Of a stretch of 39,086 nucleotides of DNA, positions 1-39,086 are shown piece by piece. A model generated the notes under the pieces. That model was given only the letters and a program-made list of their open reading frames with translations, ran no database searches and had not been told where the DNA came from. Where the stretch lies: IMG/VR virus record IMGVR_UViG_3300025400_000040, positions 1-39,086 of that record. One strand, 5' to 3'. This stretch comes from a virus. Position numbers and translations under genes: made by a program. Within the stretch, counting starts at the first letter, position 1. Each line of letters opens with the position of its first letter.

Positions 1-1
1 G

Positions 2-286
2 GATAGTTCCGACCAGTATGAAGTTATCGCCACAGGCACCTTGACCATCGCCGCGCCTTCTGGGACGCCGACTGACGGCCAGAAACTGATGCTGCGGGTG
101 AAGAACAACGGCACAGTGACGGCGCAGACGATCACTTGGACGACCACTTCCGGCGCGTATCGCGTTATCGGCGTGACGCTGCCGACTGCCACACCTAGCA
201 ATGCCACAACCGGCGTGGCTTACATCGGTTGCGTGTATAACTCGGCGGATACGTATTGGGATGTTCTGGCTGTGGGGACGCTGTAA
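2..286 (+). CDS. Tail fibre protein, C-terminal part (5' truncated by window)
   Basis: An open frame enters from the left edge and gives 94 residues before TAA at 284-286. The piece reads as the beta-rich C-terminal domain common in phage tail fibre and receptor-binding proteins: a D-Q-Y start, a G-Q-K-L-M-L-R-V-K segment, the Y-R-V-I-G-V-T-L-P segment and a closing W-D-V-L-A-V. By family knowledge this domain ends long tail fibre proteins; the N-terminus lies outside the window. The stop overlaps the next start (TAATG), so the three leftmost genes are translationally coupled. The exact receptor cannot be deduced. Confidence 0.8.
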   Translation, partial: DSSDQYEVIATGTLTIAAPSGTPTDGQKLMLRVKNNGTVTAQTITWTTTSGAYRVIGVTLPTATPSNATTGVAYIGCVYNSADTYWDVLAVGTL

Positions 287-468
287 TGCTGCGGGTTGCC
301 ATTGTGGATGACGTGACCAACATCGTTGATAATATCGTTGTAGCAAACTCGCTCGACGACTGCGGCCAGCCGGGGACGTTCGCCATCGACGTGACTGACG
401 GCCCGCCATGCGCCCCTGGCTGGATTTACGACCCCGCCACCGGCCTGTTCACTGATCCGAGCGCGTAA
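286..468 (+). CDS. Small tail-associated protein, 60 aa
   Basis: The start is placed at the ATG that overlaps the upstream TAA (TAATG at 284-288). An earlier in-frame ATG at 256 lies inside the preceding gene and is less likely. The C-terminus (PGWIYDPATGLFTDP) resembles the end of many small phage proteins encoded beside tail fibres, where a W-x-Y-D-x-x-T-G-x-F-x-x-P tail is common. It may be a fibre-associated or fibre-assembly protein, but that is inferred from position only. It overlaps the next gene by TAATG as well. Confidence 0.65.
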   Translation: MLRVAIVDDVTNIVDNIVVANSLDDCGQPGTFAIDVTDGPPCAPGWIYDPATGLFTDPSA

Positions 469-2426
469 TGGCAACTCGCACCGTCGTTTATACCACGTCC
501 AACACGTCGTCGGGCTACCTCATGCCCTATGACATGGACGTTACTCAGCCGTTTCAGTTGATTGCTCTGGGTGCTGGTGGCGGTGGTGCGTTCGGAACAA
601 CTTTCGGGCAAGGTGGTGGCGGTTCTGGCGCATGCGCCTTTACCAGCAGTGTTACTGTAACTGCTCCAATCACCCCTGGCCTTACTAAGTTGTATGTGGC
701 CATTGGCGCAGGTTCCAACGGGGCGGGCGGCGCTACCTGGGCAAATATTGGCACCAATGCAAGCCCTGGCACAGGTTCCACCGGAACCAGCGGTGTCCTG
801 GCGGCTGGCGGCGGTGTCGGCGCTAACCCGTCTGGCGGCGCTGGCGGAACTGTTGCCAACAGCGGCGGATCAGTAAAAGTTGTCGGATCTGCTGGTGGCG
901 CCGGTAATACCACTAACAGTGGCAACCGAGGGGGTGGTGGTGGCGCGCCCATGGTCTCCCTTGCTGGTGTTGGTTACACAGCGGGTGCGGGTGGGAGCGG
1001 ATACGCTTCAGGTAGTGGCGGCTCAGGTGGTGGCGGTGGTGCATCTACAGCCTCAGGCGGAAATGGAGTCACAGCGAACAATGGCACCAGCACTGCGGGC
1101 GGCAACGGCGGAAATTCTGGTTATGGTAGTGGTGGAGGATCAGGGGCCACATCGTCCGCAGCGGCTGGAAATGGGACGTTGGGTGGTGGCGGCGGCGGTG
1201 GCTTTGCTACTACCAATACCATTGGTGGGCTTGGCTCCTACAACAATGATTTTGTGGATAGTTTTACTGGGGTGGGTGTTGGGGCTGGTGGCGGCAATGG
1301 CGGCTCGAATACGACTCAGCCTGGACAGGCACCTTACGGCGCGGGCGCGGGCGGTGCTTCAGCCAGCCCAGCCATCGGCGGCAACGGCTTCGTTGTCCTC
1401 GTCTACACCGTTGCCACGAACACCGAAACGCAAAAGACTGTAGTGTTCACCACCACAGGTGCCAGTTCTTATACGATCCCGTCTGATTTCGATACGACCA
1501 AAGCCTTCCAACTAATCGCGCTTGGCGGCGGGGGTTATGGCTCCATATCAACCGGGCGAGCATACGGCGGTGGTTCTGCGGCTGCCGCTTATACGGGAAA
1601 AGGTTTTGTCACTGCGACAATAACGCCCGGCTCAACAACGCTTTATATGTCTATAGGTGGCAGCGGAACTGCGACCTGGGCTAACATCGGAACCAATGCC
1701 AGTCCTGGGGCGGGATCGACGGGAACCAGCGGCGTTCTTGCGGCATTTGGTGGCACCGGAGGCCCCACGGCTGCCGGGGCTGGTGGAACAACCGCCAATT
1801 CTGGCGGGGCAATACTTGTTGCAGGTTCTGCTGGCGGCGCGTCCACCGTCTCTGGCCAGCGCGGCGGCGGTGCGGGCGCTCCGATAATCAACCTATATGG
1901 CACTTCGTTTTCTGGTGGCGTCGGTGGCGCGGGTTTCACAACTGCTGGAACTGGATCTGGTGGCGGTGGTGGCGGGGCCAGCACAAAGGGTTCTGGTCTT
2001 GTGGGTGGAAGCGGCACATTAACTGCTGGTGGCGCGGGCGGCAATGATGGCGCGGGCGATGCGGGCGGTGCTGGCGCGACATCATCGACTGCTGCGACGG
2101 GCGGCAGTGTTGCGGCGGGCGGTGGCGGCGGCTTTGGCTCCACCAATTTTGCTGGCGGCTTTGGTGGGCAAAACACGGCAGGTTTTACCGACTCAACCAC
2201 AACGGTTGCGGTTGGAGCGGGCGGTGGCAATGGTGGCACATCCGGCTCATCCTCTGTTTCTCCATCGGGATACACCGGCAACAACTATGGTGCGGGTGGT
2301 GGCGGCGTGTATGATGGACTGAACAATCTCTGCATTCCCGGCAACGGCTTCGTCGTCCTCGTCTACTATTCAACCGGCACAGGCCCAGTAACCAACACCA
2401 CCAACTTCTTCTTCATGTTCCGGTAG
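468..2426 (+). CDS. Glycine-rich tail protein / probable adhesin with internal duplication
   Basis: This 652-residue protein is dominated by Gly, Ala, Ser and Thr. It consists of two homologous halves (about residues 1-318 and 320-640). Each half opens with a V-V-x-T-T...F-Q-L-I-A-L-G strand segment, continues with long GG, GGGG and GAGG tracts, and closes with GNGFVVLVY. Glycine-rich phage tail-tip proteins often fold into polyglycine-II lattices and bind the cell surface. Its place after a tail-fibre end and before lysis genes fits a distal tail/adhesin role. Long antisense frames opposite it reflect its skewed codon composition. Repetitive DNA here could be an assembly or recombination hotspot. 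Confidence 0.75.
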   Translation: MATRTVVYTTSNTSSGYLMPYDMDVTQPFQLIALGAGGGGAFGTTFGQGGGGSGACAFTSSVTVTAPITPGLTKLYVAIGAGSNGAGGATWANIGTNASPGTGSTGTSGVLAAGGGVGANPSGGAGGTVANSGGSVKVVGSAGGAGNTTNSGNRGGGGGAPMVSLAGVGYTAGAGGSGYASGSGGSGGGGGASTASGGNGVTANNGTSTAGGNGGNSGYGSGGGSGATSSAAAGNGTLGGGGGGGFATTNTIGGLGSYNNDFVDSFTGVGVGAGGGNGGSNTTQPGQAPYGAGAGGASASPAIGGNGFVVLVYTVATNTETQKTVVFTTTGASSYTIPSDFDTTKAFQLIALGGGGYGSISTGRAYGGGSAAAAYTGKGFVTATITPGSTTLYMSIGGSGTATWANIGTNASPGAGSTGTSGVLAAFGGTGGPTAAGAGGTTANSGGAILVAGSAGGASTVSGQRGGGAGAPIINLYGTSFSGGVGGAGFTTAGTGSGGGGGGASTKGSGLVGGSGTLTAGGAGGNDGAGDAGGAGATSSTAATGGSVAAGGGGGFGSTNFAGGFGGQNTAGFTDSTTTVAVGAGGGNGGTSGSSSVSPSGYTGNNYGAGGGGVYDGLNNLCIPGNGFVVLVYYSTGTGPVTNTTNFFFMFR

Positions 2427-2526
2427 ACCGCCGTTTTTGAACTACCAATTGCTTTAAATTGCATCGACGGTGTTAATAATTTATGGTCTAACAGCGCAGC
2501 AACGCGCCTAAATCCGGAGATTTGTA

Positions 2527-2718
2527 ATGTCGTCTGTTTTGGTAACAATCGAACACACGGTTGAAGAACTGAACTCCATTTTGATCGCACTGGCTGAACG
2601 CCCGTTCAAGGAAGTCGCTGGTTTGATCGCCAAACTTCAAAGCCACGGGCAGCAAGCACTGAACAACACCACAGCTGCCACGCCCGAGCCGGAAGTCCAA
2701 ACCCCGCCGGCAGCTTAA
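2527..2718 (+). CDS. Small hypothetical protein (63 aa)
   Basis: ATG is preceded by CCGGAG 8-12 nt upstream, after a 100-bp gap behind the glycine-rich gene. The protein is helical (VEELNSILIALAERPFKEVAGLIAKLQ) with a Pro/Ala/Thr-rich tail ending PPAA. No family is recognised. It is the first gene of what looks like the lysis cassette, so an accessory membrane or lysis role is possible but unsupported. Confidence 0.6.
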   Translation: MSSVLVTIEHTVEELNSILIALAERPFKEVAGLIAKLQSHGQQALNNTTAATPEPEVQTPPAA

Positions 2719-2732
2719 CGGGAGCGACGCAA

Positions 2733-2966
2733 ATGGACGCGCAAACCGCTATTAACCTCGTTGGTGGAGCTATACTGGCGATTGTTGGGTGGGTTGCGCG
2801 TCAACTCTATCAGTCCATCCGGGACTTGCAGCAAGACATCAAAGGCATTGAGGTTTCATTGCCTACGAACTACGTTCAGAAAACCGAATTCAACAGCAAC
2901 CTCAAAGAAATCAAGGAAATGCTGAACAAGATATTCGACAAGCTGGACGACAAGGCGGACAAGTGA
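2733..2966 (+). CDS. Small membrane protein with coiled coil, holin-like position
   Basis: The 77-residue protein has one N-terminal membrane segment (about residues 7-22, AINLVGGAILAIVGWVA) followed by a charged helical region, SLPTNYVQKTEF, and a Lys/Asp-rich coiled-coil end. This arrangement is common in small phage membrane proteins near lysis genes. It starts after GGGAGCGACGCAA. The stop TGA overlaps the GTG start of the next gene (GTGA), showing translational coupling. It may be a holin or holin partner; the single membrane span and position are the only evidence. Confidence 0.65.
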   Translation: MDAQTAINLVGGAILAIVGWVARQLYQSIRDLQQDIKGIEVSLPTNYVQKTEFNSNLKEIKEMLNKIFDKLDDKADK

Positions 2967-3214
2967 AAAAGTTTTTCACCCACCTGTTTACCTCTGCCGA
3001 CAACACCACGTTCGACTTGGGCCGGATTTTGTGGGCAAAAATGGGGCTGACTTTTGTCGGTCTTTCTGTCTGGTTTTATGGTTCGGGCCATGGGTTGTTC
3101 GACCCGGTAACGTGGTCGGCAGGAGCGGCGGGAATTTTGGCGGGCGGCGCAGCCAACCTAAAAATCAAACAGTCCACTGAGCCGGGAGATCCCAATGCTG
3201 GCAATGTTAGCTGA
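2963..3214 (+). CDS. Small membrane protein, putative holin-associated (GTG start)
   Basis: The GTG at 2963 overlaps the preceding TGA. The 83-residue product has two hydrophobic segments, roughly residues 27-40 (AKMGLTFVGLSVWFY) and 51-66 (SAGAAGILAGGAANL), with a charged N-terminus (MKKFF) and a polar tail. Two-span proteins of this size in a lysis cassette are often annotated as holins. It overlaps the next gene by 20 bp. No catalytic motif is visible. Confidence 0.65.
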   Translation: MKKFFTHLFTSADNTTFDLGRILWAKMGLTFVGLSVWFYGSGHGLFDPVTWSAGAAGILAGGAANLKIKQSTEPGDPNAGNVS

Positions 3215-3458
3215 ACCGTTTGCCAAATACATCGCGGCTGCTGTTGCGGTGCTGGCGTTGGCGGCTGGCGTTGCTTTCTATGTCCACTCGGTAAAAGTGT
3301 CCGGAATGGAACAAGAGCGGGCTGCAGAGGCCGCCGTGTCGGCCAACCGACAACTATCAGTCGCGCAAAACGACGCGGCCATTGATGCCAGTGTTGCTAA
3401 GATCAAAGACCCCCAATCGGCTTTGAAATTCGAATGGGAACGCCACGATGACAAGTAA
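3195..3458 (+). CDS. Putative inner-membrane spanin-like protein (Rz-like)
   Basis: The 87-residue product has an N-terminal transmembrane segment (about residues 9-30) followed by a periplasmic Ala/Gln/Glu-rich helical domain, the layout of an i-spanin. It overlaps the downstream lipoprotein gene by 11 bp, as is typical for Rz/Rz1 pairs. By family knowledge i-spanins pair with an outer-membrane lipoprotein to fuse the two membranes in the last step of lysis of Gram-negative cells. The assignment is topological; sequence identity among spanins is low. Confidence 0.6.
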   Translation: MLAMLAEPFAKYIAAAVAVLALAAGVAFYVHSVKVSGMEQERAAEAAVSANRQLSVAQNDAAIDASVAKIKDPQSALKFEWERHDDK

Positions 3459-3639
3459 ATTGGCCTTACTAATGTCGGCAGTAGCCTTGGCGGGGTGCGC
3501 AGTTCCGCCGGCCAAATTAACCGACACGGGATGTTTGTGGGCGCTTCCCATTTATATTTCGGACAAAGATGTGCTGACTGATGGTACGGCGGCACAAATT
3601 CTCTCCCATGACGAAAAGTGGAAGGCCAATTGCAAATGA
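3448..3639 (+). CDS. Putative outer-membrane spanin lipoprotein (Rz1-like)
   Basis: The 63-residue product has a signal peptide ending in the lipobox L-A-G-C (Cys17), followed by a short Pro-containing mature chain with two further Cys (C29 and C62) and the segment W-A-L-P-I-Y-I-S. The D-T-x-C-x-W-x-x-P-I start and the H-x-x-K-W-x-x-x-C end are features I associate with small phage lipoproteins found next to Rz-like genes. It starts inside the preceding gene and its stop overlaps the next start (ATGA), so all three are coupled. Together with the previous gene it forms the likely two-component spanin. Confidence 0.65.
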   Translation: MTSKLALLMSAVALAGCAVPPAKLTDTGCLWALPIYISDKDVLTDGTAAQILSHDEKWKANCK

Positions 3640-3998
3640 GTTGGACCTATAGCCAACGCGGCACACTGTCTAAAGATGGGTCTTTCGTTTCTAGTGGTTA
3701 CTCCGGCATCGGAGACGGATTAAACAACCACGCGGACGAAGGGGTGGCTAATGTAGGCCCTATCCCCCTGGGGAAGTACTCCATCGGGTCGGCTTTCACT
3801 CACCCGGAGTGTGGCCCCTTGACTATGCGTCTGACCCCGATGCCGGGAACCGAAACTTACGGTCGAGACGGGTTTTGTATTCACGGGGACACTCAGTCGA
3901 TGAATCACACAGCCAGTCACGGCTGTGTGATTCTGCAACACGACGTTCGGGTAACGATAGACTCTTCCGACGATAAGACTTTGGAAGTCGTCCTTTAA
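3636..3998 (+). CDS. DUF2778-like L,D-transpeptidase-fold protein, putative cell-wall lysin
   Basis: The start at 3636 is chosen because ATGA overlaps the preceding stop; an in-frame ATG at 3618 lies inside the lipoprotein gene. The 120-residue protein carries the L,D-transpeptidase-type motif H83-G-D85 ... S94-H-G-C97, with Cys97 the expected nucleophile, plus the D-E-G-V-x-N-V-G-P-I-P-x-G-x-Y segment typical of DUF2778 (Tlde1-like) proteins. Such enzymes cut or exchange peptidoglycan peptides. No signal peptide is seen, so release through a holin would be required. It is the last plus-strand gene here; its stop meets the convergent gene's stop at 3995-3998. Confidence 0.75.
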   Translation: MSWTYSQRGTLSKDGSFVSSGYSGIGDGLNNHADEGVANVGPIPLGKYSIGSAFTHPECGPLTMRLTPMPGTETYGRDGFCIHGDTQSMNHTASHGCVILQHDVRVTIDSSDDKTLEVVL

Positions 3999-4285
3999 AT
4001 TTTGAATATCGCTCGATTTTTAACCGTTCGGGTGAGAGTTCCCAGAGCCATGCCGTCGTTTGCGTGAACGGAAATCGAATCGTATTCGTTAAACAAGCTT
4101 ATGGCGTTAGAAAAATCGATTCTTAGCAAATCGTCGATGGTCCCATAATGCCGATACACCCAACCCGAGACGCCGCCCGCGTACCAAGCAATATACATGT
4201 CCCGGATGTTCGCGTTGATGGGTTCGGGTGCCGGGTCGTCGGCCATTGACAAGAACAGTTTGATCGAAGTCCAAATCGCGTTCAT
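3995..4285 (-). CDS. Hypothetical protein, 96 aa
   Basis: This is the last gene of a short minus-strand operon running from 5022. Its stop overlaps the convergent plus-strand stop. The N-terminus has an amphipathic or hydrophobic helix (MNAIWTSIKLFLSMA), followed by a soluble region rich in aromatic residues (YIAWYAGGVSGWVYRHYG). The ATG overlaps the upstream stop by 4 bp. No family is recognised. Confidence 0.6.
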   Translation of the reverse strand: MNAIWTSIKLFLSMADDPAPEPINANIRDMYIAWYAGGVSGWVYRHYGTIDDLLRIDFSNAISLFNEYDSISVHANDGMALGTLTRTVKNRAIFKI

Positions 4286-4467
4286 TTGGGAATCCTCAAC
4301 TCAGCTTTGCTGTTGTTTACTAACATCCCGAATTCTTCTCGGGTGATCCACACAGGGTCGGAAGTTTTGAAACTGACATACACCAAATTGTTTATCGATG
4401 CGTCAACGTGGAACGCCGACATGAGTGGGTTTTTCGGGTACCACCATTGTCCCACTTCTATCTGCAT
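4282..4467 (-). CDS. Small hypothetical protein, 61 aa
   Basis: A small soluble protein (MQIEVGQWWYPKNPLMSAF...) with a W-W-Y-P start and a beta-rich middle (NNLVYVSFKTSDPVWITREEF), reminiscent of short SH3-like folds; this is only an impression. It overlaps the RlpA-like gene by 10 bp and the next gene by 4 bp, so it is part of the operon. Confidence 0.6.
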   Translation of the reverse strand: MQIEVGQWWYPKNPLMSAFHVDASINNLVYVSFKTSDPVWITREEFGMLVNNSKAELRIPK

Positions 4468-4814
4468 GCCAGTTTTTCCCTATTAATCACCGTAACTGTC
4501 ACTGCGGCCAGTCCTCGTTTGGCAATCCCCAGTTTTTTGCCAGCAGCCTCTGACAGATCGATAATCCGACCCCGCCGAAATGGACCACGGTCATTAATGC
4601 GCACCACCACGTGCTTGTTGTTGTCTTTGCGGGTCACAAGCACCATCGTGCCAAATGGTAAATGCCGAGAAGCGGCTGTCATGGCGTGTCGGTCGAAGAC
4701 CTCTCCGTTGGCGGTGAGGTGCCCCTCGTTGTACCAGGACGCCATGCCCGTGTCAGCTCTGGCGGGTAATGCCGACAACATGCACAGTGCAGCAAACGCA
4801 ATCGTCTTTTTCAT
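4458..4814 (-). CDS. RlpA-like double-psi beta-barrel protein (secreted)
   Basis: The start at 4814 (MKKTIAFAAL...) gives a signal peptide cut after A-R-A (residue 20); a longer upstream in-frame extension is not credible. The mature protein matches the RlpA double-psi barrel: A-S-W-Y at 25-28, L-T-A-N-G-E38, L-P-F-G-T at 52-56, V-R-I-N-D75-R-G-P-F and R-I-I-D-L-S. In bacterial RlpA the equivalent Glu and Asp are the lytic transglycosylase residues acting on peptide-free glycan. There is no lipobox Cys, so it would be periplasmic and soluble. It may weaken septal peptidoglycan during lysis or block superinfection; both are inferences. Confidence 0.85.
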   Translation of the reverse strand: MKKTIAFAALCMLSALPARADTGMASWYNEGHLTANGEVFDRHAMTAASRHLPFGTMVLVTRKDNNKHVVVRINDRGPFRRGRIIDLSEAAGKKLGIAKRGLAAVTVTVINREKLACR

Positions 4815-4815
4815 A

Positions 4816-5022
4816 TCATGACCCTTTCGGATGTCGGTCCATGGTGATGTTGGGCTGTAACCGGATATGACTATTTTGCCACGTCCAGCATTCGCCCGTG
4901 TCGTCTTGGAAACACACCCACAATAGGTTATGCTCCATGCCATAGTCTATCACAAAATGGGCCATGGCTTTTCCTTTAGGTGTAACCAAAGGAAGTGGCG
5001 GATTGAGTTGCATCATTTTCAT
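4816..5022 (-). CDS. Small hypothetical protein, 68 aa
   Basis: The start at 5022 (MKMMQLNPPL...) is chosen because GAGGAATT lies directly upstream; an in-frame ATG at 5058 has no such site. It has an N-terminal proline-rich strand (NPPLPLVTPKGKAMAHFVIDYG) and an aromatic stretch (LLWVCFQDDTGECWTW). Small phage proteins of this type are frequent, with unknown function. It is the first gene of the minus-strand operon containing the RlpA-like gene, which begins 1 bp after its stop. Confidence 0.65.
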   Translation of the reverse strand: MKMMQLNPPLPLVTPKGKAMAHFVIDYGMEHNLLWVCFQDDTGECWTWQNSHIRLQPNITMDRHPKGS

Positions 5023-5108
5023 AATTCCTCTATAACGGCATCCCCACGACTTAACCACAGCTCGACGCTAGGGTAAAGTGTGTTTGTTGAATTTGTAGTA
5101 GGAAAGTG

Positions 5109-5148
5109 GACGCGGCAAAGGAGACACCCCTGCCAACTTTGCCGCGTC
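5109..5148 (-). promoter_or_regulatory. Perfect 12-bp hairpin with loop complementary to the early-gene SD leader
   Basis: The arms 5109-5120 (GACGCGGCAAAG) and 5137-5148 are exact reverse complements, with a 16-nt loop at 5121-5136. Read on the minus strand, the loop plus the first base of the closing stem is GGGGTGTCTCC. This is the exact complement of GGAGACACCCC, the leader in front of many early minus-strand genes. It lies about 75 bp downstream of the promoter at 5229-5257 and upstream of the 5022 gene. There is no U-run, so it is not a standard terminator. It could be a 5'-UTR structure or an antisense small RNA. Confidence 0.6.
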
Positions 5149-5228
5149 TCACCTCATCGTCACTTAGCGTTGCTGGATTCAACGGAAAAAGCGACGGGAC
5201 TCGCTCCAGGGACGTAGAGCGGACTACT

Positions 5229-5257
5229 GTTATACCATAGGGTACTAAATAGTTCAA
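5229..5257 (-). promoter_or_regulatory. Sigma70-type promoter with extended -10
   Basis: On the minus strand a -35 TTGAAC (5257-5252) is followed by a 17-bp spacer and a -10 TATAAC (5234-5229), with TGG directly before the -10 (extended -10). Transcription would begin near 5222 and read through the hairpin at 5109-5148 into the operon starting at 5022. The gap 5023-5335 otherwise holds only a TTG-started frame (5051-5257) whose start codon coincides with the -35; I do not regard it as a gene. Confidence 0.6.
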
Positions 5258-5335
5258 GACGCCAAATTCGGGTTTCGTTTGGGTAACTCGTCCGCCCGTG
5301 AGTGTGGTCGGCAGACGGGGAAATCCGTCACAGAA

Positions 5336-6772
5336 TTACTTTTTGAGAGTGTTTCGGTGATCAATAACTGCCTGAACGAGCGATTTTTTGTCGTGCAGAG
5401 CTTTTAGCACATGCTTTTCTATCTCGCTGCTTACGAAATCGTAATAACTTACTGGCGATTTTTGTCCGTATCTGTGGTTGCGATCCATGGACTGCTCGCG
5501 GTCCACCAACACGAAGTTATTTTCGAAGAACGCGGTGGTATAGCAAGGCTGGTTTGGGCCTCCGAGTAGCGTATGCCCCGCCGAACCCACCGACACTTGG
5601 GCCACGAGCACTCTTGGACCGCCATCCTGGTTGAACCGGCTCTTTTGGGCTTCCATTTCTTCGATAGTCATTCCCCCCACTAAGAACGCACACCCTCCCG
5701 GCAAGGTGGATAGTTCTTCGACTAGATATTTGGAGGTTGGCCGAAAATGACAGAACACAAGCAATTTGGACTCGCCTAACCCGTCTAGCAAATCCAGCAA
5801 CGCCCGGTATTTTGGCAGTTTGTTCAACGGTACTAAAGTATGCGCTTCTTTGTACTCGTCATAAATGAACCCTGACGATATCTGTTGCAACTTGCCCATT
5901 TGAGTAACGACTAGCCGGGCAAGGATTGGGTCGTCCGGCGCGCGGGATTCTACCTCTACCAGGAATTCGGTCATCATGGATCGGTACGCCGGCTCAAGCT
6001 CTTTGGGCATTTCCAACGGTATTACGACCGGGGGCATTTTAGGAGGTAGGTCGGTCCATTCGGATTTCAAAGCTCGGAACGAACATTCATCCAAAATCTG
6101 GTTAAGCTCGGGCAATCTGGCCTGATTTATGCCAACAATCTGTTTGCCCATGTGCCCTCCTCGCAGGGCATACCGGTTTCGAAACACAAACTGGTTTAGC
6201 CCGTTCAGCTGCCCTGCCAATTTCAGCTGAGGATACAGGTCCATGACCGACTGGCTCATGGGCGTTCCAGTAAGACCTCGACGAGCAACGCAGTCCTTAG
6301 CCAGACCCAGGACGCTTTTGGACCATCTAGAACCCGGCGTTTTAATACGATGCCCTTCGTCCACTACCAGCATCGTAGGCGCGCTGTTGGCCAGTTCTGA
6401 CGCCCGGTCATACCCTCTGCCCCATCCTCGCCCCTGTCCGGCGAGCGACTCATAATTAACTATGAACACGTCCGGGTTGGCTTGGGGTTTGTCAGGCCAC
6501 ACTTCGATGCTTAATTTTTCCGGAATCCAGCGTTCGATTTCGGCTTTCCATGCCAACCGCATCGAATTTAGAGTGACTACAATCAGGCGCCGGGCTGGTG
6601 TGCCGTCTGTACGGGTTCGCCATCTCATAAAATTCTGAAGGGCCACGGCGGTTTTGCCTAAGCCTTGCTCCAACCACCAATTATACCCACGCTGGAAACC
6701 CGCTTTCTGGTCAGATATGCTTTGGACCTTGAACGGTTCGCCGTTGAGCAACCAGCGTGGATATTCGGACAT
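5336..6772 (-). CDS. SNF2-type DEAD/H helicase / ATPase
   Basis: The 478-residue protein shows superfamily 2 motifs in order: Walker A E-Q-G-L-G-K-T (residues 35-41), motif II V-V-D138-E-G-H, motif III G-L-T-G-T-P, and in the C-terminal RecA domain L-L-V-F-C-H-F and the SNF2-type end D-R-N-H-R-Y-G-Q. The expected role is ATP-driven translocation on duplex DNA during replication or recombination. It lies 11 bp after the DatZ gene in the same direction and closes the Z-genome cluster. SNF2-like helicases beside VRR-NUC and PolA genes are common in phage replication modules. Confidence 0.88.
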   Translation of the reverse strand: MSEYPRWLLNGEPFKVQSISDQKAGFQRGYNWWLEQGLGKTAVALQNFMRWRTRTDGTPARRLIVVTLNSMRLAWKAEIERWIPEKLSIEVWPDKPQANPDVFIVNYESLAGQGRGWGRGYDRASELANSAPTMLVVDEGHRIKTPGSRWSKSVLGLAKDCVARRGLTGTPMSQSVMDLYPQLKLAGQLNGLNQFVFRNRYALRGGHMGKQIVGINQARLPELNQILDECSFRALKSEWTDLPPKMPPVVIPLEMPKELEPAYRSMMTEFLVEVESRAPDDPILARLVVTQMGKLQQISSGFIYDEYKEAHTLVPLNKLPKYRALLDLLDGLGESKLLVFCHFRPTSKYLVEELSTLPGGCAFLVGGMTIEEMEAQKSRFNQDGGPRVLVAQVSVGSAGHTLLGGPNQPCYTTAFFENNFVLVDREQSMDRNHRYGQKSPVSYYDFVSSEIEKHVLKALHDKKSLVQAVIDHRNTLKK

Positions 6773-6783
6773 ATTAACCCCAA

Positions 6784-7365
6784 TCAGTCGATAAGTATGT
6801 TGGAAAAATGGCCCTCGCCGTTGGCCTGAATAGCTTTAAACACATCCTCCCAAATGCCGCTATCATTTAACAACGAAGACTCAGTCCATACCCGTTTTAA
6901 CCGGGAATAGCTGTTGCCCATAGGGGTGGTCGGTTTGTAAAAATGGCCGACGCTGCTGTTACCCAGTTGTTTTTCGGTCTGCAAATACACCAACTCGTCG
7001 ATCAAGTCTGCTGCCTTGATTAACGACCGTATATCGCCTTCTTGCTTAGACGTCCGCCATGCTTCCAGATGATCAGGAAAGCGCAAACTGATATAATCCG
7101 ACTCGACCCGAGTAACTCGACTGTCGTCGGCTATAGCCCGTTTCGCGGGTCCAGGAATGTCAGAAGTGGCCGCTTCTGGAAGATCATGAACCAAAGCAGC
7201 TTTCATTAGGTTCGCTTGGTCCCCCTTCCATCCTGCCGCGTGTGCCAATTGTAGAGCATAAACGGTAACGTAATAGCTATGTTCCGCTACGCTCTGGGTC
7301 CGATTGCGGCGAAGGACGCTCCATCTCGGAACGAATGTCAGTTCCCGGAGTTCCCGTTCCAGCAT
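6784..7365 (-). CDS. datZ: DatZ: HD-domain dATP triphosphohydrolase
   Basis: The 193-residue protein has the HD signature of the YfbR-like group: H29 (Q-S-V-A-E-H-S), H60-D61 with E64 and D69-I-P-x-P-x-K, and D120 (K-A-A-D-L-I-D). The N-terminal V-P-R-W-S-V segment supports the chosen start. In Z-genome phages DatZ hydrolyses dATP to deoxyadenosine and triphosphate, clearing the pool so that only dZTP is incorporated. The assignment as DatZ rather than a generic nucleotidase rests on its position directly after mazZ and purZ. Its first 89 bp overlap the end of mazZ in another frame. An alternative is a YfbR-type 5'-deoxynucleotidase. Confidence 0.85.
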   Translation of the reverse strand: MLERELRELTFVPRWSVLRRNRTQSVAEHSYYVTVYALQLAHAAGWKGDQANLMKAALVHDLPEAATSDIPGPAKRAIADDSRVTRVESDYISLRFPDHLEAWRTSKQEGDIRSLIKAADLIDELVYLQTEKQLGNSSVGHFYKPTTPMGNSYSRLKRVWTESSLLNDSGIWEDVFKAIQANGEGHFSNILID

Positions 7366-7639
7366 TTCTCATGACCCTTTGTTGTTTCAGCGCGGAAATC
7401 ACAAACCCCAGCGCAAAATTAGCGATGTCGGCACTTTCAAGAATCATATCGAAGGCGCTGCCACGGCTGGCAGCTTCTTCCAATTCGTCCACTTCTTCAC
7501 GCAGTTTGGCAAGCAGGACGGCTGGGGGACAATCCCCCAGAAATCCTTTGTGCTTGTTGAGTTTGAGCTTATAGCGCTGGGCATCGGCCATGAGGGCCAG
7601 AAATTCGTCGTATTCGGCGTAGGAACCAAACGTAGCCAT
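7277..7639 (-). CDS. mazZ: MazZ: MazG-like dGTP pyrophosphohydrolase
   Basis: The 120-residue protein has the MazG-type metal motif E49-x-x-E52 followed by E68-x-x-D71 (ILESADIANFA) in an all-alpha fold. GAAGGAG lies 7-13 nt before its ATG. In Z-genome phages MazZ converts dGTP (and GTP) to the monophosphate, supplying dGMP to PurZ, whose gene stops 4 bp before the mazZ start codon is reached. Residues after about 90 (GTGTPGTDIRSEM...) are low-complexity and are encoded in the 89-bp overlap with datZ. The stop falls at the codon for the first metal-binding His of DatZ. Confidence 0.85.
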   Translation of the reverse strand: MATFGSYAEYDEFLALMADAQRYKLKLNKHKGFLGDCPPAVLLAKLREEVDELEEAASRGSAFDMILESADIANFALGFVISALKQQRVMRNAGTGTPGTDIRSEMERPSPQSDPERSGT

Positions 7640-7642
7640 GGC

Positions 7643-8782
7643 TCATACTCCTTCGGAAGCCACCAAAGCAGATTTTTCCGCCGCCAGATATATCAAACGG
7701 TCGCACTGGCCGACACGAGGACCCCAGGAATACACATGGGCGGGCTGTAGTCCTGCGGTTCTCTCCACTGACCGCATGGTATACGCGAAATTTTCCAAGG
7801 TATCCTGCGATTCGTGCGCGTAAAGGTAATTGGTGAAGGTCAGGTATACGATATCAGGCCGGTTAAGCCGCAACGCGTTTAGATACTGGTCGTGCGACCA
7901 CGTGGCGATACGACGAACGCGCTTAGTAACGGTGGTCCGCTCTGGGACTACGTTTTGGAACTCTGACCATTCGAGTTCGAGACTGCCGGCGGCGAAATCG
8001 CCGGAATAGCCAACGGTAGCGCCAGCCTCGTCCGTAATGTTGCCAACTCGGATCGGGAACGTGCGGCAGACCATGGCGACTTTGCCCAGATACTTTGGGT
8101 TAATCCCGGCGTCGGTCATTCCCTGTCCTACCCAGCAGTCGCGGGAAGTGCAGTGAGGAAAGAATCCACCTGCATTAATGCTCAGGCCGGTTCCTTGGGG
8201 GATCTCAATGGAAACGGCGAACATGCCACTTTCCAGCATTGCGTTCAGATCCAGCATCGCCACTCGGAACGGCACGTCGTCGCGGAAATGACCGACAGTG
8301 GAATGATTTTCGCGGCGGATTTTTGAAACCAGAGCTTCGCCCACGCCCTTTTGGGTAGAGCCGATGGACCGAACCGAACCAGTCTTCTCAGTTTCCTTGT
8401 GCTTGGTCGAGATCAGCGCTGCCTGAGGGTGGACCACAATACGCGCCCACATATGGTCTTCGTCTTCGCCAGTGACGGCACACACGTCGTGTACCTCTTG
8501 CAGGAATAGGTCCAAATCCATGATGGACCCCGCGTTAATGTAAATGCGGGAGTCTGACAACATAACGCCGATAGTCGGCAGGTGGTAGCAGACGAATTTG
8601 CGTCCGTCGTCCAGCACCGTGGTATGCCCGGCTTGTGCGCCGGCATTAGTAGTGCTGATGATTGGGACGTCCACGGAGCTGCTAGTGATAGCCAAATGAG
8701 CGGCTACCAGCCCTTTAGCCTCACTGCCGAACTGCCCGCCCACTACCACGGATGCAGTGCCGGCTTTGAAAAATTCTACCAT
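7643..8782 (-). CDS. purZ: PurZ: 2-aminoadenylosuccinate synthetase (dGMP to dSMP)
   Basis: The 379-residue protein is a PurA-family enzyme. Its P-loop reads G15-G-Q-F-G-S20-E-A-K-G, where bacterial PurA has G-x-x-W-G-D-E-G-K-G. The essential Asp is replaced by Ser, the hallmark of PurZ that makes room for the 2-amino group of dGMP. The N-A-G-A-Q-A-G-H-T segment keeps the PurA His. PurZ condenses dGMP with L-aspartate at the expense of ATP or dATP; host PurB then yields dZMP. It starts at 8782 behind AAGGAGACACCC and is followed by mazZ and datZ in one operon. A cellular PurA would be about 430 residues and keep the Asp. Confidence 0.93.
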   Translation of the reverse strand: MVEFFKAGTASVVVGGQFGSEAKGLVAAHLAITSSSVDVPIISTTNAGAQAGHTTVLDDGRKFVCYHLPTIGVMLSDSRIYINAGSIMDLDLFLQEVHDVCAVTGEDEDHMWARIVVHPQAALISTKHKETEKTGSVRSIGSTQKGVGEALVSKIRRENHSTVGHFRDDVPFRVAMLDLNAMLESGMFAVSIEIPQGTGLSINAGGFFPHCTSRDCWVGQGMTDAGINPKYLGKVAMVCRTFPIRVGNITDEAGATVGYSGDFAAGSLELEWSEFQNVVPERTTVTKRVRRIATWSHDQYLNALRLNRPDIVYLTFTNYLYAHESQDTLENFAYTMRSVERTAGLQPAHVYSWGPRVGQCDRLIYLAAEKSALVASEGV

Positions 8783-8793
8783 AGGGTGTCTCC

Positions 8794-9177
8794 TTAAGAT
8801 TCGTATTTGGATTTGTCTTCAGCGTCTTTGACTCGTTGGCGATCCTGAACGGCAGCAACAAGCAAAGCGTACCCGGCGATGTCAATCCAGCTGTCTCGGT
8901 GGTCCCACCCATTGCAGGCTAGCCTGGACAATTTGCCCCGGATCATCTCAACGGCGGTTGCCACGGTATGGCTAACGGGGGATACCCCAGAGCTGGGCAG
9001 TACTACCAGTTGGGCGAACCCCAACGCCGCAGCAATATTCTGGTTAATCGCCGCATTGTCCTCGAAATCACTGTAATTAGCCCCACGTTCAACCAGAGTG
9101 GCGTTCAACTCTTCCAATATCTTCTTCACGAACCCCGATATAGGGGGGCGAGAATTTGTGGTAAAATCACTGGCCAT
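8794..9177 (-). CDS. DUF6378-like phage protein
   Basis: The 127-residue helical protein contains L-V-E-R-G-A-N-Y-S-D-F near residue 30 and a C-terminal D-S-W-I-D-I-A-G-Y-A-L-L motif, with E-M-I-R-G-K-L-S-R-L between. This pattern is found in the DUF6378 family of phage proteins, whose function is not established. It starts inside the VRR-NUC gene (52-bp overlap) behind GGAAAAGAGG and lies directly before purZ. A link to nucleotide metabolism is suggested only by neighbours. Confidence 0.75.
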   Translation of the reverse strand: MASDFTTNSRPPISGFVKKILEELNATLVERGANYSDFEDNAAINQNIAAALGFAQLVVLPSSGVSPVSHTVATAVEMIRGKLSRLACNGWDHRDSWIDIAGYALLVAAVQDRQRVKDAEDKSKYES

Positions 9178-9560
9178 GATTTGCCTCTTTTCCTTTCTAC
9201 TGACTTTGCTCTGAATTCTTCGACTGTGGGGTTGTGATTAGGGTCTTGGCACGTATAGATATACTCGGATGTCCCTTCCTGACAGATCGCAAGCCAGCCG
9301 CAGTGACTACCTGCTAAGTGCATCTGCATTAAAGTCTGCTTTTGTAGGGCAGTCAAACCATTTGCGATTGGACGGTTAGAACCCGGTTTGGGCAGCGTTT
9401 TCCAAAGCTTTACTTCCACCATCAGACTGGGGAAATTCGGCATTTGGAGGAATAAATCAGGAATGCCGCCCAGGAACCGGTTGGACAGCTTAAACGCGAA
9501 TCCTCCGACCCCCTTGCAGGCTTTTACCAAGTGAGTCTGGTACTGTAATTCGCTTGCCAT
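9126..9560 (-). CDS. VRR-NUC-type PD-(D/E)xK nuclease
   Basis: The 144-residue protein has the catalytic core of the VRR-NUC superfamily: G-G-I-P-D-L-F-L (residues 31-38), then L-M-V-E-V-K-L-W about 13 residues later, giving P-D...E-x-K. A downstream helix, L-T-A-L-Q-K-Q-T-L-M-Q-M-H-L-A-G, and a G-W-L-A-I-C strand complete the fold. Such nucleases act on branched DNA or replication intermediates and are common between PolA and SNF2 helicase genes in phages. It lies 8 bp after the polymerase gene. The C-terminal 50 residues are not part of the core. Confidence 0.82.
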   Translation of the reverse strand: MASELQYQTHLVKACKGVGGFAFKLSNRFLGGIPDLFLQMPNFPSLMVEVKLWKTLPKPGSNRPIANGLTALQKQTLMQMHLAGSHCGWLAICQEGTSEYIYTCQDPNHNPTVEEFRAKSVERKRGKSWPVILPQILAPLYRGS

Positions 9561-9568
9561 GACATGCC

Positions 9569-11506
9569 CTATTGTAGATAGTGTTTATCTTTGGTGAAAG
9601 TGGCATCTGCCCAGTTGGCGCCCACGCCATACTCAGCTCCCATTGGCACTAGCAACGGCGTCGTCTTACCTGGGCCATAGTCCACCATTAGCCTGAGGGC
9701 CTCCATAACAATCGCCCGGCTTTCAGGTGTCGGGTGGGCCTGGAACGACAACGCATCGTGCACGGTGTTAAGCATGTGCACGGTGTCTCCGTTTTCCTCC
9801 AGGTGTCGATCTATCTTAACCATCGCGTCTTTGATGATGTCGGCATTCCCGCACTGCAACAACCGATTGACGGCCTTGTAGGAAAACTTGGGGTCGTCCA
9901 GTCTAGCGCGCCGCCCCATCAGCGAAATCACGAACCCTCTCGAAGTCATCTGGCTGGCAGCCCGTTTCTGCAAATTCTTAATCTCTGGCATTTTGTCGAA
10001 GTACTGGTTGTAAACCTCGTCCGCCCGGTCTCCCAACATTTCTCGGATGCGTGTCAGCCCCCCGCCTGTAAGCAGAGTTTGGTTAAGCCGCTTGCCATCC
10101 TCCCGGTCTATACCTGCAGCAACCGCCACGGCGGTGTGGGCGTCAACGGGCGGGTCGGCCAAGTATCCGTTTACTAACACCTCGGCTTTGCTGTAGTGGG
10201 CCAGCAATCGTGGTTCGCACTGCGACAAATCGACGTCCCACCATTCCATACCCTCGTCTGGCAGGAACACTTGCCTAAATAGCTGGGCCAGTTCTTTATT
10301 CCTCTTAGGCACTTGTTGCAGATTGGGGTCAGAACAACTAAGGCGTCCGGTTACGGTACCGAAATCATCCGCTCTCATCGGGTGGAAGGTGGCCCTAACC
10401 CGACTATCAGCATGGACGTGTCGCTCACGTAACGGGATAGCAAACGAGTTACAGATATTGGAGTATTTCCGCACCCCCAGGACATGTCGGCCCATCTCGT
10501 TAGACTTAAGGAAAGCTTCGTTGAACTCTGGGTTGCCCACGGCCTTTAATCCCAGCTTCTCCGCCTTCGCAATCATCAGCGGTGTCGGCGGCTTAGTTGG
10601 CCAATCCGTCACGCCGTTGTCTAACATTAGTTTCTTGATCTGAGGGGACGATCGAACGTTGAAACCTTCCGGCAAGTTCTTAGACGACTGTTCAGCAATG
10701 CACTGACAGTGGGTAATAACCTCGTCCAGTTTGGGCAAGTCGATCCTAATCCCCCGCTTCGCCATACGATGGATAACCCTTAAAGTGTCAGACTCCGCCT
10801 TCCATGGCCGCAGTAGATTCTGGCCCTCTAGGCGTTGCAACTGACGTTCGCGCAAAAGCCACGTCGCCTCGCCGTCCCCCGCGCCATAGTCGAAGCCAAT
10901 AGGGTCGTCCCCATCCAAGCGCCAGTAGTTAGCCATCTGGCCGCGTTCGGGCGCTCCCCCGAATTTACGAGACAAGTGCTCATACAAGTCTTTGCCCAGC
11001 TTTTCCTTGGTGCCCATTACCTTGCAGCAGGACTCCAGCGAAAAGCTGTGCTGGTGCTCGTCGAGCAAACACGCGTTGGACTGGGTATCCTCAAACGTGC
11101 CGACAAACTCGACGCCGTGGCCATAATTAAACATTAAGTCGAATTGCAGGTTGTGGCCGATCCAATGCAAATCGCGGCGGGTGCGAGTGATCTGGTCCAA
11201 CTCGATCTCGAACGGGTGCGCCGCGACCCCTCCGACGGGTTTTTTACCGTCGTACTGGTGCCCCGGTATTACATTAGCGTCCCGGCCTGTTCCCGCCGCT
11301 CCGTGGCGCACGGGGATGTAGTAAGTATCGTGTGGGGAAGGACCGAACGTAATAACGTGGCCAACGATGTAATTGGTGGGCCAATGTAGCCCGGTAGTTT
11401 CGCAGTCATAAACCAAGGTGCGGGTGGTGTCGTCTTTCAACCGTCGAAACACTTCGCCGGCCATTTCCATGTTGGTAACTAATACCGGCGAAGCGGAACC
11501 ATTCAT
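9569..11506 (-). CDS. dpoZ: DpoZ-type family A DNA polymerase with 3'-5' exonuclease
   Basis: The 645-residue protein has an N-terminal DnaQ-like proofreading domain: Exo I D34-C-E36, Exo II G-H-N-L-Q-F-D, Exo III Y-G-A-G-D. A PolA domain follows: T-G-R-L-S-C-S-D-P-N-L-Q-Q, motif A D-L-S-Q-C-E-P-R-L-L-A-H, a divergent O-helix region R-L-N-Q-T-L-L-T-G-G-G, and motif C V-H-D-A. There is no 5'-3' exonuclease domain. In several Z-genome siphoviruses DpoZ is the polymerase that prefers dZTP and edits out A; the name is given by linkage to purZ, mazZ and datZ. The changed O-helix and the Ala in motif C differ from E. coli Pol I. Confidence 0.85.
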   Translation of the reverse strand: MNGSASPVLVTNMEMAGEVFRRLKDDTTRTLVYDCETTGLHWPTNYIVGHVITFGPSPHDTYYIPVRHGAAGTGRDANVIPGHQYDGKKPVGGVAAHPFEIELDQITRTRRDLHWIGHNLQFDLMFNYGHGVEFVGTFEDTQSNACLLDEHQHSFSLESCCKVMGTKEKLGKDLYEHLSRKFGGAPERGQMANYWRLDGDDPIGFDYGAGDGEATWLLRERQLQRLEGQNLLRPWKAESDTLRVIHRMAKRGIRIDLPKLDEVITHCQCIAEQSSKNLPEGFNVRSSPQIKKLMLDNGVTDWPTKPPTPLMIAKAEKLGLKAVGNPEFNEAFLKSNEMGRHVLGVRKYSNICNSFAIPLRERHVHADSRVRATFHPMRADDFGTVTGRLSCSDPNLQQVPKRNKELAQLFRQVFLPDEGMEWWDVDLSQCEPRLLAHYSKAEVLVNGYLADPPVDAHTAVAVAAGIDREDGKRLNQTLLTGGGLTRIREMLGDRADEVYNQYFDKMPEIKNLQKRAASQMTSRGFVISLMGRRARLDDPKFSYKAVNRLLQCGNADIIKDAMVKIDRHLEENGDTVHMLNTVHDALSFQAHPTPESRAIVMEALRLMVDYGPGKTTPLLVPMGAEYGVGANWADATFTKDKHYLQ

Positions 11507-11507
11507 C

Positions 11508-11726
11508 TCATTTTCCTCGATCTGGACTGTCGTATCCGATTTTCTCGGCCACTCTCATTAGGACTGCCCATTGCTTACCGGACAGGAACATCCCGTTGCC
11601 ATATTCCGCATAGCGCTTTTGCTGGTCGGTGATGAAAGACCTCTCCCAGGCCGACACCTTGGGGTGAGACTCGACCTCATCAAGAAATCCAGCCAGCCAG
11701 TACTCCTCGGGTTCAGAAAGGGGCAT
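11508..11726 (-). CDS. Small hypothetical protein upstream of the polymerase
   Basis: The 72-residue, helical, acidic protein (MPLSEPEEYWLAGFLDEVES...) has a W-E-R-S-F-I-T-D-Q-Q-K-R-Y segment followed by L-S-G-K-Q-W-A-V-L-M-R-V. A similar layout (W-E..F..D......Y.....LS..QW..L) is frequent in small phage proteins next to replication genes. It is separated from the polymerase start by 1 bp and overlaps the upstream gene by 14 bp, so it is co-translated with the polymerase. The function is unknown. Confidence 0.65.
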   Translation of the reverse strand: MPLSEPEEYWLAGFLDEVESHPKVSAWERSFITDQQKRYAEYGNGMFLSGKQWAVLMRVAEKIGYDSPDRGK

Positions 11727-12048
11727 TTTCGTCCACCTTGATTATCTCACGACCTGGGTGCAGCGTGACCGAAAGAAGGCGTTCCGTGTCCACTCCGGCT
11801 TCGACTGGGGCGATACTACCGATCAAGTGCCAGCCCAGCTTCCGTGCCTCAGCGGCGGTCAGAACGACCCCTGTGGCAGGTTCGCCATGAGTCATAAGAT
11901 GCACTTCCACGTTTCCCCCGGTTTGGGTAATCACGCGGATAGTATCGATGGCTTTCAACGGTCGAAACAAATCGTTTCGTTCGTCATACTTAGCGATGGC
12001 AAACCGAGTCATTTCGGTTGTCGGGTCGCAAGATAGGGGGAGAAGCAT
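11713..12048 (-). CDS. Hypothetical protein, 111 aa
   Basis: The start at 12048 (MLLPLSCDPT...) is chosen because GGAGACACTC sits directly upstream, a variant of the leader used throughout this genome. A TTG at 12060 in the same frame would fall on that leader. The protein looks beta-rich (EMTRFAIAKYDERNDLF...) with V-V-L-T-A-A-E-A-R-K-L-G-W-H-L near the middle. No family is recognised. It overlaps the next small gene by 14 bp. Confidence 0.65.
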   Translation of the reverse strand: MLLPLSCDPTTEMTRFAIAKYDERNDLFRPLKAIDTIRVITQTGGNVEVHLMTHGEPATGVVLTAAEARKLGWHLIGSIAPVEAGVDTERLLSVTLHPGREIIKVDENAPF

Positions 12049-12157
12049 GAGTGTCTCCAAAGGAAAGTAGTTGCCGGTCTTTCCCGGCTGTCACGCTACG
12101 CGGTGCGGGACTCTACACCCAGACCACCTAAGCCGCGTTGGCTATGTCTGACCGGTT

Positions 12158-13012
12158 TTAGTAACCGGGGTCTTCGTTGGAAGACGGACCAATCGGGTCG
12201 GACTCCATATCGATATCCCGCAAGCGAAGCCCCATTTCGCGCAAGGATTCGTGATAGCTCTTGTAGATGCTGAATTCCTCTTCGTTGGTCACGAAACCAG
12301 CCGGAGTGAACTTGTAGTTGTAGTAGCTGCCGCTTGGCCCTTCTTCCTTCACGGAAGTCATGATGTACTTGCAGCCATAAGACGCCACCCGAGACAGCCG
12401 CAGCTGGCCCAGGAACTTTTTCGCCACCGCGATCGACGAACGCTGCAAAGTAACCACGGACGGCGGCAGCTCTTCCATGCCGGGTGTCACCACCACGATG
12501 GAATACATCTGAGTAGCTGCAGGCTGGCTGTTGGGGTCGTCGGGATCAGAAGTACCCCAATCGAGCAGGCGGCTCGCGGCGACAGTCGGCTTGGTGGTCC
12601 AACGAACAAGCTTGCCGTTCTTCAGCTTAACGTCGAAAGTAGCGTTGGGCGGGTTCCAATTAACGTTGTCATCAGATCGGGCCAGAATGCCGCCACCGGT
12701 CTCCTGCGGGCGCCACAGAATAGCGCGCTTGTCGATGTAGATCGGCACCACCGTTACTTCCCGACCAAGCGACACCTGGGCGATGGTGTTCCAGAACATC
12801 CCGGCACGGGCTTCTTCGAACTCGTCCAGTTCCGGCGACGTGGCTTGCAGCAATTTCAGTCGAGGAGTCTCGACATCCTCGCTGCCGACATTTTCCAGCC
12901 CGTGACCGGCTGTGTTGCGAAGGAACTCGGGAATAGAGTTGTCGCTTGTGGCCAACTGCGTGTTCTTGGACACTTCTGCGACTGCGGACTTGCTTTGAGG
13001 AGCTTTAGACAT
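12158..13012 (-). CDS. Phage replication-module protein, possible ssDNA-binding protein
   Basis: The start at 13012 (MSKAPQSKSA...) follows GAAAGG; an in-frame start at 13033 lacks a site. The 284-residue protein has a disordered N-terminus, then G-L-E-N-V-G-S-E-D-V-E-T-P-R-L-K-L-L-Q-A, a V-T-V-V-P-I-Y strand, a G-G-G-I-L-A-R-S-D loop and an acidic C-terminal tail (SDPIGPSSNEDPGY). This architecture recurs in phage replication modules, and some members are annotated as single-strand DNA-binding or annealing proteins. The acidic tail would suit an SSB. The call is tentative; the fold cannot be proven by eye. Confidence 0.55.
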   Translation of the reverse strand: MSKAPQSKSAVAEVSKNTQLATSDNSIPEFLRNTAGHGLENVGSEDVETPRLKLLQATSPELDEFEEARAGMFWNTIAQVSLGREVTVVPIYIDKRAILWRPQETGGGILARSDDNVNWNPPNATFDVKLKNGKLVRWTTKPTVAASRLLDWGTSDPDDPNSQPAATQMYSIVVVTPGMEELPPSVVTLQRSSIAVAKKFLGQLRLSRVASYGCKYIMTSVKEEGPSGSYYNYKFTPAGFVTNEEEFSIYKSYHESLREMGLRLRDIDMESDPIGPSSNEDPGY

Positions 13013-13059
13013 TTTATTACCTTTCACTGCCACTTTATGTAGCGTTTGAAGACTAACAG

Positions 13060-13079
13060 CTAGACTTGTGGGCGTCTAG
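13060..13079 (-). promoter_or_regulatory. Hairpin in the intergenic gap 13013-13117
   Basis: CTAGAC (13060-13065) and GTCTAG (13074-13079) form a perfect 6-bp stem with an 8-nt loop. A G-U pair could extend it. It lies in the 105-bp gap between two minus-strand genes and has no U-run, so it may be a processing or weak termination site. The rest of the gap shows only the AAAGG site for the 13012 start. Confidence 0.3.
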
Positions 13080-13117
13080 TCGTTTGGTTGCAAGAGTGCA
13101 GCACCCCACTTGCCGGG

Positions 13118-13693
13118 TTAGCGGTTGTCCCCAAAATTCCAGCCCTTCGCACGGGTCAGCGAAGTCGCGGCTTGGGACATTACGTTAAACAGTTCTTCCG
13201 GGAGGGCTTTGTTTTCCTCGGCCAGACTCTTAGCGTAAGAAGACAAGGTTTGGGCATTAACTGTCTCCGTTACGAGATCCGCCGCGTCGTTCTCTCGAAG
13301 CCAGTTGTAAGCTTGGTCTCGGCAATCGGCTTTAACCGACGCGAAAATTTTGGTAGTGAGAGTTACTCGATGCCCTTCGCTGATTGTCAGCGTGTCGATT
13401 TTGTTCTGTTCCATCGTTCTCGGCAGCAGTGTTTTGTTAAACACGTCCTTTACCTGCCCGACGGCCTTCGAGATTTCCTCGATCTTCTCCCGGATCGTGT
13501 AAACACGGGCATACACGGCGATGGACTCGGCCACCGGCAACCCCAATTCGACCAACCGGGATTCGGTACGCTTTAAACTGGAGAACAGCAAGCGGAAATT
13601 CTCCAACGAAGTGAGATAAGCCCTCTCCAGTTCTTCGAGTTCGTCACGAACTGCCTCGGGCGTGGGTTTTGGGGTGTCTGCTTTCTTTGCCAT
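13118..13693 (-). CDS. Conserved phage hypothetical protein, coiled-coil N-terminal half
   Basis: The 191-residue protein begins MAKKADTPKPTPEAVRDELE. The first 90 residues look like a long coiled coil (ELEERAYLTSLENFRLL-type heptads). The second half holds T-L-T-I-S-E-G-H-R-V-T-L-T-T, D-C-R-D-Q-A-Y-N-W-L-R-E-N and a closing L-P-E-E-L-F-N-V segment, which I recognise from phage proteins of unknown role near recombination genes. It may be a DNA-associated structural or replication accessory protein; this is inference. Confidence 0.65.
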   Translation of the reverse strand: MAKKADTPKPTPEAVRDELEELERAYLTSLENFRLLFSSLKRTESRLVELGLPVAESIAVYARVYTIREKIEEISKAVGQVKDVFNKTLLPRTMEQNKIDTLTISEGHRVTLTTKIFASVKADCRDQAYNWLRENDAADLVTETVNAQTLSSYAKSLAEENKALPEELFNVMSQAATSLTRAKGWNFGDNR

Positions 13694-13708
13694 AACTTAG
13701 TCTCTCCG

Positions 13709-14074
13709 TTATCCGATTCGGAACGGCCAGTATTTGCCGTTCCGTTTATCAAACCTCAACGCGGTAAATCCGCCAACCCTTCGTGCGATTGCTGCCACAC
13801 AAACGGATTGGATTAGCAAATCCCCCGCCAACACCAAATAGTCCCGCGACGAATCGAACTGATAACGACTAATTACGTTAATAGCTCGTGCCGGGTGGGT
13901 CCGTTCAGCATTAGCGGCGGTATCAGGAAAGATGCTCTTGCCGTTAAACATCGGAATTATTTCGTGGGCGTACTGGGCCAACTCGTCCCAGTTGTTGTCT
14001 TTGTGGTGGTGAGCCACAAACGCCCGGCAATCCTTGGGGTCGGCCAGTAAAGAACTTTCGATAATAACTTCCAC
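13709..14074 (-). CDS. Hypothetical protein, 121 aa (GTG start)
   Basis: GTG at 14074 is preceded by AGGGG. The protein is soluble with mixed composition (MEVIIESSLLADPKDCRAF...), an H-H-H run after residue 20, and a basic C-terminus (LRFDKRNGKYWPFRIG). No family is recognised. It is 17 bp downstream of the 14092 gene stop in the same operon. Confidence 0.55.
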   Translation of the reverse strand: MEVIIESSLLADPKDCRAFVAHHHKDNNWDELAQYAHEIIPMFNGKSIFPDTAANAERTHPARAINVISRYQFDSSRDYLVLAGDLLIQSVCVAAIARRVGGFTALRFDKRNGKYWPFRIG

Positions 14075-14091
14075 AGCCGACCCCTAGTTGG

Positions 14092-14439
14092 TTATTCAGC
14101 CGCCTTGGCAACAGGACGATGCAGTTTCAGATTTTTGGCCGGGATATGCAGCTCAACGCCGGCTTTATACAAGCGACGCATAACGTTTCCGGCAGCCATG
14201 CGCAGAATCCCGCCGTGCAGCAGGTTCCACTTTGCCGGCGCGACATGGCCGGCTGCAGCCAAAATGTCCAACACTTGCTCGGTGCTTAAGCCACGCAGGG
14301 CATCAGCAACTTCGTCGTTGTTGTCCACGGCGGTACGACCAGACGGGGTCTTCACGCCTTTGTGGGTAGTGTATTGGTACCGGCTCAAATCCACAACGGA
14401 CTTACTAGCCTTGGGGGCGGTTTCGATCTCAGTAGACAT
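14092..14439 (-). CDS. Hypothetical protein, 115 aa
   Basis: The ATG is preceded by AGAGGTGATTA. The protein has a polar N-terminus and a helical core (EQVLDILAAAGHVAPAKWNLL) followed by a basic C-terminus (LYKAGVELHIPAKNLKLHRP). The basic tail suggests nucleic-acid contact, but no known domain is visible. Confidence 0.6.
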   Translation of the reverse strand: MSTEIETAPKASKSVVDLSRYQYTTHKGVKTPSGRTAVDNNDEVADALRGLSTEQVLDILAAAGHVAPAKWNLLHGGILRMAAGNVMRRLYKAGVELHIPAKNLKLHRPVAKAAE

Positions 14440-14493
14440 TAATCACCTCTTTGCTACGGGGATATTTATCAAGACCACGCTGCTAATGTTTGG

Positions 14494-14922
14494 TCAAGGC
14501 GGCCAAATTCTATTCGCCGTGTCGTCAGCCAGTTGTTGAGCCAATTTGGCTTTTGCCTTCGACAGAATCGAATTAGTGCGTTCGGATCGGCCTTTCTTTG
14601 CCACGAACCAAACCGTTTTGGTGTCGTCTCTCATGATAGATATGGGAAACATCCTAGAATCTTTGGGGTCCACATCGAGTTCCAAAGCCATTGCCACCAA
14701 GTATTGGTATTTTAACTTGGTGTTTTTAGGGCTATGCCCTTTTGTCACCGGCACCACGTACACGGGATAGATCGTAAACTCACCGGGGGAATCGAGGTAC
14801 ATAACGCTCGGATCGAAAAATTCCTCGGGATAAGTAGGCTGCGCCCGCATATACGCCGGCAACCGGCGAATACGGGCTTTTTCCAGTTCAGTCTGGCGGG
14901 GTGTTAGTTGGGTGTCAGACAT
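14494..14922 (-). CDS. Hypothetical protein, 142 aa
   Basis: The protein begins with a basic helical segment (TPRQTELEKARIRRLPAYMR) and has a beta-rich middle (TIYPVYVVPVTKGHSPKNTK) and a Lys/Ala-rich C-terminal helix (SILSKAKAKLAQQLADD). Its start overlaps the end of the upstream gene by 8 bp. No family is recognised. Confidence 0.6.
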   Translation of the reverse strand: MSDTQLTPRQTELEKARIRRLPAYMRAQPTYPEEFFDPSVMYLDSPGEFTIYPVYVVPVTKGHSPKNTKLKYQYLVAMALELDVDPKDSRMFPISIMRDDTKTVWFVAKKGRSERTNSILSKAKAKLAQQLADDTANRIWPP

Positions 14923-15118
14923 GGATAAGGTGCTCCGCCACCTTGGTTATCGCATACCGACGAACAATCGACACGGACGGCAGACATTCTCCCGAATATC
15001 CCTCTACCGTAGCAAGGCGCAGCAAGTCCCTGACCTCGGGGCTTAGCTTGGCCAGTTCAGAGCATAAAACGTCCGATGGAACGCCCAACGCGGGGTTAAT
15101 ACGAGCGACTTCGATCAT
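14915..15118 (-). CDS. Small hypothetical protein, 67 aa, first gene behind a conserved promoter element
   Basis: The protein begins MIEVARINPALGVPSDVLCS and is predominantly helical (ELAKLSPEVRDLLRLATVEG). Its start carries the exact GGAGACACCCCAATG leader and lies 38 nt after the promoter at 15156-15185, so it heads its transcription unit. No domain is recognised. Confidence 0.65.
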   Translation of the reverse strand: MIEVARINPALGVPSDVLCSELAKLSPEVRDLLRLATVEGYSGECLPSVSIVRRYAITKVAEHLIHV

Positions 15119-15155
15119 TGGGGTGTCTCCTGTCTCGGCATAAGCGCCAGCACCT

Positions 15156-15202
15156 ATGGAAGCACATCCGTCACGGAGCTACAAATATTTAGTAATCATG
15201 CC
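15156..15202 (-). promoter_or_regulatory. Promoter with conserved 37-bp upstream element (copy 1)
   Basis: On the minus strand TTTGTA (15185-15180), an 18-bp spacer and TGC-TTCCAT (15161-15156) form an extended -10 promoter. It sits in a 37-bp element (15166-15202) that matches 16668-16704 at all but about three positions, including ATCC...GGA, a palindromic AAATATTT and GGCATGATTAC. A TGTTTGT motif follows just outside (15207-15214). Both copies lie the same distance from a GGAGACACCCCAATG start. Confidence 0.6.
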
Positions 15203-15213
15203 GGACATGTTTG

Positions 15214-16053
15214 TTAACTTACGCTCGGGACGTCGATCGCAAACGGGGGCAGGCCCAGATATTTACGCACTTTGTTTACCCGGTCCATGTCCGACCCATC
15301 ACAATCGAAACCCCGGTCTTGACACCAACGACGAATATACCAAAATGGGGCTAGAATAATACCATCCGGGCCTACTTTTTCCACATAAGGCTCTGCGACG
15401 ACAGGTTGCACGTAGGCAAAGGTTGTAGGTTTCGGTGGCAGCCTGGGAGGCACCGGGGGTAGTTTTGGAGCGGGAATTTTGGGCTTTTTCACAACCGGTT
15501 TTAGAGCCGACACCCGCTTATAGCGAAGCCCCATCCTCATCATTTTCTTTTCGACGGACGACACAGTAACTTCTGGGCCTTCGGTCTTACTGATTAATTT
15601 GGCAAGGTTAGACCTCGACAGTCCGTCGTCAACGCCACGGCGCAGAATTTCCTCGCGTTCGCTGCCCCAACGATTAATCATTCCGACGTCGTATCGGCCA
15701 TCCGTGGGCCTCGACAACTTAAGCTTTCGGGCATGGTTCCCCATGGCGAATTTCGTAACCTTTGGGCCTTCAGACTCATTAATCATCGCGAGGATAACCG
15801 CTTGGGTCTTCAAACCGGGCCACTCAGCGCGCAAAATGTCTTTGCGTTTAGGCGTCCACACCCTGTCTTCGACTTCGTACGAGGGTGGACGTTTCGCGCC
15901 TAAAAACCCCAATTGGGATTTCATTCTGGTCATCGTAACCAGGGGTCCGTCCAGCTTGTTTAACTCGGCCAAGATTTTGTCGCGAGGCATTTCCTCGGCA
16001 TACAAGCGACGAAGTAAATCTTTGCGCTCTTGTGGCCAACGCGGCAATTTCAT
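15214..16053 (-). CDS. Triple HTH-repeat DNA-binding protein, GcrA/SANT-like
   Basis: The 279-residue protein has three homologous units at about residues 5-55, 65-115 and 128-176. Each has the form W-x-x-x-R-K-D-x-L-R...I-L-A-x-x-N-x-x-x-G-P-x-V-T...K-x-L-G-L. This resembles the helix-turn-helix of GcrA-type regulators and Myb/SANT repeats, in which an N-terminal Trp packs the helices. A Pro/Lys linker (190-225) and a C-terminal segment (PFWYIRRWCQDRGFDCDGSD) follow. Three repeats suggest binding to an extended or repeated DNA target. It may be a phage transcription regulator; this is inferred from the domain type. Confidence 0.6.
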   Translation of the reverse strand: MKLPRWPQERKDLLRRLYAEEMPRDKILAELNKLDGPLVTMTRMKSQLGFLGAKRPPSYEVEDRVWTPKRKDILRAEWPGLKTQAVILAMINESEGPKVTKFAMGNHARKLKLSRPTDGRYDVGMINRWGSEREEILRRGVDDGLSRSNLAKLISKTEGPEVTVSSVEKKMMRMGLRYKRVSALKPVVKKPKIPAPKLPPVPPRLPPKPTTFAYVQPVVAEPYVEKVGPDGIILAPFWYIRRWCQDRGFDCDGSDMDRVNKVRKYLGLPPFAIDVPSVS

Positions 16054-16067
16054 TGAAAGTTACCCCT

Positions 16068-16199
16068 TTAAACTCTGCAATATTTCCAATAATGCCCGGT
16101 ACACAGGTCCAAGGCTTCGTATAACAGGAACAATGAAACCGCTACACATAAAACCAGGACCACGGAAGCCACCAAATCGATCAGCGTGTAGCGGCGCAT
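16068..16199 (-). CDS. Small membrane protein, 43 aa
   Basis: The start at 16199 (MRRYTLIDLV...) follows GGGAGATGTAAGAGC. It has one clear membrane span (LIDLVASVVLVLCVAVSLFLLY) and a short cysteine-containing tail. A longer in-frame ORF to 16274 exists but has no support. Small single-span phage proteins often modify the host envelope; the role here is unknown. Confidence 0.55.
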   Translation of the reverse strand: MRRYTLIDLVASVVLVLCVAVSLFLLYEALDLCTGHYWKYCRV

Positions 16200-16203
16200 G
16201 CTC

Positions 16204-16290
16204 TTACATCTCCCAGATTCGGTAAAGCTTGTTGGCATTCCGGTCGCGCATGCGACGGATTTCGAGCCACACAAGGAAATAGGAAATCAT
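16204..16290 (-). CDS. Very short ORF, 28 aa, translationally coupled
   Basis: MISYFLVWLEIRRMRDRNAN... starts at 16290, where ATG overlaps the preceding TAA (TAATG), and has GGGGGATCGC upstream. It has a hydrophobic start and a basic end, the layout of a small membrane-associated peptide. Its size makes the call uncertain. Confidence 0.4.
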   Translation of the reverse strand: MISYFLVWLEIRRMRDRNANKLYRIWEM

Positions 16291-16622
16291 TAGCGATCCC
16301 CCCGCGCAAAGGTTTCGGGCATCACCGGCCCAATGACCTTCACAGCCTTGTGCGATTGCGACACCACATCCGGATGGATAGGTGCTTTGCCATCGCGCCA
16401 AAGGGGCGCCAATTTCGTGTAAGCCACCGGTGTCTGCCCCGAGGCGATAACATTGGCGCAGGACAGCCGGCCTCGCTCGTAATTGTTCTGCATGAACGTG
16501 TCCATTCGCTCGTACGCCGGGCAATACTCCCGACCCATTCGGACATCCTCCCAGCCCAGGCGATGGGCGAGGAGATTTAATTTGGTCGCGCGCTTTAGGA
16601 CTGTGTGGGTGCGATTGGCCAT
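16290..16622 (-). CDS. Hypothetical protein, 110 aa, behind conserved promoter element
   Basis: The start at 16622 (MANRTHTVLK...) carries the exact GGAGACACCCCAATG leader and lies 36 nt after the promoter at 16658-16687. The protein is basic at the N-terminus (VLKRATKLNLLAHRLGWEDV), has Y-C-P-A-Y-E-R-M, and ends VMPETFARGDR. No domain is recognised. Confidence 0.65.
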   Translation of the reverse strand: MANRTHTVLKRATKLNLLAHRLGWEDVRMGREYCPAYERMDTFMQNNYERGRLSCANVIASGQTPVAYTKLAPLWRDGKAPIHPDVVSQSHKAVKVIGPVMPETFARGDR

Positions 16623-16657
16623 TGGGGTGTCTCCAGGGGGCGTTATTGCCTGTACAC

Positions 16658-16704
16658 ATAAAACCATATCCATCACGGATCTACAAATATTTCGTAATCA
16701 TGCC
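16658..16704 (-). promoter_or_regulatory. Promoter with conserved 37-bp upstream element (copy 2)
   Basis: On the minus strand TTTGTA (16687-16682), an 18-bp spacer and TGG-TTTTAT (-10 at 16663-16658) form an extended -10 promoter. The surrounding element 16668-16704 is nearly identical to 15166-15202. It is preceded by GTTACAAACAC. It drives the 16622 gene. Confidence 0.6.
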
Positions 16705-16731
16705 CTATGTGTTTGTAACGCATATTTGTCG

Positions 16732-19038
16732 TCAGTATCTCACCATCTCGTTTACCAGTTTTAGGGTCCGATAGTTTACAACCTTGTTACCTGCAACGCG
16801 CTTAAGGCGTGTTGGGAACCCGGATGCAGTCAGCAGCTTGCCCCATTGGATAATGGAGTAACAGTACAGTTTACCCGCCTCGCAATATTCCCGATAGGAC
16901 AAGAACAAGTCGGCATTTGGGGAACCCTCGCCTATCTCAGTTTTCTCGGTAGCGTTGGCCATCCAGGACGCAACCGAGTTGGCCTCCTCGGTGGCTTGGC
17001 GCACCGCCAGTTTGGAATAGTTAGGAGGCTCGAACCGTCCTCGCTCTTGCAGCCGGGCATACGCCGCGATCCAGCGGTTCAGGATTCCAGGGGCTTCCTT
17101 CAGTAGTAGGCGATGATACTCAGGAATTTCCTCGGTGGGCGGCACGTCGGTAGTGCGCAGCAAAATCATTCGTTTGGATATTGCCCCGGTCGAATCCGTT
17201 GTATCAGGCGGCAGATTGCCGTGGAACAGCATGCGAGCCGACACCACCCCGTTAAACCGGTCTTTGTACAACAGCTTGAGCGGAATAGGCTCGCCGGAAG
17301 TAATCTTGAGTAACGCGGTGTCCACGTCCTTGTTGTGTCGGCCAATTTCGCCCGAGATATTAACGTGGGAGTTCGCCATACTCATAACCGCGTTGGGGTC
17401 GTCGAGCAACGACATCGCGACATCCGACACCCAATCCGCCGGCAGCAGAGCCTTGATTAACTTAACCATCTCAGATTTGCCGGTGCTCGTCTTGCCGACC
17501 AGGAACAACATATTTCGGAACTCGTGCGACGCCACCAAACAGTATCCTAGAAACTCTTCCAAAGTCTCGATCGCCCTAGTATGGTCGGCCTCGTAACAGT
17601 CAGTGTCCAGATATTCGGCGGGCGGCAGCATTAGGTCGGTAATAAATTTATCGTACAAAGGGCAAGCTCGATCGGCCTCGAACGGGTGCGGAATGTGGGC
17701 CAGTACGTAATCGTCCCGCGCCTCTGGTCGTAATGATAAAGTGCGAACGTCCACCACACCATTGACGAATGGGACTAGAAATTGGTCTGGCTGCGGTCTG
17801 CGTACTGGCAGCCAGTCCAAGAAATCCTCAACGGCGGAACTAGTGGAGTTCCTACCCGCACCGGGAAATGCGATCTGGATGCGTTCTCTCAGCGGCTGGA
17901 CAGGATTCCTACATAACGCGTCCACCATCGTGGTCCACTTAGAATCGTGCCAATAGTAAGGAGACCCGTTAAAAGACCCCACGTCCTCTTTCTGGAATTG
18001 GGTTTTGAGCCAGTCTGCCGCCAGCCGGTCCATAGGAACTTTGGACGCTTTGGCCGACTTAGTTTTCGCCGGCTTCTGTTCAGGATACTTGCTCGCCAGA
18101 GTCTTAACAGAATTGCGAATCGCGGTTCGACGCTCGGAATAATGACTTTCGTCTTCGCAGGATCGATATGCCTCAGTCTCGCAGATATAAACAATTTCGT
18201 CGGCGGTAAACTTTTCGTGCCACAAATAAAGCGATGCTTCGAGCATCAGCTCGTGGAAGTTGCCTTTCGATGTCTGACCCAAAAAGCGCCAAATGGGGCT
18301 GTCGAGATTTTTGGCTAATTGGAACAACAATAACAAATGGGGTTCTTCGAATAGGGGCAAATCCGAGGGGTCTGTCTCCTCAAGCTTAAGGATAATTTCG
18401 GAACCTGGAAATTTAATCCATTCGTAGTACAATTCCCGACCCAGCAACTGAGTTCCTTGGTGGTGCAGAGACGGCGGAAGGATCGAATGCCGGTTCGCCG
18501 TGCCAAGAATGTCGATGTATTCGTGCTCCCATCGATCAGACCCAATCTTACCGGACTGCACGGAATTCTTGGCGCGGCCATTCTTGTCTAGGATTTTGGG
18601 TATCGGAATGTCGCGTTGTTTGAGCAGAGAATCGACTGCCGCAGCCTTACGAGCACGAACGAAAAAGGTGGCTCCACGGGCACCTCTTTTAACCGGGCAA
18701 GGCATGCCGACAACCAACGCGACTTTGTCCAAAGTATTCTGGTCTCGCACATCGACGTCGATGGCTAGAAGCACGTCGGACGAGTTACGTAGATACGGAA
18801 CCGCAACGGAAATGCCGCATCCCGGATGACGCTCGAAAATAGCCAAGACGTCGCTGATGGGAGGGGCGTTGCCATGATCGTCAGGCTTGGTGATAGATAC
18901 GTCGTTGCCTGCGGCAATCCAGCCTTTGCCATCTTCTCCGGAGCCACAAGGTACGGCGTAATAGCCCCGACTAAGTAGCTGAGCGGCCAAAGCAACTGGC
19001 AAATTGGTGTCGTTGATTAAGAAGCGATAGTTTGCCAC
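16732..19038 (-). CDS. Bifunctional PrimPol (AEP primase) and SF3 helicase
   Basis: The 768-residue protein joins an N-terminal AEP primase-polymerase domain, with catalytic L-L-A-I-D94-V-D96-V, to a C-terminal D5/SF3-type helicase. The helicase has Walker A V-G-K-T-S-T-G-K-S-E near residue 514, N-I-S-G-E-I-G, and a D5-like N-G-V-V-D-V-R start. It would prime and unwind DNA at the replication fork. The start is GTG at 19038 behind GGAGATACCCCACCC. The iteron locus 19141-19414 lies immediately upstream, which fits a replication initiation module. In Z-genome phages a PrimPol is also known (S-2L), there without DpoZ; here both occur. Confidence 0.87.
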   Translation of the reverse strand: MANYRFLINDTNLPVALAAQLLSRGYYAVPCGSGEDGKGWIAAGNDVSITKPDDHGNAPPISDVLAIFERHPGCGISVAVPYLRNSSDVLLAIDVDVRDQNTLDKVALVVGMPCPVKRGARGATFFVRARKAAAVDSLLKQRDIPIPKILDKNGRAKNSVQSGKIGSDRWEHEYIDILGTANRHSILPPSLHHQGTQLLGRELYYEWIKFPGSEIILKLEETDPSDLPLFEEPHLLLLFQLAKNLDSPIWRFLGQTSKGNFHELMLEASLYLWHEKFTADEIVYICETEAYRSCEDESHYSERRTAIRNSVKTLASKYPEQKPAKTKSAKASKVPMDRLAADWLKTQFQKEDVGSFNGSPYYWHDSKWTTMVDALCRNPVQPLRERIQIAFPGAGRNSTSSAVEDFLDWLPVRRPQPDQFLVPFVNGVVDVRTLSLRPEARDDYVLAHIPHPFEADRACPLYDKFITDLMLPPAEYLDTDCYEADHTRAIETLEEFLGYCLVASHEFRNMLFLVGKTSTGKSEMVKLIKALLPADWVSDVAMSLLDDPNAVMSMANSHVNISGEIGRHNKDVDTALLKITSGEPIPLKLLYKDRFNGVVSARMLFHGNLPPDTTDSTGAISKRMILLRTTDVPPTEEIPEYHRLLLKEAPGILNRWIAAYARLQERGRFEPPNYSKLAVRQATEEANSVASWMANATEKTEIGEGSPNADLFLSYREYCEAGKLYCYSIIQWGKLLTASGFPTRLKRVAGNKVVNYRTLKLVNEMVRY

Positions 19039-19140
19039 GGGTGGGGTATCTCCAGAGTTTGCATCGAAAGGGTTTGTAGGGGGCCGACCAGAAGTCTAAT
19101 GCGGGTTTCAGAAAGCCACAAGGCCGATCAGTTGGCTAGT

Positions 19141-19414
19141 GTAGGGGGTTCTGTAGCCAGTTGTAGGGGGTTCTGTAGCCACTTCGAAAGGCCGACAAGA
19201 CGGGCTGTAGCCATTGTAGCCAGTTTAGCGTTTTTCCCTTTATGTATGAGAATTATTTTTTTGGGATAGTGTTGTTGTTATTTTACATAAAAAAGGGTGG
19301 AAATATCCAAGTGGCTACAACCCCCTACACATACTACAAGCCGTCTTGGTCGCGGGCTGTGGCGTGTGGGGTTCGAGAAAAGGACCACCTACAACCCCCT
19401 ACAGAACCCCCTAC
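19141..19414 (+). repeat. Inverted iteron locus 1 (GTAGGGGGTT), putative replication origin
   Basis: Two tandem 22-bp units (19141-19162 and 19163-19184), each GTAGGGGGTT + CTGTAGCCA + 3 nt, differ by one base. Two more GTAGCCA boxes follow (19207-19222). After an AT-rich core (19228-19310), three inverted copies AACCCCCTAC appear at 19319-19328, 19393-19402 and 19405-19414. Forward and inverted iterons flanking an AT-rich core upstream of a primase-helicase gene suggest a replication origin or a bidirectional control site. The same motifs recur at 27371-27568. Confidence 0.7.
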
Positions 19415-19664
19415 AATCCGTCACGAGGTCCATTTGTGGGCAATTTGGAGGGTGTCTGAGGCGTCGGCCAAGAGCCTTGCCCTCGCCCTCCTCGCCCCGG
19501 CGCGCGCGTCCTGCCTCTATATTAGCTCACTCGCTGCCCTTTCCTCGCCTCTGGGACGGACGCGACGAGGGCCTTTCGGGCTGGGCGGCTGCTATAGTGC
19601 CCCGGATACGCATCCGCCCGTCTCGTATGGCACGAAGACGGGCGGAAAGTGGTGCCTGTGTCGG
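19415..19664. other. GC-rich non-coding stretch after iteron locus 1
   Basis: This part shows a sharp rise in G+C (for example CCCCGGCGCGCGCG near 19495-19508), a CTATAGT box at 19592-19598 and no frame with a ribosome site or protein-like composition. Plus-strand frames starting at 19242 and 19297 cross the iterons and look random. A strong hairpin closes the region at 19614-19645. Confidence 0.5.
19614..19645. terminator. Strong hairpin, terminator-like
   Basis: The arms 19614-19626 (CCGCCCGTCTCGT) and 19632-19645 pair over 13 bp with a single bulged A and a 5-nt loop (ATGGC). It lies 20 bp past the stop of the minus-strand gene 19665-19895 and would end that transcript, although no U-run follows. 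It could equally be a structured RNA element. Confidence 0.45.
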
Positions 19665-19895
19665 TTAATCCAACGAATGCGTCAGCACTATTTGTATGCT
19701 GTCTGTAGCCCAGACTTTGTTGCTTTCTCCAGGCTTTGTCGGTGGTCGCATTAACAAATCCTGTATTGCCGCGTTGTCCAGCATTTGTTCCTTGAGATAC
19801 TCTCGAACACCTGCCAAACTTAGACGGAATTGCGTCTTTGTGTGGGTATTGGATAATATGGACAAATTCCATATGCTGGGGTATTTGTGTTCCAT
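19665..19895 (-). CDS. Small hypothetical protein, 76 aa
   Basis: The ATG at 19895 is preceded by GGAGAACAAACAT, a variant of the common leader. The protein begins MEHKYPSIWNLSILSNTHTK and contains F-R-L-S-L-A-G-V-R-E-Y-L-K-E-Q-M. It has no recognised domain. It is the last gene of the leftward accessory block, 73 bp after the HTH gene; that gap holds GTTATAAT and TATAAC boxes that could be promoter -10 elements. Confidence 0.6.
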   Translation of the reverse strand: MEHKYPSIWNLSILSNTHTKTQFRLSLAGVREYLKEQMLDNAAIQDLLMRPPTKPGESNKVWATDSIQIVLTHSLD

Positions 19896-19968
19896 ATGTT
19901 TGTTCTCCTGTCTCGGGTATCAGATCGTTACGCCTAAGCAACCGCAGTTATACCCCGTAATAATGAAA

Positions 19969-20271
19969 TTATAACACCTCAGAAAGTTCCACATCGAATG
20001 CGCTGGCCACTTTGCGAATTGTGTTTAGAGCTTCCACAGAATCGGACACGATTAGTATTGCTCTCATTTTCCCTGGTTTGGTGTCGGCCAAAGCTTTAAT
20101 AGCCAGCGAAGCCACGTATGGGATGTGCCCGCTAACTTTCCAGGAATGCCAAGCGTGGTTGGAATAACCCAGGGCTGCGCATAGTTTGTTAGGTTCCATG
20201 CCCAAAGTTTCTATAGCCTTTTCGAATTCGGCATAAGAAGCTTGGCGGAAGCTGCGAAGTTTCTTAGTCAT
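19969..20271 (-). CDS. HTH regulator, XRE/Cro-like
   Basis: The start at 20271 (MTKKLRSFRQ...) is preceded by GGAGACACCCATCCC; an in-frame upstream start at 20334 lacks a site. The 100-residue protein has a helix-turn-helix at about residues 14-60 (F-E-K-A-I-E-T-L-G...N-K-L-C-A-A-L-G-Y-S-N-H-A-W-H-S-W-K), the layout of Cro/CI-like or bacterial sarcosine-type small repressors. The C-terminal half (S-V-E-A-L-N-T-I-R-K-V) may dimerise. It probably controls the early promoters; the TGTTTGT boxes upstream of several early genes, including its own (about 20288-20298), are candidate operators. Confidence 0.65.
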   Translation of the reverse strand: MTKKLRSFRQASYAEFEKAIETLGMEPNKLCAALGYSNHAWHSWKVSGHIPYVASLAIKALADTKPGKMRAILIVSDSVEALNTIRKVASAFDVELSEVL

Positions 20272-20341
20272 TGGGATGGGTGTCTCCATTGTTTGTGATA
20301 ACCCCGACAAATTACCACGAGCAACAAAACACAAATAGCAT

Positions 20342-20545
20342 TTAGGATTGCGCCGCTGTAGCCTCTGAGTCTCGAATCCATTTACAAAATATAGCGTTGC
20401 GAGTTTTCCAAGTCATCGTAAGCTTTTCCGGATGGCACCAAATAGTGTGCCGGGTGTCGGTATATAGTACGTGACGGATGCGACCTTTAACTGGTGCCCA
20501 CTGTTGGCCGGCAGCTACTGGCGGATTTGGCGGGCCGTGTCTCAT
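20342..20545 (-). CDS. Small hypothetical protein, 67 aa
   Basis: A basic, aromatic protein (MRHGPPNPPVAAGQQWAPVK...) with I-R-H-V-L-Y-T-D-T and K-L-T-M-T-W-K-T-R-N segments. Its ATG overlaps the upstream stop by 4 bp (ATGA). P-P-x-x-x-G-Q-x-W is often the opening of short phage SH3-like proteins. The function is unknown. Confidence 0.55.
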   Translation of the reverse strand: MRHGPPNPPVAAGQQWAPVKGRIRHVLYTDTRHTIWCHPEKLTMTWKTRNAIFCKWIRDSEATAAQS

Positions 20546-20877
20546 GGCCTACCGTGCAACGCGGTTCGCCCTTCTGGGGTAATATTCCATATTGCGCGGG
20601 ATTTGTAATCACTTCGTATAACCATGCCCCGTTCTGCCAATTTTCTCAGCGCCCGAATTTTTCGCCCGGCCAGTTTTGGCTCGTGTTCCACATATTCCAG
20701 AGTCTCTTTTTCCTGGGATGTAAGCTCCGGAACCGTATATTGTACGCCTGTGGACAAAGCCCTGCGCGCTGTATCCCCCAAATCCTCTTTCGACGAATAA
20801 GGACTCTGGGATCCTAGACTAATTCGGTGCAACGCGTGTCGCAGGCGGTTTATTTCGTTGTGTAGTTCTTTAGACAT
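20542..20877 (-). CDS. Winged-helix-like small protein
   Basis: The 111-residue protein has an N-terminal helix (SKELHNEINRLRHALHRIS) and a C-terminal winged-helix pattern: L-T-S-Q-E-K-E-T-L-E-Y-V, then A-G-R-K-I-R-A-L-R-K-L-A-E-R-G-M-V, then the wing A-I-W-N-I-T-P-E-G-R-T-A-L. The last segment is the classic end of MarR-type domains. It may be a DNA-binding regulator of the accessory block. It is separated from thyX by 17 bp. Confidence 0.6.
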   Translation of the reverse strand: MSKELHNEINRLRHALHRISLGSQSPYSSKEDLGDTARRALSTGVQYTVPELTSQEKETLEYVEHEPKLAGRKIRALRKLAERGMVIRSDYKSRAIWNITPEGRTALHGRP

Positions 20878-20894
20878 GTCCCGATTCCCTTTGG

Positions 20895-21545
20895 TTAAAT
20901 GAAGTCCAAAGATGGAAACTCTTTTCGGATCAATTCCCTAGCTTCTTCTGCAATAATCCGGTGCTCTTTCTGCGTCGATGGATCGGTGCGGACAGCAATG
21001 TAATGAATCCACTGCCGCAGGGTGCCGTTGGCATACATGCGGGTCTTCATCAGGCCCTCGGGAAGCACGGCGCGGGCTTGTTCCTTGGCAATGCCAAGTT
21101 TCAATGCCTCTTTATAAGCGGCATTCGTGCATTCAACGACGTGCCTTTGCGTGGTATTCCACCAATTTTCCAAATCCATATCATCAAGGCCCGGTTCGAT
21201 GCTGTTCTGCCGGTTTTTGGGGTCTTGTAACCGCGCCTCGCGCGTTTCAAAATCCAGCGATTTCGTGGGGTCGGCATAACGCTGGCTGAACTCCTGAAAG
21301 CGGAAACCATGTCGCAGGATTTGCCGGCCAATGTCGCGCGTGGTTTCGATCTCCATCACGATGTTGACCATTTCGAAGATCGAAAAATGTTTATTGTCGT
21401 AGCAATACTTCAATAGCTTCCCGCCAGTTTCAGTGTTTGTCTGGTTGTCGGGATTGCTCACCCTGGCTGCGTAGACGATAAATTCCTCGGGTGTGTTGAT
21501 GCCCTCAACACGGGGCTGCGTGACGGCGACGATGCGAATTTTCAT
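20895..21545 (-). CDS. thyX: ThyX: FAD-dependent thymidylate synthase
   Basis: The start at 21545 (MKIRIVAVTQ...) follows GAAGGACAACAC and overlaps the upstream stop (ATGA); a longer in-frame extension is rejected. The 216-residue protein has the ThyX signature region I-L-R78-H-G-F-R-F-Q-E-F-S-Q-R-Y90 and R-A-V-L-P-E-G-L-M-K-T-R, which provides the dUMP-contacting residues. It methylates dUMP to dTMP using methylenetetrahydrofolate, NADPH and FAD. In a Z-genome phage it supplies the T that pairs with Z. The RHR triad of cellular ThyX is shortened to R-H-G here. Confidence 0.93.
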   Translation of the reverse strand: MKIRIVAVTQPRVEGINTPEEFIVYAARVSNPDNQTNTETGGKLLKYCYDNKHFSIFEMVNIVMEIETTRDIGRQILRHGFRFQEFSQRYADPTKSLDFETREARLQDPKNRQNSIEPGLDDMDLENWWNTTQRHVVECTNAAYKEALKLGIAKEQARAVLPEGLMKTRMYANGTLRQWIHYIAVRTDPSTQKEHRIIAEEARELIRKEFPSLDFI

Positions 21546-21694
21546 GTGTTGTCCTTCAGTGCTTTTCTGCCGGGTGGCGTGATGCGACATAGTGCAGTAT
21601 TGGCGGAAAGAATATGCGCCTCTGCATGTCCGCTTTTTGACAATGGCGCAAATTCGCTGGTCATTGCTTTAATCACCGCTTCGCGCGCGGTCAT
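21542..21694 (-). CDS. Small protein with MTxREAVIxAM start, 50 aa
   Basis: The start at 21694 (MTAREAVIKAMTSEFAP...) has GGGAGGTGGGGA upstream; the longer in-frame ORF to 21757 lacks one. It ends T-P-P-G-R-K-A-L-K-D-N, as in small winged-helix ends. The first 11 residues resemble the start of the next upstream gene, suggesting a duplicated start module. It overlaps both neighbours by 4 bp. Confidence 0.55.
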   Translation of the reverse strand: MTAREAVIKAMTSEFAPLSKSGHAEAHILSANTALCRITPPGRKALKDNT

Positions 21695-22047
21695 TCCCCA
21701 CCTCCCAGCGGATCGGGCGCTGCGGCGAGCATGGCGACAAAACAAGCGTGTGCGCAATCCACATGCGTTTCTGCATTGGGCAATTCAGCACTCCAAGCCA
21801 GCGCGCCCGCGATGTTCATGTCAGGCACTCCATTTACCGGCACCACCTTCAGATTCAAAGCCGGCAGGGCGGCCAGGAGGGCGTCTAGGGCGTCTGTAGA
21901 ATGCTCTAGGGCGATATACCACCACATCGGGTTGGTGAGCCTGACGAACGTGAAATGCTCATCGTCGGTCTTTCCCTCTGGCGTTGGATATCCATTCAGC
22001 AAAATCACCCTAGCCATCGCCTCGATCACTGTTTCGCGTGGTGTCAT
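21691..22047 (-). CDS. Hypothetical protein with MTPRETVIEAM start, 118 aa
   Basis: The N-terminus M-T-P-R-E-T-V-I-E-A-M-A-R is shared with the downstream 50-residue gene. The middle contains F-V-R-L-T-N-P-M-W-W-Y-I-A-L and a D-A-L-D-A-L-L-A-A-L helix. Such accessory proteins with a common N-terminal helix are seen in phages of alphaproteobacteria. It overlaps both neighbours by 4 bp (ATGA). The role is unknown. Confidence 0.6.
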   Translation of the reverse strand: MTPRETVIEAMARVILLNGYPTPEGKTDDEHFTFVRLTNPMWWYIALEHSTDALDALLAALPALNLKVVPVNGVPDMNIAGALAWSAELPNAETHVDCAHACFVAMLAAAPDPLGGGE

Positions 22048-22571
22048 TTCGGTGGCTCCGGTATCGGTGCATACAGCGACGGCGCTTCCTTCATGTGCAT
22101 GGCGATATATTCATCATGCTCGTAGCACATTTCATACCAGCCTTCGGGTGTGTAATACTCGTCATTTTCTTCACAACGCTCCGCGAAATCCTCATCGTTT
22201 TGTTCGGTGTATCGCGGGATGTAGCGCGCAATCTGGCGTCTCCATTTTCCGGGCGGTTCCATCTTGGTAGCGACAAGCCATGGCTCCCCATTCCTCGCCT
22301 CGTCATCAATCTCCCGCCAGGGCGAGACGATCATGGCGGCGAGTGCGTCATCTATCGCGCGGGTGTATGCCTCTGTGATGGGGGCGACGAGGGGGATGCC
22401 GTGGTATGCCACGCTAACCTCGACTAACGCCCGCAGCGCATCGCGTCGCACAGTTACAAAATCGGTCATGGCGTGGGCCTCTTTTTTCCCGATGCGGTCT
22501 GCCGCAGCTTGCATCGCATGCTCCTTGGTCGGATATGCGCCGCTTCCGCCGGCCCCAATAGTTTCGGTCAT
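22044..22571 (-). CDS. Hypothetical protein, 175 aa, Tyr/Glu-rich C-terminal half
   Basis: The first 35 residues (TETIGAGGSGAYPTKEHAMQ...) precede an internal M-T-D-F-V-T-V-R-R-D-A-L-R-A-L-V segment that looks like an independent start module, so the protein may be a fusion of two small proteins. Residues 95-130 include P-W-R-E-I-D-D-E-A-R-N-G-E-P-W-L-V. The C-terminus is acidic and aromatic (EENDEYYTPEGWYEMCYEHD). No family is certain. Confidence 0.6.
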   Translation of the reverse strand: MTETIGAGGSGAYPTKEHAMQAAADRIGKKEAHAMTDFVTVRRDALRALVEVSVAYHGIPLVAPITEAYTRAIDDALAAMIVSPWREIDDEARNGEPWLVATKMEPPGKWRRQIARYIPRYTEQNDEDFAERCEENDEYYTPEGWYEMCYEHDEYIAMHMKEAPSLYAPIPEPPK

Positions 22572-22879
22572 GGCGTGGTGCCTCCGTTGATAATGGCGTC
22601 GATCTCAGCGTGGCTCGCGGGTGACAACCGAAGGATGTTGACGCGGAAAGCGGCACGTAGGCGTTGGATTTCCGCCCGCAACGCCTCCACCTCGGCGTGT
22701 GTGGCGACGGGGCCGAGGATGCGCCAATCATCCAATGGCATGTCGCCAGCGCCCCAACATTCCGCATCTGCATCCCACCAAAGCGGGAAGGCGTCGCCGT
22801 TATCGACAGGACCAAGCCACCACCACCTGCTAACGCTCGGGTCTGGCGGGATGCAAATCGCGGGGGTGTCATTCGTCAT
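22568..22879 (-). CDS. Hypothetical protein, Trp-rich, 103 aa
   Basis: The N-terminal half is Trp-rich (SRWWWLGPVDNGDAFPLWWD and ECWGAGDMPLDDWRILGPV) and is followed by a short coiled coil (EVEALRAEIQRLRAAF). It starts 12 bp inside the upstream gene and overlaps the next start by 4 bp. It may bind another protein through the coiled coil; the function is unknown. Confidence 0.6.
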   Translation of the reverse strand: MTNDTPAICIPPDPSVSRWWWLGPVDNGDAFPLWWDADAECWGAGDMPLDDWRILGPVATHAEVEALRAEIQRLRAAFRVNILRLSPASHAEIDAIINGGTTP

Positions 22880-23150
22880 CTTTCACTTCCTCATACGCCG
22901 CCGCGAAAATGTCTGGCTTGCACGGGTAACGCTCGCCCTTCACCCCGGTAATAATCCAATCGCCTGGGCATACGATGTGTCCGCCTTCGAGCGTGTCAAT
23001 CCAGCCGTGATCGTGAAACGGGTTGCCGCAACGCGAACAGATGGCCGCGCCCGGAACGTCGATGGGGTGCCGGTAGTAGCGCACGACGCCGCCCTTTTTG
23101 AACCACTGCGTGGCCTCGACCACGATTGGCAGCTTGCGGAACTTAGCCAT
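22869..23150 (-). CDS. Conserved phage protein with zinc-binding CxxC, 93 aa
   Basis: The start at 23150 (MAKFRKLPIVVEATQW) overlaps the upstream stop (ATGA). C-S-R-C-G-N-P-F-H-D-H forms a likely zinc site at about residues 38-48, and the C-terminal half has P-G-D-W-I-I-T-G-V-K-G-E-R-Y-P-C-K-P-D-I-F. The latter motif is widespread in small phage and prophage proteins of unknown function, and the family is easily recognised by it. Confidence 0.75.
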   Translation of the reverse strand: MAKFRKLPIVVEATQWFKKGGVVRYYRHPIDVPGAAICSRCGNPFHDHGWIDTLEGGHIVCPGDWIITGVKGERYPCKPDIFAAAYEEVKDDE

Positions 23151-23506
23151 CACAGGCCTCCCAAACGCAGCACCTTAGCCGCTGCGTAAGTTTCGGGCGA
23201 GAAGATCGCCACCCAGTTCCACACGTCGAACATCTGCGCAAAAAAAGCCACTGTCCCGCCAAGAGCCAGCAATCCGAAACAAAGCATCAGCGTAAACAAA
23301 ACGGAATTGTCTTCGTCTTCCTGCTCCTGCTCCTGCACCGCCAGCCACCGAATGGCAAAACTAGCCGCAACAGCGACACACCCGAACGCAAAGCCCTGGA
23401 TTAAGCTGGCAATGCCGCTCATCCTGATCGCCGTCATAGCCAGATCGACAGAAGCCGGGCCGTATTTGGAGGCGAAGGTAGTAATGATAGCTGTAAGGTC
23501 TAACAT
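23150..23506 (-). CDS. Membrane protein with two or three spans, 118 aa
   Basis: Hydrophobic stretches lie at about residues 30-55 (ASLIQGFAFGCVAVAASFAI) and 68-88 (VLFTLMLCFGLLALGGTVAF), separated by an acidic Gln/Glu loop (VQEQEQEDEDN). A third weak hydrophobic part is at the N-terminus. It may be an envelope-modifying or holin-like early protein, but it is far from the lysis cassette. Confidence 0.6.
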   Translation of the reverse strand: MLDLTAIITTFASKYGPASVDLAMTAIRMSGIASLIQGFAFGCVAVAASFAIRWLAVQEQEQEDEDNSVLFTLMLCFGLLALGGTVAFFAQMFDVWNWVAIFSPETYAAAKVLRLGGL

Positions 23507-23515
23507 TTCAAACTC

Positions 23516-23680
23516 CTAGATATCGTCGGCGCATTGATACTTGCACTCAGCGCAGCAGGTGCAGAGGGTTTCGGAGTCCTCGTGAACGTCAACGCGGTAA
23601 GGGCAAGTGTGAGGTTCTACTGCGTGGTTTTTCTTGCAACGGTGGCATATCTTGGGGATGTCGTCTGGATCATTCGCCAT
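23516..23680 (-). CDS. Zinc-ribbon mini-protein, 54 aa
   Basis: This gene is too short for usual length cut-offs but has a good AAGGAGAAGCCTA site before its ATG at 23680. The product has I-C-H-R-C-K-K-N, H-T-C-P-Y, L-C-T-C-C-A-E-C-K-Y-Q-C-A: nine Cys and several His arranged as two zinc knuckles. Very similar small cysteine-rich phage proteins are common. It begins 11 bp inside the upstream gene. The likely role is nucleic-acid or protein binding. Confidence 0.75.
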   Translation of the reverse strand: MANDPDDIPKICHRCKKNHAVEPHTCPYRVDVHEDSETLCTCCAECKYQCADDI

Positions 23681-23849
23681 TAGGCTTCTCCTTCGCGCAT
23701 AGATGTTCGCGGACCAGGGCGGCGGACCGAGTATATGCGCGACACCGTCCGATGTTTATCTGGCTCTGCTCTCCCCCCGTATCGTCAGCACGCTCTGCCG
23801 CAGCCTGCGCCAACCGGTCCAATTCCGTAGCAAGTTCCTCGGGGGTCAT
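23670..23849 (-). CDS. Small hypothetical protein, 59 aa
   Basis: MTPEELATELDRLAQAAAER... starts at 23849, where the ATG overlaps the preceding stop (ATGA), and ends inside the zinc-ribbon gene. It is mostly helical with Y-T-R-S-A-A-L-V-R-E near the end. The tight overlap on both sides supports it as a real member of the operon. The function is unknown. Confidence 0.6.
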   Translation of the reverse strand: MTPEELATELDRLAQAAAERADDTGGEQSQINIGRCRAYTRSAALVREHLCAKEKPNGE

Positions 23850-24289
23850 TTCGCACCCCGCGCGGCTTCAACGGCGGCTAGGCCTTCCGCGATGTAGCGG
23901 CGGCAGTGGCAAGCCGGGACATTTTTCAAACAATTTCGATGAGATGGATGGAATACGTTGTCGCATAGGTGTTGCCGGTCTACGGCCTCGTAAAACACCT
24001 CCACCGGATCAGGCTTCGGCGGTGTCTGTGCGGCGGTGAGGGCGTCTAGGGCGTCGAACATCTTAATTATAGCCCGCAAGCGTCCGTCAGTGAGGGGGGC
24101 GGTTGTCCGCACCTCGCCAGCCGCAGCAATCACCGCGTCCTTCAACGCCTGATGCGGGTCGGCGGGGAGGGGGTGAAGGCACTCAACGTGAACCGTGCGA
24201 AAATAATCGCCGCACTCAACTTCAGCCAAATGCCCGTGAACACGATACAAAGTCACCATCGCCTCGTCGCCATCTTTCCATTCGCTCAT
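23846..24289 (-). CDS. Tandem paralogue A of the MSEWK family, 147 aa
   Basis: The N-terminal domain begins M-S-E-W-K-D-G-D-E-A-M-V and continues through H-P-L-P-A-D-P-H-Q-A-L-K-D-A-V. The C-terminal part has D-P-V-E-V-F-Y-E-A, Cys/His residues (HLCDN, PACHCRRYIAEGLAAVE). It is clearly related to the gene at 24663-25145 and more distantly to 24286-24666. The N-terminal part may be an SH3-like barrel; the Cys/His end may bind zinc. The function is unknown. Confidence 0.65.
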   Translation of the reverse strand: MSEWKDGDEAMVTLYRVHGHLAEVECGDYFRTVHVECLHPLPADPHQALKDAVIAAAGEVRTTAPLTDGRLRAIIKMFDALDALTAAQTPPKPDPVEVFYEAVDRQHLCDNVFHPSHRNCLKNVPACHCRRYIAEGLAAVEAARGAK

Positions 24290-24666
24290 TGTTTTTGCTC
24301 CTTCATCTTGGCTTCCAGCCGGGCGATGGCGGCGAACATCGTTTCTCGGTCTGACGGGAAGAAAGTGCGGGCCAACGCCTTTAGTTCCACCAACGGATCA
24401 TGTGGCACACGTTCGGTTATGACGGCATCGACAAACTCACTAGTTTCAATGCTGAATCTGTTACCAGGACACTTAGGGTCCAAGCGGCGGTCAATCATCC
24501 GCTCCACCAACGCAACCTCAGCAGCAGTTATCGCGCGGGGGATAGGTTCGATAAATGATTGGTCAACAACCACCATACCGCTCATGGTGAGAACCTTGGG
24601 CCACCCGTGGGTGGTCACGCCCATCACCCGCAACGTGATTGCGTCGCCAACTTTCCATTTTGTCAT
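24286..24666 (-). CDS. Tandem paralogue B of the MSEWK family, 126 aa
   Basis: It starts M-T-K-W-K-V-G-D-A-I-T-L, matching the start of its two neighbours, but its C-terminal half diverges (ITAAEVALVERMIDRRLD, then FFPSDRETMFAAIARLEAKM). Overlaps of 4 bp on both sides show translational coupling. This member has lost the D-P-V-E-V-F and Cys/His segment. Confidence 0.6.
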   Translation of the reverse strand: MTKWKVGDAITLRVMGVTTHGWPKVLTMSGMVVVDQSFIEPIPRAITAAEVALVERMIDRRLDPKCPGNRFSIETSEFVDAVITERVPHDPLVELKALARTFFPSDRETMFAAIARLEAKMKEQKQ

Positions 24667-25145
24667 TGTTTTGATTTCTCCATTTTGCGCACTTCAGCTA
24701 GGCCAGCCGCAATTTCAAGACGACAAGTGCAAATGCTAGACATTGGTCGGCAAACCTCCCATGTTGCAGGGCTGCAAGCCATGTTTTTGGCAGCGCCATG
24801 AAACACCTCCACCGGGTCGGAATTTTGCTTTGTTGGCGTTGTCTCTGAATTTTGTTTCGGTGGTGTCATTGCAACAACAAGGGCGTCATATGCCTTAAAC
24901 AAACTCGCAACAGCCAACGCCCAATCTAAACCAATTTCTGAATTTGTTGTTCGCATTTCTCCAACAGCGTCAATCACTGCCTTCTTCAACGCATTATTGG
25001 GGTCAGTTGGAAGGGGACGGAGAACATCGGCCATCACCACGTCGCCACGGGCATATTTGTCACCATGCCGGCGCAGAACAACAACGGGTTCGTTTATCTC
25101 CACAATATCCACCATCGCTTGGCCGCCGGCTTTCCATTCAGTCAT
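24663..25145 (-). CDS. Tandem paralogue C of the MSEWK family, 160 aa
   Basis: The start at 25145 (MTEWKAGGQAMV...) has GGAGAACACCAA directly upstream; the in-frame extension to 25199 is rejected. L-R-P-L-P-T-D-P-N-N-A-L-K-K-A-V-I and D-P-V-E-V-F-H-G-A-A match paralogue A. A duplicated PTKQNSD/PPKQNSE linker sits between the domains. The end has C-T-C-R-L-E-I-A-A-G-L-A-E-V. This is the first gene of the operon running down to thyX and beyond. Confidence 0.65.
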   Translation of the reverse strand: MTEWKAGGQAMVDIVEINEPVVVLRRHGDKYARGDVVMADVLRPLPTDPNNALKKAVIDAVGEMRTTNSEIGLDWALAVASLFKAYDALVVAMTPPKQNSETTPTKQNSDPVEVFHGAAKNMACSPATWEVCRPMSSICTCRLEIAAGLAEVRKMEKSKQ

Positions 25146-25220
25146 TTGGTGTTCTCCGTTGGTTATTATTTGTATGTAACCACGCCTAGCCCAGCACAAA
25201 TAGTGCTCTAAATTGGTTTT

Positions 25221-25361
25221 TTAAACAATTATCCCAATGCCCGCCAGAACAATTCCAACTGCCAGCCTCTCCCATCGGCGGCTCATGATTCCATGCCCTA
25301 TTAGCCCACTACCAGAAAACAGCAGGCAACCGGCGGCAAACATCTCTCCCGGACTGGTCAT
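25221..25361 (-). CDS. Small membrane protein, 46 aa
   Basis: MTSPGEMFAAGCLLFSGSGL... has two hydrophobic stretches (FAAGCLLFSGSGLIGHGI and LAVGIVLAGIGIIV) separated by a basic MSRRWER turn. It follows a 20-residue ORF whose stop lies 1 bp before its start, with GAGGGGG upstream. The 75 bp beyond its stop show no gene. Confidence 0.55.
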   Translation of the reverse strand: MTSPGEMFAAGCLLFSGSGLIGHGIMSRRWERLAVGIVLAGIGIIV

Positions 25362-25362
25362 T

Positions 25363-25425
25363 TCATTCGTCCCCCTCTTCTTCTGCTTCCTCTTGCGCGG
25401 TTATCCGCGCGGCGCTGACTTTCAT
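25363..25425 (-). CDS. Very short acidic ORF, 20 aa, possible leader peptide
   Basis: MKVSAARITAQEEAEEEGDE starts at 25425, 7 nt after a strong GGAGG. Its stop is almost fused to the start of the next membrane ORF. It may be a leader peptide that couples translation rather than a functional protein. Confidence 0.35.
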   Translation of the reverse strand: MKVSAARITAQEEAEEEGDE

Positions 25426-25440
25426 TTTCATTCCTCCGTG

Positions 25441-25755
25441 TTATTCCAAGCCACCTGTCGGCATCAGCCGGCGCAGGGTCTCGTTGGCCCAGTCTGCAGC
25501 CTTGTCCTGGCGATCTAAGCCTTGGAATACCCTGCTGTGGGTCTTCATGCCCACGCCGACATACTCGTGCACGATTAGCGCGTATATGCAGTTAAAGCCA
25601 TTTCCTGGGGTCAGGTGCACCGTAAAAACACACTCGTCGCCGTGGCCTTCGACCACAATTACCCCTGCTCGGGTGGCGGTCACGCTCCAATCCCCATGAT
25701 TGGGCAGATCGCCTTGGACGTCCACCATCAGGTCAGAATTTACAATAGTAAACAT
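25441..25755 (-). CDS. Hypothetical protein, 104 aa
   Basis: The protein begins MFTIVNSDLMVDVQGDLPNH and is beta-rich in its first half (WSVTATRAGVIVVEG, CVFTVHLTP). The C-terminus holds a D-R-Q-D-K-A-A-D-W-A-N-E-T-L helix. It lies 5 bp after the stop of the 26039 gene. No family is recognised. Confidence 0.6.
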   Translation of the reverse strand: MFTIVNSDLMVDVQGDLPNHGDWSVTATRAGVIVVEGHGDECVFTVHLTPGNGFNCIYALIVHEYVGVGMKTHSRVFQGLDRQDKAADWANETLRRLMPTGGLE

Positions 25756-25760
25756 ATGGG

Positions 25761-26039
25761 TTACTCCTCGATCCAGGCGGCTACGGTGGACATCTCGGCC
25801 AGCTCTTCGTCCCGCGCATCTCGGGCGCTGGCGGGGAAATACCAGCCGTCTCCCACGTCCTCAAATTCGCCTTCCAGGTTGGTGATCCAGCGTTCAGCGT
25901 GTTCGCGATCGATGAATTGGCGAGTGGAGTGGATCTCGTCGATCGTTTCGATGCCGAATTGCTCGTCAGCATTGAGCAGCACGGACCCCACCTTAACGGT
26001 GATGAAAGCGGCGGATTGGTTGGCGGTGATTACGGTCAT
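25761..26039 (-). CDS. Hypothetical protein, 92 aa
   Basis: The start at 26039 (MTVITANQSAAFITVKVGSV...) carries the exact GGAGACACCCCAATG leader; the frame upstream to 26144 is rejected. It has a beta-rich first part and an acidic helical second part (IDREHAERWITNLEGEFEDV, then an E-E-L-A-E-M end). It lies 27 nt after the promoter 26066-26095. Confidence 0.65.
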   Translation of the reverse strand: MTVITANQSAAFITVKVGSVLLNADEQFGIETIDEIHSTRQFIDREHAERWITNLEGEFEDVGDGWYFPASARDARDEELAEMSTVAAWIEE

Positions 26040-26065
26040 TGGGGTGTCTCCTGTATTACCCAGGT

Positions 26066-26095
26066 ACAAAACCACAGCGTTTGTAGGCGTGTCAA
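26066..26095 (-). promoter_or_regulatory. Promoter with extended -10 and TTGACA -35
   Basis: On the minus strand TTGACA (26095-26090), an 18-bp spacer and TGG-TTTTGT (-10 at 26071-26066) match the family seen at 15156, 16658 and 27291. TGTTTGT-like boxes occur at 26079-26086 and 26097-26103. It drives the 26039 gene. The remainder of the gap to 26231 holds the plus-strand terminator. Confidence 0.6.
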
Positions 26096-26185
26096 GTGTT
26101 TGTCTTGGAACTTGTTGGGCTTGTGACACTAACGGGGTCGGCATAGTATGTTCTTGCGCTTATGGCGCGTTTTCTCCGAAACTTG

Positions 26186-26226
26186 CCCCGCCCAGCGCCT
26201 AACCGGCTGCAGGGCGGGGTCTTTTT
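26186..26226 (+). terminator. Rho-independent terminator oriented on the plus strand
   Basis: CCCCGCCC (26186-26193) pairs perfectly with GGGCGGGG (26212-26219), followed by TCTTTTT. The internal GCC/GGC can add an inner stem. The U-run is on the plus strand although all neighbouring genes are on the minus strand. On the minus strand only GGCAAGTTTC follows, so it may work weakly in that direction too. Confidence 0.65.
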
Positions 26227-26231
26227 GGACC

Positions 26232-26828
26232 CTATTTCGCTTTCTTGCCTTTGGCCTTGCTCCGATATTCGATGCCGAAGCGGCTGGCGACAATTCCGGA
26301 CCCGTCCGCGTCGCACAAGACAATTTCGCCTTCGTTATTGCGTAGCCACGCCCGCAGACGATTGGCGAGGTTCATGCGTTGCAGGCCGGGATTGAGGACT
26401 TCCCATGTGGTCCGCCACACCTTGTTGGCTTCCCCCGTGGCCTTCAATGCGTCCACATCCACCTTCGTCTTGCCCCGTCCCACAGGCTTGCAGAAATTGT
26501 CCCGCAGCGCGCAATCCAGCGGGTCGTTGGAGCCTGGGCCATGCGGGTTGTGAGAATACCGATCGTGGTACCCGGTGGACATCACCCCGCATTTGCCCGC
26601 AGGAGCGGTCTTTTCCTCTTTCGGGGATTGGAACGTCACTTCCCCCTTATCGAAAGCGTCGAAGGCATCCGCCGGGCGGTCGAACTCCTCAACCGACAAC
26701 ACAGTAGCGTCGTCGGTCTTGCCCAGGCGGAAATTACCTTCTGGTGTCCCGATAAAATAGATGCCACGGCGGGCGGCAGCTTTCAGAATGGTGTGGTGCA
26801 GCTTGAGGGGGTTCGAGGTGTCGGACAT
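26232..26828 (-). CDS. Hypothetical protein, 198 aa
   Basis: The ATG is preceded by GGAGAACACCA. The protein has an N-terminal helical part (LHHTILKAAARRGIYFIGTP), a D-R-P-A-D-A-F-D-A-F-D-K-G segment, a G-Y-H-D-R-Y-S-H-N-P-H-G-P-G-S loop, and a basic C-terminus (YRSKAKGKKAK). L-N-P-G-L-Q-R-M-N-L-A-N-R-L-R-A-W-L lies near residue 150. The basic tail suggests DNA or RNA contact. No known domain is recognised. Confidence 0.65.
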   Translation of the reverse strand: MSDTSNPLKLHHTILKAAARRGIYFIGTPEGNFRLGKTDDATVLSVEEFDRPADAFDAFDKGEVTFQSPKEEKTAPAGKCGVMSTGYHDRYSHNPHGPGSNDPLDCALRDNFCKPVGRGKTKVDVDALKATGEANKVWRTTWEVLNPGLQRMNLANRLRAWLRNNEGEIVLCDADGSGIVASRFGIEYRSKAKGKKAK

Positions 26829-26864
26829 TGGTGTTCTCCTGGGGATTATATGGGGGGGTGGGAT

Positions 26865-26884
26865 GCCGGGGATTTCTCCCCGGC
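26865..26884. terminator. 8-bp GC hairpin between minus-strand genes
   Basis: GCCGGGGA (26865-26872) and TCCCCGGC (26877-26884) form a perfect stem with a TTTC loop, between the stop of the 26900-27253 gene and the start of the next gene. There is no clear U-run, so attenuation or mRNA-end protection is as likely as termination. Confidence 0.4.
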
Positions 26885-26899
26885 TTGTCGTGTGGGGTG

Positions 26900-27253
26900 T
26901 CAGTCCGCGCTATTCTTGAATTCCTCGATCAGGGCTTCCACGGATTGGATTTGCAGGTATAGAGCCAATTGCCGCGAGATCAGGACAGCCCGTTCACCCT
27001 TGCCGTTGATGAAGCTGGGGTTTCCGGTGAAGGCGCTGTCGAAACGGGTTGCGCCGGGGATGCCCACCACCCGCAGGCCCTCATACACGCCATCCGATCC
27101 GATGTCATCCACGGCCACGGCCAGCCCAGTATCGACCCATGCGTAAATTTTCGTGGTGTCGGTGGCGTCCAGCAGCATGCGGCACCCTTCCAGATTCTTA
27201 TTGAGATTTCCCAGGAAGGACGAGATGGCTTCGGCGCGGATCGAATTGGTCAT
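26900..27253 (-). CDS. Hypothetical protein, 117 aa; first gene of the leftward accessory block
   Basis: The start at 27253 (MTNSIRAEAISSFLGNLNKN...) has GGAGAACACCCCA directly upstream. It contains R-M-L-L-D-A-T-D-T-T-K-I-Y-A-W-V-D-T-G and a closing Q-S-V-E-A-L-I-E-E-F-K helix. As the first gene behind a strong promoter at the divergence point, it may be an early host-takeover protein. No family is recognised. Confidence 0.65.
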   Translation of the reverse strand: MTNSIRAEAISSFLGNLNKNLEGCRMLLDATDTTKIYAWVDTGLAVAVDDIGSDGVYEGLRVVGIPGATRFDSAFTGNPSFINGKGERAVLISRQLALYLQIQSVEALIEEFKNSAD

Positions 27254-27290
27254 TGGGGTGTTCTCCGTATTGGTGTTGATCGACAAAGAT

Positions 27291-27320
27291 ATAAAACCAT
27301 GGCTCGGGGGTGTTTGTAAA
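27291..27320 (-). promoter_or_regulatory. Early leftward promoter at the divergence point
   Basis: On the minus strand TTTACA (27320-27315), an 18-bp spacer and TGG-TTTTAT (-10 at 27296-27291) precede the start at 27253. TGTTTGT boxes lie at 27311-27317 and 27333-27339. This is the same promoter layout as at 15156, 16658 and 26066. Confidence 0.6.
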
Positions 27321-27370
27321 TATTCCTATATCTGTTTGTGACCGCGTTCAACACAAATTCGTTATGCGAT

Positions 27371-27568
27371 GTAGGGGGTTTGGGCCAAAAATGTAGTGGG
27401 TTGTAGCCAGTTTTGTAGCCAGTCCGACACCGCGACGAGCCGGGGCGTAGGGGGTTGTAGGTAGTTTACCCCCTTTCCTTTAAGTGTAGAAATACAAAAG
27501 GGTGTCGGAAAAGGTAGTGTAAAAAGAAACGGGAAAAGGATAAGAGAAAACCGCCTACAACCCCCTAC
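27371..27568 (+). repeat. Iteron locus 2 (GTAGGGGGTT)
   Basis: GTAGGGGGTT at 27371-27380, GTAGTGGGTT at 27393-27402 (again a 22-bp period, with TGTAGCCA boxes after it), GTAGGGGGTT at 27447-27456, then a purine-rich, AT-rich core (about 27480-27548) and an inverted AACCCCCTAC at 27559-27568. The layout copies locus 1 (19141-19414). It lies between divergent gene blocks. The 90 bp from here to terS contain a TATAGT box (27617-27622) as a possible rightward -10 and nothing else clear. Confidence 0.65.
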
Positions 27569-27657
27569 ACCTAACGTATATTCCGCTCTCTCTGGGTGTC
27601 GGCCACCAAATTGTGGTATAGTTCCGGCTTGCCTTGGAATTTTGTAGCGGGAAACTT

Positions 27658-28059
27658 ATGAGAAAGAACTCGAAGCATACTCCTTTTAAGCATGGCCCTG
27701 CCAAAGGAGCTGGTTGGGGACCGGGCTGGGGCGGGCCTGCTAGGGGTGCACACGAACAGGCTCCCCGTTCTGACGCGTGGACGTCCGAAAGCCGGCCTTC
27801 GACCCAGAAGCCGGATGATATGACCGACGAGGAGTGGGCGGCGCGGAAAGCCCGTAACGTGGCTCGAAAAGACCGTGCCGCTTGGCTGGAAAATGAGCTT
27901 TACGACATCGCCATGAATGGAGAAATTCCCCCACAAGTTCGGGTCGCGGCTATCGATAAGGCGTTGGACCGCATCGTGGGCAAGCCTATTCAGGCGAACC
28001 AAGACGATCCGAACACGATCACGGTTAATATCGTTGGCGGAATGCCCACCCAAAAATAA
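27658..28059 (+). CDS. Putative terminase small subunit
   Basis: The ATG at 27658 (MRKNSKHTPFKHGPAKGAGW...) is chosen over an in-frame TTG at 27634 although its SD (GCGGGAAAC) is weak. The 133-residue protein has a basic Gly/Pro-rich N-terminus, an M-T-D-E-E-W-A-A-R-K-A-R helix and a C-terminal V-R-V-A-A-I-D-K-A-L-D-R-I-V-G-K-P-I-Q segment typical of small terminase-type proteins. The stop overlaps the start of the large subunit (TAATG). TerS recognises packaging sites on DNA; the call depends mainly on this position. Confidence 0.65.
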   Translation: MRKNSKHTPFKHGPAKGAGWGPGWGGPARGAHEQAPRSDAWTSESRPSTQKPDDMTDEEWAARKARNVARKDRAAWLENELYDIAMNGEIPPQVRVAAIDKALDRIVGKPIQANQDDPNTITVNIVGGMPTQK

Positions 28060-29351
28060 TGGTATCGCTCAGCATAACACTGCCCGTGCTACACACCGGC
28101 CAGATCGAAGCGTATTATCTACGCGGGCCAGATGGAAAACCTGCCAGATTTCGCGCAATTCGGTGTGGCCGGCGTTGGGGCAAGACCGTGTATGCTCAGA
28201 CTTTAGCTTCGGATTTGGCTATTCGGGGTCAGTTCGTGGGTTATTTTACCCCGGCGTATAAGTACCAAAGCGAAGTTTACAACGAATTAATGGAAACCCT
28301 CGGGCCTGTAATCAAATCCGCCTCGAAAAACGACGGCGTGATTCGAACCAAAACCGGGGGACGTATTGAGTTTTGGACGCTGGAAAACGAAAGCGCGGGT
28401 CGGTCGCGTAAATACCACCACGCTCTAATAGACGAAGCTGCTTTCACTAAACCAAATATGATCGACATTTGGAACCGGGCTATTCAACCGACACTGCTCG
28501 ATTACAGTGGGTCGGCCACTGCTCTAAGCAACACGAACGGGGTGGACCAAGACAATTTCTTCTGGAAAATCTGCAACGAGCCTGAGCACGGTTTCACTGA
28601 ATTTCACGCACCGACTAGCAGCAACCCTTTCATGCCGCAAGACGAGTTGGTGCGGTTGCAAAAAGAACGCCCGCCCCTGGTTTGGAAACAGGAATATATG
28701 GCGGAGTTCGTGGATTGGTCCGGTAACCAGTTCTTTTCGCTGGAAAGCATGCTGGTCGAGGGGTTGCCAGTTTCGTATCCAGTAAACTGTTCAGGTGTAT
28801 TCGCGGTAATCGACTCGGCCACCAAAACCGGTAAAGATAACGACGGCACCGCTGTGGTATACTGCGCAGTAAACCGAAGCGCATTTGGGCACCCTTTAGT
28901 CATTCTTGATTACGACATCAAGCAAATTGAGGGGGCGCTGCTCGAACACTGGCTGCCTTCCGTGTTCGAACGATGCGAAGAACTGGCCAAAGAGTGCAAA
29001 GCCCAGGTTGGGTCCCTCGGGGTTTGGATCGAAGACAAGGCAAGCGGCATGGTACTCCTTCAGCAAGGCGCTAGGCGCGGCTGGGCCACTAATGCCATCG
29101 ACAGTAAGCTAACCTCGGTGGGCAAGTCAGAGCGAGCTATATCAGTATCGGGGTACGTGTATCGAGGAATGGTAAAGGTGTCCCAGTTTGCCTATGACAA
29201 AATGGTTAACTACAAAGGGTCCACCCGCAACCATATGTTAAACCAAGTTCTCACTTTTACTATCGGTATCAAAGACCAGGGCGAAGACGACTTGTTAGAC
29301 GCATTTTGCTACGCAGTAGCAATCGCTCTGGGCAACAACGAAGGGTTCTAA
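28059..29351 (+). CDS. terL: Terminase large subunit (TerL)
   Basis: The 430-residue packaging motor has an ATPase domain with Walker A G37-R-R-W-G-K-T43 and Walker B H-A-L-I-D125-E126. The RNase H-like nuclease domain has F-A-V-I-D (about residue 249), V-W-I-E-D-K-A-S-G and a C-terminal D-D-L-L-D-A-F-C-Y-A-V. It cuts concatemers and pumps DNA into the prohead; in this phage it would have to handle Z-containing DNA. It is coupled to the terS gene by TAATG. Confidence 0.92.
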   Translation: MVSLSITLPVLHTGQIEAYYLRGPDGKPARFRAIRCGRRWGKTVYAQTLASDLAIRGQFVGYFTPAYKYQSEVYNELMETLGPVIKSASKNDGVIRTKTGGRIEFWTLENESAGRSRKYHHALIDEAAFTKPNMIDIWNRAIQPTLLDYSGSATALSNTNGVDQDNFFWKICNEPEHGFTEFHAPTSSNPFMPQDELVRLQKERPPLVWKQEYMAEFVDWSGNQFFSLESMLVEGLPVSYPVNCSGVFAVIDSATKTGKDNDGTAVVYCAVNRSAFGHPLVILDYDIKQIEGALLEHWLPSVFERCEELAKECKAQVGSLGVWIEDKASGMVLLQQGARRGWATNAIDSKLTSVGKSERAISVSGYVYRGMVKVSQFAYDKMVNYKGSTRNHMLNQVLTFTIGIKDQGEDDLLDAFCYAVAIALGNNEGF

Positions 29352-29352
29352 C

Positions 29353-29526
29353 ATGGATTTGGTCGAAAAATTGTCCGCTACCCTCGGTTTTCGCGGGATC
29401 TTCGTTTCCCCTCAGAAACTCGCTGAGGCTCTTAATTCTGTCGGTATTGCACTCGTAACCAGCCCGAGTTCTGGTGTATCCTCCCATCTGGCGGAACATC
29501 GTAAGCTGTTCGCTGAAAACTCATGA
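29353..29526 (+). CDS. Small hypothetical protein between terL and portal, 57 aa
   Basis: MDLVEKLSATLGFRGIFVSP... starts 1 bp after the terL stop and ends at 29526, 14 bp before the portal start. It is helical with L-A-E-A-L-N-S-V-G-I-A-L-V and S-S-H-L-A-E-H-R-K-L-F. Its size hides it from length filters, but the tight packing and clean frame support it. It may be a small head or packaging accessory protein. Confidence 0.6.
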   Translation: MDLVEKLSATLGFRGIFVSPQKLAEALNSVGIALVTSPSSGVSSHLAEHRKLFAENS

Positions 29527-29540
29527 AGTAGGGTGTCACC

Positions 29541-30953
29541 TTGTCCACGATCAATATCTCTGGGACTAATGTGGGTGGCTCACTTCAGCAATTGTTGATG
29601 TGCGACGAAATCGTGCCTGGGAGCGACGTTTCTTACCAGATTTGCAAAGCCATTTACTCGTATCATCCTCTTGGTCGAAAAATGGCTGATTCCCCCATTG
29701 TGATGGCACAAAGCCAGCCTCGCCAAATCAGCATTACTAATGCCCCAGAAGACCGAGTTCGAGAAGCATTCGAGAACGAATGGGCAAAGATGGACGTAGA
29801 CGGCATAATCTCGCAGGTGGCGAGTATTGCCCGGATATATGGTATCGGCTCTGTGGTCATGGGTGCAGAAGGCGTCGAGCCAGACCAAGAAATATCATTC
29901 GATAAACTTGCTGATTTGTCGTTGTATTTCAATGTTCTGGACCCGCTGAACACTGCGGGGTCTTTGGTGCTGAACCAGGACCCTAACGCTCCAGATTTCC
30001 AGAAACACACTATCGTCACTGCCGCCGGTAAGCCATACCATCGCAGCCGCGCAGTCGTGTTGATGAACGAACGTCCTGTCTATATCGAATACACTACGTC
30101 CGCGTTTGGTTACGTGGGTCGTTCTGTGTATCAACGTGCTTTGTTCCCGTTGAAATCGTTCGTGAATACCATGGTCGCGGACGACATGGTGGCCCGTAAG
30201 CTTGGCTTAATTATCGCTAAGCTCAAAGCCCCAGGCTCGATCATCGACAACGCGATGCAACGTTTGGCGGGCATTAAGCGTGAAATTCTTAAGGAAGCCC
30301 AAACCAACAACGTGCTGTCTATTGACACGGCGGAAGATATTTCTGCTATTGATATGCAGAACGTGGATGGTGCAGGCACATACTCTAGAACTAACATTTT
30401 GAAAAACATCGCTACTGCGGCGGACATGCCGGCCAAACTGCTGGATAACGAAACCCTCGTCTCTGGCTTCGGAGAGGGCGTAGAAGACGCCAAGAATATC
30501 GCCCGGTATATTGATGGGATTCGGCGTTGGATGGCTCCTCTCTACGCGTTCTTCGACGACATTGTGGCACGTCGTGCGTGGAATGAGGGTTTTTATAAAA
30601 CCATCCAGGAGGCATTTCCTGACTATAAAGATGTTGGGTATAAAGAGGCATTTTGGCGCTGGAAAAACAGCCTGAAAACCGAATGGCCGTCACTGCTCAA
30701 AGACCCCGAGTCTGATTCCAAAATTGAAGATGTTCGCCAAAAAGCGGTCATGTCGATGTTGGAAATTTTGCTGCCGCAAATGGACCCCGAAAATCGGGTT
30801 AAAGTTATTGCCTGGGCGGTAGACAATGCAGGTGAGAACAAGCTGTTGTTCCCTATGCCGCTTGTTCTGGATTTTGACGAACTTAAGAACTTCGAGCCTC
30901 CCACACCCCCTGCCGCCCCCGCTCCGCCCAAACCCGAAACTAGCGGAATGTAA
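29541..30953 (+). CDS. Portal protein (DUF1073 / gp6-like)
   Basis: The start is TTG at 29541, behind AGTAGGGTGTCACC; the next ATG would remove conserved sequence. The 470-residue protein has the DUF1073-type core: S-Y-Q-I-C-K-A-I-Y-S-Y-H-P-L-G-R-K, I-A-R-I-Y-G-I-G-S-V-V-M-G, F-G-Y-V-G-R-S-V-Y-Q-R-A and D-M-P-A-K-L-L-D-N-E. The end is Pro-rich (PPTPPAAPAPPKPETSGM). Twelve copies form the portal ring through which DNA enters. It is followed directly by head genes. Confidence 0.85.
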   Translation: MSTINISGTNVGGSLQQLLMCDEIVPGSDVSYQICKAIYSYHPLGRKMADSPIVMAQSQPRQISITNAPEDRVREAFENEWAKMDVDGIISQVASIARIYGIGSVVMGAEGVEPDQEISFDKLADLSLYFNVLDPLNTAGSLVLNQDPNAPDFQKHTIVTAAGKPYHRSRAVVLMNERPVYIEYTTSAFGYVGRSVYQRALFPLKSFVNTMVADDMVARKLGLIIAKLKAPGSIIDNAMQRLAGIKREILKEAQTNNVLSIDTAEDISAIDMQNVDGAGTYSRTNILKNIATAADMPAKLLDNETLVSGFGEGVEDAKNIARYIDGIRRWMAPLYAFFDDIVARRAWNEGFYKTIQEAFPDYKDVGYKEAFWRWKNSLKTEWPSLLKDPESDSKIEDVRQKAVMSMLEILLPQMDPENRVKVIAWAVDNAGENKLLFPMPLVLDFDELKNFEPPTPPAAPAPPKPETSGM

Positions 30954-30960
30954 CAAATGC

Positions 30961-31218
30961 ATGACGATGTTGCTGCGTCGTGATGCTACTGCCGATCGGG
31001 CGGGTCCTCTCCCCTCGCCCGATCGGTGGGACCAAAACGGTGTAGAAGCGGAGTCGAGACGGATCGTCCGGGCTAGGCTAGAAGCCGATCATATGAGAAG
31101 CGCCCGTCAAACTGCAATGACAAAACTGGCGGGTTTACGGCACGGCGTGTTGGCGTTTCTGCGAGTAGCGGAAGAGATAGAAGCTCTTGACGCTCAAATT
31201 GATCGGATAGGCCAATGA
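30961..31218 (+). CDS. Small basic/coiled-coil protein, 85 aa
   Basis: The start is placed at 30961 (MTMLLRRDATADR...), 8 bp after the portal stop; the frame also extends upstream inside the portal gene, which I reject. It has an Arg-rich front (SRRIVRARLEADHMRSARQT) and a C-terminal helix (AEEIEALDAQIDRIGQ). The stop overlaps the MuF start (ATGA). It probably assists head assembly. Confidence 0.6.
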   Translation: MTMLLRRDATADRAGPLPSPDRWDQNGVEAESRRIVRARLEADHMRSARQTAMTKLAGLRHGVLAFLRVAEEIEALDAQIDRIGQ

Positions 31219-32054
31219 GTCGGAATGAAAAACCGCTAAGTTTTTATGAGGTAGTCACCGCCGCAGTACGGGATATCTCGGAACACGGATATGATAGTCA
31301 AACCCGTGTGGATTTTTGGCTGGGCGAAATCGCCAAAGCGGCTGCCCGCGATATGACCCCGCCCCATGTGTTGCAAGAAACTTTGAACGGGGCGTTGCGC
31401 GGATTGTACCAGCGCCTAATCGACAAGGGCGGAATTCTGCAACAACACCCCGGAGTTTCTCGTTATACTCTTGAAAAGATAAAACCCGCTCTTCGTGCCG
31501 AGTTGGATAGGCGTATCGTGGCGTCGGCGCAACTGATCAAACTGAACCGAGAAGCGGCTATCCAGAAAACGTTGCAACGGTTCAGTGGGTGGGCCACGTC
31601 GATCCCCATTGGCGGGTCGGAAGTGGTGGACAAAGTAGACACTAAAGACGACATCAAAAAATCGCTTAAACAGCTACCTTTTGAAGAACGTCGGGTAATC
31701 ATCGATCAAAGTCACAAGTTGGTGTCGTCTTTGTCTGAAATAGTCGCCCACGACGGCGGGGCGATCGCCGGAGAGTGGCATTCGCATTGGAAACAACTAA
31801 ATTATAACTACCGGCGAGACCACAAAGAGCGTGACCAGAAAGTGTACGCGGTTCGCGGGAACTGGGCTATTGAGCAAGGGTTGATGAAAGTCGGCCCTGC
31901 AGGATATACTGACGAAATCACCACCCCTGGCGAAGAAGTATTCTGCCGGTGCTATTATCGTTGGTTGTATAACGTTCGTGATTTGCCTGACGACATGGTA
32001 ACGGTTAAAGGCAAGGCTAAACTGGCCGAAATCAGAGGTTTACTTAAGTCATGA
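31215..32054 (+). CDS. MuF-like head morphogenesis protein
   Basis: The 279-residue protein has a long helical N-terminal region and a C-terminal domain with R-D-H-K-E-R-D-Q-K-V-Y-A-V, I-T-T-P-G-E-E-V-F-C-R-C-Y and Y-N-V-R-D-L-P, the typical signature of phage Mu gpF-like minor head proteins, where conserved Cys residues are part of the fold. These proteins sit near the portal and are ejected with DNA or guide head assembly. It overlaps the next gene by 4 bp. Confidence 0.75.
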   Translation: MSRNEKPLSFYEVVTAAVRDISEHGYDSQTRVDFWLGEIAKAAARDMTPPHVLQETLNGALRGLYQRLIDKGGILQQHPGVSRYTLEKIKPALRAELDRRIVASAQLIKLNREAAIQKTLQRFSGWATSIPIGGSEVVDKVDTKDDIKKSLKQLPFEERRVIIDQSHKLVSSLSEIVAHDGGAIAGEWHSHWKQLNYNYRRDHKERDQKVYAVRGNWAIEQGLMKVGPAGYTDEITTPGEEVFCRCYYRWLYNVRDLPDDMVTVKGKAKLAEIRGLLKS

Positions 32055-33340
32055 TCAACCTTGACGACGCGTTAGCGCGAATTGACCGGTCTCTAAGTCG
32101 TAAACGGGCCATGGCGTCGGTGTCTCAAGCGTTTCCGCGCGTCAAGGTTGATGAAGCCGAACGGAAAATCGCTAAACTTTTGGCTAAAATTGATTCGCAG
32201 TTGGGTGGTGTTCGATCTGACGCCGCAGAATTTAAAGAAAATGACCACCCTCGCGGACCAGACGGCAAATTCACGTCTGGAGCAGGCTCTTCCGGCAAAA
32301 CGTCACCGGGGGTGGTAAGTTACCGCCAGACTTTGGGCAAGAAAATCAAAGGAACTTCTCGCGGTTTGATCCGCCATATGCTGACTGAAGGCGGGTATTC
32401 TGAAGAAGAAATCCTTCAGGCTGCTCGTGATGAATACGGTCCGATGGATGAAACTCACGATTATATCGGTGAAAATCTCAAACAATTAAACGAAGAACGG
32501 GCAAAAGCGGGAAAAAAAGAACTAACCCGCCCGCCTGTTAAAGTGCAACGAGACCCAGGTATACGTAAGTACGTCCGTAAAGGGCCTGTCCATAATTCCG
32601 ATAGACTATCTGAAATTATGGATTTTCAGAAAAGAACAAAATCCGAAAGCGACTGGCATATACGTACTGCCGTTTGGGCAGATGCTTCCGAAGATTTTTT
32701 GGACGTAATTGCTGGCACCGCGCAATTGGGTGGTGGCGTAATATCGCGTCCAGATTTAGAAAAATTCCTTTGTTATTATCATACCGAGTCTTCGTTAATT
32801 CAAATGGCCTGTTCATTTACAGACCCCGACTCCGCCATTGTGTTTAGGCATGAATACGGCCACGCAATCGATTTTAAAAGTGGGTCTACTCAAAAATCAG
32901 CCAAATACGTTGCGGAACGCGACGAAGACGCTGCTAGCATTTTAGGGTCGGCCTGGACTCCCGACAATGGCGAATGGGACGTGGAGAAACGGTTGGAATT
33001 TAATGACCGGGTCATGAACCAAATTGATTACTCCAAGGGCACAACTCAAGCCGTTTCAAAATCCCCACGTGGTTATACTCCTAAGGCTTTTTTCCATGAT
33101 TTTGTGGGGGCTTTAACTTGCAACGTGTTGGGACAAGGCCACACGGACGAGTATTATAAAGGAAACCCTGACGCGCGTTTGGCCGAAATGTTTGCCAACT
33201 ACGTTACGTTGACACAGGGAAAAGACGGGGATTATTGGGCGGGCATTTTGCATAAAATCGCCCCCAAATCCTGTTCGCGTTTCGACGAAATGCTTGAAGG
33301 CACCGCCGAATGGGGCCGTGTTACGATGAAAAAGGACTAA
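32051..33340 (+). CDS. Head-associated protein with HEYGH metallopeptidase domain
   Basis: The 429-residue protein has an N-terminal helical head-associated part, a K-E-N-D-H-P-R-G-P-D-G-K-F-T-S-G linker seen in many phage head proteins, and a C-terminal domain with V-F-R-H267-E-Y-G-H271-A-I-D-F. This is a zincin HExxH motif; L-A-E379-M-F-A-N-Y could give the third ligand. The protein may be carried in the virion and act on a host target after injection, or mature the head. It follows the MuF gene, where phage effector domains are often attached. The peptidase activity is inferred. Confidence 0.65.
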   Translation: MINLDDALARIDRSLSRKRAMASVSQAFPRVKVDEAERKIAKLLAKIDSQLGGVRSDAAEFKENDHPRGPDGKFTSGAGSSGKTSPGVVSYRQTLGKKIKGTSRGLIRHMLTEGGYSEEEILQAARDEYGPMDETHDYIGENLKQLNEERAKAGKKELTRPPVKVQRDPGIRKYVRKGPVHNSDRLSEIMDFQKRTKSESDWHIRTAVWADASEDFLDVIAGTAQLGGGVISRPDLEKFLCYYHTESSLIQMACSFTDPDSAIVFRHEYGHAIDFKSGSTQKSAKYVAERDEDAASILGSAWTPDNGEWDVEKRLEFNDRVMNQIDYSKGTTQAVSKSPRGYTPKAFFHDFVGALTCNVLGQGHTDEYYKGNPDARLAEMFANYVTLTQGKDGDYWAGILHKIAPKSCSRFDEMLEGTAEWGRVTMKKD

Positions 33341-33343
33341 GTT

Positions 33344-33553
33344 ATGGAACTGGATTTGTACGAAGTTACTGCAGAATACAAACGCAAGTTTGGAAGTCTT
33401 CCAAATTTGATGGGGTTTTCGCCCACAGCTTATGCCAAAATTCCTGAAGTATTGGCACTGGCTATTGTTAATGGGAAAAAATTATCCGAAGAAGAGTATT
33501 ATCGGCAATTGGGGGTTAATCCTCCTCCCGACGATAAAAACTTCATCATTTAG
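33344..33553 (+). CDS. Small hypothetical protein, 69 aa, next to metallopeptidase gene
   Basis: MELDLYEVTAEYKRKFGSLP... lies 3 bp after the metallopeptidase gene, behind AAGGACTAAGTT. It has Y-A-K-I-P-E-V-L-A-L-A-I-V-N-G-K-K-L-S-E-E-E-Y-Y and a Pro/Asp-rich tail. It may be a partner or inhibitor of the preceding protease-like protein; that is speculation from adjacency. Confidence 0.6.
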   Translation: MELDLYEVTAEYKRKFGSLPNLMGFSPTAYAKIPEVLALAIVNGKKLSEEEYYRQLGVNPPPDDKNFII

Positions 33554-33567
33554 CCTAGGGCTGTAAA

Positions 33568-33989
33568 ATGATCAAAGCCGCCGGTATTATGTTCTTGACT
33601 GACGACGGCGAAACGCTGTTGCTAAAGCGTGGACCGGGCGGGGACTGGCCGGGGGCTTGGTGTTTTCCGGGTGGAAAACAGGAAGATGGCGAAACTATCG
33701 AAGAAGCTGCCAAACGCGAATGCGTCGAGGAGCTGGGTTTTTTACCTAAAGGCCCTCGGATGGAGTGGACTAGGCGTATTTCAGCCAACGAGGCACCCAT
33801 TCCTGAAGAAAACGTGAATCCTGTTCCCCCCATCGGGGACAAGGTAGATTATACTACATTCATTCAGCGTGTCGGTCAACCGTTTATCCCTAGATTGAAC
33901 GGGGAACACACGGCGTTTACGTGGATCCACGTTTCCAAGGTTTTCCCTCATGGCTCGCAAGAGCCTGAGAAGGGCAAAGAAATAGTTCG

Positions 33990-33993
<4 letters not shown>
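33568..33993 (+). CDS. Nudix hydrolase in the head module
   Basis: The Nudix box is complete: G36-x5-E42-x7-R50-E51-x2-E54-E55-x-G57-F. The 141-residue protein has the usual N-terminal G-G-D-W-P-G-A-W-C-F-P-G-G entry. Nudix enzymes cut nucleoside diphosphates linked to other moieties. Its place between MuF-type and DUF2213 genes recurs in several phages. The substrate is unknown; nucleotide clean-up is one possibility in a phage with an altered base pool. The stop overlaps the next start (ATGA). Confidence 0.85.
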
Positions 33994-35684
<1,691 letters not shown>

Positions 35685-35690
35685 TCCACA

Positions 35691-36581
35691 ATGGCAAACT
35701 CTGTCTCCTTCAATCCGATGCTGACCACCAACAACTACGGTGGTTTCAGCACTCAGTCCTACGGCCTCGTTCAAGGCGTGGCCATGGACGACCCCGCCGT
35801 TCGTTACCAGCTGATGGGCGGTACCCTGGCGACTTCCGAAACCTTGCCGATGTGGGGCGGCGTTGGTATTTATGCCAACACTCCTTCTTACAACACTGAC
35901 GCTACTACGGGCGTTGTGGTTGGTCGCGGGACCACCATTTCGGCCAATGCGAGCGGAAAGCTGGTTGGTTTTTCGGTGTTCAATCAGGCGACTGCTTGGA
36001 ATACTTGGCCCCAGTCTCCGGTGCCTACTGGCGCGGGCGGCATGACTGTTCCGTTCTACCTGTTCGGCTCTGACGCCCGCATTGCAGTCGCTTGCGATCC
36101 GTCGCTTGCTGCCTCGCTTTCGGGTGGCGCGATCAATCAGGCGGTTTACTGGGATTTCAACGCTCAGTGCCTCGTTGCGTCGGCATCTGCCTCCTACAGC
36201 GTTACTTCGCTCACTTGGTCGTCCACCAACGGTGGTCAAGTCGCGGTGGTGATGTCGGGTGCTACTCCGGTTGGTGGCGTTGGGGACAGCTTCACCCTGG
36301 CAGGCGCTACTAACAGTGGCACTGGCTCGGTTGCTGCGATCAATACGACCCATCAGGTCAACACCTTCACCAACAGCCAGAATTTCACCTTCCTGCTTCC
36401 GGGCACGTCGGCCATCTGGGGCACCTTGGGCGGCACCATTACGCTGGTTTACAGCGAAGCGGCGCTTCCGGTGCAGGTTCTGCGCGTTCAGAACGGCAAC
36501 AGCAAAGTTGTCGTTTGGGACCCGGTGAACAACGTCGCCACCTGGAATAACAGCGGCACCGCCGCCTTGATCCTGATCTAA
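35691..36581 (+). CDS. Capsid decoration / structural cement-like protein
   Basis: The 296-residue protein begins MANSVSFNPMLTTNNYGGFS and has a G-V-A-M-D-D-P-A-V-R-Y-Q-L-M-G-G motif followed by a Gly/Thr/Ser-rich beta fold, typical of decoration proteins encoded directly before major capsid proteins. The second half has an Ig-like composition (SYSVTSLTWSSTNGGQVAVV). It would sit on the outer capsid surface and stabilise it. The call rests on sequence style and position before the major capsid gene. Confidence 0.7.
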   Translation: MANSVSFNPMLTTNNYGGFSTQSYGLVQGVAMDDPAVRYQLMGGTLATSETLPMWGGVGIYANTPSYNTDATTGVVVGRGTTISANASGKLVGFSVFNQATAWNTWPQSPVPTGAGGMTVPFYLFGSDARIAVACDPSLAASLSGGAINQAVYWDFNAQCLVASASASYSVTSLTWSSTNGGQVAVVMSGATPVGGVGDSFTLAGATNSGTGSVAAINTTHQVNTFTNSQNFTFLLPGTSAIWGTLGGTITLVYSEAALPVQVLRVQNGNSKVVVWDPVNNVATWNNSGTAALILI

Positions 36582-36593
36582 GGAGCCGCACTC

Positions 36594-37616
36594 ATGGCTA
36601 ACATTACCGCCGCCCGCGTAATGGTTTCTCCGCACTACATGGTGCCGGAAAAGCTGTTGCAATACAATCAAGCCTCTGGTGCATTCGACGCCCTGGCTGG
36701 TGCAAACCCGCAAGTTCGCTTGGGTGAAGGCGATCTCTACGTGTATATCGACGCGTTCGATATCCGCACGGTGATGTCGTCTGGTCAAAGCGAATACAAC
36801 TCGCTTCCCAGCGTTACGGTGACCGCCCGCCAGATTTCGACCCCGACTTATTTGCAGCGCGTTCGCGCAGAATACGACCATCACGACACCGCTGCCATGT
36901 CGCAGTGGGGCGTCAGCATCGTCGAAGCGCAGCGTCTCGGCATGCGTCAGGGTCATTTCCAGCTGATGCGTTCCGCTCTGCTCTACGGCATGAACGGCGC
37001 GAACGGCGAAGGCTTGCTGAACACTTCTGGCGCTACCACGGTCAACCTCCCGGCTGACTCGAACGGCAACACTACCGTTGTCACTTACGACAACGGCCAA
37101 ATGGCGTTCTTCCTGCTGTCGCAGGTGTCGGCCATGAAGACCCGCACCATGCAGCTCGGTATGGGTCACCGTATTGTGATCCTCGGACCGCAGCGTGTTC
37201 TTGGTTCGTGGGAGTATCAGGATATCGTCCAGGTTACCCAGTTCCAGCGCGTCGGTGCCGGCTCTCTCTCCACTGCCGGCGTTGTCAAGGCGGTTGGCGA
37301 GATGAACGAGGACGAAATCCTCTGGTGCTACGACGATACTTTGATCGGCAAAGGTGCCAATGGTACTGACGCTGTCCTGATCGTCATGCCGGAAGTCGAA
37401 AAACCCCGTGGTGGCCGCGTCAACACCAACGCGTTCGCTGAACTGTCGCCGGGTCTCGCGGCTTGCACCATGCAGTTCTGCGACATGGCCGCGCCTCGCG
37501 AAATCCCGACCCCGCTGCCGGGTGGCGCGATTGACGTGCTTTCGGAAATGCGTATCACTTCTGGTTGGGGCGTTCGCCCGGAAGCTATCGCTATTCTGAG
37601 CATGCAGTACCAGTAA
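36594..37616 (+). CDS. Major capsid protein (DUF2184-type)
   Basis: The 340-residue protein has a helical N-terminal part (YLQRVRAEYDHHDTAAMSQW) and the conserved C-terminal block of DUF2184 capsid proteins: Y-D-D-T-L-I-G-K-G-A-N-G, N-T-N-A-F-A-E-L-S-P-G, A-P-R-E-I-P-T-P-L-P-G-G-A-I-D-V-L-S-E-M and S-G-W-G-V-R-P-E-A-I. It should adopt the HK97 fold. AAGGAGCCGCACTC precedes the ATG. It is among the most confident structural calls here. Confidence 0.9.
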   Translation: MANITAARVMVSPHYMVPEKLLQYNQASGAFDALAGANPQVRLGEGDLYVYIDAFDIRTVMSSGQSEYNSLPSVTVTARQISTPTYLQRVRAEYDHHDTAAMSQWGVSIVEAQRLGMRQGHFQLMRSALLYGMNGANGEGLLNTSGATTVNLPADSNGNTTVVTYDNGQMAFFLLSQVSAMKTRTMQLGMGHRIVILGPQRVLGSWEYQDIVQVTQFQRVGAGSLSTAGVVKAVGEMNEDEILWCYDDTLIGKGANGTDAVLIVMPEVEKPRGGRVNTNAFAELSPGLAACTMQFCDMAAPREIPTPLPGGAIDVLSEMRITSGWGVRPEAIAILSMQYQ

Positions 37617-37642
37617 GCCTACAAACGTCGAGGAGAGGTTAA

Positions 37643-38158
37643 ATGACCACGCTATACGTCGCCAATGCCAGCAAGCAACGGCACGACTTCATCTACCGCG
37701 TTCGGGAGGAAACTTCGGTTCGTCGGCAGCAGATCCCGCCCGGTGGGCAAATCACTGTCTATCAACCGAACGCTACTCCCGAAATTCTGCACGATATCGT
37801 CGATCAGCACAAAGTGTATGGGCTGATCGACGTTGCGGAAATCGATCGCCGTAAGCCGTTCGTGGGGCTGTGTTATTCTTTCGACAAGCCTATCAAAGTC
37901 GAAAAAATCATGTATGCAGACGAACACAATGCGGGAGTTCTGACCGAGGTGAGTCAGGAATCCCGCAAGCTTTCGGCGGCGGCGCTTCATGACGCTATCA
38001 GTCGGGTTACTGAAGGTGCCGCGCGGCTGGACGCCCTCGAAATGGAAGTCGTCGAACAGAACAAAACCAACGAACCCGGCATCAACGAAGTGGTGACGGT
38101 AAACAATACCGGGAAGGCCGATCCATCCCCCCGGCGTGGACGCAATAGGAAAACCTAA
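37643..38158 (+). CDS. Putative head/connector-associated protein, 171 aa
   Basis: The protein begins MTTLYVANASKQRHDFIYRV, has P-P-G-G-Q-I-T-V-Y and a middle domain (AEIDRRKPFVGLCYSFDKPI), a helical part (RLDALEMEVVEQN) and a basic end (RRGRNRKT). GAGGAGAGGTTAA precedes the start. It follows the major capsid gene, where connector and completion proteins are found, but no fold is certain. The stop overlaps the next start (TAATG). Confidence 0.65.
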   Translation: MTTLYVANASKQRHDFIYRVREETSVRRQQIPPGGQITVYQPNATPEILHDIVDQHKVYGLIDVAEIDRRKPFVGLCYSFDKPIKVEKIMYADEHNAGVLTEVSQESRKLSAAALHDAISRVTEGAARLDALEMEVVEQNKTNEPGINEVVTVNNTGKADPSPRRGRNRKT

Positions 38159-38622
38159 TGCTACCAACAGTCGCGGGGTTTTTGTTATTCATTCGTAACG
38201 TCATGGGGATCAGCCCCTTGGTGTTGCCGGATAACAGCCCCACGATTAATTGGGCTCTTTCTATCGCTACCATGTTTGTCAATCCGGATTTGGGGGTGGT
38301 GGGTTCGTCTTTGAATGCATCTCCCCAGACTAACTTATTTGTTCAAGCTACTTATAATCTAGCTGCTGACAATTTAGTAAACTATGCCCAGGATCAAACT
38401 GGGCGTACTTATTTTGCTGATTTGCGCGCCAGTCTAAAAATCAACAATTTCGCTGCTGGTGTTGTGCAATCCGCGTCTGATGGCGGAACAAGCGATAGTC
38501 TAGTAGTTCCAGAGGCTTTGAAAAATCTCACCTTGGCAAATTTGCAGAATCTCAAAACCCCATGGGGTCGTGCATACCTTGCCATGGCCCAGACTGCCGG
38601 GACGTTGTGGGGGGTCGCATGA
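38158..38622 (+). CDS. Putative head-tail connector protein, 154 aa
   Basis: MLPTVAGFLLFIRNVMGISP... is an alpha-helical protein with I-N-W-A-L-S-I-A-T-M-F-V-N, L-V-N-Y-A-Q-D and L-K-T-P-W-G-R-A-Y-L-A-M-A-Q-T-A-G, a pattern of phage connector or adaptor proteins placed after the capsid gene. It overlaps the previous gene (TAATG) and the next gene (ATGA). Confidence 0.65.
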   Translation: MLPTVAGFLLFIRNVMGISPLVLPDNSPTINWALSIATMFVNPDLGVVGSSLNASPQTNLFVQATYNLAADNLVNYAQDQTGRTYFADLRASLKINNFAAGVVQSASDGGTSDSLVVPEALKNLTLANLQNLKTPWGRAYLAMAQTAGTLWGVA

Positions 38623-39086
38623 CCACTTTGCACCTGGGTGTTGTCGATTTTCCTTATGCCAATCTGCCCAAAGATTATAAAAAATATAAAATGAAATCCG
38701 GCACTCCCGGCGTAGCCAGCACTGGAGACGTAGCGACGTGGCTTGAAAACAAGTATCACGTCATGGAAGTTTTTTTTGAAGATAAACATCAAAAAATCAG
38801 CGATGCTATGGAAAATTCCATTCTTGGTGCGCTGGAAAGTTTGTTAAAAGGCGGGATCGCAACCGGAAACCCATTTAGCACGGCAGAAGATATTATTGCG
38901 ACGGAATTTAAGCAATTTTTGTCGTCTCGTGATATTGAAAATATCGGCATTCCGGGCGTTCCGACGCAAGCGGCTTTAGATGGCGTCAGCCATCGCTTCA
39001 AAAATCCACGATTTAAAACCGTTGGAAAAGGAAAAAATAAGCGCCTTGTGAAGCGACCTCGCCGGCCAAGTTTTATCGACACCGGC
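38619..39086 (+). CDS. Head-tail completion protein, 3' truncated by window
   Basis: The ATG at 38619 overlaps the preceding stop. The frame stays open for 156 codons to the window edge. The product has M-E-N-S-I-L-G-A-L-E-S-L-L-K-G-G and a C-terminal P-R-R-P-S-F-I-D-T-G end, a signature of phage neck or tail-completion proteins. It has T-G-D-V-A-T-W-L-E-N-K-Y near its start. It continues beyond the window, so the tail genes probably follow. Confidence 0.7.
   Translation, partial: MTTLHLGVVDFPYANLPKDYKKYKMKSGTPGVASTGDVATWLENKYHVMEVFFEDKHQKISDAMENSILGALESLLKGGIATGNPFSTAEDIIATEFKQFLSSRDIENIGIPGVPTQAALDGVSHRFKNPRFKTVGKGKNKRLVKRPRRPSFIDTG

Follow-up and report, generated by a model that had tools for sequence, protein, structure and literature searches.

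An uncultured phage with a predicted gene set for 2-aminoadenine DNA and a polymerase of a little-studied group

One study described the question of where Z-phage polymerases select 2-aminoadenine (Z) over adenine (A) as difficult to pin-point, and named Phe459 as the single substitution that the two known groups share (PMC8599892). A run of genes in an uncultured virus raises this question together with a prior one, namely whether the virus has Z in its DNA at all. The window analyzed here is the whole 39,086-nucleotide stretch of IMG/VR record IMGVR_UViG_3300025400_000040. By analogy with known systems, Z is very likely present in the DNA of the window phage; the group to which its polymerase belongs gives a new handle on how polymerases of this kind select Z.

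The run occupies positions 5336-11506 of the minus strand, on which all features described below lie, and each gene was located by its open reading frame and domain matches; reading frames of such length with such matches far exceed chance. In order of transcription, it encodes a PolA with a 3'-5' exonuclease, a PD-(D/E)xK-type nuclease, a DUF6378 protein, PurZ, MazZ-2, DatZ and an SNF2 helicase. The first-pass annotation had claimed four of these genes (a PurA-family enzyme, a MazG-type protein, an HD phosphohydrolase and a PolA with 3'-5' exonuclease), and Pfam and phrog matches bear this out; all four frames are intact and retain their catalytic residues.

The same gene order is found in Ochrobactrum phage vB_OspP_OH (phage OH) and in about 60 IMG/VR contigs, and it is kept across dozens of divergent contigs; 63 loci hold all of the polymerase, nuclease, purZ, mazZ-2, datZ and snf2 genes. 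A search of viral_contigs with the single PurZ sequence returned nothing, and profile searches returned 414 and 119 relatives. No DNA-level similarity was detected between the window and isolated phages.

PurZ, the putative succino-2-amino-deoxyadenylate synthase (7643..8782, 379 amino acids), matches PF00709 (E 1.7e-25) and the NCBIfam PurZ model (E 6e-66). Its P-loop, VVGGQFGSEAKG (8711..8746), carries the diagnostic Ser20, which alignments place at the catalytic Asp of PurA (Asp13 in E. coli PurA). This Ser is present in the window and in all 151 phage rows compared, as it is in every phage PurZ of a 2026 survey (PMC12884076); our count of Ser-type PurA-like genes in genome contigs is biased by the presence of Ser in the patterns used for the search. 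With residues assigned after PMC8342488, the substrate loop TTVT (283-286) and V246 correspond to T273-T276 and V241 of S-2L, the Val facing C2', as in the S-2L and phiVC8 enzymes; H53 and R290 are also present in the alignments. In a tree whose outgroup is a single long-branch PurA, the window sits inside a phage clade of 43 rows (SH-aLRT 99), phage OH among them; this clade is sister to the phiVC8/SH-Ab clade and lies apart from PurA and PurZ0. One outcome named beforehand as speaking against a Z pathway was a PurZ nested in ordinary PurA with its Asp restored: PurZ falls outside PurA and has Ser in place of the Asp. Against the NCBIfam PurZ model NF038379, the window protein scores 223 bits, under the cut-off of 300 (phage OH, 241; E. 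coli PurA, 127). We read this as the score of a divergent member, the cut-off being an annotation threshold and not a biological trait.

Between purZ and datZ lies mazZ (7277..7639, 120 amino acids), which encodes a predicted MazG-like dNTP pyrophosphohydrolase of the MazZ-2 type (PF01503, E 5.8e-5, above the Pfam cut-off) and overlaps datZ by 89 bases. The acidic metal-binding residues E49, E52, E68 and D71 are invariant and match E35, E38, E50 and D53 of S-2L. The guanine-pocket residues of MazZ-1 are absent from MazZ-2, Asn74 and Gly78 replacing Ile56 and Asp60, and a profile comparison of MazZ-2 with MazZ-1/DUF550 was not significant (8% probability). The MazZ profile matches the MazG-like structure 2p06 (E 6e-10). 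Foldseek on the predicted model (pLDDT 86) gave no match below 0.001, 2p06 and MazG entries being the best. In tblastn, 23 of 24 MazZ matches were Z-phages, and one relative (L032) encodes a natural PurZ-MazZ fusion in a single reading frame.

DatZ, a predicted HD-domain dATP triphosphohydrolase (6784..7365, 193 amino acids), matches YfbR-like proteins (E 5e-16) and phrog_7076, 'dATP triphosphohydrolase' (E 3e-21); moreover, the Z-phage DatZ profile matches the solved S-2L DatZ, 6zpa (E 4.5e-24). The HD metal ligands H29, H60, D61 and D120 are present, as are, with roles taken from PMC8065100, the phosphate-binding residues R14, K75 and K117 (R19, K81 and K116 in the reference). The base pocket keeps W15 and P73 (reference W20 and P79), with V17 replacing I22; among strict positions, Q24 and A27 (reference Q29 and A32) are kept, and Ser68 takes the place of the otherwise strict Gly74. 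The identities first proposed for purZ, mazZ and datZ are upheld by their residues, by trees and by a gene order kept in many Z-cluster contigs.

The nuclease gene (9126..9560) had been called VRR-NUC. Its product shows a PD...ExK motif (GIPDLF...EVK). An endonuclease match is weak (phrog_93, E 1.9e-4), and there is no Pfam match, even among homologues; we therefore name it no further than PD-(D/E)xK nuclease. A homologue occupies the same place in about 100 loci. The DUF6378 gene (8794..9177; PF19905, E 4.5e-6) is absent from the first-pass annotation. We considered whether its product might be a further nucleotide hydrolase, related to MazZ or to DUF5664-DUF550, and rejected this identity: profile comparisons were not significant, and the family also occurs without Z genes, a DUF6378-like reading frame being found in one such relative (L157). 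The SNF2-type helicase gene closes the run (5336..6772; PF00176, E 1.4e-15; phrog_62, E 1e-83). The helicase and the nuclease had been proposed as adaptations to Z-DNA, a suggestion that we reject because two relatives without any Z gene, L153 and L157, carry PolA-nuclease-SNF2. Outside the run, a D5-like primase-helicase (16732..19038; PF08706, E 4.7e-8; phrog_864 DNA primase, E 7e-48) is the probable replication partner of PolA.

The candidate DpoZ is a PolA of 645 amino acids (9569..11506; PF00476, E 3.7e-46) in which the exonuclease residues D34, E36, D123, Y207 and D211 and, by alignment, the polymerase catalytic residues are present. Its AlphaFold model (pLDDT 88.4) matches Klenow 1kfs (E 2e-32) and phiVC8 DpoZ 7pbk (E 6e-32) in Foldseek, and in the PolA tree its clade is sister to phiVC8-like DpoZ. 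Helix O (residues 468-480, codons 10067..10105), placed by alignments and seen as a helix in the model, keeps R468 and K472; Q476 stands at the position of Klenow Phe762, and T480 at that of Klenow Tyr766 and phiVC8 Phe459, so that the published DpoZ signature Phe is absent. The fingers also lack the phiVC8-type insertions 2 and 3. With the NCBIfam DpoZ model NF038380, the window PolA reaches 272 bits, where the cut-off is 500; two PolAs without purZ, those of the non-Z phage YuA (293) and of L153 (320), score higher. We therefore rejected this score as proof of a DpoZ, and the label dpoZ rests on context and tree: a PolA with an intact exonuclease beside purZ and its place in the phylogeny stand, but the model cut-off and the signature Phe do not support the name.

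Of the purZ-linked PolAs sampled here from environmental viral contigs, most fall in a branch for which we found a single cultured representative, phage OH. The Tyr766 position is non-aromatic in 63 of 93 distinct PolAs beside purZ; among 81 relatives without purZ, 80 have Tyr and one is non-aromatic. L157 has Asn there, with no purZ in its 41-kb record; Tyr stands there both in L053, which has purZ, and in L153, which does not. Two rows with odd helix-O letters and very long branches (L044 and L234) were not relied on. The PolA tree offers only four independent contrasts between Z and non-Z lineages, and the trait differs in one of them; the pattern goes back to a single change, or to a few, within one lineage and is not a set of independent replicates. 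With so few contrasts, we claim no statistical link between the helix-O change and purZ.

Our preferred reading, to which we give a probability of about 87%, is that a tailed phage uses the run as its replication and nucleotide module and makes Z-DNA by the PurZ/MazZ-2/DatZ route. From the gene identities, residues, synteny and phylogeny set out above, we infer each enzymatic step, and Z in the virion, by analogy with the named homologues. MazZ would convert dGTP to dGMP, which PurZ would join to aspartate, with ATP or dATP, yielding dSMP; PurB of the host, along with nucleotide kinases, would complete the path to dZTP. DatZ would turn dATP into deoxyadenosine, so that A would not be offered, and the phage PolA would copy and proofread the genome with dZTP. 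Less certainly, the polymerase itself may be a second barrier against A. In Klenow, the Y766S change is reported to give a more open active site and lower fidelity (PMC3121766). Without the aromatic helix-O residue, the enzyme might grip the nascent pair more loosely and leave it to depend more on its own hydrogen bonds; the three-bond pairs Z:T and G:C would then be extended, and A:T sent more often to the exonuclease. Points that speak against this reading or parts of it are the PurZ and DpoZ scores under their cut-offs, Ser68 and V17 in DatZ, the missing MazZ-1 guanine-pocket residues, and the Asn of L157.

Could the PurA-like enzyme instead be an ordinary adenylosuccinate synthetase that raises the AMP supply, among generic nucleotide enzymes? 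Membership of PF00709 fits this, and the OH genes were read in 2020 as nucleotide metabolism and salvage (PMC7139368). We nonetheless hold it to be very improbable, given the invariant Ser, the co-occurrence with MazZ-2 and DatZ, and the tree position of PurZ. It is improbable, if less so, that the pathway is decaying in the window phage or replaces A only in part: when the S-2L cluster was expressed in E. coli, replacement was only partial (PMC8342488), and the PurZ and DpoZ model scores lie under their cut-offs, but four intact frames keep their catalytic residues in an order conserved in dozens of divergent contigs.

A weightier alternative leaves room for a Z genome and concerns nothing but the polymerase step. 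Z would be made, the polymerase would be indifferent to A or Z, and DatZ alone would exclude A, the helix-O change being drift or serving another purpose such as lesion tolerance. In S-2L, which has a PrimPol, DatZ and an unselective polymerase suffice (PMC8065100); the window has DatZ, lacks the signature Phe, and belongs to a family in which the DpoZ profile fails to separate Z from non-Z PolAs. We give this account a substantial chance, somewhat short of even. Against it stand 28 loci of the window kind in which purZ and mazZ-2 adjoin snf2 without datZ. No datZ was found anywhere in 12 records of such loci (five of 36-45 kb), and if these are complete enough, something else must exclude A there; a gene substituting for DatZ was sought in the datZ-less loci and no candidate emerged. 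A bolder proposal, which we put forward as doubtful, is that these enzymes form a third, mostly uncultured class of Z polymerases, in which helix-O Tyr gives way to Thr, Ser or Asn (often with Phe762 to Gln, Met or Leu). Weaker enzyme contacts would let only three-bond pairs be extended efficiently, the polymerase itself would exclude A, and part of the class would dispense with DatZ.

Whatever the layer, the window clade shows that Phe at the Phe459 position, even as sole common substitution, is not general. One family offers a natural series (Tyr, Phe, Thr, Ser, Asn) at one active-site position; as it comes with datZ-bearing, datZ-less and Z-free relatives, the selection question becomes testable with natural enzymes. 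Our literature search found no work testing the DNA or enzymes of the window phage or phage OH for Z; phage OH is in culture.

Among known systems, phage OH (Wolominvirus) has the same gene order, PolA-(hyp)-nuclease-(hyp)-purZ-mazZ-(hyp)-datZ-helicase, and its PolA is likewise non-aromatic at the Tyr766 position (Ser), with Met at Phe762. It differs in its low identity (PurZ 37%, PolA 36%) and in having no DUF6378 match; structural genes were compared only in part. A set of purZ, mazZ, datZ and Z-type PolA is not unusual, as phiVC8-like phages have all four (PMC8599892). In Vibrio phage phiVC8 and Alteromonas phage ZP6, PurZ, the MazZ-2 type enzyme, DatZ and PolA are all homologous to those of the window, but the helicase lies elsewhere and a primase separates polA from purZ; phiVC8 DpoZ has the helix-O insertion 2 and Leu455/Phe459 (PMC8599892), where the window has Gln and Thr. 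Acinetobacter phage SH-Ab 15497 and Salmonella phage PMBT28 share PurZ, DatZ and a PolA of the PurZ type, but their dGTP enzyme is DUF5664-DUF550/MazZ-1 and not MazZ-2. Cyanophage S-2L has the purZ-mazZ-datZ cluster and shares most DatZ pocket residues, with MazZ-1 and PrimPol in place of MazZ-2 and PolA (PMC8342488, PMC8065100). The Arthrobacter phage Korra/Wayne group has an identical P-loop, GSEAKG, but on the PurZ0 branch; DutZ/DmtZ/DUF5664 replace DatZ/MazZ (PMC12884076), and its PolA, of a separate lineage, has aromatic residues at the Phe762 and the Tyr766 position alike. Judged by its predicted proteins, the uncultured window phage joins the PurZ/DatZ/MazZ-2 type as a new member; the type's gene set for replacing adenine by 2-aminoadenine was already known, and the new part is its putative Z polymerase, which falls in a large, little-studied group without the near-universal active-site tyrosine.

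The minus-strand run at 5336-11506 encodes, in order of transcription, a PolA of 645 amino acids (9569-11506), a nuclease-like protein of 144 amino acids (9126-9560), a DUF6378 protein of 127 amino acids (8794-9177), PurZ (7643-8782), MazZ (7277-7639), DatZ (6784-7365) and an SNF2 helicase (5336-6772), all on the minus strand. The coordinates and gene calls of the first-pass annotation, which had proposed a complete cluster for replacing A by 2-aminoadenine (Z), were correct; only the name VRR-NUC, given to the product of 9126-9560, exceeds the evidence. The cultured Ochrobactrum phage vB_OspP_OH (OH) has the same gene order. Elsewhere in this IMG/VR virus record of 39,086 bases, where no terminal direct repeat was found, a ThyX-type thymidylate synthase (20895-21590; PF02511, E 6e-36) may mean that the phage also supplies dTMP, and a GcrA cell-cycle regulator domain in the 15214-16053 protein (PF07750, E 1.9e-6) may point to an alphaproteobacterial host. 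The major capsid protein (36594-37616) is 63-64% identical to those of Klebsiella phage Chronis and Yersinia YenM phages. Neither turned up among the relatives of the Z module, and the genome is mosaic.

Window PurZ scored E 6e-66 against the PurZ model, with PurA models giving weaker matches, and its best matches of solved structure were PurZ of phiVC8 (6fm1, E 7e-36) and of cyanophage S-2L (7odx). It aligns Ser20 with the catalytic Asp of E. coli PurA, and its loop TTVT (283-286), Val246 and Arg290 correspond to residues described for S-2L PurZ (PMC8342488). A tree of 71 rows, E. coli PurA included, places it in a phage clade of 43 rows (SH-aLRT 99) with OH and many IMG/VR contigs; this clade is the sister of the phiVC8/SH-Ab clade and is separate from both E. 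coli PurA and the PurZ0 clade of Arthrobacter phages. The purZ call is thus upheld by phylogeny as well as by residue. The P-loop GSEAKG is common to window PurZ and PurZ0, but assignment as PurZ0 was rejected on the tree. Phage-type PurZ genes also occur on four very large phage contigs (L056, L057, L062 and L075; records of 142, 161, 111 and 287 kb), with no mazZ or datZ found within 7 kb of purZ. Bacterial and archaeal genome contigs (L235-L309; for example, Bradyrhizobium, Sphingomonas, Nostoc and Lokiarchaeota) carry PurA-like genes in which Ser takes the place of the catalytic Asp, and most of these have no Z partner gene close by; their count is biased because the search patterns held the Ser.

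MazZ is short and divergent, but among 50,697 phage records, 23 of its 24 tblastn matches lie in Z-phages (the phiVC8 group, ZP6 and OH), where the matched gene adjoins purZ; its four acidic metal residues show no substitution across 18 relatives; and the profile matches the MazG-like structure 2p06 (E 6e-10). On contig L032 (6989-8431), PurZ and MazZ-2 are fused in a single open reading frame, an independent sign that they act together. The guanine-reading residues of MazZ-1 are replaced by Asn74 and Gly78, a loss reported for MazZ-2 generally. The usual position of mazZ-2 is between purZ and datZ; in L035, L036, L039, L040 and L045 it is found some 5 kb upstream of purZ instead. DatZ retains its HD ligands and the Arg and Lys residues that bind phosphate, as well as Trp15, Pro73, Gln24 and Ala27 (roles in PMC8065100), deviating at Val17 (for Ile22) and Ser68 (for a Gly said to be strict).

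The polymerase retains all exonuclease (D34, E36, D123, Y207, D211) and polymerase (D426, E431, R468, K472, H583, D584) residues, and its confident AlphaFold model (pLDDT 88.4) best matches Klenow and phiVC8 DpoZ. Its helix O (residues 468-480, REDGKRLNQTLLT) has no aromatic residue: Gln476 and Thr480 align with Phe762 and Tyr766 of Klenow, respectively, with no gap between them and the conserved Lys472. Phe at the second of these positions is reported as the sole change common to both DpoZ groups, the tyrosine being described as otherwise strictly conserved (PMC8599892). Among 93 distinct PolAs on purZ loci, we counted Thr in 58, Phe in 19, Tyr in 11, Ser in 2, Asn in 2 and Met in 1, against Tyr in 80 and Asn in 1 of 81 relatives on purZ-less loci. 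Clustering at 70% identity gave Thr 23, Ser 2, Asn 2, Phe 10 and Tyr 10 for Z-linked PolAs, and Tyr 27 and Asn 1 for the others. The polar form is nested inside the Z lineage, its clade being the sister of phiVC8-like DpoZ; since the PolA tree needs four changes for Z status and four for the polar residue, with only one informative independent contrast, we regard the polar residue as a trait of its lineage rather than as a tested correlate of Z.

In homologous systems, MazZ yields dGMP, PurZ makes dSMP, host enzymes lead to dZTP and DatZ removes dATP (PMC8342488, PMC8065100). From residues and homology we infer each corresponding step in the window: MazZ would supply dGMP, PurZ would make dSMP, host enzymes would take this on to dZTP and DatZ would remove dATP. 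Z:T and G:C pairs have three hydrogen bonds and A:T pairs two. We hypothesize that the window polymerase grips the nascent pair less and so depends more heavily on the hydrogen bonds within the pair itself. The Klenow Y766S mutant is reported to have a more open active site, at a price in fidelity (PMC3121766). For phiVC8 DpoZ, a preference for Z has been proposed to arise from proofreading of the weaker A:T pairs (PMC8599892), a mechanism that a looser grip would strengthen.

The main rival is that the polymerase is indifferent to A versus Z and DatZ alone excludes A. Gene content scored with profiles, some loci being near-duplicates, showed pol, nuclease, purZ, mazZ-2, datZ and snf2 all present in 63 loci, and all but datZ in 27 further ones. 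In the latter kind, the five genes are adjacent (L071, L074, L077, L081, L084, L088, L093, L097, L100-L102, L104, L112-L114 and L124, among others), helix O is non-aromatic wherever PolA is full, and datZ was found nowhere in 12 of the records (five of 36-45 kb). This argues mildly against exclusion by DatZ alone, as records may be incomplete or another enzyme may substitute.

Two loci, L153 (5935-10011) and L157 (5725-10517), carry PolA, nuclease and SNF2 as a natural 'empty site': no purZ, mazZ or datZ was found between these genes, nor purZ in the whole records (66 and 41 kb), and the helix-O position is Tyr in L153 and Asn in L157. The suggestion that the helicase and nuclease are adapted to Z-DNA therefore falls. 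The most parsimonious interpretation has the Z genes as a cassette between the nuclease and helicase of an older replication module.

PurZ, PurZ0 and two DpoZ groups have been described (PMC12884076), and phiVC8-like phages were known to combine purZ, mazZ, datZ and a Z-type PolA. For the helix-O variant and its clade, no description was found in the freely accessible papers searched. The window is a divergent new member of the Z-cluster phages, its proteins being at most 57% identical to those compared here and at most 37% to those of isolates; what is new beside the known systems is the helix-O variant of the polymerase, and how large its clade is.
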